DNA of 52,086 bases from Oscillospiraceae bacterium (GTDB taxonomy: Bacteria; Bacillota; Clostridia; Oscillospirales; Ruminococcaceae). The DNA lies in contig JAFXZM010000040.1 in assembly GCA_017541275.1 (NCBI GenBank), positions 1 through 52,086 of the forward strand, in the 5' to 3' direction. The position numbers were made by a program, and so were the translations under genes. Within the stretch, counting starts at the first letter, position 1, and every line of letters begins with the position of its first letter. The notes under the pieces are model-generated. The model made no database searches and was not told the DNA's origin. It was given only the letters and a program-made list of their open reading frames with translations. This document shows positions 1 through 52,086 of this stretch, piece by piece.

Positions 1-138
1 AGGCATAACCGAGCGTTGCAATGAAAGCGAACCGGTCGCGCAGGGCGGTGATGAAATGATACACCCTGTAGGCTTTGCAGGCACACGGATAATTGACATG
101 AATCTTATATGCAAGTTTACTATTTGGCTTATAATGGA
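1..138. other. Left edge, no supported gene
   Basis: Several frames stay open to the window edge on both strands, but none has a start codon with a ribosome binding site and none gives a protein I recognise. The end of an unrelated gene lying mostly outside the window cannot be excluded. Confidence 0.4.
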
Positions 139-174
139 TTCAGGGGCATCAAACATTCATCTGATGCCCCTGAA
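139..174 (-). terminator. Hairpin downstream of tRNA-Gln
   Basis: A perfect 13-bp inverted repeat (139-151 with 162-174) sits directly after the 3' end of the tRNA. The minus-strand sequence beyond it is only mildly T-rich, so it may be a terminator or a processing hairpin. Confidence 0.5.
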
Positions 175-177
175 TAG

Positions 178-253
178 TGGTTGGGGTGGAAGGATTTGAA
201 CCCTCGAAATAACGGAGTCAGAGTCCGCTGCCTTACCGCTTGGCGACACCCCA
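178..253 (-). tRNA. tRNA-Gln (anticodon CTG)
   Basis: Read on the minus strand this folds as a 76-nt cloverleaf. The 7-bp acceptor stem is TGGGGTG/CACCCCA. The anticodon stem GCGGA/TCCGT carries loop CTCTGAC, giving anticodon CTG for codon CAG. The T arm has TTCAAAT, the discriminator is A, and the 3' CCA is encoded (178-180). A consensus-like promoter lies just upstream. Confidence 0.96.
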
Positions 254-282
254 ATATTGGCCGCCTTTCTGACGACTTGATT

Positions 283-311
283 ATTATAGCACAAATACGG
301 GGATTTGTAAA
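283..311 (-). promoter_or_regulatory. Sigma-A promoter of tRNA-Gln
   Basis: On the minus strand TTTACA (306-311) is followed after 17 bp by TATAAT (283-288), about 30 bp upstream of the tRNA 5' end. Confidence 0.75.
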
Positions 312-359
312 CCCCTTTTTCAAAATTTTCTGAAATTTTTTGCTTTTCACAAAAAATGC

Positions 360-388
360 TTGCTTTTTTCGTGCAAATTTGATATAAT
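360..388 (+). promoter_or_regulatory. Sigma-A promoter of lipid kinase gene
   Basis: TTGCTT (360-365), 17 bp, TATAAT (383-388). The leader that follows is about 95 nt and contains GC-rich inverted repeats (399-404 with 412-417; 395-400 with 429-434), so some leader structure is likely. Confidence 0.7.
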
Positions 389-490
389 ATAAGTGCATCC
401 CGCCCGGAAAAGGCGGGGGCAATGCGCAGGATGCCTCCCTCCCGACCGCGTTCAAGCACCCTGAACACAGACGTAAAGGAACCAGAACAG

Positions 491-1465
491 ATGAAAAAGC
501 TCTATTTTATCACGAATCTTCACTCCGGAAAAAGTACAATGCGCGGAAAGCTCGCCGCCGTTCTCAACATCTTTACCTCCGCAGGCTATGAGGTCACTGT
601 CCGCCCGACACAGGGGCGGCTTGATGCGACTGCGGCGGCGGAGTATGCCTGTCTGAGCGGCATGTTTGATCTGATTGTCTGCGCAGGCGGCGACGGAACC
701 CTCAATGAGGTTGTACAGGGACTGATGTACAGCCGATGTCCGGTTCCGCTCGGCTATATTCCCTGCGGCTCGACCAACGATTTCGGCAGATCCATGAAGA
801 TCCCATCGGATATCGAGGAGGCCGCACGGCTCATCACGACCGGTCATTCGTTTCAGTGCGATATCGGTCTGTTCAATTCCCGGAATTTCCTTTACGTTGC
901 AGCCTTCGGCGCATTCATCGAAACAGTTTACGATACGTCTCAGAAGGTCAAGAATGTCATCGGCCATCTGGCCTATCTGCTCCATGCACTGACGCTGATT
1001 CCGTCGATCCGTGCCTATCATGTCAAGGTCGAATACGACGGTGAGGTGCTGGAGGACGATTTCCTGTTCGGCATGGTCAGCAATACGGCGTCTGTCGCCG
1101 GCATGCTGAAGCTGCGGAACTTCCGCCTCGATGACGGTATGTTTGAGGTTATGCTGATCCGCAAGCCCGCCCATGTCATTCAGCTCAGCACGATCGCTGC
1201 GCAGATACTGGATATCAATGAGGAAATCGACACCAAATATGTCAAGTATTTCCGTGCAAAGCACATCCGGTTTGTCTCCAATGAGGAGATCGAATGGACG
1301 CTCGACGGTGAATTCGGCGGCGCGTTCTGTGAAACGGAAATCGGCATATGCAGCCGGGCAGTGACCTTCTGCGTCGGCGGCGATGCTTCCTATAATGATG
1401 AGGAAGCGCAAAAGCTGTTTCAGCTTGAACAGAAGGAGGCCTCTGCTAGTGAAAAGGAGGAATGA
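491..1465 (+). CDS. Diacylglycerol kinase family lipid kinase
   Basis: A 324-residue protein of the DAGK catalytic family (the DgkB/YegS type), which phosphorylates diacylglycerol or related lipids on the cytoplasmic face of the membrane and recycles lipid for phosphatidic acid synthesis. Visible are the nucleotide-binding block GGDGTLNE at residues 66-73 and the following PCGSTNDFGR at 91-100, both diagnostic, and a C-terminal beta domain with ending typical of the family. The ATG at 491 is preferred because it has AAAGGA about 10 nt upstream and begins with the usual MKKLYFITN strand; an in-frame ATG at 422 has no ribosome binding site. The exact lipid substrate cannot be read from the sequence. 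Confidence 0.9.
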   Translation: MKKLYFITNLHSGKSTMRGKLAAVLNIFTSAGYEVTVRPTQGRLDATAAAEYACLSGMFDLIVCAGGDGTLNEVVQGLMYSRCPVPLGYIPCGSTNDFGRSMKIPSDIEEAARLITTGHSFQCDIGLFNSRNFLYVAAFGAFIETVYDTSQKVKNVIGHLAYLLHALTLIPSIRAYHVKVEYDGEVLEDDFLFGMVSNTASVAGMLKLRNFRLDDGMFEVMLIRKPAHVIQLSTIAAQILDINEEIDTKYVKYFRAKHIRFVSNEEIEWTLDGEFGGAFCETEIGICSRAVTFCVGGDASYNDEEAQKLFQLEQKEASASEKEE

Positions 1466-1496
1466 GCACCTCTGAACGACGGTGTTCATCAAAACT

Positions 1497-2276
1497 ATGC
1501 GACTCTTTCTGATTGATTACGAAAATGTGAATTCGGCAGGACTTCACGGCATCGGGCAGGCCTCGCAGGATGACCGCGTCATTCTGTTTTACAGCCATGC
1601 CGCGAACACACTCTCCTTTGAGATTATGGATGAAATGATCGCGTCCAATATCATGCCGGAGCGTGTGTGCCTCGAACGCACAGGCAAAAATGCGCTGGAT
1701 TTCCAGCTCGTGACCTTCCTTGGGTATCTGATTGCCAGAGAAAAAGCTGACGCTTATTACATTATCAGCAAGGATACCGGCTATCAGGCTGCGATTGCGT
1801 TCTGTCAGGAGTATTTCGGCGTCAAGGTACAGCTCCGCCCTTCGATGAAGTCCGCGCTCGGCAATGCCGCCAAGCAGACGGCCCGCCATGCCGCAGCGGA
1901 GGAGCCTGTCCCTCTCCGGAATGCTGCAAAAGCCAAGCCGGCTGTGAAAAAGCAGGCCGAGCCGCAGCCGAAGAAAAAGGGCAAGCCCGCATCCGTCAGC
2001 CTGCGGAAGAAAACAACGGTCATTCAGGTTCAGCCTGTCGGCGCACCGGCCTCTGTTCTCCCGCAGACCGAAGCAATCCCGATCGACCTCGAAACCGTGC
2101 TCACGCTGGTGCAGCCGCCGGTCACGATCGAGACTGCATCCGAAATCCTGCACTGTCTCCGCGACAGCCGCAGCAAAACAGAGTTCCACAATGCGCTTCA
2201 GCAGCACTTTGACAACGATATGTCAAAGCAGTATTATCACTGCATGAAGCCCTGCTTTGTGACCTTTGCCGAATAA
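1497..2276 (+). CDS. NYN/PIN-like domain protein
   Basis: A 259-residue protein beginning with the strand MRLFLIDYENV, typical of NYN domains, a PIN-like fold of putative metal-dependent ribonucleases. Acidic residues of the presumed metal site can be seen in DYEN near the start, in NALDFQ around residue 70 and in SKDTGY around residue 95. Residues about 125-190 form a Lys/Pro/Ala-rich linker, followed by a small C-terminal helical domain that I do not recognise. The ATG at 1497 matches the family start; a GTG at 1482 is an alternative, and the strong AGGAGG at 1455-1460 is too distant to decide. It lies 31 bp after the lipid kinase and is probably co-transcribed. The RNA target is unknown. 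Confidence 0.75.
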   Translation: MRLFLIDYENVNSAGLHGIGQASQDDRVILFYSHAANTLSFEIMDEMIASNIMPERVCLERTGKNALDFQLVTFLGYLIAREKADAYYIISKDTGYQAAIAFCQEYFGVKVQLRPSMKSALGNAAKQTARHAAAEEPVPLRNAAKAKPAVKKQAEPQPKKKGKPASVSLRKKTTVIQVQPVGAPASVLPQTEAIPIDLETVLTLVQPPVTIETASEILHCLRDSRSKTEFHNALQQHFDNDMSKQYYHCMKPCFVTFAE

Positions 2277-2289
2277 CACAACTGCTGAA

Positions 2290-2326
2290 GCAGTGCCGCG
2301 TTCAGTCCGCGCGGCACTGCTTTTTT
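2290..2326 (+). terminator. Rho-independent terminator after NYN gene
   Basis: A 10-bp stem, GCAGTGCCGC (2290-2299) with GCGGCACTGC (2311-2320), is followed by six T. Confidence 0.9.
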
Positions 2327-2505
2327 GTCGCTTTTTATGTTCGTAAATCTCCGGATAGTATAAAAATCCTTTAATAATTCTATTTTGCAGATATATTTCA
2401 GACAATCTTAAACTTTCGGTGATATTTTTGAGACATGAAAGGAACCCGGCCCCCCCTTCACCGGATTCCGCATCCAACTCAGACAACCGGAAAGGATTAT
2501 GGATT

Positions 2506-4521
2506 ATGAAGAAACAGAACAAACGCTGTACGGCGCTCATCGCTGCTGCGGCAATCAGCATTGCAGCCATTGCAGCCGCCGGACAGACCCTTGCGGCATC
2601 CTCCGGCGATATCAACGCAGACGGCACCGCAAATGTACTTGATGCAAAGGCACTTGCAGCCTATCTGACAGGCGACGGCACACTCAACGATCCCGCAGCC
2701 GCAGATTACAACAGCGACGGCGTTATCAATGCCGTTGATCTGACGCTGCTGAAGCGCGGCCTGATTACCGGCAGCACACAGCCGGAGAATCCGCCTGCCG
2801 CCGGCGATTATTATGTCTCTGCAATTACCTATGCTGCATCCTCCGTCACGCTGTACAATGATGCAGGTGAGATTGTCGATCCTGCGCAGGCGGAGAATGT
2901 CACGGTCGAAAACGGCACTTATGTGACAATTACCAAGCCGACCACGGACGGTACGGTGAACCACGATATCAGCGTAGACGGTGAATGCGCAAACGGACAG
3001 CTCAAGGTCTCCGCAGACAAAACTGCTTACCCCGATGCGGAGGTCGTCATCAATTTGCGCGGGCTGACGCTCTCGAACAGCAGCGATTCTCCGGTCTATG
3101 TGGAGTCCTGCGGCGGCGAGTGCATCATTTCAGCGAAAAAGGATACCGTCAATACGATCTCCGACGGCACAAGCTATACCAATGCAGACGGCAGTGCCGG
3201 TGCGATCTATTCCTGCGATGACCTGAAATTCAAGGGCAAGGGTACTTTGAATGTCAGCGGAAACTGCGCGGACGGCATTGTTTCCAAGGATGATCTGAAG
3301 CTCTGGAACGGAACCGTTACGGTCAATGCAGTGGATGACGGCATCCGCGGCAAGGATTCCGTGCGGATCGGCGACCCGGATGATACAGATTATTCCGCCC
3401 TGAATGTGACCGTTACGTCACAGAACGGCGACGGCATCAAATCCACCAACGACAGCGATACCTCCAAGGGATTTGTCCGCATCAGCGGCGGCACGGTCAA
3501 TATCACGGCAAAGGGCGGCGACGGCATTCAGGCAGAGCAGGCCGTCGAAATCAACGGCGGCGACCTCACCGTTTATACCTATCAGGGCAGCGCCTACGGC
3601 TACGGCAACAGCGGCGACGGTAATTCCAAAAAGAATTATGACGGCTCTTATAAGGGCATCAAGGCGGTCGGCCTGTATGATGAGGCCGGTACGACTTATC
3701 AGAGCATGGGCAATATCACAGTGACCGGCGGCAATATTACGGTTGACAGCACGGACGACGGCATTCACTGCGGCGGCGATATGACACTGACAGGCGGTGT
3801 CTTTCACGTCAAGAGCGCAGATGACGGGTTCCATTCCGACAACAAGCTGACGATCGGCACGGAGAATTCCGGAAAATACGATGATGTGCAGATCTATGTC
3901 AGCTATTGCTATGAGGGCATCGAGGGCGTTTACATCTACCAGAACAGCGGTACGGTCTACATCATCTCCGGCGATGACGGCTACAATGCAGCGGGCGGCG
4001 CAGACGGCTCCGGCAGCACAAATGATCCGTGGTCGCAGGGCGGCTGGGGCGGCCCGGGGGGTCCTGGCGGCATGAGCTCGACCTTCGGTGAGCTGAATCT
4101 GCGCGGTGGTCTGGTCGTTGTGAATTCCGCAAGCGGCGATCATGACGGCATAGATTCCAACGGCAATGTCAACATCACCGGCGGATACTATTTCTGCAAC
4201 GGTCAGGAACCGCTCGACTGCGGCGACGGCGGCTACAGCATCACGCAGACCGGCGGCACATATGTCAGCCTGAGCAGAGGCGGCAACACCAATCTTTCGA
4301 CTGCGTATACATTCAAGGACGCATCCGGAAATGTGGTCGGCACCGTGTATTCCGCATCCGGCTCCCCGTCGGTCTCCAGCAAGGACAATTCTTCAGCGTA
4401 TTCCGGTGCTTCGGTTTCCGGCGGCACGGCAATCGCATCGGGGAAGGTCATCCTCGGCGGATCCGCCTCCGGCGGCACACAGTTAAGTGCCGGCGGCACA
4501 AACCCCGGCGGACGGCAATAA
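2506..4521 (+). CDS. Dockerin protein with Cthe_2159-like beta-helix
   Basis: A 671-residue secreted protein. Residues 1-31 are a signal peptide. Residues 33-88 form a type I dockerin placed at the N terminus: two calcium-loop repeats (GDINADGTANVLDA and DYNSDGVINAVDLTLLKRG). Residues about 100-650 are a repetitive beta-helix (recurrent GGxVxI/ITGGNITVDSTDDGIH turns) with a GGPGGPGG loop, matching the DUF4353 family. Its founding member, Cthe_2159 of Clostridium thermocellum, binds cellulose and polygalacturonate. No catalytic residues can be assigned, so carbohydrate binding rather than hydrolysis is the likely role. The ATG at 2506 has AAAGGA 9 nt upstream; an upstream in-frame ATG at 2419 would hide the signal peptide. 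It is flanked by terminators and is probably monocistronic. Confidence 0.82.
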   Translation: MKKQNKRCTALIAAAAISIAAIAAAGQTLAASSGDINADGTANVLDAKALAAYLTGDGTLNDPAAADYNSDGVINAVDLTLLKRGLITGSTQPENPPAAGDYYVSAITYAASSVTLYNDAGEIVDPAQAENVTVENGTYVTITKPTTDGTVNHDISVDGECANGQLKVSADKTAYPDAEVVINLRGLTLSNSSDSPVYVESCGGECIISAKKDTVNTISDGTSYTNADGSAGAIYSCDDLKFKGKGTLNVSGNCADGIVSKDDLKLWNGTVTVNAVDDGIRGKDSVRIGDPDDTDYSALNVTVTSQNGDGIKSTNDSDTSKGFVRISGGTVNITAKGGDGIQAEQAVEINGGDLTVYTYQGSAYGYGNSGDGNSKKNYDGSYKGIKAVGLYDEAGTTYQSMGNITVTGGNITVDSTDDGIHCGGDMTLTGGVFHVKSADDGFHSDNKLTIGTENSGKYDDVQIYVSYCYEGIEGVYIYQNSGTVYIISGDDGYNAAGGADGSGSTNDPWSQGGWGGPGGPGGMSSTFGELNLRGGLVVVNSASGDHDGIDSNGNVNITGGYYFCNGQEPLDCGDGGYSITQTGGTYVSLSRGGNTNLSTAYTFKDASGNVVGTVYSASGSPSVSSKDNSSAYSGASVSGGTAIASGKVILGGSASGGTQLSAGGTNPGGRQ

Positions 4522-4530
4522 TCAGCAATG

Positions 4531-4565
4531 AACCCCGCAAGGCTTCGGCTTTGCGGGGTTCATTG
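4531..4565 (+). terminator. Terminator after beta-helix dockerin gene
   Basis: A perfect 10-bp stem, AACCCCGCAA with TTGCGGGGTT (4531-4540/4551-4560), with a compact loop, 9 bp after the stop codon. The T tract is poor. Confidence 0.75.
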
Positions 4566-4586
4566 ATTATGAGATTATACAGCAGA

Positions 4587-4631
4587 CGCAAAAATAACCG
4601 GCACGCTCGGAGGGGGAGGAGCGTGCCGGTT
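4587..4631 (-). terminator. Terminator of GH43-CE1 gene
   Basis: A 13-bp perfect inverted repeat (4596-4608 with 4619-4631). On the minus strand it is followed by TATTTTTG, as expected for the convergent gene ending at 4648. Confidence 0.85.
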
Positions 4632-4647
4632 AATCGGGTGGGCTTGT

Positions 4648-7083
4648 TTATTGTCCTTCGTGGAAGAAATAAGGCAGTGCATCGTAGATGTAGTGCCGAA
4701 CCTGCGGCCACCAGTGGACATTTCCTTTTGCCTCAAGGAAGTAGAGATTGCCTTTTGAGAAATCGCTGGAATAGGTGAAGCGCTTTGTGTCGCCCTTCAG
4801 GTCATTCATCAGCGGAACCATATTGCCATAAGCGAGGTCTTCTGTTCCGGTAGCTGCAAAGACAAAGTAATCGCGCTGTGTAAAACCGGATTTGTCGATT
4901 GCATCCTGAATTCCCTTCGTGCCGTCCCAGCAGTGGCCGGAGAGCGGCATGAAATATGCGCAGATATCGAGGTTATTGCAGAGCATTTTCCATGTTGAGC
5001 CGCCGCCCATTGAGAAGCCGCCGTATGCTCTGTGGAATCTGGATGCTTTCAGACTGCTTTCGCTGGTATCGCCCTTTGCATAGGTCGAATATTTCTGTTC
5101 GACATACGGAATGATGCTCCTGCGCATCTCATCCCATGCATAGCCTGCACCCATATTGCCGTCCGGTGCCGGGCAGCCGTTGAAGGTCGGGCAGACCACG
5201 ATCATCGGCTCAATGTCGCCGTTTGCGATCATGTTATCGAGCATAATGTCGATGTTGATTGCGTCATCGTTGAAGCAGGTGCCCTCATTTTCTCCGCCGC
5301 CGTGCATCAGATAGAACACATTATACTGCTTGTTCTTGTCGTAGCCGTAAGGAACATACACATACATGGTTTTGCTGCCGTTGATGCCGCTGTAGGTTTC
5401 CTTGACGACCTCGCCGTGATTGGCAGGCTGTCTGAAATAATTATTCCCATTGTTCTCCGGTGCTGCATGATACTGCATATTCGCCGTATAAGCATACGGC
5501 TCCTTCTCCGGCTGCTTCTTCTCCGGATACTCCTTCTCGGCGCCGGTGAGAAAATCTGCATACCATGCGATATCGTCCGCATCGACGGTGCCGCTCTGGT
5601 CAACATCGGCGGCCTTCTGCGCGAACGAATCGCTGAATTTACCCTTGATCGCGCCGTGCTTTGCAAGCGTCATATCGGCGGCATTGATCGTGCCGTCGCT
5701 GTTGACGTCGCCGAGCATGAAGGGCTTGGAGTTGGAGCTCCGGAACTGCCACCAGTCCACATTGAACAGATAGCTGTCGCCGCCGGAGAAGCGGAGATAC
5801 AGGTCATGGACACCCTTTGCACCGGAAACATCACAGCGCACAGTCTCCCATTCCTGCCAGCCGCCCGTGACCGGAACCGTCGCCGCGCCGACGACCGGGC
5901 CGTCAACAGCATCGAGATGCAGCTCGATCTTGCCGCCCTGACCGTTCGAGGAGGTGCTTGCGATGAATTCCTTTGCGCCTTCGTCACCGAAATCCACACC
6001 GCTGACCTTGACATAATCGCCGTTTTCGATGAAACCGATCGCTAAGGTTCCCGCGTCGATCTTCTCGGTCTTGATGCCGGACATCCAGCTTCCGGTCTCT
6101 GCCTCAACACGCTCATACGGGTTGAGGTACTCGATCTGCTTCGGGCCTTCTCTGGTCGATTTCAGCGCCGGAATCGAACCGTCGGCATTATAGGTGAATT
6201 CTTCACATGCAGCACTGCGGTTAAAGGATCCGCCGCCGCTCAGACCGTTCATGTGATAAAACGAATAGGAATGACCTTTGTAGTCGATGATGCCGCCGTG
6301 GGTCGTGAAGCAGTTGGAGCCCTCATGAATCGTACCGCGGAAAGTCCACGGACCTGTAACGGACGGACCCGTGCAGTACGAGATGCTCTCGCCGCCGAAG
6401 CTATCAACAAATGAGGCAAAAACGAGATAATAGAGACTGTCATGCTTGTAAATCCACGGACCTTCACCGTATCTCGTACCGTTGGGAAGCGACAGATTGA
6501 ACGTCCTGATCTCGCCGTCAAGCGTGACCATATCCTCTTTCAGCTTGACATAATAGCATTTCGGATTGCCGAACATCAGCCATGCCTGCCCGTCGTCATC
6601 AATCATAACGGTTGGGTCAATATAGTCCCAGTTCGGTCCGCAGAGCGGTTTGCCGAGGACATCCTTATAGGGGCCTTCGGGGTTGTCTGCAACGCCGACA
6701 CCGATGCATCTGCCATTGTTCGTTGTGGTGAAGTAGAAGTAGTATTTGCCGTTGCGCTCGATGCACTGAGAAGCCCATGCGTTATTCTCAGTACACCATG
6801 AAAACTCATTGTCCTTGAGAATCATGCCGTGGTCGGTCCAGTTCTTCATATCCTTGGTAGAGAATGCCTGCCAGCCGACCATATAATAGTTGTCGTTCCT
6901 TGCGTCCTTGTCACACCCCGTGAAGACCCAAAGTTCATCTCCGAATACAACCGGTGCAGGATCCGGCGAGAAATTTGTCTGTACAATCGGATTCTCAGCA
7001 TGCACAGGTACGGGCAAGCTGGCGGCCGCGGTGGATACAGACATCATCGCAGTCAGTAATGCGAGTAGTTTTTTTCGTTTCAT
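4648..7083 (-). CDS. GH43-CBM6-dockerin-CE1 bifunctional xylan enzyme
   Basis: An 811-residue secreted cellulosomal enzyme with four parts after a signal peptide (1-29). Residues 30-320 are a five-bladed GH43 domain with the expected acidic triad: D41 (SPDPAP), D156 (YIDPTVM) and E207 (YGEGPW). Residues about 324-447 are a CBM6, ending NVDWWQF. Residues about 456-515 are a dockerin (GDVNSDGTINAADMTLAKHG and DVDQSGTVDADDIAWY). After a Lys/Glu/Pro linker, residues 540-811 are a carbohydrate esterase family 1 domain with nucleophile S691 in GFSMGG and probable catalytic H790. The enzyme would remove arabinose or xylose units and feruloyl or acetyl groups from arabinoxylan. The dockerin is internal rather than terminal. 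The start has GGGGGA a few bases upstream. Exact GH43 specificity cannot be read. Confidence 0.9.
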   Translation of the reverse strand: MKRKKLLALLTAMMSVSTAAASLPVPVHAENPIVQTNFSPDPAPVVFGDELWVFTGCDKDARNDNYYMVGWQAFSTKDMKNWTDHGMILKDNEFSWCTENNAWASQCIERNGKYYFYFTTTNNGRCIGVGVADNPEGPYKDVLGKPLCGPNWDYIDPTVMIDDDGQAWLMFGNPKCYYVKLKEDMVTLDGEIRTFNLSLPNGTRYGEGPWIYKHDSLYYLVFASFVDSFGGESISYCTGPSVTGPWTFRGTIHEGSNCFTTHGGIIDYKGHSYSFYHMNGLSGGGSFNRSAACEEFTYNADGSIPALKSTREGPKQIEYLNPYERVEAETGSWMSGIKTEKIDAGTLAIGFIENGDYVKVSGVDFGDEGAKEFIASTSSNGQGGKIELHLDAVDGPVVGAATVPVTGGWQEWETVRCDVSGAKGVHDLYLRFSGGDSYLFNVDWWQFRSSNSKPFMLGDVNSDGTINAADMTLAKHGAIKGKFSDSFAQKAADVDQSGTVDADDIAWYADFLTGAEKEYPEKKQPEKEPYAYTANMQYHAAPENNGNNYFRQPANHGEVVKETYSGINGSKTMYVYVPYGYDKNKQYNVFYLMHGGGENEGTCFNDDAINIDIMLDNMIANGDIEPMIVVCPTFNGCPAPDGNMGAGYAWDEMRRSIIPYVEQKYSTYAKGDTSESSLKASRFHRAYGGFSMGGGSTWKMLCNNLDICAYFMPLSGHCWDGTKGIQDAIDKSGFTQRDYFVFAATGTEDLAYGNMVPLMNDLKGDTKRFTYSSDFSKGNLYFLEAKGNVHWWPQVRHYIYDALPYFFHEGQ

Positions 7084-7257
7084 TTCAATTTTCCCCCAAT
7101 CCAGAATTACATTCTGTATTTTTATCGTAACACTTTACAGACAAAATTGCACTGTATAAACTGAAGAAAATATGGATGAAAACAAGAAGTTGTGCTTAAA
7201 ATTATCCATTATTGCTGTGCAAACAGTAAATTGTCCATGTTTTCTGTGAATATTCCA

Positions 7258-7286
7258 TTGAAAGTATGCGCGATTTCCGATATGAT
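7258..7286 (+). promoter_or_regulatory. Sigma-A promoter of GH141-like gene
   Basis: TTGAAA (7258-7263), 17 bp, TATGAT (7281-7286), about 55 bp before the ribosome binding site. The 258-bp divergent spacer must also hold the promoter of the GH43-CE1 gene, for which I see no convincing candidate. Confidence 0.65.
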
Positions 7287-7347
7287 ATATAGGACGGATC
7301 ATATTATCAGAAAGATGTCCGTACAATCATGACTGGGGGAAATGAAT

Positions 7348-10227
7348 ATGAACAGAAAGAAACAGCATATGACGTTCCGGAAGACCGGACAGCGGTACCG
7401 GAAGCGTGCGCTTTTGTGCAGTGCGGTTCTGGCTGTCTGCGGCGGCGGTGTACTGCCGGCCGGCATGCAGGCCGCAGCAGCGGATTCGGTGATTCTCTAT
7501 GTCTCGCCGGACGGCGACGACAGCAGCGCCGGTACCGAAGCAGCACCGCTCCGGACCATGGAGGGTGCGCGCGCTGCCGTCCGGAAGCTGAACGGAACCG
7601 TGTCGGGCGATATCATTGTCCGCTTTGCCGACGGCGTTTACCGCATGACGGAGCCGGTTCATTTTTCGCCGGAGGATTCCGGCAAAAACGGTCACCGTGT
7701 CATCTATGAGGCGGCTGAGGGTGCAAATCCCGTATTCAGCGGCGCCGTGCAGGTCACCGGGTGGAAGCAGTATAACGATAAGCTCTGGGCGGCTCCGCTC
7801 AGCCGCGATTACAAGCTCCGCAATTTCTACGTCAACGATCACCGTGCCGGCATGGGCAGCAAGGGCGTCGGCGCAAAGGGCGGCTACGGCGAGTATTCCA
7901 TTACAGCAGGACAGGCGGACTGGGCGTGGGATTCCGGCAAAAAGAGCGACGGCATTACCTATAATGCGGCCGATCTGCCGCACATTACGACCAATACCGA
8001 TGACCTTGAGGTCGTCAACGGCACGACATGGAACGAAAATATCGTCTGCTCGCGGGATATCAAATACGAAAACGGCTCGTTCATCCTGCTGATGCAGCAG
8101 CCCTACGGCTCGATCGCGCAGACGCCGGGCTGGGGCGCGGGCTTCTCGACCGGCGGCTGGCATACGCTGTATAATGCGTTTGAGTTTGTCGATTCTCCCG
8201 GCGAATTCTTCTTTGACAAGACAAAGCAGATGCTCTATTATTATCCGCTGGACGGCGAGGACATGAGTGCCGCGGACGCAGAGGCGCCGGTGACGGAGCA
8301 GCTCATCGTGATCGAGGGTGAATCGACCGGCAGCCGCGTGGAAAACCTCACATTCCGCGGACTGACATTTGCACATACGGACTATCAGCTCACGAATGTC
8401 GGCGGTTCGCACGGAAAAACAACCTGTCAGGCAGCACAGAGCTATACGGCCTTTGCGGATTCCAACTGGCACAACCGCAAATATGAAATGGCAGATACGC
8501 TTCCGGGCATGATCGACGTCAAAAATGCGGCATCTCTGGAATTTACCGGAAATGTCATCAAGCACAGCGGCGCGGACGGCCTGAACATGTCCAATGACGT
8601 TGTGGACAGCGTGATTTCCGGCAACTATGTCACGGATATTACAAGCTCCGGCATCACGGTCGGTCATCCGCAGCACATTTATATCGGCGATGCATCGTGG
8701 AACAACCATGAGAAATTCCCGGTCGGGGTCGAGGGCCTCTGCAAAAATGACACGATCTCCGACAACCTGCTCTATAATATCAGCGTCGTTCACGGCTTCG
8801 GCGGCTGTGCGGCGATTACCGTTTACTATGCAGATTCCGTGAAGGTTCTGCGCAATCAGATCGAAAAGACCGCATATAACGGCATTCATCTGGGCTGGGG
8901 CTGGTGCAATTTCAAGGATTCCACGACCTGCCGCGACAACATGATCTGCTATAACCGCGTCATCAATGCACTGAACCGCCTCCATGACAGCGGCGGCATC
9001 TATACGATCGGTCAGATGCCCGGCACGGTCATCAATGAAAACTATATTGTGGGCATTCCGGCAGGCGGTGCAGGCGCACCGACCTACGGCCTCCACAACG
9101 ATGAGGGTACAGCATACATCGAGGAGAACGACAATGTCCTCGATATCAGCCCGAATGTCACCTACACGATCAACTGCGAGGACTACGGTCAGAAGCACCA
9201 CCTGACGATTCTGCGCACCTATGCAACCGTGCGGAAAATGGGCAAGAATCCCCCTGACAGCAGGATCGACGATCCGATCGTCGTATCCGACAATGTCTGG
9301 CCGCAGACACAGTATGAGGTCTGCCTGCGCTCCGGCCTTCAGGATGAATACAAAAGCATCATGCCCGCTTCGATGGTATCCGATGCAGACTATGTGCTGC
9401 CGGCGAGCTGTGCAACCAAATGCGGCATTCAGCTCCCGATCCGTTCCGCCGGAAGCGGCAAGACGGTCTGGGCTGCCCCGGACGGCACTACCTCGTTCAA
9501 GGCCGGCGCTGCCATGACAAAGGCGAACGGCACGGCTACCAAGATCAAGCTGCCGGAAACCGAGGGCGAATACCGGATCTATGTTACGGACAGCACCGGC
9601 AGAGTGCTCAGCAAATCCTCACATCTGCTGCGGCTCAGCGGCTCTGCCTCTCAGGTCTCCGCATCTGCGTTTGACGATCAGTCGGGCGTGCAGACCGAAA
9701 ACTGCTCTGAGGGCGGTCAGGATGTTGCGTATATCGAAAACGGCGATTACATCGGATTCAAGAATGTTGATATGACCGGTGCTGAGTCGATTGCACTGCG
9801 CATTGCAGCAAACAGCGGCGGCTCTGCGATCGAGATTCATCTGGACGGCCCGACCGGTACGTGCATCGGCACATGCGATGTTGCCTCAACCGGCGGCTGG
9901 CAGGACTGGGCTACGCAAACGGCTGAGCTGACACCTTCAACCGGCACGCATGACCTCTATCTCGTGTTCAAGGGCGGCGAGGGCTACCTGTTCAATGTTG
10001 CATGGTGGAAGCTGAACTATGCGGAGAAGGAGATCCGGTACGGCGACCTGAATCACGATGACAGGATTGATGCGCGTGACCTCACGCTGCTGAAGCTCGC
10101 CGGCATGAATGAGGAATTCATCGCAGAGGGCGACCTCAACGGCGACGGCGCGGTCGATGCGGAGGATGCTGCGATTCACAGAGATTATCTGCTCGGCAGC
10201 ATCACGCATTTCCCGGTAACAGAATAA
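7348..10227 (+). CDS. GH141-like beta-helix protein with CBM6 and dockerin
   Basis: A 959-residue secreted protein. A signal peptide occupies about residues 1-45. Next comes a long right-handed parallel beta-helix region (about 47-700) beginning with ILYVSPDGDD, the entry motif common in GH141 and pectate-lyase-like helices. Residues about 770-893 form a CBM6 (ENGDYIGF, then NVAWWKL). Residues 897-955 form a dockerin (GDLNHDDRIDARDLTLLKLAG and GDLNGDGAVDAEDAA). Characterised GH141 members include an alpha-L-fucosidase and a clostridial xylanase, so hemicellulose or pectin side chains are likely substrates. The assignment rests on fold and layout, not on identified catalytic residues. The ATG at 7348 is spaced best from GGGGGA; the ATG at 7342 is an alternative. 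It is divergent from the GH43-CE1 gene. Confidence 0.72.
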   Translation: MNRKKQHMTFRKTGQRYRKRALLCSAVLAVCGGGVLPAGMQAAAADSVILYVSPDGDDSSAGTEAAPLRTMEGARAAVRKLNGTVSGDIIVRFADGVYRMTEPVHFSPEDSGKNGHRVIYEAAEGANPVFSGAVQVTGWKQYNDKLWAAPLSRDYKLRNFYVNDHRAGMGSKGVGAKGGYGEYSITAGQADWAWDSGKKSDGITYNAADLPHITTNTDDLEVVNGTTWNENIVCSRDIKYENGSFILLMQQPYGSIAQTPGWGAGFSTGGWHTLYNAFEFVDSPGEFFFDKTKQMLYYYPLDGEDMSAADAEAPVTEQLIVIEGESTGSRVENLTFRGLTFAHTDYQLTNVGGSHGKTTCQAAQSYTAFADSNWHNRKYEMADTLPGMIDVKNAASLEFTGNVIKHSGADGLNMSNDVVDSVISGNYVTDITSSGITVGHPQHIYIGDASWNNHEKFPVGVEGLCKNDTISDNLLYNISVVHGFGGCAAITVYYADSVKVLRNQIEKTAYNGIHLGWGWCNFKDSTTCRDNMICYNRVINALNRLHDSGGIYTIGQMPGTVINENYIVGIPAGGAGAPTYGLHNDEGTAYIEENDNVLDISPNVTYTINCEDYGQKHHLTILRTYATVRKMGKNPPDSRIDDPIVVSDNVWPQTQYEVCLRSGLQDEYKSIMPASMVSDADYVLPASCATKCGIQLPIRSAGSGKTVWAAPDGTTSFKAGAAMTKANGTATKIKLPETEGEYRIYVTDSTGRVLSKSSHLLRLSGSASQVSASAFDDQSGVQTENCSEGGQDVAYIENGDYIGFKNVDMTGAESIALRIAANSGGSAIEIHLDGPTGTCIGTCDVASTGGWQDWATQTAELTPSTGTHDLYLVFKGGEGYLFNVAWWKLNYAEKEIRYGDLNHDDRIDARDLTLLKLAGMNEEFIAEGDLNGDGAVDAEDAAIHRDYLLGSITHFPVTE

Positions 10228-10233
10228 GAGAAT

Positions 10234-10270
10234 GCCCCCGTTATCATCCGGATAACGGGGGCTCAGTTTG
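10234..10270 (+). terminator. Terminator after GH141-like gene
   Basis: A perfect 12-bp stem (10234-10245 with 10251-10262, GCCCCCGTTATC arm) with a 5-nt loop and a T-rich tail. It may serve the convergent peptidase gene as well. Confidence 0.85.
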
Positions 10271-10312
10271 TTTGAGGCTGTATGGCAAGGGGAACGGCAG
10301 CGCATGCCTTTT

Positions 10313-11335
10313 CTATTGTCTGACCGTGACGGCCTGCTGTCCCATGTCAAGATATCGCTGCCTGATCCGGCTGTAATCATAAGATGTATTGCCGATCAGC
10401 GGGTCGGAAACATAGATCAGCCCCTTGTCCTTATCGTATCCCGTCAGCACCACACAGTGTTCAAAGCTGCGCCATTGCAGTCTTTCTCCGGCCGGCGTCC
10501 GCCAGACCGTCGTCAGCTTCGGCTCGTGCAGATTTTCACCGGTAATCCAGATTACGACGGGAAGATTCCGGTCGATGCAGTCGGTAAGCAGCGTGTCAAA
10601 GTCGGTTCCGGTCAGGTCGGCCGCCTGCGCGTCGTATCCGTTTGCGGCAAAATACCGGTTTGCGGTCGTCACGATGCACGGTGCATAGCAGCCGTAGGAG
10701 TCCGCGGATTCCGGATCGCCTGCGAAGGTCGTCCGGAAATCTGCACCGTATAATTCACCGTTTTCCCAGTAAAAGCTCTGCTTGGGGAGATATGTCCGCG
10801 CCATAGTCATCTTATCCGCAGGATATCCCAGATAATTCAGCAGGATTGTCAGAGACACACATTCGCATCCTGTCGGCAGCTCCGGATTCTGAAGAATGTT
10901 CTGCACTTCAATCTGTCTGGCACGGGGCGTTTCGATCTGACAGCCGTCATCTGCATCGAGCGGCGGCAGCTTTGCGGTATATTTGATGAAAAAGCTGTCG
11001 AGCTCCTCCTGCGTGCAGCCGGAGAGCTTCTTGACGCTGTAAACAAGGATTGCCTGCGCATCCTGAACATACACCCGATCCGGCTGCTCTGTTCCGAGAA
11101 TATGGCTCAGAGCGACCTGTTCTTCCGTCAGGGAGCAGGGGAGCAGTGCCGTCATGTTTACCGCACATTTCAGCACGAGCTGTGCATCTCTCGGCGTGAC
11201 TGCCCCGTCCATGTCCACGTCACCGGGGGCGTATGTCTGTGCCGGCACCGCGGATACCGCTGCAAAGGCGGGCACCGCGCATGCAAAGCAGCACAACATT
11301 GCCGCGCTCAGTGCTGCAATCAGTTTTGGTTTCAT
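10313..11335 (-). CDS. C39-like cysteine peptidase with N-terminal dockerin
   Basis: A 340-residue secreted protein. Residues 1-26 are a signal peptide. Residues 37-106 resemble a dockerin: the first loop GDVDMDGAVTPRDAQ is good, while the second (GTEQPDRVYVQDAQ) has lost several calcium-binding acidic positions. Residues 135-340 are a papain-fold domain of the C39-like (Peptidase_C39_2) family with Cys157 in LPTGCE, His293 in FEHCVVLTGYD and Asp311 in VSDPL. The ATG at 11335 is chosen because AAAGGA lies 8 nt before it; the upstream ATG at 11344 directly abuts that site. Dockerin-borne peptidases are known in R. flavefaciens. A role in trimming cellulosomal or host proteins is speculation. 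Confidence 0.78.
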   Translation of the reverse strand: MKPKLIAALSAAMLCCFACAVPAFAAVSAVPAQTYAPGDVDMDGAVTPRDAQLVLKCAVNMTALLPCSLTEEQVALSHILGTEQPDRVYVQDAQAILVYSVKKLSGCTQEELDSFFIKYTAKLPPLDADDGCQIETPRARQIEVQNILQNPELPTGCECVSLTILLNYLGYPADKMTMARTYLPKQSFYWENGELYGADFRTTFAGDPESADSYGCYAPCIVTTANRYFAANGYDAQAADLTGTDFDTLLTDCIDRNLPVVIWITGENLHEPKLTTVWRTPAGERLQWRSFEHCVVLTGYDKDKGLIYVSDPLIGNTSYDYSRIRQRYLDMGQQAVTVRQ

Positions 11336-11435
11336 TGGGATCATCCTTTCCGGCGGTAGGTTTCTGTCAGAAAAAAGCAGCGAAATACTGCACAGTTTGT
11401 TTCTGCGGCGCTTCCGAGCTTTGTTCCGATTATTT

Positions 11436-11464
11436 ATTGTAGCATATTATCCGGAAAAGTGCAA
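11436..11464 (-). promoter_or_regulatory. Sigma-A promoter of C39-like gene
   Basis: On the minus strand TTGCAC (11459-11464), 17 bp, TACAAT (11436-11441). It lies in the 315-bp divergent spacer 11336-11650, which otherwise holds the promoter of the zinc-ribbon gene. Confidence 0.65.
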
Positions 11465-11572
11465 TGGGTACAGTGAAAGAAAAACGGCAGGTTTGCTGCA
11501 CATCAGGTGCGTTTTTTCTCTTTCCGGCCGGCGATGTAAACGCTGCTGCTGTGATTTCAAGCGCCGGAATGA

Positions 11573-11601
11573 TTGACAAAAAGTACATAGTATGGTATAA
11601 T
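11573..11601 (+). promoter_or_regulatory. Consensus sigma-A promoter of zinc-ribbon gene
   Basis: A perfect TTGACA (11573-11578), 17 bp, TATAAT (11596-11601). A short palindrome, GCATGC-AAAAA-GCATGC (11613-11629), lies in the leader just before AAAGGAGG. Confidence 0.92.
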
Positions 11602-11650
11602 ACAATGTACCGGCATGCAAAAAGCATGCGCTGAATAAAGGAGGATTATC

Positions 11651-12598
11651 ATGGCAGTATTTGAAAATCTGAAGGCTTCCGTTTCCAAGACCATGCGGCA
11701 GGCCTCTGACAGCATGAAGACCATGAGCGACAAGAACCGACTGAAAAAAGAGATTTCAACTATGGAAAATGAGATGCAAAACCGGTTCCGCGACATCGGC
11801 GAAAGATACTATAAGGAAAATAAAGACAATCCCGATCCGGCATATCAGGAGATGTTTGCCGCGATCACCCAGCTTCAGGAGACCCTGAACATCCGCCGCC
11901 GCGATCTCAATCTGCTGGACGGCATTCTGCCCTGCACAAGCTGCGGCGCGCCTGTCGCAACCGGTGCGCGCTTCTGCCCGACCTGCGGTGCGCCGGCACC
12001 TGTTCCGCCGCAGGCACCCGCTGCCGCTGTTCCGCAGGCTGTGTGCCCGTTCTGCGGGCAGCCGCTCGACCGTGATGCAGTGTTCTGCGCCGGCTGCGGC
12101 AACCGTGTAGCCGGTGCGGCACCTGCCCAGAATACAGGCATTTCGCCGTTTGCACAGCCGGCTGCTCCGGCTGCACCCGCTGCACCGCCGATGCCTGTTC
12201 TGCCGCCTTATCCGGCCAATCCGGTCATTCCGCCTGCTCCGGTGAGCGATGCACCCGATGCCGATCAGCCGTCTGCGGATGCGGTATCCGGAAATGATAG
12301 CCCCGTCAATGAGGCTTCAGTCACCGATGCGCCGGAGATCATAGATGTCAATCCTGCTGACGATGTGCCCGCAGATGCAAAGCCGGCCGATGAAACGCCT
12401 GCTGATGAAACACAGACGCCTGCTGACGGAACGCCGGCAGCTCCCGATGTGCCGCCGGTTCCTGCCGCACCGACCGCGAATGATGCCGGCGGCGAGAATG
12501 AAGAAGGGCCGGTGTTCTGCCCGAACTGCGGTGAGGTGCTCGAATCGGATGCACTGTTCTGTGCATGCTGCGGCAACCGCATTCCCGGTCTGGACTGA
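11651..12598 (+). CDS. Zinc-ribbon protein with Pro/Ala-rich linker
   Basis: A 315-residue probably cytoplasmic protein. The first 90 residues are highly charged and predicted helical or coiled-coil. Two CxxC...CxxC zinc ribbons follow (CTSCG...CPTCG about 96-114, CPFCG...CAGCG about 133-151). Then comes a long Pro/Ala/Asp-rich, presumably disordered stretch, and a third ribbon at the C terminus (CPNCG...CACCG). There is no signal peptide or membrane segment. No enzymatic domain is visible. Such multi-ribbon proteins are often protein or nucleic-acid binding adaptors, but the function here is unknown. It starts with AAAGGAGG 6 nt before the ATG under a perfect consensus promoter, so expression is probably high. 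ispD begins 4 nt after its stop. Confidence 0.8.
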   Translation: MAVFENLKASVSKTMRQASDSMKTMSDKNRLKKEISTMENEMQNRFRDIGERYYKENKDNPDPAYQEMFAAITQLQETLNIRRRDLNLLDGILPCTSCGAPVATGARFCPTCGAPAPVPPQAPAAAVPQAVCPFCGQPLDRDAVFCAGCGNRVAGAAPAQNTGISPFAQPAAPAAPAAPPMPVLPPYPANPVIPPAPVSDAPDADQPSADAVSGNDSPVNEASVTDAPEIIDVNPADDVPADAKPADETPADETQTPADGTPAAPDVPPVPAAPTANDAGGENEEGPVFCPNCGEVLESDALFCACCGNRIPGLD

Positions 12599-12602
12599 CC
12601 GC

Positions 12603-13304
12603 ATGAAACAGGATACAGCCGCCCTTCTGGTATGTGCCGGCAGTGCATCCAGAATGGGCGGCATCAACAAGATTCTGCACCCGCTCGGAGACAGCAGTGT
12701 GCTTCTGACCGTCCTGAACCGATTTTGCCGCTGCGGCAGTATTTCGGAGATCATTCTTGTATGCAAAGGCTCGGAAACCGCACTGTTTCAGGAGACCGTG
12801 CAGGCTGCACGGCTGCCGCTGCCTGTCCGTATCACGGAGGGCGGCAGTACCCGGCAGGAGAGTGTCCGGAACGGCTTTTCGCTGATTTCGCAGAGCTGCG
12901 AATTTGCCGCAATTCATGACGGCGCACGGCCGCTGGTTCGTCCGTCGGATATTGAGCGCGTGATCGCGGATGCAAGGCGAACCGGTGCCGCAGCACTCGG
13001 CGTGCCGGTCAAGGACACGGTCAAGGCCGTGCAGAACGGAATCATCACCGCAACGCCCGACCGTGCCTCGCTGTATCTGACGCAGACACCGCAGGTCTTT
13101 TCCTGTGCGCTGTACCGTCAGGCGGCGGCGCTCGCAGAAGAGCAGGGCAGGGATTATACCGATGACTGCCAGCTCATTGAGGCGCTCGGAAAGCAGGTCA
13201 CGATGACACCCGGAGACTATGCCAATATCAAGCTGACAACTCCGGAGGATTTCGCAGTCGCGGAAGCACTGCTTGCCATGCAGAGAAAGGATGAGAGCAT
13301 ATGA
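12603..13304 (+). CDS. ispD: 2-C-methyl-D-erythritol 4-phosphate cytidylyltransferase
   Basis: 233 residues, the usual length for IspD. It transfers CMP to methylerythritol phosphate in the MEP isoprenoid pathway. Visible are the N-terminal nucleotide-binding loop ([10 protein letters not shown], here with C in place of the more usual A), [12 protein letters not shown], the HDGARPLV block, and the conserved C-terminal [14 protein letters not shown]. The ATG at 12603 lies 4 nt after the preceding stop and has no strong ribosome binding site, suggesting translational coupling. Its TGA overlaps the ATG of ispF. Confidence 0.95.
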
Positions 13305-13831
13305 TGATGCCGGCGTTCCGAATCGGGCACGGGTATGATGTCCATAAGCTCACGGAAAACAGAAGGCTGATCCTCGGCGGCACGGAGATTCCGCATACGC
13401 ACGGCCTGCTCGGTCATTCCGATGCGGATGTGCTGGCGCATGCCGTAATGGACGCAATGCTCGGCGCACTTGCGCTCGGCGATATCGGACAGCATTTTCC
13501 GGATACGGACGAACGGTATGCAGGTGCGGACAGCATGGAGCTGCTGCGGCATGTCAGCATCATCATTGCGGAGCAGCATTATGATGTTGTGAATCTGGAT
13601 GCAACGATCCTTGCACAGGCCCCGAAGCTCGCTCCATTTATCCCGCAGATGCGCGAACGGCTGAGTGAAGCGATCGGCTGTGATATCGGCTGTGTCAGCG
13701 TCAAGGCCACAACGGAGGAGCATCTTGGCTTTACCGGCCGGAAGGAGGGGATTGCCGCACACTGTGTCGTTTTGCTCGCACGGCGTGCAGACAGATTCGG
13801 GCATTCCGCACCGGAGGCGGTTTTGCTGTAA
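13301..13831 (+). CDS. ispF: 2-C-methyl-D-erythritol 2,4-cyclodiphosphate synthase
   Basis: 176 residues, slightly longer than typical because of an Arg/Ala-rich tail. It catalyses the cyclisation step of the MEP pathway. Family motifs are complete: RIGHGYDVH with the metal ligands Asp and His, [21 protein letters not shown], and the C-terminal [21 protein letters not shown]. The start overlaps the ispD stop (ATGA), so the pair is translationally coupled, a common ispD-ispF arrangement. Confidence 0.96.
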
Positions 13832-13867
13832 TCCCCCCGGCCATTGTTTTGAATAATCCGGCGCAGG

Positions 13868-13901
13868 CCTCTCAGCGGATTCTGAGGGGTCTGTTTTTTT
13901 T
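13868..13901 (+). terminator. Terminator after ispF
   Basis: An 8-bp stem (CCTCTCAG 13868-13875 with CTGAGGGG 13882-13889, one G-T pair) followed by a run of T. Confidence 0.85.
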
Positions 13902-13950
13902 GCCGGCAGACCGGGTGCTGCTGCTGCCGTGAAAATAATCGCCTAAGTAC

Positions 13951-13979
13951 TTGTTTTTTTTTTCGATATGTGATATACT
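13951..13979 (+). promoter_or_regulatory. Sigma-A promoter of GH9 gene
   Basis: TTGTTT (13951-13956), a T-rich 17-bp spacer, TATACT (13974-13979). AAAAAGGAGGGG precedes the ATG. Confidence 0.75.
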
Positions 13980-14033
13980 AATACTAAGAATGCCCGAAAA
14001 TAGGGGTGGGCATTACGAAAAAGGAGGGGTTTT

Positions 14034-16688
14034 ATGGATTTGAGACAGAAAAAGATCCGGAGACTCAGCGCAGCCGTGCTTTCAGCAGTTCTGACGGCAA
14101 CGTCATCGCCGTTTTCAGGCGCGATGCAGGCGAATGCGCTCGTCACGGATCCCGCAGGCGAATATGACAACTTCGCCAAGGCGCTCCAGTATTCGCTGCA
14201 TTTCTATGACGCGAATATGTGCGGGCCGGAGGTCGAGGCAAACAGTCGCTTCCAATGGCGCGCAAACTGCCATACCTATGACGCTGCTGTGCCGCTCGTA
14301 CCGATGGACATGGACACTGACCTGACCAAGCGCACCGGCACCAACCTGAGCGCCGATTTCATCAAGGCAAACTATGACATTCTCAACACCGGCACGGAGG
14401 AAGGCACGGTCGATGTTTCCGGCGGCTATCACGATGCAGGCGACCATGTGAAATTCGGTTTGCCGGAGGCATATGCCGGTTCGACCGTTTCGTGGGGCTA
14501 CTATGAATTTCCTGAAGCCTATGAGGAATGCGGTCAGAAGGAGCATGTCGAAACGATCATCCGTTACTTCTGCGACTACTTCATGCGCTGCACCTTCCGT
14601 GATAAGAACGGCGACGTCGTCTGCTTCTGTTATCAGGTCGGCGACGGCGACGTCGATCACTCCTACTGGCAGCTCCCGCAGAACGATACCATGGCGCGTA
14701 CCGCATGGTTCGCGACGCCGGACAACCCGACAACCTGCAATGTCGCGGAAACTGCTGCCTGTCTCGCAATCAATTATCTGAACTTTAAGGATTCTGACAA
14801 GGAATATGCCGAAAAGTGTCTGGATTACGCAACCGCGCTCTTTGATTTTGCTACAAAGAACGACAAGGACATCGCAGATACCGCGCAGGGACCCAAGGGC
14901 TATTACCGCTCCAGCAAATGGGAAGATGACTACTGCTTCGCGGCCTGCTGGCTCTATTTGATTTCCGGCGATCAGACCTATATTGATCTGGCGCTCCCGC
15001 TCGTGGATTACTATGCATCTCCGAGCTATGTCTACTGCTGGAATGATATGTGGAACGGCGTCGGGCTGCTGATGGGCAGAATCTCTGATACCTATAAATC
15101 CAAAACGACCTATTCCGCAGAGGATAATCCGAAGGGGCTTACCGATCTTGCAATGGACTACATCACGGCGAACAAAAAGAACAAGTATGAAGCCATCGAC
15201 TTCTGGGGCGAATGTGCCAAGGCTTACACCGGCTATATGACCGGAAAACTCGGCAAGATCTCGCCGCAGGGCTATTTCTGGATGGATACATGGGGCTCCT
15301 GCCGCTACAACACCGCGGCACAGTTCACCATGCTGATCTATGACAAGTACAACAAGGGCAAGGACAAATATACCGAGGACGCGCATGTCGCATACCCTGA
15401 TTACACCTTCTCCGATTGGGCAAAGGGTCAGATGGAATATATCCTCGGCAAAAATGATATCACCTATCTCGAAACTGTAAAAGAAAACCAAGGCAAGGAT
15501 GCGGACGGCGAATTTGTCAGAGAAGGCGCTGAGCACGGCCCGCGCTGCTTCCTCGTCGGCTTCGATGAACATTCCGCTGCATATCCGCATCACCGCGCAT
15601 CGTCCGGCCTCACTAAGTGTGAGGATACGGATCAGCAGCTCTATGTGCTCTTCGGCGCACTCGCTGGCGGTCCCGACCCGCAAGACGGTCACCGTGACAT
15701 TACGAAGGACTGGATTTACAATGAGGTCACGATCGACTACAACGCAGCCTGCCCGGGCGCAGCAGCAGCGCTCTATCTGAGATACAAGGATCAGTATGAG
15801 CAGTCGGTCACACCGGACTTCCCCCCCGCAGATGACGGCGGCAGAGGCGCAGGCGGCTCCGACGGCGAGGGTGCCGGCGGCAACGCGATCTGGGTCGAGG
15901 CGCTGGGCATGGATGACCTGAAGGGCAATGCCGGTGTCACCAAAATGTCCATCATGGTCAAGTCCACCATGGCAAAGGCTCCGGAAAATATGACCGTCCG
16001 CTATTACTTCGACAAGTCTGAGATCAGCAATCTCTCGCAGATTCAGGGCAGCATCATCTCCGATCAGGTCGCAACGGAGGCTGCACCTGCAAAATCCTCG
16101 CTGACCGGCCCGGTCGTCTGGGAAAAGGACAGCAAATACGCCTATATCGAACTGGACTGGGGCGACTATAACTTCGCAAACTGCGGCAAGAAAGTTCAGC
16201 TCACCCTCGGCGTGTACTACGGCGAAAACTGGGATCCGACCAACGACCCGAGCTATCAGGGACTCAAGATGTTCACAGTTGACAGTGCATTCTACGGCAC
16301 CGGCAACGAGGAACGCACCGACAATATCTGCGTCTACAGCAACGGCGTGCTGATCGGCGGTATTGAGCCGGACGGCACAGAACCCGTCAAGGAAACTACA
16401 CCGACCGTGACGACGACAACCTCGACCACAACTACGACAACCACGACTTCATCGACCGACCCGAAGCTGAAAAAGAAGCGCGGCGATGTTGACAACAACG
16501 GAGAAGTCAATATCATGGACGCAGTTCTGCTCGCACGCGCAGTCGGCGATGACCCGACGCTCCTCGATTCGGAGTATACCGATCAGGGCAAGATCAATTC
16601 AGAATGCAACAATGACGGAACGATTGACATCGCTGACCTGACGGCACTGATGAGACATCTCGCGAAAATTGAGATATTTACGGACTGA
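14034..16688 (+). CDS. GH9 cellulase with CBM3 and dockerin
   Basis: An 884-residue secreted cellulosomal endoglucanase or processive cellulase. A signal peptide covers about residues 1-36. The GH9 (alpha/alpha)6 domain spans about 40-590, with the catalytic base motif DAGD at 134-137, the conserved HHRASSG, and the proton donor E564 in NEVTIDYNAA. A CBM3-type beta-sandwich (about 620-780) is linked by a Gly/Asp-rich stretch. A Thr linker (about 785-810) leads to a C-terminal dockerin (816-880; GDVDNNGEVNIMDAVLLAR and CNNDGTIDIADLTALMRH). GH9 followed by CBM3 is the layout of processive GH9 cellulases. Translation start is clear. A GC-rich hairpin after the stop is only a weak terminator, so read-through into the next gene is possible. 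Confidence 0.93.
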   Translation: MDLRQKKIRRLSAAVLSAVLTATSSPFSGAMQANALVTDPAGEYDNFAKALQYSLHFYDANMCGPEVEANSRFQWRANCHTYDAAVPLVPMDMDTDLTKRTGTNLSADFIKANYDILNTGTEEGTVDVSGGYHDAGDHVKFGLPEAYAGSTVSWGYYEFPEAYEECGQKEHVETIIRYFCDYFMRCTFRDKNGDVVCFCYQVGDGDVDHSYWQLPQNDTMARTAWFATPDNPTTCNVAETAACLAINYLNFKDSDKEYAEKCLDYATALFDFATKNDKDIADTAQGPKGYYRSSKWEDDYCFAACWLYLISGDQTYIDLALPLVDYYASPSYVYCWNDMWNGVGLLMGRISDTYKSKTTYSAEDNPKGLTDLAMDYITANKKNKYEAIDFWGECAKAYTGYMTGKLGKISPQGYFWMDTWGSCRYNTAAQFTMLIYDKYNKGKDKYTEDAHVAYPDYTFSDWAKGQMEYILGKNDITYLETVKENQGKDADGEFVREGAEHGPRCFLVGFDEHSAAYPHHRASSGLTKCEDTDQQLYVLFGALAGGPDPQDGHRDITKDWIYNEVTIDYNAACPGAAAALYLRYKDQYEQSVTPDFPPADDGGRGAGGSDGEGAGGNAIWVEALGMDDLKGNAGVTKMSIMVKSTMAKAPENMTVRYYFDKSEISNLSQIQGSIISDQVATEAAPAKSSLTGPVVWEKDSKYAYIELDWGDYNFANCGKKVQLTLGVYYGENWDPTNDPSYQGLKMFTVDSAFYGTGNEERTDNICVYSNGVLIGGIEPDGTEPVKETTPTVTTTTSTTTTTTTTSSTDPKLKKKRGDVDNNGEVNIMDAVLLARAVGDDPTLLDSEYTDQGKINSECNNDGTIDIADLTALMRHLAKIEIFTD
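16387..16460 (+). repeat. Thr-codon (ACN) linker repeat in GH9 gene
   Basis: A low-complexity run of ACN codons encoding a Thr-rich interdomain linker, as in other Ruminococcus cellulases. Antisense reading gives a spurious poly-Val frame. Confidence 0.85.
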
Positions 16689-16699
16689 TCCGATGATCC

Positions 16700-16731
16700 G
16701 CCTGCCGTCGGCATGCAAACCGGCGGCAGGC
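16700..16731 (+). terminator. Weak hairpin after GH9 gene
   Basis: GCCTGCCG (16700-16707) pairs with CGGCAGGC (16724-16731), but no T tract follows. It may be a partial terminator. Confidence 0.4.
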
Positions 16732-16761
16732 ATTCCGCTTTACAGAAAGGATGAAAAAGCC

Positions 16762-17832
16762 ATGAATGAAATTGATGAGATCCGAGGGATTGCCTCCCGG
16801 ACCGGTGTGTTCCTTCCGGTCATTCATGATACAGAGGCGCTGAATCAGCCGGCGGAGCTGCACGGCGTGACGCTTCCGAACCGCGCTGTGCTGCAGATGA
16901 CAAGCGGCTTTGATGCGGATGAAAGCGGTGCGCCGTCTGAGGAAACCGTCGCACGCTATGCAAATGCCGTGCGCGGCCGCCTTTACAGCATCGTATACCT
17001 GGAGCCTGCGGCGATTACGCCGGATGCACGGTCACAGGAATGGCAGCTTGTCCTTTCAGAGCGGACGCAGAACGCCTTTGCAAAGCTGTGCGAAGCAATC
17101 AGAGCTGCTTCGCAGGAAGCGCACGGCAGTGCGCCGCTCATCATTGCGCTGCTCGATCATGCAGGACACAGGGCACTTTCCCCTGCCGCTGCCGAATGCA
17201 GTCCGAGCATGCCGACCCATGCGCCGCTGATCTCTGACGATGATCTGACAAGGCTGGTCATCTCCTGCGGCGAAGCCGCCAGAGCAGCGGAAACTGCCGG
17301 TGTTTCCGGAATCGCCCTGAATGTCAGCGGCAGAAACCTGTTCGGCGAAAGCCTTGCAGCATATCACCGCCCCGGAAAATTCGGCGGCGACTTCGATGAC
17401 CGCAGCCGCTTTATCCGCGACTGCTACACCGCAATGAAAATGACGACAGCTTCACTCTTTTTCAGCATTCGCCTGAGTCTGAGCGACGGCCTCCCGCAGC
17501 CCGACGGCTGGGGCATGTCCATCAGCGGCAGCGCACCGGATATCTATGAGCCGTCCCTGCTCCTGAAGATTCTGCGCGAGCTGTACGGCGCGGAGCTCGT
17601 TTCCTGTGAGATCGGCATTCCGGGTATCAACTGGATGGCCGAACCGGAGGCCGAGGATGAAATAATCCGGCTGAGCCGCCTGTGTACCTGCATTGCAATG
17701 GTTGACAGCAATTTGCAGCAGAATGTGCAGCTTGTGCTGCCGGAGCAGGCAGAGCAGACGATTCCGTTCAGCAATCTCGCGGCCGGCATGATCGGCGGAG
17801 AATTCGCATCCTTTGCCGGATATCTCGGATAA
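16762..17832 (+). CDS. Degenerate Old Yellow Enzyme-like TIM barrel protein
   Basis: A 356-residue protein with the layout of the FMN-binding barrel of NADH:flavin oxidoreductases (Old Yellow Enzyme family). The opening PAELHGVTLPNRAVLQM mimics the family start, and KFGGDFDDRSRFIRD corresponds to the conserved GGSxENRxRF helix. However, the substrate-binding His/Asn-His motif after that position is replaced (ALNVSGRNLFGES). The Cys-rich 4Fe-4S segment and C-terminal NAD domain of the larger members are also absent. It may be a divergent or catalytically changed relative. The ATG at 16762 has AAAGG 11 nt upstream. It precedes rqcH by 33 bp, probably in one transcript. Confidence 0.6.
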   Translation: MNEIDEIRGIASRTGVFLPVIHDTEALNQPAELHGVTLPNRAVLQMTSGFDADESGAPSEETVARYANAVRGRLYSIVYLEPAAITPDARSQEWQLVLSERTQNAFAKLCEAIRAASQEAHGSAPLIIALLDHAGHRALSPAAAECSPSMPTHAPLISDDDLTRLVISCGEAARAAETAGVSGIALNVSGRNLFGESLAAYHRPGKFGGDFDDRSRFIRDCYTAMKMTTASLFFSIRLSLSDGLPQPDGWGMSISGSAPDIYEPSLLLKILRELYGAELVSCEIGIPGINWMAEPEAEDEIIRLSRLCTCIAMVDSNLQQNVQLVLPEQAEQTIPFSNLAAGMIGGEFASFAGYLG

Positions 17833-17865
17833 CCGGAGCCAAACCGCAGAAACGGAGGGAGAAGC

Positions 17866-19620
17866 ATGGCGCTCGACGGCGCATTTCTGCACTGCATCCG
17901 CGATGAGCTGCTGCCGCTGACCGGCAGCAGGATCGACAAAATCTATCAGCCCTCCCGCGATGAGCTGGTGCTCTCCTTTCGCGGAAAGGGCGGGGCAGTC
18001 CGCGTGCTGTTTTCGGTCTCGGCGGACGCTGCCCGTGTTCACATCACCGAAACCTCGCCGGAAAATCCCGCCAAACCGCCGATGTTCTGCATGCTGCTGC
18101 GCAAGCATATCAGCGGCGGAAAGCTCGAAGCGATCGAACAGGACGGGCTGGAGCGCATTCTGCGATTCCGCATCCGTGCAAATAATGAGCTCGGTGATTC
18201 CGTTGTGCTGACGCTGGTCTGCGAGATCATGGGGCGCTTTTCCAACGTCATTCTTGTGAATGAGCATGGCCGGATCATAGACAGTCTGCGGCGCGTCGAT
18301 GAGGAGATCTCCCGCGTCAGACTGGTGCTGCCGGCTATGGAATATGCCGCGCCGCCGAGAGAGCAGCGCATCTGCCTGACCGATACGGATGACGATGCAG
18401 TCAGAAGGGCTGCCGCAGATTGTCCGGCAATGCCGCTTGCAAAAGCGCTGATCCGGCTGTTTGAGGGGATTTCGCCGGTCGTTGCACGCGAATGGGAGTT
18501 TTATACCGGACACGGCGCGGCAGTCAGCCTGCCGCTCGATGAAGCACAGATGCAGCGGCTTCTGTTTATGATTCACAGGACGCAGGAGGCGCTTGCAGAC
18601 CCCAAAAAGCGTATTTTTATGACGCTCCGCACCAAGGAGGGGCTGCTCAAGGATTTCTCTTTCCTGCGCATTTCACAGTACGGTGCGCTGATGATCTCTG
18701 CGGAGTATCCCTCCGCATGCGGCACCCTCGATGCATTTTATGCGCAGCGTGACCGGGAATCGCGGCTGCGGCAGCGGGCAAACGATCTGTTCCGTTTTCT
18801 TGCAAATACCTCCGAGCGGATTGCAAAGCGCGTCGCGGTGCAGAAGCATGAGCTGCTGGAATGTGATTCCATGGAGGAGGACCGCAGACGCGGTGACCTG
18901 ATCTCCGCAAATCTCTACCGCATTTCGCGCGGCGATTCTGCCGTCACCGTCGAGGACTTCTATCAGGAGGATGCACCGTCTGTCACGATTCCGCTCGATG
19001 TCCGGCTGACCCCCGCACAGAATGCACAGGCATATTACAAAAAATACCGAAAGGCCTGTACTGCGAAGAAAATGCTGACCGGCCTGATCGAAAACGGGGA
19101 GCAGGAGGTGCAGTATATCGACAGCGTATTTGATGCGCTGACACGCGCCGAATGCGAATCCGATATCGCGCAGCTCCGGCTGGAGCTGACTGAGCAGGGG
19201 TATCTCCGCGAAAACAAAAAGGCCGGAAAGCCGCTCAAGCCGATGCAGCCGCTGCATTTTGTTTCGTCGGACGGATTTGATATCTATGTGGGGCGGAATA
19301 ATCTTCAGAATGACCGGCTGACGCTGAAATTCGCAGAAAAAACTGATATCTGGCTGCATACGCAGCTTGTCCACGGTGCGCATGTAATCCTTGTGACGAA
19401 CGGCCGCACGCCGCCTGACCGGACAGTGGAGGAGGCCGCGATGCTTGCCGCCTATTACAGCAAGGGGCGCGATTCCGCACAGGTCAAGGTTGATTACTGT
19501 CCTGCGAAATTCGTTAAGAAGCCGGCAGGCGCACGCCCCGGTATGGTGATCTATACCAATTATCAGACTGCATTTCTGACGCCTGACGCAGCACTCGCCG
19601 AGCGTCTGCGTGCAGATTGA
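17866..19620 (+). CDS. rqcH: Ribosome quality control factor RqcH (NFACT family)
   Basis: 584 residues, the expected size. Known of the family: RqcH binds 50S subunits obstructed by peptidyl-tRNA and recruits tRNA-Ala to add C-terminal Ala tails, marking stalled chains for degradation. Seen here: an NFACT-N domain opening MALDGAFL and containing MLLRKHISGGKL and NNELGD...EIMGRFSNVILV; a central helical and coiled-coil part (about 270-440); and an NFACT-R domain with DIYVGRNNLQND and DIWLHTQLVHGAHVIL. GGAGGGA lies 6 nt before the ATG. Older annotations call such proteins fibronectin-binding; no secretion signal is present. Confidence 0.95.
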   Translation: MALDGAFLHCIRDELLPLTGSRIDKIYQPSRDELVLSFRGKGGAVRVLFSVSADAARVHITETSPENPAKPPMFCMLLRKHISGGKLEAIEQDGLERILRFRIRANNELGDSVVLTLVCEIMGRFSNVILVNEHGRIIDSLRRVDEEISRVRLVLPAMEYAAPPREQRICLTDTDDDAVRRAAADCPAMPLAKALIRLFEGISPVVAREWEFYTGHGAAVSLPLDEAQMQRLLFMIHRTQEALADPKKRIFMTLRTKEGLLKDFSFLRISQYGALMISAEYPSACGTLDAFYAQRDRESRLRQRANDLFRFLANTSERIAKRVAVQKHELLECDSMEEDRRRGDLISANLYRISRGDSAVTVEDFYQEDAPSVTIPLDVRLTPAQNAQAYYKKYRKACTAKKMLTGLIENGEQEVQYIDSVFDALTRAECESDIAQLRLELTEQGYLRENKKAGKPLKPMQPLHFVSSDGFDIYVGRNNLQNDRLTLKFAEKTDIWLHTQLVHGAHVILVTNGRTPPDRTVEEAAMLAAYYSKGRDSAQVKVDYCPAKFVKKPAGARPGMVIYTNYQTAFLTPDAALAERLRAD

Positions 19621-19654
19621 AACAGGCCTGCTCCTCTCGAGTACGCACGCGGCC

Positions 19655-19683
19655 TTGACAAATCAGACAGAATCGCTTATAAT
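19655..19683 (+). promoter_or_regulatory. Consensus sigma-A promoter of Csm6-like operon
   Basis: A perfect TTGACA (19655-19660), 17 bp, TATAAT (19678-19683). The first ten spacer bases resemble those of the promoter at 42455 (both read TTGACAAATCAGA). Confidence 0.92.
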
Positions 19684-19763
19684 AGAATCGGTATTTTTGT
19701 CTGATACGGAATGTATCCGGAAAACTGCCTACATCTCAGCCAATGAACGAAGGGAGCGATTCC

Positions 19764-21206
19764 ATGAAAATTCTGTTTTCGCCTGTCGCAGATGCCGGCG
19801 CCGAAGCCGCGCTGCATGCCTGCTGCTGCAATGTGCAGCCTGAGCTTGTTTATTTGTATCTTCCGGCCGGAACCGGGCTTGCCGAGCCGCTGTATGATGC
19901 GCTCAGCAGCGAATATTCGGTTCGCGTGTTTGAGCGTAATGCAATCGCACAGAACCCCGCAGAGGATGTGCTGCTGGCCGATATGAGCAGTGTCCTGACG
20001 GAGATTCGCCGTAGCAATCCGGAGGCGGAGATCTATCTGGATACCACTGCCGGAACCGAGGAAATGCAGAATGCGATGATCGACCTGATTACCGCGACCG
20101 GGCTGAATCTTCTGCCGGCACTTTCGGCGGAGGCAGGTCTGTCCGGGGAGGCGCCGGCCGATACGCCCTTCGATGCGCCCTCCGATGCGCCGGCCGATGC
20201 GGATATTCCGATGAACACGGATGCAGAGGCGCCTGCTGATGCTCCGGAGGAAGCAGCCGGCATGCCGGAGAATCCGGAAGAACCGGATGCACCGGCGGTT
20301 GTACTGCCGGAGGAAGGGGAACCTCCCGCGGCAGAGCCCGAAGCAGCGAATGCCGTTTCGGCGGCAGACGTTGAAAAGCTGCTGGCAGAGCAGACCGAAA
20401 CAGTCACGGCTTCGGTTACGGCATCCGTTACAAAAGCCCTGACCGCACAGCAGCTTTCGGCACTGATCGACGCCTATGATTATTCCGGTGCGCTGAATCT
20501 GGCGCGCAGTGCCGGTGATGCGGTTCCGCCGCAGCTTTCGGCGCTTCTGGAGGCTGTCGTTCAGCGGAGCCGCGGCAGATTCATGGAGGCGCAGCAGGCA
20601 TGCAGAGCATGCGGACAGGCAGCGCTGATGCCGGATGCATCACTGACTGCCGAATACTGCCTGACCCTCAGCCTGTATCTGAAGCGGCAGGATTATACCG
20701 GCTTTCTCCGTGCGCTCCCGCCGGTTCTGATTGAGCTTCTGATTGCCGCAATCCGTACAAAGTTCAGTATGGATATCACTCAATATATGATTTTCGGCAG
20801 CAGAAAATGGGATCACAGCAAGCTGGTCATGGGGCAGATGGCCGGCAAATTCAAGGAATCGTATACCTATCACCAGAAACCGAAGCCCGGCAATCTCGGT
20901 GTTTTTGTGACAACGGCGAATCTGTCAAACCTGATCGAAAATCTGGTTGTGCCGCGGAAGGATGCACAGATGATGCTCGATACGCTGAAGCTGCGGCTTG
21001 ATATCGAGGAAAAGACCCGTGCGCTGGCATCGTTTACGCTGCGCGGCGCCACGGCACAGGATATTCAGGCAGCGTGCGGCCATACGCCGGAGGAGCTGCT
21101 TCAGATGATTCTGAATTATGCACGGAATTACACGGATATCTCCCTGAGCGACGAGTATCTGCGCTCCTATCAGACGATAAATGAGGCATTGAAGGCGATG
21201 CTCTGA
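19764..21206 (+). CDS. Csm6-like CARF protein with degenerate HEPN domain
   Basis: A 480-residue cytoplasmic protein. Residues 1-120 match the CARF domain of type III CRISPR Csm6 ribonucleases: MKILFSPVAD at the start, ELVYLYLP at 27-34, and DTTAGTEEMQNA at 93-104, which fits the ligand-binding NxSSGTPQM loop. Residues about 121-200 are an acidic Pro/Ala/Glu-rich insertion. Residues about 228-480 look like the Csm6 helical plus HEPN region (ALIDAYDYSGAL, then FLRALPPVLIELL). Where active Csm6 has RNxxAH, this protein has RALASF (R419 to F424), so the catalytic His is missing. Known Csm6 senses cyclic oligoadenylate and cuts RNA. Here I infer at most ligand sensing. No CRISPR array or cas gene is in the window. 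The ATG at 19764 is placed by GAAGGGA; an in-frame ATG at 19743 lies before it. Confidence 0.7.
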   Translation: MKILFSPVADAGAEAALHACCCNVQPELVYLYLPAGTGLAEPLYDALSSEYSVRVFERNAIAQNPAEDVLLADMSSVLTEIRRSNPEAEIYLDTTAGTEEMQNAMIDLITATGLNLLPALSAEAGLSGEAPADTPFDAPSDAPADADIPMNTDAEAPADAPEEAAGMPENPEEPDAPAVVLPEEGEPPAAEPEAANAVSAADVEKLLAEQTETVTASVTASVTKALTAQQLSALIDAYDYSGALNLARSAGDAVPPQLSALLEAVVQRSRGRFMEAQQACRACGQAALMPDASLTAEYCLTLSLYLKRQDYTGFLRALPPVLIELLIAAIRTKFSMDITQYMIFGSRKWDHSKLVMGQMAGKFKESYTYHQKPKPGNLGVFVTTANLSNLIENLVVPRKDAQMMLDTLKLRLDIEEKTRALASFTLRGATAQDIQAACGHTPEELLQMILNYARNYTDISLSDEYLRSYQTINEALKAML

Positions 21207-21219
21207 TCTGTCATAGTGC

Positions 21220-21260
21220 TTCTGTCTGACAGAGCTGTACCGTTTGAAAGCCAGACAGAA
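21220..21260 (+). promoter_or_regulatory. Leader hairpin before small membrane protein gene
   Basis: TTCTGTCTG (21220-21228) is the exact complement of CAGACAGAA (21252-21260). The right arm ends beside the GGAGG at 21262-21266, so folding could affect translation of the next gene or stabilise the transcript. No promoter is seen here. Confidence 0.4.
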
Positions 21261-21275
21261 CGGAGGCATGCTGAA

Positions 21276-21509
21276 ATGGAATATATCAGTGAGATTGTTA
21301 CACTGGGGCTGATTTTCGGGGTTCCTGCGCTCATCTTCCTCTGGGCCGCCGTGTCGGTGATTCGGTTCCGGAAACGGGACAGACAGGACAAACAGCAATG
21401 CCGGAGCCGGAAGATCATGCTGATTCTTTCGGTATCTGCCGCCGGAATCATGGGCGTGTCGATTCTTGTGCTGCTGATCCTGCTGATGCAGTCTTTGGCA
21501 CATATGTGA
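21276..21509 (+). CDS. Small two-TM membrane protein
   Basis: A 77-residue protein with two hydrophobic segments (about 7-27 and 50-72) separated by a strongly basic loop (RFRKRDRQDKQQCRSRK), predicting a hairpin with a cytoplasmic loop. GGAGG lies 9 nt before the ATG. I do not recognise a family. It sits 70 bp after the Csm6-like gene with no terminator between, and 10 bp before another tiny membrane gene, so all four genes up to 22637 may form one transcript. Confidence 0.65.
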   Translation: MEYISEIVTLGLIFGVPALIFLWAAVSVIRFRKRDRQDKQQCRSRKIMLILSVSAAGIMGVSILVLLILLMQSLAHM

Positions 21510-21519
21510 GGGAACAGAA

Positions 21520-21657
21520 ATGAATGAAACAGTATTTCGCAGAATTCTCACGGCAGTGACGGTGCTCGGCATTCTCAGCATCATCGCACTGACCGTCTAT
21601 ACATGGCTGCTGTACCGCGACTGTTCGGTTCTGACCTATATTGCGAACAAGGGGTGA
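21520..21657 (+). CDS. 45-residue single-TM protein
   Basis: An ATG at 21520 opens a 45-residue frame ending at 21657 with one hydrophobic segment (about 10-32) and short charged ends (MNETVFRRI at the start, YIANKG at the end). It begins 10 bp after the previous stop and ends 8 bp before the next start. The GAGGGAA upstream overlaps the previous stop. It is supported by this tight packing rather than by recognised homology. Confidence 0.55.
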   Translation: MNETVFRRILTAVTVLGILSIIALTVYTWLLYRDCSVLTYIANKG

Positions 21658-21665
21658 GTGCGGCA

Positions 21666-22637
21666 ATGCGAACCAAACTGATGAAACAGCTTGCGTCGGT
21701 CTTTGCACTGATTCTCGCATTTGCAGCATTCGATCTCGCGGTCTGGCAGGGGATTACCCGGCGGTATATCGACCGGCACAGCGATGAAATGAAGCGCAGC
21801 TCCGTTGCGGTATCGGCCTTTCTTCCCTTCGACCCGGATTCGCGGATCGTCAGGGTCGAATCCGGGCTTACGCTTTCGGGCGACCTGCCTGTTCTGGACG
21901 GTGCCGCCGCACTCTACCCGATGTACGCGGCCTTTGCCCATGCGGTTTATCCGCCTGACAGCGTTCAGTTTGACGGCAAGGATTTTACCCCGGAAAGTGC
22001 TGTGCAGTACACCAATACCCGCGGCGCATACAAAGCGGTTGTCGATGGTACGGCGGATGTCGTGTTTTGTGCAAAGCCGTCGGCGGAGCAGCTTGCATAT
22101 GCCAAAGAACAGGGCGCTGAGCTGGAGCTCGTTCCGATCGGAAAAGAGGCCTTTGTGTTTGTTGTGAGCAGTGATAACCCGGTCGATAATCTGACTGTCG
22201 AACAGGTGCGGAGCATCTTCTCCGGACAGTATACCAAATGGTCGGAGGTCGGGGGCGATGATACCTTTATCGACGCCGTACAGCGCAATACAGGCAGCGG
22301 CAGTCAGACCGCGATGCTGAATTTCATGGGCGGCATTCCGATGAAACGCTCTCTGCGCGGCGCACTCTCCGGCAGGGCGATCGGCTATTCCTTCCGCTAT
22401 TATGCAGGAGATATGGCCGGCACAAACGGTGTGAAGATGCTTTCACTCAACGGCGTCAGCCCCGATGCTGCGCATATCGCAGACGGCAGCTACCCGGTCA
22501 GCAGCAATTTCTATGCCGTGTACAACAAAGCAAATGACAATGAAAATATCCCGCGCCTGATCGACTTCATTCTCTCGGAGGAGGGGCAGCAGATCGTCGC
22601 GCAGAGCGGATATGTTCCGCTTCATGCAGCGGAATAA
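21666..22637 (+). CDS. Membrane-anchored PstS-like substrate-binding protein
   Basis: A 323-residue protein. One N-terminal membrane segment (about 7-28) would leave the rest outside the cell. The ectodomain resembles PstS-type periplasmic binding proteins: PVLDGAAALYPMYAAFAHAVYP, FVFVVSSDNPVDNLTVEQVRSIFSGQYTKWSEVGG, and RNTGSGSQTAMLNFMGG. In this family the TGSGS-type loop contacts a phosphate-like anion. No pst permease or ATPase genes are nearby, and there is no lipobox Cys, so it may be a sensor or an accessory protein rather than a transporter component. AAGGGGTGA lies 8 nt before the ATG at 21666. A terminator follows. Confidence 0.8.
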   Translation: MRTKLMKQLASVFALILAFAAFDLAVWQGITRRYIDRHSDEMKRSSVAVSAFLPFDPDSRIVRVESGLTLSGDLPVLDGAAALYPMYAAFAHAVYPPDSVQFDGKDFTPESAVQYTNTRGAYKAVVDGTADVVFCAKPSAEQLAYAKEQGAELELVPIGKEAFVFVVSSDNPVDNLTVEQVRSIFSGQYTKWSEVGGDDTFIDAVQRNTGSGSQTAMLNFMGGIPMKRSLRGALSGRAIGYSFRYYAGDMAGTNGVKMLSLNGVSPDAAHIADGSYPVSSNFYAVYNKANDNENIPRLIDFILSEEGQQIVAQSGYVPLHAAE

Positions 22638-22647
22638 CAATACATAA

Positions 22648-22682
22648 CCCGTACAGCCTTTTTCAGACTGTGCGGGCTTTTC
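22648..22682 (+). terminator. Terminator after PstS-like gene
   Basis: CCCGTACAG (22648-22656) pairs with CTGTGCGGG (22668-22676, one G-T pair), followed by CTTTTC. Confidence 0.8.
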
Positions 22683-22769
22683 TTTGCAGACTGTGTCGAA
22701 ATCTGCCGCTCCTGCATATGCTGGTACTGTACAGAGGCAATCGCCCGACGGGCTGCCGTTCACTGTACA

Positions 22770-22797
22770 TTGCACATGGTGCATTGCACACGGTGCA
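22770..22797 (+). promoter_or_regulatory. Tandem palindromic operator-like repeats before cotJA
   Basis: Two adjacent 14-bp copies, TTGCACATGGTGCA and TTGCACACGGTGCA, each contain the palindrome TGCAC-N3-GTGCA. They end 28 bp before the cotJA start and look like a two-site operator. No clear sigma-A promoter is visible nearby. Confidence 0.55.
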
Positions 22798-22825
22798 AAT
22801 CCATTCTGCAGAAAGGAGTATCGGT

Positions 22826-23059
22826 ATGCTACAGGATATGACTGTTCCGGCAGCACCGCAGGGTGTCTTTCCGGCTCAGATGTCCCTCGCCATGGCCTAT
22901 GTGCCGTACCAGACTTGGGAGCAGCCGCTCGGCGCAGGGGAAGCATTGCAGGCGGGAACTGTGTTTCCGTCACTCGTAAAGCCGTTTTGCATGGGGAAAG
23001 GAGGCGCTGACAATGGCAGAGATGCGGTTGCAGTCTTTGGATTCGATGGGAAGGGCTGA
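22826..23059 (+). CDS. cotJA: Spore coat associated protein CotJA-like
   Basis: 77 residues. The core MAYVPYQTWEQPLGAGEALQ followed by GTVFPSLVKPF is the CotJA signature. In Bacillus, CotJA is needed with CotJC for coat assembly. AAAGGA precedes the ATG. The C-terminal 16 residues run over the start of cotJB (47-bp overlap), so the three cotJ genes are one operon. Confidence 0.85.
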   Translation: MLQDMTVPAAPQGVFPAQMSLAMAYVPYQTWEQPLGAGEALQAGTVFPSLVKPFCMGKGGADNGRDAVAVFGFDGKG

Positions 23060-23300
23060 GCTGCTTTGCGAGGCGCAGTCGCATGAGTTTGCAATGCGTG
23101 ACCTCGCTCTGTATCTCGACACGCACCCGACCGATACAGAGGCGCTTAACGCATTCCTCGATCATAAAAAGGCATACAAAAAGTACGCCTCAGTCTTTGC
23201 AGACCGCTTCGGCGCACTGACTATGCAGCAGGTTGAACAGGAGAACGGCTGGGCTGCGTGGAGCAATACACCGTGGCCGTGGGAAAAGGAGGCGAACTGA
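23013..23300 (+). CDS. cotJB: Spore coat protein CotJB-like
   Basis: 95 residues with the CotJB pattern: an N-terminal helix (LLCEAQSHEFAMRDLALYLDTHPTDTEAL shortened here to its key HEFAMRDLALYLDTHP), the middle HKKAYKKYASVF, and the C-terminal tryptophan-rich WAAWSNTPWPWEKE. AAAGGAGG precedes the ATG. It overlaps cotJA and abuts cotJC directly. The molecular role of CotJB is unknown even in Bacillus. Confidence 0.88.
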   Translation: MAEMRLQSLDSMGRAELLCEAQSHEFAMRDLALYLDTHPTDTEALNAFLDHKKAYKKYASVFADRFGALTMQQVEQENGWAAWSNTPWPWEKEAN

Positions 23301-23957
23301 ATGTTTCAGTATGAAAAGGCTTTGCAGTACCCTGTGAAAATCGCTCGGCCGAACGCCAGACTTGCTAAGATGATTATGTCCCAGCTTGGCGGCCCGAACG
23401 GTGAGCTCGGCGCATCCATGCGTTATCTGAACCAGCGTTACACCATGCCGCTCCGGGAGCTTCAGGGCTTGCTGACTGACATCGGAACGGAAGAGCTTTC
23501 TCACATGGAAATGGTATCTTCGATTGTGTACCAGCTTACAAAGGGTATGACACCGGAGCAGCTTGAGGCACAGGGCTTTGCGGATTATTTTGTCGATCAC
23601 ACGACGGGGATTTATCCGGTCAGTGCATCGGGCATACCGTTCTCGGCAGCGACTTTCCAGTCAGTCGGTGATGCGATCGCCGATCTCAATGAAGACCTCG
23701 CAGCGGAGCAAAAAGCACGCACGACCTATGACAATATTCTCCGCCTCGCAGATGACCCGGATGTCCGGGATGTGATCCGTTTTCTGCGTGAACGTGAGAT
23801 CGTTCATTATCAGCGGTTTGGTGAGGGCCTCCGTCTGATTCAGGATCAACTGAGCCGGTATACGCCGGATCCGTCCAATCCGTATGCAGTGAATCCGTCG
23901 TTTGACCCGATCGGCGGGCCGCCGCAGCCCCGGATGCGCAAGCGATCATCAATCTGA
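23301..23957 (+). CDS. cotJC: Manganese catalase family protein CotJC
   Basis: 218 residues, close to the CotJC length. It belongs to the dimanganese catalase family, which splits hydrogen peroxide. All five expected metal ligands can be placed on the four-helix bundle: E35, E65, H68, E136 and H169, so an active dinuclear site is likely. The C-terminal 30 residues are Pro-rich with a basic end. It starts immediately after the cotJB stop. In a cellulolytic Ruminococcus its role may be peroxide defence rather than spore coat formation; that is inference. Confidence 0.92.
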   Translation: MFQYEKALQYPVKIARPNARLAKMIMSQLGGPNGELGASMRYLNQRYTMPLRELQGLLTDIGTEELSHMEMVSSIVYQLTKGMTPEQLEAQGFADYFVDHTTGIYPVSASGIPFSAATFQSVGDAIADLNEDLAAEQKARTTYDNILRLADDPDVRDVIRFLREREIVHYQRFGEGLRLIQDQLSRYTPDPSNPYAVNPSFDPIGGPPQPRMRKRSSI

Positions 23958-23959
23958 CG

Positions 23960-24048
23960 GGTCAGACCTGTCTGACCGAAAGCATTTTTGTGCCGCCGGC
24001 TTTGTGCGGCACTGCCGAAACAGCCGGTATGCCTTTCCGCATACCGGC
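23960..24048 (+). terminator. Three consecutive hairpins after cotJC
   Basis: GGTCAGA/TCTGACC (23960-23977) is followed by AAGCATTTTTG. Then come GTGCCGC/GCGGCAC (23990-24012) and the perfect 10-bp GCCGGTATGC/GCATACCGGC (24023-24048). The first is the likely cotJ terminator. The third nearly repeats the hairpin at 27442-27473. Confidence 0.7.
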
Positions 24049-24204
24049 TGGCTTATTCTGCTGCATTTGTAATCTGAATCAACGGCGTGTCCGAATCAAT
24101 GTGCCGGGCAGTAATCCTAGGTGTTTGCTTCCTGTGAAAATGCAAAAGATTTTCTCTTATCATTGCTGCGTTTCATAGAATCCGTCCAATCTAACAAATA
24201 TCTA

Positions 24205-24233
24205 TTGCGTATTGAGAAAAAACGTGCTATAAT
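24205..24233 (+). promoter_or_regulatory. Sigma-A promoter of LRR-cohesin-dockerin gene
   Basis: TTGCGT (24205-24210), 17 bp, TATAAT (24228-24233), about 40 bp before GAAAGGA. Confidence 0.7.
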
Positions 24234-24287
24234 ACCAGTGTGCGATATTGTCCTGCTGCGGCGGGAATCAGAAAGGACGGATGAACT

Positions 24288-27200
24288 ATGAAGCATAAAC
24301 TTACGGCTGCTTTGTTATCTGCAATGATGCTGACAACTGTATGCAATCCGCTGCCGGACGGCATGACACGGATGATTCCGGTGTCTGCGGTCACGGTGCA
24401 GGAGGACGGGGAACCGCTTGAAACCGATCTGGAATACGGCGCGTTCATTTACTCCAAATACGAAGACCACATCACAATCACAGGCTATAGCTTCCGGTCG
24501 GAAAATGACGAGGAGCCGCCCGCAGAAGTGACTGTCCCTGCGAAGATTGACAGACTGCCGGTTACGGTCATTGGCGAGGACGCGCTCTCGTGGCATGAGG
24601 AATGGACGAGCCTGACGCTGCCTGACAGCATTACTGTGGTTGAAGACCGCGGTCTGAGCGGCAACAGTAACCTTACAGATTTGAAGCTGTCTGCAAAACT
24701 GAAAACGATCGGGTATCGTGCCTTTGAGGATGATGCATCTCTCACGGATATTACCATTCCGGACAGCGTCACAGCGCTCGGCTCGGAGGCGTTCTGGTGC
24801 TGCGATGCACTGGAAACAGTGACGGTCGGAAAGGGTGTCACGAGCTTTGAAAGCAATGTGTTTGCAGAGTGTCAGTCGCTGAAAAGCGTTACGGCTGCGT
24901 GTCCGGTGATCGGAGAAAATGCATTCAAGGATTGCCCTGCTCTGACGGAACTGACGCTGACCAAAGGCGTAAAAACAATCGGGCGGTCTGCTTTCTGCGG
25001 ATGCGAGGCACTTGCAGATGTGACGCTTCCGGAAAGCGTTGAAACCGTTTCTGATTATGCTTTCAGCGGCACTGCTGTGACGGAATTTGTCATTCCGGAT
25101 ACGGTAAAGGAGCTTGGCGAAAATATTTTGAAAGACTGCGCTGCATTGGAATCCGCAAAAGTCGGCAAGAATGTATCAGAGCTGCACGATAACATTTTCA
25201 GCGGCTGCGAGGCGCTGGAATCTGTTGAACTGTCCTGCAAAGCGCTTCCTGACAGACTGTTTCAAAACTGTTCATCCCTGAAAACCGTAAAGCTGAATTC
25301 CGGCATAGAAGCAATCGGCGAGTATTGCTTTGCATCCTGCCCTGCACTTAGCAGCATTGCCATACCGGATTCTGTCACCGAGCTTGGCGGAAGCCTGTTT
25401 GTGGACTGCACAGCGCTTGAAACTGTCACACTTCCGTCCGGACTGACCGAAATCCCCGGCAGTCTGTTTGACGGCTGTTCCGCGCTGACTGCCCTGACAA
25501 TTCCGGAGGGTGTGGAAACGGTCGGGTCTCAGGCGTTCAGAGACTGCGCAAAACTGGAATCGCTCACCTTTTCTGAAAGTCTCCAGAGTATTGACCGCGA
25601 TGCTTTTTCCGGATGCACCGGACTGAAAAAGCTTGATATTTTAAGCCGCTCATGCACAATCGACACAAGCGGGAGAGGCGATATGAGCGATGTATCACCG
25701 GTCGTTTACGGCTATCGCAATACCGGTGCGCAAGCCTTTGCGGAAAGGTTTGATTTGGAATTTGTCCCCTATGACCCGGAGGAGACCACCACAACCGTAA
25801 CCACCACCACAACCACGACTACAACGACCACCACTACGACAACAACCGCCGCAACCACGACAACGACCGCTGCGCCAACCACGACCACGACTACCACGAC
25901 AACAACCGTTCCTGCAAAGCCTGCCGCAGAGTTCTCGATCGAAAATGTGGAATGCGGAGCCGGTGAAACCGTACCTGTCAAGATCAGAATGACCGCTGCG
26001 GTGCCGGTTGGTGCATATTCATTGAACCTTACCTATCCCAGCAGCTTTGAGCTGGTCATGGCAAATGAAACAAACCCGAAATACAGCACAGACAGCAAGT
26101 TTATTTATTCTTTCATTGTTTCTGAACGATGCTCTGAATACAGCAGTCGGGTCTCAGTCATTGGTATGTCAACTGCCGGCGTCAAGAACGAGGTCATCAC
26201 CCTGTATCTGACCGTACCGAAAAACGCTGCGGTCGGTGACAGCTATTCGCTGGAACTCGATGTGAAACAAGCCGCAATGAACGGTGAAACATTATCTGCA
26301 TCTGCAAAGGGCGGCACGATCAGCATTACCGATCATCCCGTATATACGACTACGACAACAACAAAAATGACTACAACTGCAACGACCACTACAACGACCA
26401 CGACCACTACAACAACAACGACAACGACCACGACTACGACTACAACGACAACAACCCAAACAACGACTACCACAACTACGACCGCAACAACAGATACAAC
26501 TGCTGTCAGTGTTTCCGGAAACTATGAATATGTCATCAATCCGGACAAAAAGAGCGTAACAATCGTCAATTATCACGGTAAAAAGATGGGCTATGACGGA
26601 ACAATGCCGGGCGATGACGGAACAATGCCGGATGAGGACATTGTAATTCCCGAAAAACTGGGCGGACTGCCGGTTACTGTCATTGGAGAAGGAGCATTTG
26701 CAGGTGCTGAAAGCAACAGAACCATAACCTTCCCCGACACGATCACAGAAATTCAGTACGGTGCGTTTTCTTACGGCGGGCTCGGCGGTACTGTCAATCT
26801 GCCGAAGAATCTGAAAACAATCGGAAACTATGCATTTGATCACAACTGGGTAGAAGCATATACCTTACCGGATGGCTTGACCACGATCGGTTCGCAGGCA
26901 TTCAGGTTAAATCTGGCGCTTACAACGATAACGATTCCGGCTTCTGTTACGGCAATCGGAGAATATGCTTTTGATTCAGATGAATACAGACCATCATCAT
27001 ATGAAAAACTGACAATCTGCGGCTATTCCGGAACTGCGGCAGAAGAATTTGCAAAAACAAACACGAATCAGTTTGTGAGCTTAGATCAGCCGGGGACTGC
27101 TACAACTACAACCGTTACGACTGCATCAACAACTACGACAGCAACCCAAACCACGACCACTACAACCGTCACCACCACCACGACAACAACCACCACGACA

Positions 27201-27428
27201 ACCACAACAACCGAGCCGTCCAAGCCGCTGATGGGCGATTACAACCTTGACGGTGAAGTCACCGTTGCAGACGCTGTGCTGCTCTGCCGGTTCATCTCCG
27301 AGGATGATACACTGGAAGAAAAGGTGAATCAGGCAATCACGCTGGAAACCGCCGACTTCGACAAGGACGGTCTGCTGACGGTTGGAGATGTCATGAAGCA
27401 TCTGCTCAGTCAGAAAACCAAAGCATAA
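24288..27428 (+). CDS. LRR-cohesin-LRR-dockerin protein, putative adaptor scaffoldin
   Basis: A 1046-residue secreted protein. After a signal peptide (about 1-34) come BspA/TpLRR-type leucine-rich repeats (about 85-460, units of the form LTxITIPDSVTxIGxxAFxxC), a Thr linker (500-541), a probable cohesin (546-682), a second Thr linker (about 686-745), a second LRR block (about 750-925), a third Thr linker, and a C-terminal dockerin (982-1042; GDYNLDGEVTVADAVLLCR and DFDKDGLLTVGDVMKH). The cohesin call rests on the nine-strand pattern: GAGETVPVKI near the start, GAYSLNLTYPSSFELV, ITLYLTVPKNAAVGDSYSLEL and GGTISI at the end. One protein that both binds a dockerin and carries one would act as an adaptor, like ScaC of R. 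flavefaciens. LRRs may bind proteins or surfaces. The cohesin is divergent and needs a profile search. Confidence 0.75.
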   Translation: MKHKLTAALLSAMMLTTVCNPLPDGMTRMIPVSAVTVQEDGEPLETDLEYGAFIYSKYEDHITITGYSFRSENDEEPPAEVTVPAKIDRLPVTVIGEDALSWHEEWTSLTLPDSITVVEDRGLSGNSNLTDLKLSAKLKTIGYRAFEDDASLTDITIPDSVTALGSEAFWCCDALETVTVGKGVTSFESNVFAECQSLKSVTAACPVIGENAFKDCPALTELTLTKGVKTIGRSAFCGCEALADVTLPESVETVSDYAFSGTAVTEFVIPDTVKELGENILKDCAALESAKVGKNVSELHDNIFSGCEALESVELSCKALPDRLFQNCSSLKTVKLNSGIEAIGEYCFASCPALSSIAIPDSVTELGGSLFVDCTALETVTLPSGLTEIPGSLFDGCSALTALTIPEGVETVGSQAFRDCAKLESLTFSESLQSIDRDAFSGCTGLKKLDILSRSCTIDTSGRGDMSDVSPVVYGYRNTGAQAFAERFDLEFVPYDPEETTTTVTTTTTTTTTTTTTTTTAATTTTTAAPTTTTTTTTTTVPAKPAAEFSIENVECGAGETVPVKIRMTAAVPVGAYSLNLTYPSSFELVMANETNPKYSTDSKFIYSFIVSERCSEYSSRVSVIGMSTAGVKNEVITLYLTVPKNAAVGDSYSLELDVKQAAMNGETLSASAKGGTISITDHPVYTTTTTTKMTTTATTTTTTTTTTTTTTTTTTTTTTTTTQTTTTTTTTATTDTTAVSVSGNYEYVINPDKKSVTIVNYHGKKMGYDGTMPGDDGTMPDEDIVIPEKLGGLPVTVIGEGAFAGAESNRTITFPDTITEIQYGAFSYGGLGGTVNLPKNLKTIGNYAFDHNWVEAYTLPDGLTTIGSQAFRLNLALTTITIPASVTAIGEYAFDSDEYRPSSYEKLTICGYSGTAAEEFAKTNTNQFVSLDQPGTATTTTVTTASTTTTATQTTTTTTVTTTTTTTTTTTTTTEPSKPLMGDYNLDGEVTVADAVLLCRFISEDDTLEEKVNQAITLETADFDKDGLLTVGDVMKHLLSQKTKA
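25782..25910 (+). repeat. ACN (Thr) repeat, linker 1
   Basis: A run of mixed ACA/ACC/ACG/ACT codons encoding a Thr linker between the first LRR block and the cohesin. Similar tracts lie at 26346-26505 and 27097-27213 in the same gene. Confidence 0.9.
26346..26505 (+). repeat. ACN (Thr) repeat, linker 2
   Basis: The longest Thr-codon tract of the window, between cohesin and second LRR block. Synonymous codons are mixed, which argues against a recent slippage expansion of one unit. Confidence 0.9.
27097..27213 (+). repeat. ACN (Thr) repeat, linker 3
   Basis: A Thr-codon tract joining the second LRR block to the dockerin, ending in EPSKP. Confidence 0.88.
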
Positions 27429-27441
27429 CAGACAAACGAAA

Positions 27442-27473
27442 GCAGCCGGTATGCCTTTGCGCATGCCGGCTGC
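27442..27473 (+). terminator. Hairpin after scaffoldin-like gene
   Basis: GCAGCCGGTATGC (27442-27454) pairs with GCATGCCGGCTGC (27461-27473, one G-T pair) around a CTTTGC loop. No long T tract follows directly. It is nearly identical to the hairpin at 24023-24048 upstream of the same gene. Confidence 0.65.
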
Positions 27474-27581
27474 CTGTCGATAAAGCGTTTCCGACGGATG
27501 AAACGGCGGGAGCTTTATGTTATAAATGCATCGCAGATACCTCATGAAAAGTCGCTGCTGCGCTTTTTTTCGTAAAAATGC

Positions 27582-27610
27582 TTGACATTCAGATGAAAGT
27601 ATGATATAAT
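27582..27610 (+). promoter_or_regulatory. Consensus sigma-A promoter of pilus operon
   Basis: A perfect TTGACA (27582-27587), 17 bp, TATAAT (27605-27610), then about 35 nt to AAAAAGGAG. The preceding GCTTTTTTTCG stretch may end upstream transcription. Confidence 0.92.
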
Positions 27611-27655
27611 AATAATACGTATAAACATCCATTCATACAATTAACAAAAAGGAGC

Positions 27656-28318
27656 GTGTTGCGATTGTCGCAGGCAGAGAAGCCCGAGGAAAAGCAGCAG
27701 GTTCTGCCGGATCATACAGCGGAACAGCAGGAAAGTGCGGCATCCGTACAGGATGACACGCCCGCCGAACAAGCTGAAGAATCCGAAAAGACCGGAGAGG
27801 ACGCACATGCCGATTCCCCGAAAAAGAAAAAACGTACTGCAAAGTCCTACGCAATCAGCTTCTTTCTCAAGCTCGCCGTTACGGCGGCAGCCGCATGGGC
27901 GCTGCTGACTTTTGTTGCGGGTATCTGCATCTGCCACACGAATTCTGCATATCCGATGATAAAAGACGGCGACTTTTGTCTCTTTTACCGCCTCGATACG
28001 CCGTCGCAGGGCGATGAGATTGTCTACCGCGTGAACGGTGAGCTGCGCTTCGGCCGCGTCATCGCCAAGGCGGGTGATTCTGTCGAAATCTTCAGCGACT
28101 ATATCACTGTCAACGGTCTCGGCCTGTATGAAAACACGGTTTATCCGACCTCACCGCAGGGCGCTTCGGTCAGCTTTCCGTATACCGTGCCGGATAAGTG
28201 CATCTTTGTCCTGAATGACTACCGGAGCGATATCAATGACAGCCGCACACTCGGCGGCATCCCGCTCAGCGATGTCGAGGGAACTGTCATTTTTATCATG
28301 CGCAGACGCGGAATATAG
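27656..28318 (+). CDS. Signal peptidase I homologue, SipA-like (pilus locus)
   Basis: A 220-residue membrane protein. An acidic N-terminal tail (about 1-55) and a basic KKKKR patch precede one membrane segment (about 66-92). The outer domain has the S26 layout: S97 in NSAYPMIKDGD aligns with the catalytic Ser box. In the next box FGRVIAKAGD, glycine (G133) occupies the position of the catalytic Lys of KRVxGxPGD. Streptococcus pyogenes SipA, required for FctA-type pilus assembly, has the same Lys-to-Gly change and also lacks the Ser. I infer a pilus assembly chaperone, or a peptidase with altered activity. The start is uncertain: GTG 27656 is given, while TTG 27659 is better spaced from AAAAAGGAG. 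It is the first gene of the pilus operon. Confidence 0.8.
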   Translation: MLRLSQAEKPEEKQQVLPDHTAEQQESAASVQDDTPAEQAEESEKTGEDAHADSPKKKKRTAKSYAISFFLKLAVTAAAAWALLTFVAGICICHTNSAYPMIKDGDFCLFYRLDTPSQGDEIVYRVNGELRFGRVIAKAGDSVEIFSDYITVNGLGLYENTVYPTSPQGASVSFPYTVPDKCIFVLNDYRSDINDSRTLGGIPLSDVEGTVIFIMRRRGI

Positions 28319-28333
28319 GAGACAGGAAACAAA

Positions 28334-28357
28334 ATTGAAACGGGTATTCAATTTTTT
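28334..28357 (+). terminator. Weak intergenic attenuator-like hairpin
   Basis: ATTGAA (28334-28339) with TTCAAT (28347-28352) and then five T, between the SipA-like gene and the pilin. It is too weak for full termination but could bias expression. Confidence 0.35.
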
Positions 28358-28387
28358 ACGGAAACATAATTCTAGGGAGGAATCATT

Positions 28388-29677
28388 ATGAAGTTCAGAA
28401 GAATCATGTCGTTTGCTGCTGCTGCCGCAATGCTGGCATCTGTGGCAGCACTTGCGCCGATGCATGTCAGCGCTGCAAATTATGCAGAAGCAAAATATGC
28501 AACAGGCGGCAAGCGTACATTCAACAAATACCTTGTTATGGACAGCAATGTGACTGTTCCGACGGCAACCTTCAACTATTCAATCGCGGCGGGCGAAGAA
28601 GTCAAATATACCGAAGAAGGCGCAACGGGTACAGTTGCTGCATATGAAGGACTTGATGCGGACAAAATTACAATCTCTGCTGCGGATTTTACTGCTTCCA
28701 CTGCGACAACAGACGGTGCAGCGGATGACGGCATTACAAATGATACGTCTAAGAAATATGCGTCATCTACGTTTGAACTGGATTTTACCGAAGTCAAGTT
28801 CCCGGAGCCGGGCGTATACCGCTATGTGCTGACGGAAACCGGCGCCGGCGAAACGGATGATCTCGGAGCAGGTATCAGCCATGTCGGCAACTATCAGAAA
28901 ACACTGGATGTCTATGTCATTGATACGGACGGTACTCTGAGCGTCGCAAGCTATGTCCTGTACAACAGCGTCATTTCAAATGCACCGGCGCTTGCCGCTG
29001 ATGAAGTTGCTCTGGATTCAAAGGTTGACCGCACAGATGCGAATAATGCCGCCAAAACGGACGGCTTTGTCAATGAGTATTCCTCCCAAGATCTGACGAT
29101 CGGAAAGAAAGTGACCGGTAATCAGGGCTCGAAGGATAAATATTTCGCGTTTACCGTAACATTTACCGGCGCAGCCGGCGCAAATATCACGATTGACGCG
29201 AGTGCTTCCAACTTTGAGACAGCACCGACAGCAAACAGCGCAACCATTTATACTGCGGAGGATATGGCAGCAGCAAACGCTAAGGATGAAAACGAAGGCG
29301 TTACCGGTCAGCAGCTTGTCATCGGCAGCGACAGCGCAGAGTATACGTTCTACCTCCAGAACGGTCAGTACATCACCTTCCTCGGCCTGCCCAAGGGCTC
29401 CGACTATGAAGTGACCGAAGCCAAGGAGGAATATACCCAGACCCCGACTGATGCAGAGAATACAATCACAGCAGGTGATTTCACGCTGAACGGCGCCCAG
29501 AGCGGCACAATTAACGATGCCGATGTGAGAACCGGCTTCATCAACACAAAGCAGGGTACGATCCCGACCGGCGTTCTGCTCTCTGTCGCAGCGCCTGCAT
29601 GCATCGGTGTTATCGTGCTCGGCGGCATCATCTTCCTGCTGGTCAGAGGCCGCAAAAGACGTACTGAGGAAGATTAA
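28388..29677 (+). CDS. Major pilin, FctA/Spy0128-like, two isopeptide domains
   Basis: A 429-residue cell-wall pilin. The signal peptide is about 1-30. Domain 1 (about 35-232) has Lys47 in FNKYLVM, an acid E150 in YVLTETG and Asn229 in DGFVNEY. Domain 2 (about 234-388) has Lys240/241 in LTIGKKVTGN, an acid around 342-345 in YEVTEA and Asn386 in TGFINTKQG. These are the positions expected for two self-formed Lys-Asn isopeptide bonds as in S. pyogenes Spy0128. The sorting signal is TIPTG (391-395), a membrane segment and a basic tail RGRKRR, fitting class B sortases that use xVPTG-like motifs. CTAGGGAGG precedes the ATG. The next gene, 6 bp on, is the sortase. Confidence 0.9.
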   Translation: MKFRRIMSFAAAAAMLASVAALAPMHVSAANYAEAKYATGGKRTFNKYLVMDSNVTVPTATFNYSIAAGEEVKYTEEGATGTVAAYEGLDADKITISAADFTASTATTDGAADDGITNDTSKKYASSTFELDFTEVKFPEPGVYRYVLTETGAGETDDLGAGISHVGNYQKTLDVYVIDTDGTLSVASYVLYNSVISNAPALAADEVALDSKVDRTDANNAAKTDGFVNEYSSQDLTIGKKVTGNQGSKDKYFAFTVTFTGAAGANITIDASASNFETAPTANSATIYTAEDMAAANAKDENEGVTGQQLVIGSDSAEYTFYLQNGQYITFLGLPKGSDYEVTEAKEEYTQTPTDAENTITAGDFTLNGAQSGTINDADVRTGFINTKQGTIPTGVLLSVAAPACIGVIVLGGIIFLLVRGRKRRTEED

Positions 29678-29683
29678 TCAGCC

Positions 29684-30382
29684 TTGCTGAAATTCTGGAA
29701 ACAACTGAATATTCTCTACGAGCGGCTGCTCCTGATTGTGCTGTGTCTGATCTTCGGCATCGTCCTCTGGTGTATGTACGACAACTGGTATGTCTACAGC
29801 TATACACTGGATGACAGAGTGCGGAAGTATAAGCCGGGTACGTCCGGTGCGGTCGCTTCGGAGGATTCACCGATTCTTGACGATATGGCTGCATGGATTA
29901 CCATTGACGGCACCAATATCGACTATCCGGTGATGCAGGGAACGGACAATGTCCGCTACCTCAATACAAACCCGTTCGGTGAATACGCGCTCTCCGGCAG
30001 CATCTATCTCGACTGCCGCAGCAGCAAGGATTTCTCCGACCCGTATTCGCTTGTCTACGGACATCATATGGAATACGGAAAAATGTTCGGTGCGCTGGAC
30101 GATTTTCTTAATCCGTCATATCTGGCACATCACAAAACCGGCACGCTCATTATCGGAAAAAATGCCGCAGCGACTTATCCGCTGGAGGTGTTTGCCGCAA
30201 TGTGCGTCAGCTCGGATAATAATCTCGTGTTTAACCCAGAGCAGAACGGAATTCGCGAATATATCGCAGAACAGACCGGGTATCCCGTGCAGACGCGCGG
30301 CGAAAACATTATTGCGCTCTCAACCTGTGCCGAGGGCGGCAGCAGCGCAAGAATCATCGTGTTCTGCTTTATTCTGAACTGA
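29684..30382 (+). CDS. Class B sortase (pilus)
   Basis: A 232-residue transpeptidase, anchored by an N-terminal membrane segment (about 14-33), that would cleave the IPTG-type motif of the pilin and join subunits or attach them to the wall. The triad is visible: H127 in VYGHHM, C215 in LSTCAEG and R223 in ARIIVF. Start is TTG at 29684, 6 bp after the pilin stop, with GAGGA upstream. SrtB-type enzymes are the pilus polymerases of FctA-type (FCT-3-like) loci, which fits the gene order here. Confidence 0.93.
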   Translation: MLKFWKQLNILYERLLLIVLCLIFGIVLWCMYDNWYVYSYTLDDRVRKYKPGTSGAVASEDSPILDDMAAWITIDGTNIDYPVMQGTDNVRYLNTNPFGEYALSGSIYLDCRSSKDFSDPYSLVYGHHMEYGKMFGALDDFLNPSYLAHHKTGTLIIGKNAAATYPLEVFAAMCVSSDNNLVFNPEQNGIREYIAEQTGYPVQTRGENIIALSTCAEGGSSARIIVFCFILN

Positions 30383-30401
30383 CTGAAGGGAGGGAATGCA
30401 A

Positions 30402-31175
30402 ATGCTTCACAGACGGCTGACAACCGGCATTACGGCATTTTGCACGCTCTCTCTTTTTCTTTCTCCGGGAGCTGTGTGCAGCGCGGCAGGCTATGAGCCG
30501 GTTCAGGCGGAAATCCCCGTTGCCTGCGTTGTTGAGAACAGTCAGCGCGAACACACCTTCCGTATCGAAATGGAATCTGTTTCGGCGAACTGTCCGACTC
30601 CAAGCCCGGATACTCTGACTGTCTCCGAAGGCAAAACGGAGCAGTTTACCGTCACGCTTGATGAACCCGGCACCTTCCTCTACAGGGTTTTTGAGATTTC
30701 CGGCACGGATGATTCGTTTGAATATGACACGACCGTTTACAATGTGACCGTCTATGCAGAGCAGGACGGGGATGGCAGCCTCATCTGGGCTGTTTCTGCA
30801 AAAATCGAAGGCTCGGACAAAAAGCCTGAGCGCATCGAATTTTTGGATAAAAGCAATGAGGAAACACAGACAACAGCGACCGAAACATCTGTGACAGAAA
30901 CCGTAACGGAAACAACTACGGAAAGCACAACTGCTCTGACTACAACCGAGGAAAGTACCACGCAGGCGGTAACGACAGATACAACGGAACGCACAACTGC
31001 ATCCGCAAGCAGGCTGATCGACCGGATCAACGACGTGCTGACCGGCGATTTTACACCGGTTCGGCTGATGTTTACGCTGACATTTGCTGCCGCAGGTGTT
31101 GCGCTCGTGACTGGATTACTCCGGAAAAAGAAGCGCGATGACACTGACAGCGACGAGCCGGACACGGATCTGTAA
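30402..31175 (+). CDS. Minor pilin-like surface protein
   Basis: 257 residues. A signal peptide (about 1-28) is followed by one pilin-like domain (about 33-155) with the FctA pattern IPVACVVENSQREHTFRIEME and TFLYRVFEISGTDDSF...YDTTVYNVTVYAE. A Thr/Glu-rich stalk (about 160-205) leads to a C-terminal membrane segment and basic tail (RKKKRDD). The sorting region reads VLTGDFTP, a poor match to LPXTG-like motifs. It would serve as pilus base or tip subunit. The ATG at 30402 is better spaced from GGGAGGG than the one at 30396. It is the last gene of the pilus operon. Confidence 0.78.
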   Translation: MLHRRLTTGITAFCTLSLFLSPGAVCSAAGYEPVQAEIPVACVVENSQREHTFRIEMESVSANCPTPSPDTLTVSEGKTEQFTVTLDEPGTFLYRVFEISGTDDSFEYDTTVYNVTVYAEQDGDGSLIWAVSAKIEGSDKKPERIEFLDKSNEETQTTATETSVTETVTETTTESTTALTTTEESTTQAVTTDTTERTTASASRLIDRINDVLTGDFTPVRLMFTLTFAAAGVALVTGLLRKKKRDDTDSDEPDTDL

Positions 31176-31186
31176 ATACAAATACT

Positions 31187-31222
31187 GCCGCACGGAACGA
31201 AAAAGCTCCGTGCGGCTTATTT
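31187..31222 (+). terminator. Terminator of pilus operon
   Basis: A 10-bp perfect stem, GCCGCACGGA (31187-31196) with TCCGTGCGGC (31207-31216), then TTATTTTA. Confidence 0.85.
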
Positions 31223-31267
31223 TATGCTGGAAAATGTGAATAAAATGAAAACATCCCGCCGCAGTAC

Positions 31268-31296
31268 TTGCTTTTTGCCGGAAATTATGGTAGAAT
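31268..31296 (+). promoter_or_regulatory. Sigma-A promoter of GH94 gene
   Basis: TTGCTT (31268-31273), 17 bp, TAGAAT (31291-31296). GAGGAGG precedes the ATG at 31344. Confidence 0.65.
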
Positions 31297-31343
31297 AAAA
31301 CTGTCTGATGTGCAGACAACTGTTTTGCTTTGAGGAGGAATTT

Positions 31344-33737
31344 ATGAAGTACGGTTACTTTGATCTCGAACACAAAGAATATGTTATTACCCGTCCGGAT
31401 ACACCGTCTGCATGGTCGAATTATCTCGGCGACCCTGAGTACGGTGCAATCATCACCAACAATGCCGCAGGCTACAGCTTTGTCAAAAGCGGCGCAAACG
31501 GAAGAATCGGCAGATTCCGCTTCAATTCCATGATGGCACTCCCCGGCAGATATATCTATCTGCACGACAAGGAGACCCGCGATTACTGGTCTGCCTCTTG
31601 GCAGCCGGTCGGCAAGCCGCTCGATCAGTACAAATCCGAGTGCCGCCACGGCACCGCCTACACCGTCCTGACCGCGGAATACGCCGGCATCAAGTCCGAA
31701 ACGACCTACTATGTACCGGATACCTACGAAGTCTGGCAGTGCAAGATCACAAACTGTTCGGACAAGCCCAGAAAGCTCTCTGTGACCGGCTTTATTGAGT
31801 TCACCAACGAGAGCAATTATCAGCAGGATCAGGTCAACCTGCAATACACCCTGTTTATTTCCCGCACCAGCTTTGACGGCGGAAACCGCATCATCCAGCA
31901 TATCAATGAAAACAGCGGCAAGGATGCTTCCGGCTCCAATCACAAGGAGCGCTTCTTCGGGGTTGCCGGTGCGCCGGTCAGCTCCGCAAACGGCGATCTC
32001 TCTGCGTTCATCGGCCCTTACCGCACCTATTCCAATCCGATTGCGGTTGAAAAGGGCGTCTGTGACGGCACAATGAACTATAACAGCAATGCCTGCGGCG
32101 CTTTGCAGTCTGACATTGTGCTCGCACCCGGCGAAACAAAGGTGCTGACCTATGTGTTCGGCCAGCGCAATTCTGCCGAGGCTGCCGAGATTCTCAAAAA
32201 ATATGAAACCGCCGGTACCGCCGACAAGGAAATTGAAAATCTCCGCAATTACTGGCATGAGCAGCTCTCGCATTTCGAGGTCGAGACGCCTTCCGACGAG
32301 TTCAACAACATGATCAACGTCTGGAATGCTTATCAGTGCTTCATCACCTCCATCTGGAGTCGTGCGGCATCACTGATTTACTGTGGCGAGCGCAACGGCT
32401 ACGGCTACCGCGATACCGTTCAGGATATTCAGGGCATCATTCACCTGAATCCGGAAATGGCGCTGGAAAAGATCCGGTTCATGCTTTCTGCACAGGTCGA
32501 TAACGGCGGCGGTCTTCCGCTTGTCAAGTTCAACCATAACGCCGGTCACGAAAATACGCCGGATGATCCGGAGTACGTGAAGGAGACCGGTCACCCCTCC
32601 TACCGTGCAGACGATGCGCTCTGGCTGTTCCCGACAATCGTCAAGTATATCGGTGAGAGCGGCAATCAGGCCTTCCTCGATGAAGTGATTGTCTATGCAA
32701 ACGGCGGCGAGGATACCGTTTACAATCACCTGAAGCGTGCAATCAACTTCTCCATGGAGCGCCTCGGTGCGCATCAGATGCCGGCGGGTCTGCACGCTGA
32801 CTGGAACGACTGCCTGCGGCTCGGCGCAAAGGGTGAATCCACGTTTGTCGCATTCCAGCTTTATTACGCAATCCGCGAAATGATCGAAATGGCAAAGGCC
32901 AAGAACGATACGGACTACCTCGCATATCTTGAAAAAACACAGGCTGCGCTTTCCGAATCGCTCAGCAAATGCTGGGATGAGGACCGCTTCATCCGCGGCA
33001 TCCGCGAGGACGGCACGATCGTCGGTGCGAAGGCTGACCCGGAGGCCAATATGTGGCTGAACCCGCAGAGCTGGTCGGTTATCTCCCGCTTTGCATCTGC
33101 GGAACAGGCCGAAAAAGCAATGGAAAGCGTCCACAGCATCCTCAACACCCCCTATGGCGCAAAGCTGCTGGAGCCGCCGTATGTCGATCACTATTTTGAC
33201 GGCGCGCTCATGCACATCTTTAACCCCGATACCAAGGAAAACGGCGGCATCTTCTCGCAGTCGCAGGGCTGGCTGATTCTCGCGGAATCGCTGCTCGGCC
33301 ACGGCGACAGAGCGTTTGAATACTTCATGGAAAGCTCGCCCGCTGCGATGAACGACAAGGCTGAGATCCGCGTCATGGAGCCGTATGTCCACGGTCAGTT
33401 CACCGAAAGCACACGCTCCCCGTTTGCAGGCAGATCGCATGTTCACTGGCTCACCGGTACCGCTTCGACTGTCATGGTCGGCTGCGTCGAGGGCATCTGC
33501 GGCATGCGCACCGAGCTGGACGGCCTGCGCATTGACCCGTCCATCCCGGCAGCATGGGACGGCTTCAAAATCCATAAGTCCTTCCGCGGCAAACGTCTCA
33601 ATATCGACATCCGGAATCCCAAGCACGTTCAGTGCGGCGTGAAGGCTATGACAGTCAACGGCAAGACAGTCGAAGGCAATTTCCTCCCGGCCGACAAGCT
33701 CGCAGATGTCAATGAAATCGTGATCGAGCTCGGCTGA
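31344..33737 (+). CDS. Cellobiose phosphorylase, GH94
   Basis: A 797-residue cytoplasmic enzyme, no signal peptide. It converts cellobiose plus phosphate to glucose 1-phosphate and glucose, an energy-saving route for the products of the cellulosome. The N terminus KYGYFDLEHKEYVITRPDTPSAWSNYLG is the cellobiose phosphorylase opening (first 20 residues alone suffice to place it). The (alpha/alpha)6 domain contains GYRDTVQDIQG and the general-acid block ADWNDC (D486 to C490). The C-terminal part has VHWLTGTASTVMVG. The start has a strong GAGGAGG. It stands alone between terminators. Confidence 0.95.
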   Translation: MKYGYFDLEHKEYVITRPDTPSAWSNYLGDPEYGAIITNNAAGYSFVKSGANGRIGRFRFNSMMALPGRYIYLHDKETRDYWSASWQPVGKPLDQYKSECRHGTAYTVLTAEYAGIKSETTYYVPDTYEVWQCKITNCSDKPRKLSVTGFIEFTNESNYQQDQVNLQYTLFISRTSFDGGNRIIQHINENSGKDASGSNHKERFFGVAGAPVSSANGDLSAFIGPYRTYSNPIAVEKGVCDGTMNYNSNACGALQSDIVLAPGETKVLTYVFGQRNSAEAAEILKKYETAGTADKEIENLRNYWHEQLSHFEVETPSDEFNNMINVWNAYQCFITSIWSRAASLIYCGERNGYGYRDTVQDIQGIIHLNPEMALEKIRFMLSAQVDNGGGLPLVKFNHNAGHENTPDDPEYVKETGHPSYRADDALWLFPTIVKYIGESGNQAFLDEVIVYANGGEDTVYNHLKRAINFSMERLGAHQMPAGLHADWNDCLRLGAKGESTFVAFQLYYAIREMIEMAKAKNDTDYLAYLEKTQAALSESLSKCWDEDRFIRGIREDGTIVGAKADPEANMWLNPQSWSVISRFASAEQAEKAMESVHSILNTPYGAKLLEPPYVDHYFDGALMHIFNPDTKENGGIFSQSQGWLILAESLLGHGDRAFEYFMESSPAAMNDKAEIRVMEPYVHGQFTESTRSPFAGRSHVHWLTGTASTVMVGCVEGICGMRTELDGLRIDPSIPAAWDGFKIHKSFRGKRLNIDIRNPKHVQCGVKAMTVNGKTVEGNFLPADKLADVNEIVIELG

Positions 33738-33751
33738 CTCACATAATAAGC

Positions 33752-33787
33752 AAGTACGCACTTTGAAAAAAGTGCGTACTTTTTTAT
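33752..33787 (+). terminator. Strong terminator after GH94 gene
   Basis: A 13-bp perfect stem, AAGTACGCACTTT (33752-33764) with AAAGTGCGTACTT (33769-33781), then T5. The rest of the 347-bp spacer to 34084 holds only the promoter of the next gene. Confidence 0.93.
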
Positions 33788-33950
33788 GGCCTGTTCCCGG
33801 ATGCTGTTATGACAGATTCCGGCCTTTTTTATCACCGGTATGCACAGGCTTTTTCATGCTGCATGCGCATCTTTCGCCTTCTGCGGCACGGCTTCGGACA
33901 TATTTGTTCTGTTTACTTTCATTTTATCCATGTTTTCTATATTTCAAACA

Positions 33951-33979
33951 TTGATTCAATCATAAATATGCGGTATAAT
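33951..33979 (+). promoter_or_regulatory. Sigma-A promoter of GH97 gene
   Basis: TTGATT (33951-33956), 17 bp, TATAAT (33974-33979); the leader is about 100 nt. Confidence 0.75.
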
Positions 33980-34084
33980 TAAAACGCAGCAGGTTATTTG
34001 CCTTCTGCTCCGGCCAATATGACCGGACAAATATTAGGGGGATATCCGCACATTGTCCCAAAGAAAAACAGGAGGGATTCTATC

Positions 34085-37000
34085 ATGGTCAGAAACAGAA
34101 CACTGTGCAAAATTGCCTGTATCGCGGCGGCGGCAGCAATTTCTGTGCAGGGAACCGGCGGGCTTTTTTCGCAGCGGAAGCAGATCTCTGCTGCTGCCAG
34201 CTATGCCGGCGCGGAAGCAGCCAATCAGGGCAGCGCAGAGGGTGCGGCTGTCATACGCGGCAGCAGCACCGATATCGTTCATGACGATACACTGGATTCC
34301 GATGTGCTTGTGCTGAACGGCAAGTCCTTCGGGAGCGGCTGGCTTCAGCTCCCGCCGATGCTGTCGGAATCATGCAGCAGCGGCTTCACATTTTCCATGC
34401 GCTATCAGCTCGCGAGCGATGCCGGCAGCTATACGCGCCTGTATCAGTTCGCGACCGTACCGCTCGGCACCGGCTCGACAAACGGCTATTCTTCGCCTGA
34501 TCTGTCAGTCGATCTCAATGACAAAACAAAATTCCGCGCAAGCGTTTTTGCCGGGAAGAATCTGACCACGGAAAACGATGAAGCGCACCGCTCCATTTTC
34601 ACGGTTTCAGCAGCACCGGATACCGACTGGCATCAGCTCACTGTCGTGTATTCTCCGACCGGCGGCGCTCAGTATTATCAGGACGGAAAGCTCCTTTCAA
34701 CCGATGACAGCGAGGGTGCCGGACGGCTCAAGGCTGCATGCGGCAATCTGTTTTCTGAGAATCTGCTGCAATATTACACCTACTGCGCGGTCGGCCATTC
34801 TCTGTATACAGACAGTGATCTGCGCGGCAGAATCGACGATGTTGCGTTTTACAATTATCCGCTGACAGCAGCGCAGGCCGCTGCTCTGCCGGATGACCCG
34901 GCTTATCTCTACACCTTTGAGGCCGGTACAATCACCGAAAGCACCGAGCCGCAGCCGGAAACAGCGCAGGCGCATGACGGTACTGCCGTGAACAGCATTC
35001 CTTCGCTCCAGACGGAATCTCCCGACGGAACGCTGGTCTCGAAAATCTGGCAGGATGCCCGCGGAAGCTATTACTACTCTGTTGAAAAGCAGGGTGATTC
35101 CGTTATTCTTCCCTCTAAGCTCGGACTGGTCACAACAACGGAAGACCTCTCCTCCGGCTTCCCTGCGGAAGCGCCGACTGCTTCACGCACAACGCATGAC
35201 GAAACCTACAGCATGCCCAGCGGCAAGCATGTCACCATTCGCGATCATTACAGCGAAATCTCTTTCCCGCTTGTCAAGGGCAGCAGCACCCTGACGGTCA
35301 TCATGCGCGTGTATGATGACGGCATCGGCGTCCGCTATTCGCTGAATCACGGCGCCTCGATTAAAGAGGAAGCAACGCAGGTTATGTTCCCCGGCAGCAG
35401 CACCTTCTGGGGCAACTGGCCCAATGCGACCTATGAATGGGATATGGTCGAAGTACCGAAAGACCGCAGCAACGAAACAAACTCGACTTATTCCTGCCCT
35501 TACACAGGCGTCATTGCAGACCGTTACTGGGTTACGGTCTCCGAGGCAAGCGTCTTTAACGAAGAAAATCCATACTGTGCCGGTTCATTGCAGTTTGTCG
35601 GCGATTACCACAGCCTGCGGTTCAAAGGCGGCGTCAAGGTGAGCGGCATTACAATGTCCGCCGCCTTCCATACGCCGTGGCGTGCAGTCGTGATCGGTGA
35701 CACCCTGAACCAGATGGCATCCAGTGATCTGATCCTCAATCTCAATCCGCCTTCCGTTCTGGAGGACACAAGCTGGGTCAAGCCCGGTAAGGTCGCATGG
35801 TCATGGTGGAGCAGCGGCGGCGATTCTCCTGTTGAATACCATATGCAGAAGGAATATATTGACTTCGCTGCGGAAAACGGCTGGGATTATGTCTGCGTGG
35901 ACTTCGGCTGGGCACTCTGGGATGACAGCGAAGCAAAGATCAAGGAGCTCTGCGATTACGGCAAAGAAAAAGGAATCGGCATCTGGCTCTGGTACGGCGT
36001 CAACAACACAGGGCATGCCGGCTATAAGGACAGCAAGGGCAATCCCGCATATCCGTATTATTCTCTGCTGGATGAAGCAACGATCGTCCGTGAATTCAAG
36101 CGCATCAGCGGTCTCGGCGTCAAGGGCGTCAAGGTCGATTACTACGAGAGCGATACGCAGGAAACAATGAAGCAGATGCATCTCTGCACAACGATCGCGG
36201 CAGAGAACAAGCTCATGGTTCTGTTCCACGGCTGCACGATCCCGCGCGGCGAGAGCAGAACTTATCCGAATGTTGTCTCCTTTGAGGCAATCAACGGCAG
36301 CGAGTATTACAAGTGGTTCAATGCCCCGTCCCTTGAAAACCGTGTTTCCTATACCTTTACGCGCAATGTTGTCGGCTCCGCAGACTTCACGCCGACCGGC
36401 ATCCCGATCTACGGCATCAACGCAACGGCCGGCTTTGCACTGGCAGACGTTGTCACGATCGAATCCGGCGTACAGCATTTCGCGCATTCGGTCTATACAT
36501 ATGAGGGATCTCCTGCCCTCCCGCTGCTGAATGACGTTCCGGTTGCATGGGATGATATGTATGTCATCGACGGCCGCCCGATGCAGTTTAATGTCACGGC
36601 AAGACGCAGCGGTGCGGACTGGTATATCGGCGCTTCGACGATCGCTGCCAGAACCGTGAAGATCAATCTCTCCGATCTGATTTCGGATGACGGCAAATAC
36701 AATGCATATATTTTCGGCGACAATGAAAACGGCAGCGCGCTGAAGGTCAGCGTCCTGACCGGACTGACAAAGGATGATACAATCACGCAGAGCCTTCTCA
36801 AAAACGGCGGCTTTGTCATCAAGCTCACCAAGGGCACAATGAATCTCGATACTCCGTATTCCAATTACATCAGCTATGAAGCGGAATACGCAAAGCGTTC
36901 CGGTCAGGCGTCCATTACGGAAGGAAAGGATGCAAAATACTGCTCGAATAATGCATATGTCGGCTATGTCGGCGGAAATGCAAACAATTACATCACCTTT

Positions 37001-37453
37001 GAAAACGTCAATGCACCGGAAGCCGGCGAATACACGCTCCGTGTTTATTATGTATCCGGTGAACCCCGCAGCCTGAAAATTGATATCAACGGAAAATATG
37101 CAGCAAAGATCGACAACTGCTATGCAAACAAGCGCGACTGGAAGGGCATCCGCGCAGCAAGCGTGACCGTGCAGCTCAATAAGGGCGCGAATACGGTGAA
37201 GCTCTACAATGATGCAGGATACGGCCCCTCGATCGACCGCATTGCACTGGCAATTCCGAACGATGATGCGCTGATCGGTGATCTGGACGGAAACAAAAAG
37301 CTCGACGTTCGTGACCTGACCATGATGAAGCAGGGCATCAATTACGGATTCCGCACGGAAAAGGCCGAGCGCCTTGCCGATTTCAACCGTGACGGTACTA
37401 TCGACCGCAATGACGCGGTCAGTCTCATGCAATTCCTGACTGCACAGACATAA
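34085..37453 (+). CDS. GH97 glycosidase with LamG-like, CBM35 and dockerin
   Basis: An 1122-residue secreted enzyme. The signal peptide is about 1-38. A LamG/concanavalin-like domain (about 60-280) is recognised by the pattern SGFTFSMRYQLA...WHQLTVVYSPTGG...LRGRIDDVAFYN. GH97 follows (about 310-900): VAWSWWSS at 571-578, YIDFAAENGWDYVCVD, the KVDYYESD block in place of the retaining family's nucleophile region, and HGCTIPRGESRTYPN followed by FEAINGSEYYKW. Then come a CBM6/35-type module (about 929-1058) and a dockerin (1063-1120; GDLDGNKKLDVRDLTMMKQG and DFNRDGTIDRNDA). GH97 members are alpha-glucosidases or alpha-galactosidases. Which one this is cannot be decided by eye. GGAGGGA precedes the ATG at 34085. 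Confidence 0.88.
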   Translation: MVRNRTLCKIACIAAAAAISVQGTGGLFSQRKQISAAASYAGAEAANQGSAEGAAVIRGSSTDIVHDDTLDSDVLVLNGKSFGSGWLQLPPMLSESCSSGFTFSMRYQLASDAGSYTRLYQFATVPLGTGSTNGYSSPDLSVDLNDKTKFRASVFAGKNLTTENDEAHRSIFTVSAAPDTDWHQLTVVYSPTGGAQYYQDGKLLSTDDSEGAGRLKAACGNLFSENLLQYYTYCAVGHSLYTDSDLRGRIDDVAFYNYPLTAAQAAALPDDPAYLYTFEAGTITESTEPQPETAQAHDGTAVNSIPSLQTESPDGTLVSKIWQDARGSYYYSVEKQGDSVILPSKLGLVTTTEDLSSGFPAEAPTASRTTHDETYSMPSGKHVTIRDHYSEISFPLVKGSSTLTVIMRVYDDGIGVRYSLNHGASIKEEATQVMFPGSSTFWGNWPNATYEWDMVEVPKDRSNETNSTYSCPYTGVIADRYWVTVSEASVFNEENPYCAGSLQFVGDYHSLRFKGGVKVSGITMSAAFHTPWRAVVIGDTLNQMASSDLILNLNPPSVLEDTSWVKPGKVAWSWWSSGGDSPVEYHMQKEYIDFAAENGWDYVCVDFGWALWDDSEAKIKELCDYGKEKGIGIWLWYGVNNTGHAGYKDSKGNPAYPYYSLLDEATIVREFKRISGLGVKGVKVDYYESDTQETMKQMHLCTTIAAENKLMVLFHGCTIPRGESRTYPNVVSFEAINGSEYYKWFNAPSLENRVSYTFTRNVVGSADFTPTGIPIYGINATAGFALADVVTIESGVQHFAHSVYTYEGSPALPLLNDVPVAWDDMYVIDGRPMQFNVTARRSGADWYIGASTIAARTVKINLSDLISDDGKYNAYIFGDNENGSALKVSVLTGLTKDDTITQSLLKNGGFVIKLTKGTMNLDTPYSNYISYEAEYAKRSGQASITEGKDAKYCSNNAYVGYVGGNANNYITFENVNAPEAGEYTLRVYYVSGEPRSLKIDINGKYAAKIDNCYANKRDWKGIRAASVTVQLNKGANTVKLYNDAGYGPSIDRIALAIPNDDALIGDLDGNKKLDVRDLTMMKQGINYGFRTEKAERLADFNRDGTIDRNDAVSLMQFLTAQT

Positions 37454-37464
37454 ATCAGCAGAAA

Positions 37465-37500
37465 AAGAGCACCGCCCTTTTGGGGGCGGTGCTCTTTTGC
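37465..37500. terminator. Bidirectional terminator between GH97 and GH9
   Basis: A 13-bp perfect stem (37465-37477 with 37484-37496, arm AAGAGCACCGCCC), with A-rich sequence before and T-rich after, so it can stop both convergent genes. Confidence 0.9.
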
Positions 37501-37509
37501 AGATATCTG

Positions 37510-39843
37510 TCAGGAGGCTTCTGCAAGATCAGCCTCATTGATATATCCGGCGAAGAAGCGCATCAGCTTCGAGAGATCTTTGATATCGAGCGTGCCGTCA
37601 TGGGTGACCTCGGCATTGGCCTTGCCTTCGTCGGTCAGGTCACCGTCATGAAGCGTCTGGTCATCACCCACGCCGCGAGCGAGCAGCACAGCATCACGCA
37701 CATCAACACTGCCGTTGCAGTCGGTATCGCCCCATATGATTTTTGGAAGAGGGCCTCCGGTCGTTGTGGTGGTCGAGGTTGTGCTGGTAGTGGTTGTTGT
37801 TGCGGTCGTTGTTGTCGTGGTTTTATCCGGCTGTGTCACAACGGAGGAGCCGCCGGCGGGCGGATTTGCGCTGATTGAGCCGGTGCCCTTTGTGCCGTCG
37901 GGCTCAATGCCGGAGATCAGAACACCGTTCTCGTAAACGGGGATATACGGCGTTTTCTCATTGTCCTTTGCATTCAGATTCTTTGCTGAATAGTCGTTTG
38001 TTGCATCCCAGCCCTTGCCGTAATTCGGATAGACCAATGCGAGCATGATTTCACACTGATGCTGACCCTCTGAGATCGGCATGAATGCTCTGCCGTCCGG
38101 GAAAGTAATTTCAACATAATAGATACTTCCGCTGTACTGAACCGGCTTGGAAATCTGCGTTGCAGGAACGCCGATGCCGGAATACATGCCCGCCTGATCG
38201 CGGTCGCAGCGCATTTCAATGGCCGTCGGATCCAGTCCGGCGTCGATCAGCTCACTCAGATCCATATAATAGCGGATCGAGATATTATCGACAATTCTCG
38301 CCGGCCAAGCGGTGTGGTTTGTGATTTTGAGGCTCAGCGTGGAACCGCCGGCATCGTGTGTACCCTTTGCCTCGACATACAGCTCGTCCTCGCGGGTCTC
38401 AGGCGGCGGGAAATTCGGATCGTTCTTGCCGCCGTAGACAGAGATCATCTTGCAGAGCATTGCGGTGAAGCCGGCATTGTAGTCTGTCGCGACCTCGTTG
38501 CAGATGTAGTCGCCGCGATCATCCACATAGGAACCGTCCTGCTTGGGGCCGCCTGCAAGTGCGCCGTAGAGGATATGTCGGTTCAGTGTCGGTGTCTTTT
38601 CGGCATTTTTCCATGAGCAGTGTGCTGTTCTGTGGTGAACGGATTTCGGAGAATTCTCCGCATAGCCGACCACATAACACTGCTTGGTCGGATTGTCGCC
38701 GAGCGCAAAGTTGACCTGTGTTTCGTAGAGCTTGACATATTCGTCATAATGCGCATCGCTCTTGCTGAGCAGACGGTCACAGCCGACAGCACAGGTAAAT
38801 GCAAACGCATTTGCATGACGCAGACAGCCCCAGTTCTGCACGTAGATCAGGCCGCCCGGCACAACATCTGAGGACGTTCTCCAATATTCCAGATGCCGGA
38901 TGAACTGCTCTTTCCATGATGCATCGCCGGTATTGATCGCGTACAGAAGCGTCGCGCCCTGCTGTACGTCGTCCCAGCATTGACACCAGGAATATTTCAG
39001 CGTGTCGCCCTGTCCGAGCTCGTGGCCGAGATTCGGAATATAGCTTTTTGCCTGATCGAGATATGCCTGATCCTTTGTTGCGATATAGAGCCAGTTGCAG
39101 AGATAGAACAGATCGTCATAGAACTGTCTGGATGCATAGAATCCCTGCGCATCAGACCCGTTATAGGTCTCATCACTGCGGTCTGCATCCGCCATTTTCA
39201 GAAAGTTTTTCGCGTGCTTCAGATAACCGTCCAGCTTATCGCTGTCCACTCTGCCCTGCAATGCACAGTAGCCTGCGGTCAGTGCTGCACCCATCTGTGC
39301 AGTCACGGCAGAGCAGTTTCTGCCCTCCAGATGACCGCGTGCGCCGTTGCCCTGATCTGCCATACCGTATTCAAGCAGCTCGCAGGGGCCCCACCATGTG
39401 TGGTCCTCCTGACCGTTGCCGACCTGATAGATCACGGAATCGCCGAGATCACAGCGGACAAAATAATCGAGCGCCCAGGTCAGATTGTTGACGTAATTGG
39501 TCATTTCTCCGCATGCCTCAACCGCATCGCCGTATTCGTAAAGTCCCCATGCGAGCATGCATGCGGAATAGGACATCGGCAGATTGAATTTCACATGGTC
39601 ACCGGCATCAAACCAGCCGCCGTCCACATCATCATTCACAACTGCGTCGCCGCGCCATTCGACACGGTTCCAGTCCGGCAGATGTCCCGCCTGCTGACAC
39701 TCATAAAAATACAGCGACATTTGCAGTGCTTTGGCATAATCAAGATCAGCCGCAGCAGAGACAGGCACAGCCGGTACAGCCTGTGCCGTCGTGCAGAGCA
39801 TGACCGCCGCAGAGAATGCAGCGGTGATCCGCCCTTTTTTCAT
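37510..39843 (-). CDS. GH9 cellulase with CBM3 and dockerin (second)
   Basis: A 777-residue secreted cellulase. The signal peptide is about 1-31. GH9 spans about 33-475, with catalytic-base motif DAGD at 79-82, VHHRTAHCSW, and proton donor E450 in NEVATDYNAGF. A CBM3-type module (about 490-650) follows, as in processive GH9 enzymes. A Thr linker (about 680-705) leads to the dockerin (about 710-772; GDTDCNGSVDVRDAVLLAR and THDGTLDIKDLSKLMRF). The ATG at 39843 has GGAGGGG upstream; an in-frame ATG at 39876 would precede the signal peptide. The catalytic domain is about 70 residues shorter than that of the GH9 at 14034, so the two are not recent duplicates. The dockerins, however, are closely alike. 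Confidence 0.93.
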   Translation of the reverse strand: MKKGRITAAFSAAVMLCTTAQAVPAVPVSAAADLDYAKALQMSLYFYECQQAGHLPDWNRVEWRGDAVVNDDVDGGWFDAGDHVKFNLPMSYSACMLAWGLYEYGDAVEACGEMTNYVNNLTWALDYFVRCDLGDSVIYQVGNGQEDHTWWGPCELLEYGMADQGNGARGHLEGRNCSAVTAQMGAALTAGYCALQGRVDSDKLDGYLKHAKNFLKMADADRSDETYNGSDAQGFYASRQFYDDLFYLCNWLYIATKDQAYLDQAKSYIPNLGHELGQGDTLKYSWCQCWDDVQQGATLLYAINTGDASWKEQFIRHLEYWRTSSDVVPGGLIYVQNWGCLRHANAFAFTCAVGCDRLLSKSDAHYDEYVKLYETQVNFALGDNPTKQCYVVGYAENSPKSVHHRTAHCSWKNAEKTPTLNRHILYGALAGGPKQDGSYVDDRGDYICNEVATDYNAGFTAMLCKMISVYGGKNDPNFPPPETREDELYVEAKGTHDAGGSTLSLKITNHTAWPARIVDNISIRYYMDLSELIDAGLDPTAIEMRCDRDQAGMYSGIGVPATQISKPVQYSGSIYYVEITFPDGRAFMPISEGQHQCEIMLALVYPNYGKGWDATNDYSAKNLNAKDNEKTPYIPVYENGVLISGIEPDGTKGTGSISANPPAGGSSVVTQPDKTTTTTTATTTTTSTTSTTTTTGGPLPKIIWGDTDCNGSVDVRDAVLLARGVGDDQTLHDGDLTDEGKANAEVTHDGTLDIKDLSKLMRFFAGYINEADLAEAS
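37755..37830 (-). repeat. Thr-codon linker repeat in second GH9 gene
   Basis: A low-complexity tract, ACN codons on the minus strand, encoding the linker before the dockerin. Confidence 0.85.
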
Positions 39844-39893
39844 AATAAATCCCCTCCGATTTATATTTGACAGCAATCAGCCATCATACTTCT

Positions 39894-39922
39894 ATTATGC
39901 CACAAACCCCCCGAATTGTCAA
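39894..39922 (-). promoter_or_regulatory. Sigma-A promoter of second GH9 gene
   Basis: On the minus strand TTGACA (39917-39922), 17 bp, CATAAT (39894-39899), about 50 bp before the start. Confidence 0.8.
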
Positions 39923-40040
39923 GTGCATTTTGACAAAGGAAATACCATTCAGTTTTCACACAAAAGCCGTTCCCGCGAATTTCCTGCATAATTCCGGAAA
40001 ACTGCAAAGAAACTGTGTTCCGGGGTGCTCGCAGCATGCG

Positions 40041-40076
40041 AAAAAAACCGCTGCAAGGTCTGATCCATGCAGCGGG
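40041..40076 (-). terminator. Terminator of aspartate kinase gene
   Basis: On the minus strand an 8-bp stem (40068-40075 with 40048-40055, arm CCGCTGCA) is followed by seven T. Confidence 0.88.
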
Positions 40077-40086
40077 GATGATTGCA

Positions 40087-41454
40087 TTATTCTTTTTCGG
40101 CGCCGGTAAGCGCGCTGTTTACGAACATATCGTAAATTCTGCGGACGGCCTCCTCGAAATCGCCGTCGAGCAGCCCGATGATAATATTCAGCTCGCTGGA
40201 GCCCTGGTCGATCATTTTGACATTGATGCGGGCATGCGCCAGTGCTGCAAAGATTCTCGCAGCAGTACCGCGGGTTCTGCGCATGCCGCGGCCGACAACC
40301 GCGAGCAGTGAGATTCCGTGCTCAATATCACAGGTATCGGGATTGACAGCCTTGCGGATTTTGGAGAGGACGGTTTTTTCGCGTCCTTTGATTGCTTCCT
40401 CCGCGAGAATAATGGTCATGGTGTCGATGCCGGAGGGCATATGCTCAAAGGAGATTTCCATTTCCTCAAGAACGGAGAGCACCTTCCGGCAGAAGCCGAG
40501 CTCCGCATTCATCATGGCCTTCTGGATGTTGATTGCGCAGAAGCCCTTTTTGCCTGCGATGCCGGTAATGGTATAGCCGGTGAGCGCATCGGAATCGGCG
40601 CTGTCGCCTGCAACGATCAGCGTGCCGGGGGCAGTCGGGTCATTCGTATTGCGGATATTGATAGGGATACCCGCCGCACGGACAGGGAAGATCGCATCCT
40701 CATGCAGAACAGTCGCACCCATATAGGAAAGCTCACGCAGCTCCTCATAGGTAATCGTATTGATGACCGCAGCATCCTTGACGATGCGCGGGTCTGCGAC
40801 CAGAACGCCGGAAACATCGGTCCAGTTCTCATAGATTTCGGCGCGGACTGCTCTTGCAACCAGAGAGCCGGTGATATCGGAGCCGCCGCGCGAGAATGTG
40901 ATGATTTCGCCGTTCGGGCCGGCACCGTAGAAGCCGGGGATGACGGCATTGGGCATATCTGCGAGCTTTTCGCGCATTGCCATCATCGTTTCGGGCATCA
41001 GAAGCACGCCGCTTTCATTGAAGCGGACGACCTCTGCTGCATCGACGAACGGGAAGCCGAGGTAATCCGCGAGCAGCAGGCCGTTTAAGTATTCACCGCG
41101 GCTGGCGGCGAAATCCTTGGTTGCGCCCTCCTTCAGCCGGAATGCGATGCGGTCGAGCTCATCGGTCGGGTCAAAGCTCAGGCCGAGCTCCTTTGCAATT
41201 TCGAGGTAGCGCTTGCGGATCTTATCGAGCGGAGCAAAGAAATTCTCGCCTGCCGAAGCGAGCTTCTGGCAGGTATAGAGCAGATCGGTGATCTTGATAT
41301 CATCCGGGAAGCGCTTTCCGGGTGCAGAGGGGACGACATAGCGGCGTGCAGGGTCGGAGGTGATGATCTCCTTCACCTTGCGGAACTGGTTTGCATCGGC
41401 GAGGCTGCTGCCGCCGAATTTTACGGTCTTGCTGTTCATCAGTACGTCAGACAT
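40087..41454 (-). CDS. lysC: Aspartate kinase
   Basis: 455 residues, the monofunctional length. It phosphorylates aspartate as the first step to lysine, threonine and methionine. Seen are the N-terminal KFGGSSLA kinase motif, FSRGGSDITGSLVA, the DPRIVKDA loop, and two C-terminal ACT regulatory domains (about 310-450, INIQKAMMNAE and INVKMIDQGSSELNIIIGL). ACT domains imply feedback control by lysine or threonine. The ATG at 41454 has AAAGGGA upstream; an ATG five codons later is an alternative. Confidence 0.95.
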   Translation of the reverse strand: MSDVLMNSKTVKFGGSSLADANQFRKVKEIITSDPARRYVVPSAPGKRFPDDIKITDLLYTCQKLASAGENFFAPLDKIRKRYLEIAKELGLSFDPTDELDRIAFRLKEGATKDFAASRGEYLNGLLLADYLGFPFVDAAEVVRFNESGVLLMPETMMAMREKLADMPNAVIPGFYGAGPNGEIITFSRGGSDITGSLVARAVRAEIYENWTDVSGVLVADPRIVKDAAVINTITYEELRELSYMGATVLHEDAIFPVRAAGIPINIRNTNDPTAPGTLIVAGDSADSDALTGYTITGIAGKKGFCAINIQKAMMNAELGFCRKVLSVLEEMEISFEHMPSGIDTMTIILAEEAIKGREKTVLSKIRKAVNPDTCDIEHGISLLAVVGRGMRRTRGTAARIFAALAHARINVKMIDQGSSELNIIIGLLDGDFEEAVRRIYDMFVNSALTGAEKE

Positions 41455-41491
41455 TGCGGATACTCCCTTTCATCTGTAATATTCCATATAT

Positions 41492-41520
41492 AGTATATTC
41501 CATTTTGCGAAAAAAATCAA
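41492..41520 (-). promoter_or_regulatory. Sigma-A promoter of lysC
   Basis: On the minus strand TTGATT (41515-41520), 17 bp, TATACT (41492-41497), 37 bp before the start. No lysine-riboswitch-like leader can fit in this space. Confidence 0.75.
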
Positions 41521-41676
41521 TCGTTGGGATTCACAAACTTTCCATGATGCAGACTGCGCTTTTTGTGAATACAGTTGTACGCCACAGACGGACAGTCATA
41601 GGTGCTCTGCCGGAATTATGAAGCATATGTTCATAATTGTTCAGGAATTCTTACGAAAAACAACATGGATTCTTTA

Positions 41677-41705
41677 TTGCAAAATCCGCGAAGATATGTT
41701 ATTAT
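41677..41705 (+). promoter_or_regulatory. Sigma-A promoter of carboxypeptidase gene
   Basis: TTGCAA (41677-41682), 17 bp, TATTAT (41700-41705). Transcription from here would exclude the in-frame ATG at 41704 as a start. Confidence 0.6.
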
Positions 41706-41739
41706 GGAGGCAGATCAAACGAAAGGACGGGATGATACC

Positions 41740-42435
41740 GTGAAAAAGGGACTGCTTTCATTTATTCTCTGTACGATGTTCGGGATCGGCACTGCCGCCT
41801 GCGCAGAACCGCAGTGCATGGATGCTGCATTTCCCGCGGCTGTCCGGCCGGCAAAGGCCGGTGCGGGTCAGAGCAGTACTGTACAGAACCCTGCGGACTG
41901 GCGTCTTGTGCTGGTGAATGCCGCGCATCCGGTCGGAGATTTCACGCCGCCGGAGCTGATTACGCTGCGGAACGGTGTTCGGGTCGATGCGCGCATCTAT
42001 CCCGACCTTCAGCAGATGTTTGATGATATGCGTGCGGAGGGCCTTTCTCCGATCGCCGGTGAGGGCTTCCGAACCTTTGATGAACAGTGTGAAATGATGT
42101 GCGGCCGTATCCGCGAATACCGCAGAAAGGGCTATTCCCGCACGGAATCGGAGAGCATGGCGCGGGCCTATGTCGCAGAGCCCGGAACGAGTGAGCATCA
42201 GCTCGGCCTTGCCGTCGATATCAATTCGGAGAACGGCGATCATCAGTCTGTTTATGAATGGCTGGCAGCCCGCGCGCATGAATACGGCTTTATCCTGCGC
42301 TATCCGCAGGGCGGCGAGAGCGTCACCGGCTATGCCTATGAGCCGTGGCATTACCGCTATGTCGGGCGGGAGGCTGCGCAGGAGATCACCGGCAGCGGCA
42401 TGACGCTGGAGGAGTATCTCGGAGCGGATGACTGA
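41740..42435 (+). CDS. D-alanyl-D-alanine carboxypeptidase, VanY/M15B type
   Basis: A 231-residue exported zinc peptidase that trims the terminal D-Ala of peptidoglycan stem peptides. A signal peptide (about 1-22, ending TAACA) starts at GTG 41740, which fits the promoter position. The M15B motifs are complete: SEHQLGLAVDI carries the zinc ligands His and Asp, and EPWHYRYVG carries the catalytic Glu and third zinc ligand His. There are no van genes nearby, so this is an ordinary wall-maturation enzyme, not a glycopeptide resistance cassette. Confidence 0.9.
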   Translation: MKKGLLSFILCTMFGIGTAACAEPQCMDAAFPAAVRPAKAGAGQSSTVQNPADWRLVLVNAAHPVGDFTPPELITLRNGVRVDARIYPDLQQMFDDMRAEGLSPIAGEGFRTFDEQCEMMCGRIREYRRKGYSRTESESMARAYVAEPGTSEHQLGLAVDINSENGDHQSVYEWLAARAHEYGFILRYPQGGESVTGYAYEPWHYRYVGREAAQEITGSGMTLEEYLGADD

Positions 42436-42454
42436 AAAATATTTCGGTTTTCCA

Positions 42455-42483
42455 TTGACAAATCAGAACGGTTCTGCTATAAT
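42455..42483 (+). promoter_or_regulatory. Consensus sigma-A promoter of cytidylate-kinase-like gene
   Basis: A perfect TTGACA (42455-42460), 17 bp, TATAAT (42478-42483), then a leader of about 105 nt containing TTCCGC/GCGGAA complementary segments. Confidence 0.9.
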
Positions 42484-42594
42484 GATAGTTAGATTCCGCC
42501 AATGATTCCAATTTTTCGTACAGATTGTCGAAAAGCGGAAATCATCGAATCATGAGAATATGAGCAGAGACCCGCTCTGACAGGAGGTAGCGTT

Positions 42595-43203
42595 ATGAAA
42601 CCGATGCTGATATCCATTAGCCGAGAATACGGCAGCGGCGGCAGAGAGATCGCCCAGAATATTTCCGAGCGTCTGGAGGTGCCGGTCTTCGACCGGAAGC
42701 TGATTGACCTGACGGCGGATCAGTGCGGCTATTCCACCAAATTTGTACAGGAAAATGAGGAGCGCATGACCAATTCATTCCTGTTCAATCTTGCTGTAGC
42801 AGGGCCGTATTCGCCCTACGGTGAGACCGAGGCGCTCCCGCAGGATTACGTGTTTCTGACGCAGAGCAAGATTATCACGAAGCTCGCGAATGAGAATCCG
42901 TCGGCTGTATTTGTCGGGCGCTGTGCAGATTATATTCTGCGCGACCATCCGAGCCTGTTCAGCGTATTTATCACGGCTGATCTCGATTTCCGTGTCAGGC
43001 GTGCAATCGAGTGCTACGGTGCGGATCCGGACAAAGCCTATACGGTCGTGAGCCGTCATGACAAGCACCGCCGCCGTCATTATAATTACTACACCGGCAT
43101 GGAATGGGGCTCCCGTTCCAATTATCATCTGATTCTCAATACCGGCAAGCTCGGTATTGCAACCGTTACGGACATTCTGATTGATCTGATCCGGAATGCA
43201 TAA
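42595..43203 (+). CDS. Cytidylate kinase-like family protein
   Basis: A 202-residue P-loop-fold protein of the cytidylate-kinase-like family (PF13189 type). The opening ISREYGSGGREIAQNISERL is the family signature. It lacks the usual GxxGxGK loop of true Cmk, having SREYGSGG instead. FVGRCADYIL and a lid-like Arg/His-rich segment (HDKHRRRHYNYY) follow. The true substrate of this family is not established. AGGAGG precedes the ATG. It is monocistronic, with its own promoter and terminator. Confidence 0.88.
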   Translation: MKPMLISISREYGSGGREIAQNISERLEVPVFDRKLIDLTADQCGYSTKFVQENEERMTNSFLFNLAVAGPYSPYGETEALPQDYVFLTQSKIITKLANENPSAVFVGRCADYILRDHPSLFSVFITADLDFRVRRAIECYGADPDKAYTVVSRHDKHRRRHYNYYTGMEWGSRSNYHLILNTGKLGIATVTDILIDLIRNA

Positions 43204-43207
43204 ACTG

Positions 43208-43243
43208 TGCAGCCCCTGTGAAGAACACAGGGGCTGCATTTTA
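43208..43243. terminator. Terminator between kinase-like and GGDEF genes
   Basis: A 13-bp perfect stem (43208-43220 with 43226-43238, arm TGCAGCCCCTGTG), followed by TTTTATG on the plus strand. It may also serve the convergent GGDEF gene that ends at 43241. Confidence 0.88.
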
Positions 43244-44680
43244 TGTTGGCTTGTTTTCCGCATCCGGCTGCATTGCTTCTTTTTCCGCGATCTTCGCGCC
43301 GGCCTCGATAATCTGCTGTTTCTGCTCTGAATCATAGAGGAACACATAAAATATATTGCCGTATCGCGGAGAATGAACAAAATGCCCGATATCATCTATG
43401 ATTTTAATTCTTCCGGTTTTTGTGATGATCCGGTAGCGGATGAAATGCAGCCCGCAGGTATTCGCCTGAAGCTGTGTCTGAATCTCCCGCTCCACGCGGT
43501 CAAGGTCGTCCGGATGTACGATATTGCGGAAGCTGTCGCCGCTGAACTGAAGCAGCTCCTGCATGGAATCACATTCAAACATTCCGAAAAGCTGGTCGTT
43601 TGCGAACAGAATCTCCTCACGGCCGTCCGCCTTATAAATCAGAAGCGCACCCGGAATACCGCTGAGAATATCGCCCAGATGAAAGCTGAGCTGTGTCCGC
43701 TTCTGATGCAGCATCTCCGGACGGTAGCGGACAAAGTTGCTTCGGTGATGCATCTTGACATGGTACATTGCAATATCCGCTTTCATTGCGAGGTCATGGT
43801 ATTCCGAGCCCTGTTCGGGGTAGGTCGCATAGCCGATCGAGAAGGAGAAGCGGTAGGTTTTTTCCTCATGCGTCACGACATGCGGTTCTGCAAAAAACCG
43901 GCTGATTTCCTCATGTGCCTCAGCGGGCGTGCGGTTTTTCAGCAGAATCAGGAATTCGTCGCCGCCGTTCCGGATAATCAAGCTGTCGCGGCCGAAAAAT
44001 TTTTCCATTTGCCATGCGGCGGCCTTCAGCACCAGATCACCGATATCATGTCCGTACTGATCGTTGAAGCGCTTGAAATAATCCAGATCAATCAGCATCA
44101 GTGCGGCAGAATCCTGCGGATACTGCCGGAAATACTCCATGATATGCGTATCGCCTGCGGAGCGGTTATACAGTCCGGTCAGTCCGTCGAATTCCACGCG
44201 CCGGAGCAGGCTTTCTCCGGCATTTTTTAATTTTGTGACATTGCAGATCAGGAAATGCGCACAGATTCCGTCCGTCATCTCTGAGAGCTCGCAGCCGATC
44301 AGCAGTTTTGCTTCTTCGCCGCCCGCGATAAAGCAGGTCTCGGCCTTGAAATACTGTTCGCCGGCCTGATACTGCTGGAGCAGGTTGTCAGTTTCAAACA
44401 GCACACCGATATCCGGTTCGCGGTTTTCAGCGGTACAGTACTCCGCCAGCGTATTCAGCAGAGCAGGGTAATCCTTGCCCGGGAGCTGCTTCCTCAGAAG
44501 TCTGAGCGGATCGGTCAGATAGAGCCCGGACACCGCTCCGCTGATGAGATTGACCGAAAAGCTGGTGGAATTTTGCAGAAAATGCTCGATTGTCGGATAT
44601 CCCAGATAACCGGCGAAGCATTTTCCGGCAAGACGGTACATCGTTTCCGCGTTTCGCTGTGTTTGTATTTTGTCCGGCAT
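43241..44680 (-). CDS. Diguanylate cyclase (GGDEF) with C-terminal PAS
   Basis: A 479-residue cytoplasmic protein. Residues 1-150 are an unrecognised N-terminal region with PAS-like end (FLICNVTKLKNA). The GGDEF domain spans about 160-320: FDGLTGLYNR, DLDYFKRFND and the intact GGDEF at 239-243, so cyclic-di-GMP synthesis is likely. There is no RxxD inhibitory site at the usual spacing. A PAS domain follows at about 335-450 (VHPDDLDRVE, RYRIITKTGRIKII), an unusual order since PAS normally precedes GGDEF. GGGAGA lies before the ATG. It starts 38 bp after the dockerin enzyme gene on the same strand, so they may share a transcript. Confidence 0.88.
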   Translation of the reverse strand: MPDKIQTQRNAETMYRLAGKCFAGYLGYPTIEHFLQNSTSFSVNLISGAVSGLYLTDPLRLLRKQLPGKDYPALLNTLAEYCTAENREPDIGVLFETDNLLQQYQAGEQYFKAETCFIAGGEEAKLLIGCELSEMTDGICAHFLICNVTKLKNAGESLLRRVEFDGLTGLYNRSAGDTHIMEYFRQYPQDSAALMLIDLDYFKRFNDQYGHDIGDLVLKAAAWQMEKFFGRDSLIIRNGGDEFLILLKNRTPAEAHEEISRFFAEPHVVTHEEKTYRFSFSIGYATYPEQGSEYHDLAMKADIAMYHVKMHHRSNFVRYRPEMLHQKRTQLSFHLGDILSGIPGALLIYKADGREEILFANDQLFGMFECDSMQELLQFSGDSFRNIVHPDDLDRVEREIQTQLQANTCGLHFIRYRIITKTGRIKIIDDIGHFVHSPRYGNIFYVFLYDSEQKQQIIEAGAKIAEKEAMQPDAENKPT

Positions 44681-44718
44681 ATTGCATTCTCCCTAACTTG
44701 TTCTTTCGATGCAGCGAA

Positions 44719-47352
44719 TCAGCTCTTGAGCAGAGCACGCTTCATCAGTGTCAGATCGGCAGCGTTGAGCCTTCCGTCGGCATTGCAGTCGCCGTTTTTC
44801 CAGTACAGCATGGCGGGGGAGCTGCCCTCAGTCAGCCAGCGGCTCAGTGCGACTGCATCTGCAATGCTGAATACGCCGTCGCCGGTGACATCCATTGCGC
44901 AGGTCTGCGGAGCAGCATAGCCGTAAAGCGCGAGTTCATTGAGATCGCCGCCTTCCTTGACGATCTTCAGCAGGTCTGTCGGAGCAGAATCGTCGGTCAT
45001 GACAGTGCTGCGGGACATATAACCGCCCAGATCGGTCGAATACAGCAGTGTATCCGTTTTCGCGTCATAGACCGACAAGCCGCCTGTTCCGTAGGTATCA
45101 AAAACACTGAAGCCGGTGAGAACATACGGCTGCGCGAGCTTCACATAGCAGGTGATGCCGGAACGGTTTGCGTTGGTTTCCGGGGTTTTCAGTCCGGCGG
45201 TATCGCCGTAGATGAGCTCCGGCATGGAATCGGGCTCATCAAACATGCGATAGAACTGATTGAGTGCGGCATTTTCCGGCGCAGCAGAGAGATCGCAGAC
45301 CTCGCTGCTTTCATCCGCATCGAGACAGATACTCTGCGGGCGGATATATGTGCCTCTGCCGTTGATGACCGGATGCGCTGCGGATGAAATCGTCACAAAG
45401 ACCGGTGTTTCGGAGATATCCAGTGAAACAGTGCCGTTTTTGACAGTCAGCTTTGATTCGGTTCCCTCCGCATATTCGCCCGGTACCGTCAGATAGATGT
45501 TTGCTGTTTCCGGAACCCGGAGCTGATAGCTTTTGATAGTTTTGCTCTCATTTGACGGGAGCCAGAGCGCAAAGATTGAATCGCCGGTGTGTTTATCAAT
45601 GAAGAAGTATTTTTTCACTTCATCCTCGGTCATATCTGCCGCAAAGTAGGCATTCCGCAGCACATGCGTCATGCATGCCGTATAGTACCATGCGGTTTTT
45701 TTGCTCCATTCGCCCTTTCCGGTCACGAGGCCGGAATTGTAGTAAACGCCCTCGCCCTCATCGCGGAGCTGGAATTTTGTCATGCGGTCAACGCCCGCGC
45801 CGACCGCGAGCAGATAGGTTCTCGCGACGCGCTGTGCATACCGGAGCTGATACAGAGCATTGTCATGATTGTCGGTATTTTCAGTTTCGCAGTCCTTCAT
45901 CGGAATCTCGAATTCCGAGATCCAGAGCTCTGTGCCCGGCGCATTCTCGCTGATCCAGTTCTGAATCTCACGGACACGGGAAACAAATGAGGAATCCTCC
46001 GGATTGTAGTCATCCGGCCCCAGATGCACATTGATGATATCGACGGCGAATTTGCCGTCGCTGCGGTGATAATTGAACCACAGCTTCATCTCGGAAAGGT
46101 AATCGAGCATCGAAGCGGTTGTCAGCAGTCCGCCCATCGCGAGCTTGAAATCGGGGTCTGCCTGCTTGACGCCGGCGTTTTTGATTGTTCCCTCATGCCC
46201 GTCATAATCGGCCGAGCACATTGCGGCCAGCTCAAACGGCGTGAAGTAATTGGCTTTTCCCGCCCATGTTTTGTTCGGCTCATTGCTGTTTTCGAGCGCC
46301 TGCAAATAACCGAGCCCGGTTTTCGGCTCCGAGCTGTCCGCGACATTCAGTGCTGCGGGATCGACATTCTGATTGCTGCCGTATCTTGCTGCGACCTGAA
46401 ACATCGCCTGTGCATGGACTGTATAGCTTGCGGGGTCTGTGGGATCGGCACCCTCCGGCACAGCGATCTCAGGCGGCTTTGTTCCGCCGGAAATGACCGT
46501 ACTGCCGCCCTGAAAGCAGGGGATGATGCTGATTCCGCGATCATGCATGGCTTTGTAATAGCTGTCCATGTCGCCCCATGAACCCTGTGTGAATTTGACC
46601 TTTCCGTCCGAATCCAGCAGCCAGCTCAGGTTGTGGTATTCGCGGACATTTCCCGCAGCCATGATCGCGGTCATCGGGTCGTCGATGAACGCATTGAAGC
46701 CGATGCGCTGCCCGGCCGTGAGGTCGGTTTTTTTGCCTTCATAGGTTCTGGCAGCGGTTTTTGCCATCTGTTCTTCTGTGAGCGCAGAGGTCTGATAGCC
46801 GTAGACCGCCAGCTCCGAAACGCCGCTGTCGCCGCAGGGCGCCGAAAATCGGAGCCAGCGGGTTTCCCGCGGCGATTCAAACGTAACACCCCGCCAGACC
46901 TGATAAGCGTCGGTCGTAAAGCTGCCGCGCTCCTTCCATGCAAACGGCTCGCCGTCCTGAACGAGCCAGTCCTGCACGCCGTTTGTATCGAGGAAGCAGA
47001 TGCCGGTGATGACATAATTCGCGCCGAGGTCGATATAAAATGCGTCCTCACCGAATTCATCCTGCCAGTTCGGCTTCCAGTTTTTGCTGCGCTCGGTCAC
47101 ATCCCAGAGCGCTTTATCCACGCTTGTATTCTCCGGCGATGCCGGCACCTTATCCTGATCGTCGAACAATACGGATGCCGCATTGAGATAATCCGCACCG
47201 ATGTACACGAGGTTTTCGTCCATGATCTGAAAGCCGGATGCATCCAGCAGCTCTGAGGCCGGCTCTCCGGCAGCAGACAAAGGCGGCAATGCCGGCGCAA
47301 CGGCGGCTGCGGTCAGCAGAGCGGTCATGCCGCTCATCACACGTTTTATCAT
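44719..47352 (-). CDS. GH-A clan glycosidase (GH39-like) with dockerin
   Basis: An 877-residue secreted protein. The signal peptide is about 1-28. A discoidin/CBM32-like beta-sandwich probably covers about 40-187. A TIM barrel follows (about 215-600): E358 in ENSNEPNKTW is the expected acid/base after strand 4 and E480 in ELWISEFEIP the nucleophile after strand 7, as in clan GH-A. A beta-sandwich comes next. A second F5/8-like region (about 700-815) precedes the C-terminal dockerin (819-877; MDVTGDGVFSIADAVALSR and DCNADGRLNAADLTLMKRA). GH39 (xylosidase-like) is the nearest family I can suggest, but GH30, GH5 or a newer family cannot be excluded. The ATG at 47352 is 8 nt after GGAGG; a GTG at 47361 overlaps that site. 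Confidence 0.78.
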   Translation of the reverse strand: MIKRVMSGMTALLTAAAVAPALPPLSAAGEPASELLDASGFQIMDENLVYIGADYLNAASVLFDDQDKVPASPENTSVDKALWDVTERSKNWKPNWQDEFGEDAFYIDLGANYVITGICFLDTNGVQDWLVQDGEPFAWKERGSFTTDAYQVWRGVTFESPRETRWLRFSAPCGDSGVSELAVYGYQTSALTEEQMAKTAARTYEGKKTDLTAGQRIGFNAFIDDPMTAIMAAGNVREYHNLSWLLDSDGKVKFTQGSWGDMDSYYKAMHDRGISIIPCFQGGSTVISGGTKPPEIAVPEGADPTDPASYTVHAQAMFQVAARYGSNQNVDPAALNVADSSEPKTGLGYLQALENSNEPNKTWAGKANYFTPFELAAMCSADYDGHEGTIKNAGVKQADPDFKLAMGGLLTTASMLDYLSEMKLWFNYHRSDGKFAVDIINVHLGPDDYNPEDSSFVSRVREIQNWISENAPGTELWISEFEIPMKDCETENTDNHDNALYQLRYAQRVARTYLLAVGAGVDRMTKFQLRDEGEGVYYNSGLVTGKGEWSKKTAWYYTACMTHVLRNAYFAADMTEDEVKKYFFIDKHTGDSIFALWLPSNESKTIKSYQLRVPETANIYLTVPGEYAEGTESKLTVKNGTVSLDISETPVFVTISSAAHPVINGRGTYIRPQSICLDADESSEVCDLSAAPENAALNQFYRMFDEPDSMPELIYGDTAGLKTPETNANRSGITCYVKLAQPYVLTGFSVFDTYGTGGLSVYDAKTDTLLYSTDLGGYMSRSTVMTDDSAPTDLLKIVKEGGDLNELALYGYAAPQTCAMDVTGDGVFSIADAVALSRWLTEGSSPAMLYWKNGDCNADGRLNAADLTLMKRALLKS

Positions 47353-47398
47353 ATTGTTCACCTCCGAAAATCATCTGTCAGAAAAAGTGTCAGGGTAT

Positions 47399-47797
47399 TC
47401 AGCGCATTCCGGTTCGGATAAACTGAATCAGCATTTCCGGATCGTCAAAGTCATCGTAGTCTCCGATGATGCCCTCCCGGTGATAGACGATGCCGGCTTT
47501 TTCGTTGCGTTCCAGACAGTCCAGCAGTTCTTCAATACCGTATCGCCGGGCAAACTCCGCAAATGCGCGAGCCTTGATTTTTTCTGCATACAGTCCTTTC
47601 CGGCAGTCCTGCGGCGTACATTCATAGCACCCGCTGAGTCCTTTTCCGATCACACATGTTCTGTTTTCGCACCATTCTGCGTCCTTGCACCACGAAAGCT
47701 CCTGAAAGCCGTCCCGTTTGCAGCCCTTGCATTCCGTATTTTCCGAGCAGAGGCAGCATGCCAGTCCGCATCTTGCGATGCCGAGCTCACGCTTCAT
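47399..47797 (-). CDS. DUF3795 cysteine-rich protein
   Basis: A 132-residue protein with the DUF3795 pattern: CGLACCLCSENTECKGCKRDG near the start (its Cys spacing is the key), then CKDAEWCENRTCVIGKGLSGCYEC, followed by a helical tail. The Cys array suggests metal or cluster binding; the function is unknown. GAAAGGAG precedes the ATG at 47797. It sits 20 bp after the preceding membrane protein gene and 46 bp before the dockerin enzyme gene. Confidence 0.85.
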   Translation of the reverse strand: MKRELGIARCGLACCLCSENTECKGCKRDGFQELSWCKDAEWCENRTCVIGKGLSGCYECTPQDCRKGLYAEKIKARAFAEFARRYGIEELLDCLERNEKAGIVYHREGIIGDYDDFDDPEMLIQFIRTGMR

Positions 47798-47817
47798 ATG
47801 GATTTCTCCTTTCCTTA

Positions 47818-48414
47818 TCAGATTCCTTTGCATATCAGGATATACAGGGTCGTCAGGACAATCGGTATGATGACAAAAAACCTTGCTGTATTCCGCTGTT
47901 CATGCTTCAGTGCCTGTATCATGACATTCACATCAATCAGCGAAAAGCGCGGATGCTTTCTGCTGTATCTGACCGGAAGACTGCATCCGGGCTCTGCCAG
48001 AACCGGATAGAGCGTCTGACGGCTGAGCAGTGCTGTCGGCGGAAATTCCTTTGTATAGGTTTTATTTTCCGCCTGATAGGTGACCGTAAACACAAACCGT
48101 GCTTTCCGCACCCAGTCGTCATCCGTCAGGTATCCCGGATGCGGTATTTCCCTGACCGCAGTGACCGTACCGGCCGCAGACGCACCGCTGCGTTCCACGG
48201 CGGCGAGAATCTGACGCCGGACAAGCGCCCAGATGCACAGCGAATCAATCAGCAGCACAATCAGCCCGATGCAGATATGGACCGTCAGGCCCGTCACGCG
48301 CATAAGCTGTTCCCCCGGAATGATACCGGTCACACCGAGAATGCCGATGCCCGAACCGATTGCCGCACCGGCCAGAATCCACAGCAGAATCCCTTTTGCA
48401 TGATTCTGTTTCAT
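47818..48414 (-). CDS. Membrane protein, DUF3592-like
   Basis: A 198-residue protein with membrane segments at about 8-32, 42-66 and 176-196. Between the last two is a beta-rich domain (RFVFTVTYQAENKTYTKEF, then GCSLPVRYSRKHPR) resembling DUF3592. Function unknown. It starts 11 bp after the deaminase stop without a strong ribosome binding site, suggesting coupled translation. Confidence 0.65.
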   Translation of the reverse strand: MKQNHAKGILLWILAGAAIGSGIGILGVTGIIPGEQLMRVTGLTVHICIGLIVLLIDSLCIWALVRRQILAAVERSGASAAGTVTAVREIPHPGYLTDDDWVRKARFVFTVTYQAENKTYTKEFPPTALLSRQTLYPVLAEPGCSLPVRYSRKHPRFSLIDVNVMIQALKHEQRNTARFFVIIPIVLTTLYILICKGI

Positions 48415-48425
48415 GAATATGCCGC

Positions 48426-49694
48426 TTACTGTGTCAGACGCGCAATGCGCTGCGCCGTATCTTTGAGGATCTCCTCCGGCGATACGCCGATAAAGTATTC
48501 GCCGTTTTCATAGAGAATTTTTCCGGCACACATTGTCAGCTTCACATTGCTGCGGTCGCCGCTGAGCACAAGGCTTTCCGGAATGTGATGCGCCGGCTGC
48601 ATATTGGCTGCATGCAGATCAATCATGATGAGATCGGCCTGTTTGCCCTGTGCGAGAACATCGCAGTCTGTCAGTCCCATGGCGCGTGCGGAGCCGACAG
48701 TTGCGGCCCGCAGCACAGAAGCAGCCGGGATTGCCGCAGCGTCCATATTCCGCAGCTTTTGCAGCACTGCGCCGAGATACATCTCCTTGAACGGGTCGAG
48801 TGCATTGTTTGAGGCGGGGCCGTCCGTTCCCACCGCGAGAAGCAATCCTTCGGCAAGGCATTCCTTCAGCGGCGCAATGCCGCTGGCGAGCTTTGCATTC
48901 GAGCACGGGCAGGTGATGAACCAGAGCCCTCTGCGCTGAAAGACGGCACGGTCTGCCTGGTCGAACCAGACACAGTGGAACCCGCCGCCGCCGTATTCCC
49001 ACAGGCCGAGCGATTCCAGATATTGTGCAGGCGATGCGCCGTGCCGTTCGATGCACCCGTCATGCTCTGCTTTTGTTTCGCTGATATGCGTAAACACGGG
49101 TTCTTTTTCGGCCTGTGCCAGCCTTGCGAGCTCCCGGTGCAGGCTTTCGTCGCTCGTATATTCCGCATGGAAGCCGAGACGGTAGCCGATGCGCGGGTGG
49201 ATATGCCGGAACTTCTGAAACTGTGCATTCAGCCGCTCGACATCCTTTGCCGAGCCGTTGATGCTGCCGCAGAGCACCGCCCGCATGCCGCTCTCAATCG
49301 CCGCCTGAACGGTGCTGTCCGGGTAAAAATACATGTCAAAAAACGCAGTTGTGCCGGCCGCAAGGTATTCAAGAATTGCGAGCCGGTCAAATGCATATAC
49401 GTCCTCCGCAGTCAGTCTGTCCTCATAGGGAAAGACCTTTTCAAACAGCCATGTCTGAAGCGGGACATCCTCCGCGAAGGAGCGCAGAAAGGTCATCGCG
49501 GAATGCGTATGCGCGTTTTTGAAGCTTGGCATCAGCAGGTTTCCGTCTGCATTGATTTCACGCTCAAACTGCGGCAGCTCGGCGTGTGTTTCCCCGATAT
49601 AGCTGATCGTATCGCCGTCTGTCCAGAGCTCGCCGTCCCGGACGGTCAGCGGCTCCTCCATGGTCAGAATTTTCGCATTATAAAACCGAATCAT
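48426..49694 (-). CDS. Amidohydrolase, SAH/MTA deaminase type
   Basis: A 422-residue metal-dependent amidohydrolase of the S-adenosylhomocysteine / 5'-methylthioadenosine deaminase family, related to chlorohydrolase and SsnA-type proteins. Motifs: HTHSAM near residue 62 (first metal ligands), GFHAEYTSDE, THISETKAEHDGC, the HCVWFD turn, and GTDGPASNNALDPFKEM with the metal-binding Asp. The gene lies in one run with purine nucleoside phosphorylase and SAH hydrolase, which supports a role in recycling SAM by-products. Guanine deaminase-type activity is an alternative. GAAAGGA precedes the ATG at 49694. Confidence 0.85.
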   Translation of the reverse strand: MIRFYNAKILTMEEPLTVRDGELWTDGDTISYIGETHAELPQFEREINADGNLLMPSFKNAHTHSAMTFLRSFAEDVPLQTWLFEKVFPYEDRLTAEDVYAFDRLAILEYLAAGTTAFFDMYFYPDSTVQAAIESGMRAVLCGSINGSAKDVERLNAQFQKFRHIHPRIGYRLGFHAEYTSDESLHRELARLAQAEKEPVFTHISETKAEHDGCIERHGASPAQYLESLGLWEYGGGGFHCVWFDQADRAVFQRRGLWFITCPCSNAKLASGIAPLKECLAEGLLLAVGTDGPASNNALDPFKEMYLGAVLQKLRNMDAAAIPAASVLRAATVGSARAMGLTDCDVLAQGKQADLIMIDLHAANMQPAHHIPESLVLSGDRSNVKLTMCAGKILYENGEYFIGVSPEEILKDTAQRIARLTQ

Positions 49695-49707
49695 ATTCCG
49701 TATCCTT

Positions 49708-50331
49708 TCAAGATTGCTCTGAGCGCCGGCGGGTCTGCTCCAGCGCGTCCTGCATGGATTCGACCGCGATCTGAATGCGGTCGAGCTCCGGCGCATCATC
49801 CGTAACGGCGGCAGGTGTTCCCTGAATGGTCAGGTATGCGCCGTAATATTCGAGAATCTGCTCTGAGCGCTGCATCAGCCTGCCGATATGCTTCTGCATC
49901 GTTGCGCGGTATTTGTCGTTGGCGATCCTGTCATACTGAAAGAAATTGAGCAAATGCAGCATTTGTGCAGCCAGCGTATAGAATACCTGCTCCATGCTGT
50001 CATAGAGCGGGTCGTCGCGCAGGATGCGGTCGAGCTGTCCGCGCATCGCATGCCGCTCGCGGAACACCTCGATTTGCTGACAGATGCCGTGCAGCCATTC
50101 CTTCACCGTTTCGCCGTGCCTGCCGAGCGGAAAGCGCCGGGAGGTCTCCGAAACGAATTCATATTCCTTCGTGACAAAGAATTTCCGGTATTCGTCGTTC
50201 CGGTTGCTGTTGAGCGCGGCATCGGCAGTCAGCGCATAGTTATAATTGACCTTGGTATGCATCCGCAGGTGCTTCTTTTCCCAGTCCTGAAGCTGACGCA
50301 GCGTTTTTTCTTCTTTTGCAAATTTCTGCAC
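49708..50331 (-). CDS. Uncharacterised helical protein
   Basis: A 207-residue, highly charged, almost entirely helical soluble protein with no signal peptide, Cys cluster or known motif. The N-terminal 30 residues are very basic and could be coiled-coil. The GTG start at 50331 has AGGAG about 13 nt upstream, which is long; the true start could differ. It ends 13 bp before the deaminase start and begins 96 bp after pnp. I do not recognise a family. Confidence 0.6.
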   Translation of the reverse strand: MQKFAKEEKTLRQLQDWEKKHLRMHTKVNYNYALTADAALNSNRNDEYRKFFVTKEYEFVSETSRRFPLGRHGETVKEWLHGICQQIEVFRERHAMRGQLDRILRDDPLYDSMEQVFYTLAAQMLHLLNFFQYDRIANDKYRATMQKHIGRLMQRSEQILEYYGAYLTIQGTPAAVTDDAPELDRIQIAVESMQDALEQTRRRSEQS

Positions 50332-50427
50332 GCTGTTAATTTCACTCCTGTTCTATCAATCAAGCCCGGTATGACTGTTTCTGTTCCCGGCGAGGCATTG
50401 TCTTTCCGTTATGACAAACGGATGCTG

Positions 50428-51261
50428 TTACATTGTTTTTCCGATTGCGGCGATCGACTCCCTCACAAGCTGTTCAAACTGCGGAGCAGCTTTGTCGCCG
50501 GCCTCTTTGACTTCCTCATGCGACAGCGGGTGCGGCGAGATGCCGGCAGCCAGATTGCTGATGCAGGACACGCCGCAGATCTCCATGCCGCAGTGCCGCG
50601 CTGCGATTGCTTCAATTGCAGTGCTCATGCCGACCGCATCGGCGCCGAGCGTCCGGAACATCCGGATTTCAGCGGGGGATTCATAGGCAGGGCCGGCCGT
50701 CTGGACGTATACACCCTCCTTCAGCGGGATATCCGCATTGACGGCGACTTTCCGGATGATCTGATTCAGGCGTTTGCTGTAGATTTCACTCATATCCGGG
50801 AAGCGCACACCGAGCCAGTCAAGGTTTTTTCCCTGAAGCGGCGAGGGCACAAAGCTCGAAATCTGATCGGTAATCAGCATAAACTCACCGGCCTTCATGC
50901 CCGGCTGAATGCCGCCTGCCGCGTTTGTCAGGAACAGGATCTCTGCGCCGAGCAGATGCAGCAGCCGGATCGGCATGACAGCCTCCTGCGGCGTATAGCC
51001 CTCATACATGTGAACTCTGCCCTGCATGACTGCAACGGGCACGCCCTCACAATACCCGAACACCAGCCGTCCTGCATGTCCGGCAACGGTCGAGACCGGA
51101 AATCCGGGGATATCAGAATAGTCCAGTGTTTGCTTCACATCAATCTTATCTGCAAATCCGCCGAGCCCGGAGCCGAGCACCAGCGCGATCTTCGGCTGGA
51201 ACTGCACCTTTTTCTTCATTGTATCGCGGGTGGCCTTAAGCCGTTCTGAAACTGTAATCAT
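50428..51261 (-). CDS. punA: Purine nucleoside phosphorylase
   Basis: A 277-residue trimeric-type PNP (PNP-I/MTAP family), phosphorolysing inosine and guanosine to base plus ribose 1-phosphate. Motifs: LVLGSGLGGFAD (phosphate loop), GRVHMYEGY, LTNAAGGI, and AGPAYESPAEIRM followed by GADAVGMSTAIEAIAARH. Asn replaces nothing in the purine site that I can judge by eye. GGAGGGG lies before the ATG at 51261, 16 bp after ahcY. An upstream in-frame ATG at 51306 would overlap ahcY. Confidence 0.94.
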   Translation of the reverse strand: MITVSERLKATRDTMKKKVQFQPKIALVLGSGLGGFADKIDVKQTLDYSDIPGFPVSTVAGHAGRLVFGYCEGVPVAVMQGRVHMYEGYTPQEAVMPIRLLHLLGAEILFLTNAAGGIQPGMKAGEFMLITDQISSFVPSPLQGKNLDWLGVRFPDMSEIYSKRLNQIIRKVAVNADIPLKEGVYVQTAGPAYESPAEIRMFRTLGADAVGMSTAIEAIAARHCGMEICGVSCISNLAAGISPHPLSHEEVKEAGDKAAPQFEQLVRESIAAIGKTM

Positions 51262-51277
51262 TGTTTTCCCCTCCGTA

Positions 51278-52086
<809 letters not shown>

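Follow-up and report, generated by a model that had tools for sequence, protein, structure and literature searches.

The window (the whole stretch analysed, 52,086 nt) is contig 65 of a draft genome of 2.04 Mb that is 75.6% complete. An open, intact reading frame on its forward strand encodes a relative of Csm6 (Table 1). Translation likely begins at the second of two in-frame ATG codons, because GGGAG sits 7 nt upstream and the alignment of orthologues begins at MKIL. Residues are counted either in the 480-residue protein that starts there or in the 487-residue ORF from the upstream codon, R419 of the first being R426 of the second. A scan of the window found no terminator downstream of the gene.

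Table 1. Features of the Csm6-related gene, in window coordinates
Feature	Position	Strand	Detail or basis
Promoter-like site TTGACA-N17-TATAAT (12/12)	19655..19683	+	First base 109 nt before ATG
Probable Shine-Dalgarno sequence GGGAG	19752..19756	+	Sequence upstream of ATG
Gene of HEPN-inactive Csm6 relative	19764..21206	+	480 aa from ATG 19764; another in-frame ATG upstream at 19743
Degenerate CARF (N-terminal part of Csm6 CARF), segment length 127	19764..20144	+	PF22208 17.0 bits; site table
Former ligand loop DTTAGTEEMQ	20040..20069	+	Varies among orthologues
Acidic Pro/Ala-rich low-complexity linker, 95 aa, net charge -23	20145..20429	+	Replaces the C-terminal CARF segment with the adenine-contacting Arg
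6H and HEPN half, strongly conserved	20430..21203	+	PF22206 and PF09659 over cut-off
Conserved block I337-N400 (487-residue count), QYMIFGSRKWDHSKL...AGKF...YHQKPKP...VTTANLSNLIEN	20751..20942	+	Orthologue alignment
Dead catalytic motif RALASF (R-x4-H in canonical Csm6)	21018..21035	+	Alignment with canonical proteins

Domain content of the encoded protein

The sequence-only reading had described a stand-alone Csm6-like protein with its CARF domain kept and its HEPN active site lost. Profile searches make the homology to Csm6 certain: the Pfam profiles of HEPN (PF09659, 56.9 bits, cut-off 23.4, E 3e-15) and of 6H (PF22206, 37.4 bits, cut-off 23.4, E 2e-9) both match over their cut-offs, and the PADLOC profiles return CARF-HEPN/Csm6, in agreement with Pfam. 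The match to the TIGR02672 equivalog is highly significant (135.1, E 3.5e-39), yet it stays below the cut-off of 150. The weak part is the CARF domain, and here the description overstated the case: PF22208 reaches just 17.0 bits (cut-off 27.5), with an alignment confined to positions 9-57 of its 106, whereas the intact sister protein from the same genus (G569a) scores 91.9 bits over positions 1-105, and the canonical protein of G035 scores 88.1. Among the nine scanned of the 13 proteins that form a clade with the window protein (see below), two barely exceed this cut-off (30.1 and 28.9), four fall below it and three have no match. The window protein is a Csm6 homologue and yet, judged by the defining features compared below, is outside the Csm6 enzyme family.

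The comparison set of canonical Csm6 began with 13 full-length candidates and was reduced to ten by leaving out G601, for which the ORF retrieved was the wrong one, G767, which is truncated ahead of the motif, and G030, which yielded no ORF. In EiCsm6, T11 touches the scissile phosphate and R173 the adenine, with T11 and R167 as the equivalents in StCsm6', as reported in the available text of PMC7101355 and PMC10702470. T11 is present in 9/10 canonical proteins and in 0/13 clade members (Ser in one, a gap in five). R173 is present in 10/10 and 0/13, respectively, in the sequence alignment, although its column is less certain than that of T11 because the gaps of the linker adjoin it. The contact sites N10, E80 and Q116 were left out because they vary among the canonical proteins too. 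Other CARF positions persist in part of the clade, namely D12 (9/13), N109 (8/13) and G113 (8/13). The ligand loop singled out by the sequence-only reading is indeed present in the window protein; in the clade it takes the forms DTTAGT, NASSAS, NTLGGS, NQFGGS, HTDSAP, NVFSAT and NVFSGT. The pocket for cyclic oligoadenylate (cOA), as far as the aligned residues define it, is no longer intact in the clade.

In canonical proteins the segment before 6H spans 41-47 residues and carries N-R-C or a similar motif near its end, including the adenine-contacting Arg. The same position in the clade holds 52-128 residues, of which 58-81% are Glu, Asp, Pro or Ala, with a net charge of -8 to -50. An acidic Pro/Ala-rich insert had been noticed from the sequence, and it is there; rather than separating two intact halves, it stands in the place of the last CARF segment before 6H.

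The HEPN framework was said to be kept around a catalytic motif that reads RALASF, and both points hold: PF09659 is over its cut-off, R419 is followed by ALASF, and R-x4-6-H occurs nowhere in the 6H-HEPN half. The window protein is a HEPN fold, by profile only, that lacks R-x4-6-H. The same check in the orthologues indicates that the loss is fixed in the clade. At the aligned site R-x4-6-H is found in 0/13 clade members and in 10/10 canonical proteins; the His, present in all ten of the latter, is replaced in 13/13 by Tyr (11) or Phe (2), and the position of the Arg is held by Arg (8) or Lys (5).

Distribution, CRISPR context and promoter

The gene is present in 13/30 genomes of the genus, the window's own included, and was not found in the other 17; it is therefore not essential. 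A family sample of 197 genomes gave three matches outside the genus (G035, G147 and, at L005, G059), of which the first two are canonical Csm6 whose motif is intact. TIGR02672 matched six genomes, besides the window's own, in a sample of 394 from the order. Five of these matches exceed the cut-off, are canonical and were all included in the comparison; the sixth, in G530, is a C-terminal piece only, with the motif intact, and was kept out of the canonical comparison. This piece (L045:9339-9767, forward strand) has 142 aa, reads RNLAAH at the motif and lies beside three CRISPR-like repeats. An alignment scan of named species genomes returned 12 loci, all of this clade and labelled Ruminococcus, Oscillospiraceae, Clostridia or Clostridiales, several of them from rumen, omasum, pig or horse faeces; they lie on contigs equal in length to those of the 12 other carriers. 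Single-protein scans of species-genome contigs and of viral contigs gave no match, nor did a scan of viral contigs with the clade alignment; such scans seek short conserved peptides, so that distant relatives can be missed. The window protein had no match in 72,556 plasmid and 50,697 phage records. Within the collections searched, this apparently repurposed, non-catalytic variant of Csm6 is seen solely in this genus.

In a tree rooted at midpoint, the 13 proteins form one clade (100/99), and the distant canonical proteins place G569a, an intact Csm6 of the same genus and the only one in this role, as its sister and nearest canonical relative. G569a reads RNLAAH at the motif and is encoded by the last gene of an operon with cas10, csm2, csm3, csm4, csm5 and a cas6-like gene (39.2 bits, cut-off 58.65). 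The operon (L039:8722-16241, reverse strand) is of type III-A, and a CRISPR repeat array accompanies its intact Csm6. Its genome, G569, encodes on another contig a dead clade protein as well. Twelve of the 13 clade loci are joined in one network by common neighbour genes, with at least two per link, to which the G569a locus is unlinked; the thirteenth locus, in G592, lies on a 3.9 kb contig. The network therefore points to one ancestral chromosomal region with rearrangements. Three groups of the RqcH tree (G575 with G567/G572/G568/G581; G585/G591/G582; G593/G569) recur in the HEPN tree, where G575 joins its group with weak support (74/85). To explain the patchy presence of the gene, five gains or losses are required on the RqcH tree (26/30 genomes and 11/13 carriers). 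By sequence, inheritance of the gene is chromosomal and vertical.

The statement that there is no CRISPR array or other cas gene holds for the 52 kb of the window, where no array was found, the 12 other proteins scanned gave no PADLOC match and no type III genes were seen at the locus; matches to Cas1 and Cas10 are likewise absent from the contig. The statement fails for the genome, where a type I-E locus and its eight-spacer array lie on another contig. This locus (contig 64, L123:163-8041) comprises cas3, cas8e, cas11e, cas7e, cas5e, cas6e and then a cas1e ORF; the last has 164 aa, matches only the first half of Cas1e and directly precedes the CRISPR array, in which the spacing is 61 nt. Type I systems are not known to produce cyclic oligoadenylate.

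Sources of the messenger were also sought across the genus. Neither TIGR02578 (Cas10/Csm1) nor the palm-domain profile PF22335 matched in the window's genome, a draft 75.6% complete. TIGR02578 was over its cut-off in 1/30 genomes, G569, with one weak match in the non-carrier G574, and it did not match in 12/13 carriers. PF22335 was over its cut-off (27) in 3/30, the only carrier being G569; the non-carriers G573 (27.9 bits), G588 (27.3) and G188 (20.9) gave weak matches. A SMODS cyclase, which would offer CBASS as a source, was found in none of the 30 genomes. Draft completeness limits each single absence, and less so the pattern across 13 carriers.

A promoter-like site of the form TTGAC(A/T)-N17-TATAAT lies upstream of 13/13 genes, with 12/12 matching positions in 12 of them and 11/12 in one, its first base falling 65-109 nt before the ATG. 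The 265,757 bp of clade loci hold 27 sites with 12/12 matches (spacer 16-18), of which 12 are these promoters. Scored outside the hexamers, the best of 53 other promoters is that of the type III-A operon of G569 (8.7; the next 0.7, the mean -20.5), in a post hoc test that rests on a single type III-A locus and on a score trained on the clade's own promoters (10.9-46.3). This hints that the gene kept the promoter of a cas operon or shares control with one. The spacer string GACAAA occurs at the same offset in six distinct promoters of the 13. The promoter of the G569 operon (L039:16302, reverse strand) is the sole one among 55 others to match GACAAA at 6/6 positions. Codon bias of the window gene (0.701, against 0.625-0.770 in 16 other window genes) is unremarkable and is no proper test of expression.

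Constraint on the two halves of the protein

The two halves of the protein evolve in opposite ways in canonical Csm6 and in the clade. CARF identity exceeds 6H-HEPN identity in 45/45 canonical pairs (means 0.42 and 0.24) and in 1/78 clade pairs (means 0.36 and 0.53). Clade pairs are closer kin than most canonical pairs, and pairs of canonical proteins from the same genus are therefore the fair control; two such pairs have CARF/HEPN identities of 0.60/0.42 and 0.67/0.41. Among eight clade pairs listed, the most extreme reach 0.48/0.88 and 0.33/0.86, in near-identical pairs the two values almost coincide (0.94/0.96 and 0.93/0.96), and the window protein and its nearest orthologue give 0.79/0.84. 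In eight close pairs chosen from the 78, dN/dS of the 6H-HEPN half is 0.055-0.288, values that are rough because several dS are near or above 1. It is below that of CARF in 7/8 pairs, in one of them barely (0.160 against 0.163), and the order is reversed in the pair G568-G581. All 13 clade ORFs are intact. These patterns show that the clade protein is under purifying selection and that the part of value is the dead HEPN domain with 6H. By the same comparisons, the decaying half in the clade is the CARF domain and not HEPN.

The 6H-HEPN half has 49 invariant columns in the clade. Of these, 37 are identical in the active sister G569a, and 27 occur in at most one of nine other canonical proteins. 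Much of the conserved surface therefore predates the loss of catalysis and was frozen afterwards. Net charge of this half is +1 to +7 in 10/13 clade members, -4 to -6 in G585, G591 and G582, and +1 to +5 in the ten canonical proteins; the clade is no more basic.

The sequence-only reading is thus borne out in 13/13 members as regards a stand-alone Csm6 relative with a lost HEPN motif. It took the sensor to be the retained half, and in this respect it has to be turned around, the conserved half being the dead HEPN. Most likely, the retained function lies there and not in the sensor.

Function and competing explanations

The explanation preferred here, with a probability of about one half, is that a single takeover of a type III-A-like Csm6, in a gut and rumen genus resembling Ruminococcus, led to what is now a stand-alone, non-cutting HEPN protein unlinked from cOA. 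The RNase motif was lost by replacement of His with Tyr or Phe, and gating by cyclic oligoadenylate would have been lost as well. The 6H-HEPN half may still dimerise, and RNA may be bound without cleavage by the Arg or Lys of the former active site in concert with the aromatic residue and the conserved block; a protein partner in place of RNA is less likely. The acidic linker, presumably flexible, may compete with RNA for that surface, and expression from the gene's own consensus promoter would be constitutive. The protein would then probably be a domesticated, RNA-binding HEPN protein that neither cuts nor answers to cOA. We infer RNA binding because HEPN RNase sites form at the interface of two subunits, a positively charged residue persists there, an aromatic residue replaces His and inactive HEPN proteins have been proposed as nucleic-acid binders. 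A survey of the superfamily considers HEPN domains without conserved charged and polar residues to be likely inactive nucleic-acid binders (PMC3710099, in the text available), a sentence that applies loosely because the clade domains keep charged residues; Csm6 has a 'Yes' in what appears to be the motif column of its table. Against RNA binding, the 6H-HEPN half does not exceed its canonical counterpart in positive charge and is net negative in one subclade. The persisting CARF positions, the part of the conserved surface that is older than the loss of catalysis and the 17 genomes where the gene was not found also weigh against the preferred explanation. A fuller version, in which the gene kept a promoter like that of type III-A operons and its product is a constitutively made, genus-specific regulator that binds RNA, with a dead HEPN dimer as its framework and an acidic linker that is possibly self-inhibiting, is put forward tentatively and may well be wrong.

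Two other explanations give the dead HEPN domain different work, and both are unlikely. In the first, the protein is a dominant-negative subunit that pairs with an active Csm6, spoils the composite HEPN site and so limits the toxicity of Csm6. The joint presence of a dead and an active Csm6 in G569 fits this, as do the 37/49 invariant 6H-HEPN residues identical in the active protein. However, Cas10/Csm1 is matched in only 1/13 carriers, and the target would therefore usually be missing from the same genome. In the second, the protein remains a nuclease whose catalytic residues have moved, H377 paired with an invariant Arg being one example. H377 is invariant in 13/13 and present in G569a, and in HEPN1 of Csm6-2 the R and H lie 73 residues apart in what is nevertheless an RNase, according to the portion available of PMC11229360. 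However, H377 faces alignment gaps in most canonical proteins other than G569a, and since that sister has it next to a normal R-x4-H, H377 is no substitute that arose for the lost His. Matches to R-x4-6-H away from the aligned site do occur in G592 and G575 and are not common to the other clade members.

Still less probable is the proposal of the sequence-only reading, in which the protein either senses cyclic oligoadenylate and has a new output or acts as a sponge to buffer this messenger. A profile of the 13 clade proteins matches EiCsm6 with residues 1-125 aligned (E 1.9e-16), so the N-terminal CARF part is recognisable, and besides the persisting D12 and Asn109 the loop keeps Gly-Thr in five members (the window, G592, G568, G581 and G572) and Thr in six. 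However, T11 and R173 are gone throughout the clade while nearly all canonical proteins keep them, the loop varies, the linker replaces the end of the CARF domain and CARF is the faster half. The lack of TIGR02578 in all carriers but one, the absence of SMODS cyclases and the lack of phage and plasmid matches weigh against it too. A cOA sponge or ring nuclease would be expected to have an intact pocket and to be carried by a phage, a plasmid or a type III locus, and the window protein shows neither feature by sequence and by the searches above. A functionless, decaying relic of a lost type III-A locus would fit the resemblance to the G569 operon promoter (first of 53 others) and the patchy presence in 13/30 genomes, and is largely refuted by the low 6H-HEPN dN/dS, the 13 intact ORFs and the conserved promoter.

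CRISPR effectors are usually judged by cutting; in this clade of 13 the nuclease motif has disappeared and the sensor erodes, and the most conserved part is the dead nuclease half. Should the protein bind RNA or a partner without cutting, the clade would clearly exemplify the takeover of a signalling effector of type III systems for a non-CRISPR role. Matches to Csm6 profiles in Cas10-free genomes are also not simply to be counted as defence. Among the papers listed in literature searches, mainly open-access, none dealt with a HEPN-dead, CRISPR-free Csm6.

Known systems resemble the clade in part. Csm6 of type III-A (TIGR02672; PF22208-PF22206-PF09659; EiCsm6 6tug and Csm6' 8pcw, which we take to be StCsm6') has the same order of CARF, 6H and HEPN, of which 6H and HEPN are recognisable in the clade. 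The clade differs from it in the loss of the catalytic His and of the residues that contact cA6, in the acidic linker that replaces the end of CARF, in the stand-alone chromosomal gene with its own promoter and in the opposite pattern of conservation. Csm6-2 (CARF-HEPN-CARF-HEPN) is likewise a divergent Csm6 with one unusual HEPN domain; unlike the clade, it belongs to type III-D loci and cleaves RNA, with cA6 as the reported activator (PMC11229360, available portion); a title from 2026 names cA5 (PMC13187428). RtcR provides a precedent for a divergent CARF domain outside CRISPR with an RNA ligand. It differs in being an activator of the sigma54 type with AAA+ and HTH domains, neither of which was found by Pfam in the window protein, and its CARF domain serves to bind tRNA fragments, whereas that of the clade is the decaying half (for RtcR, as reported in the accessible text of PMC7790460). 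Inactive HEPN proteins such as Swt1 are like the clade in having kept the HEPN fold and lost R-x4-6-H, and have been proposed as RNA binders in the part available of PMC3710099; they differ in having no CARF/6H ancestry.

The neighbour genes examined are ordinary, differ between species and gave no functional lead. In the window, a large LRR protein of the BspA type is encoded at 24288-31175 with long codon repeats of the ACC/ACA type, and is followed by genes for a signal peptidase, a DUF7601 protein, a sortase and an FctA-like protein, in what looks like a surface or pilus cluster. A GH9 glycoside hydrolase with a dockerin is encoded at 14034-16688, two genes upstream of the RqcH end of the locus, and the orthologue in G591 is flanked by a GH11 protein with a sub-threshold dockerin match.
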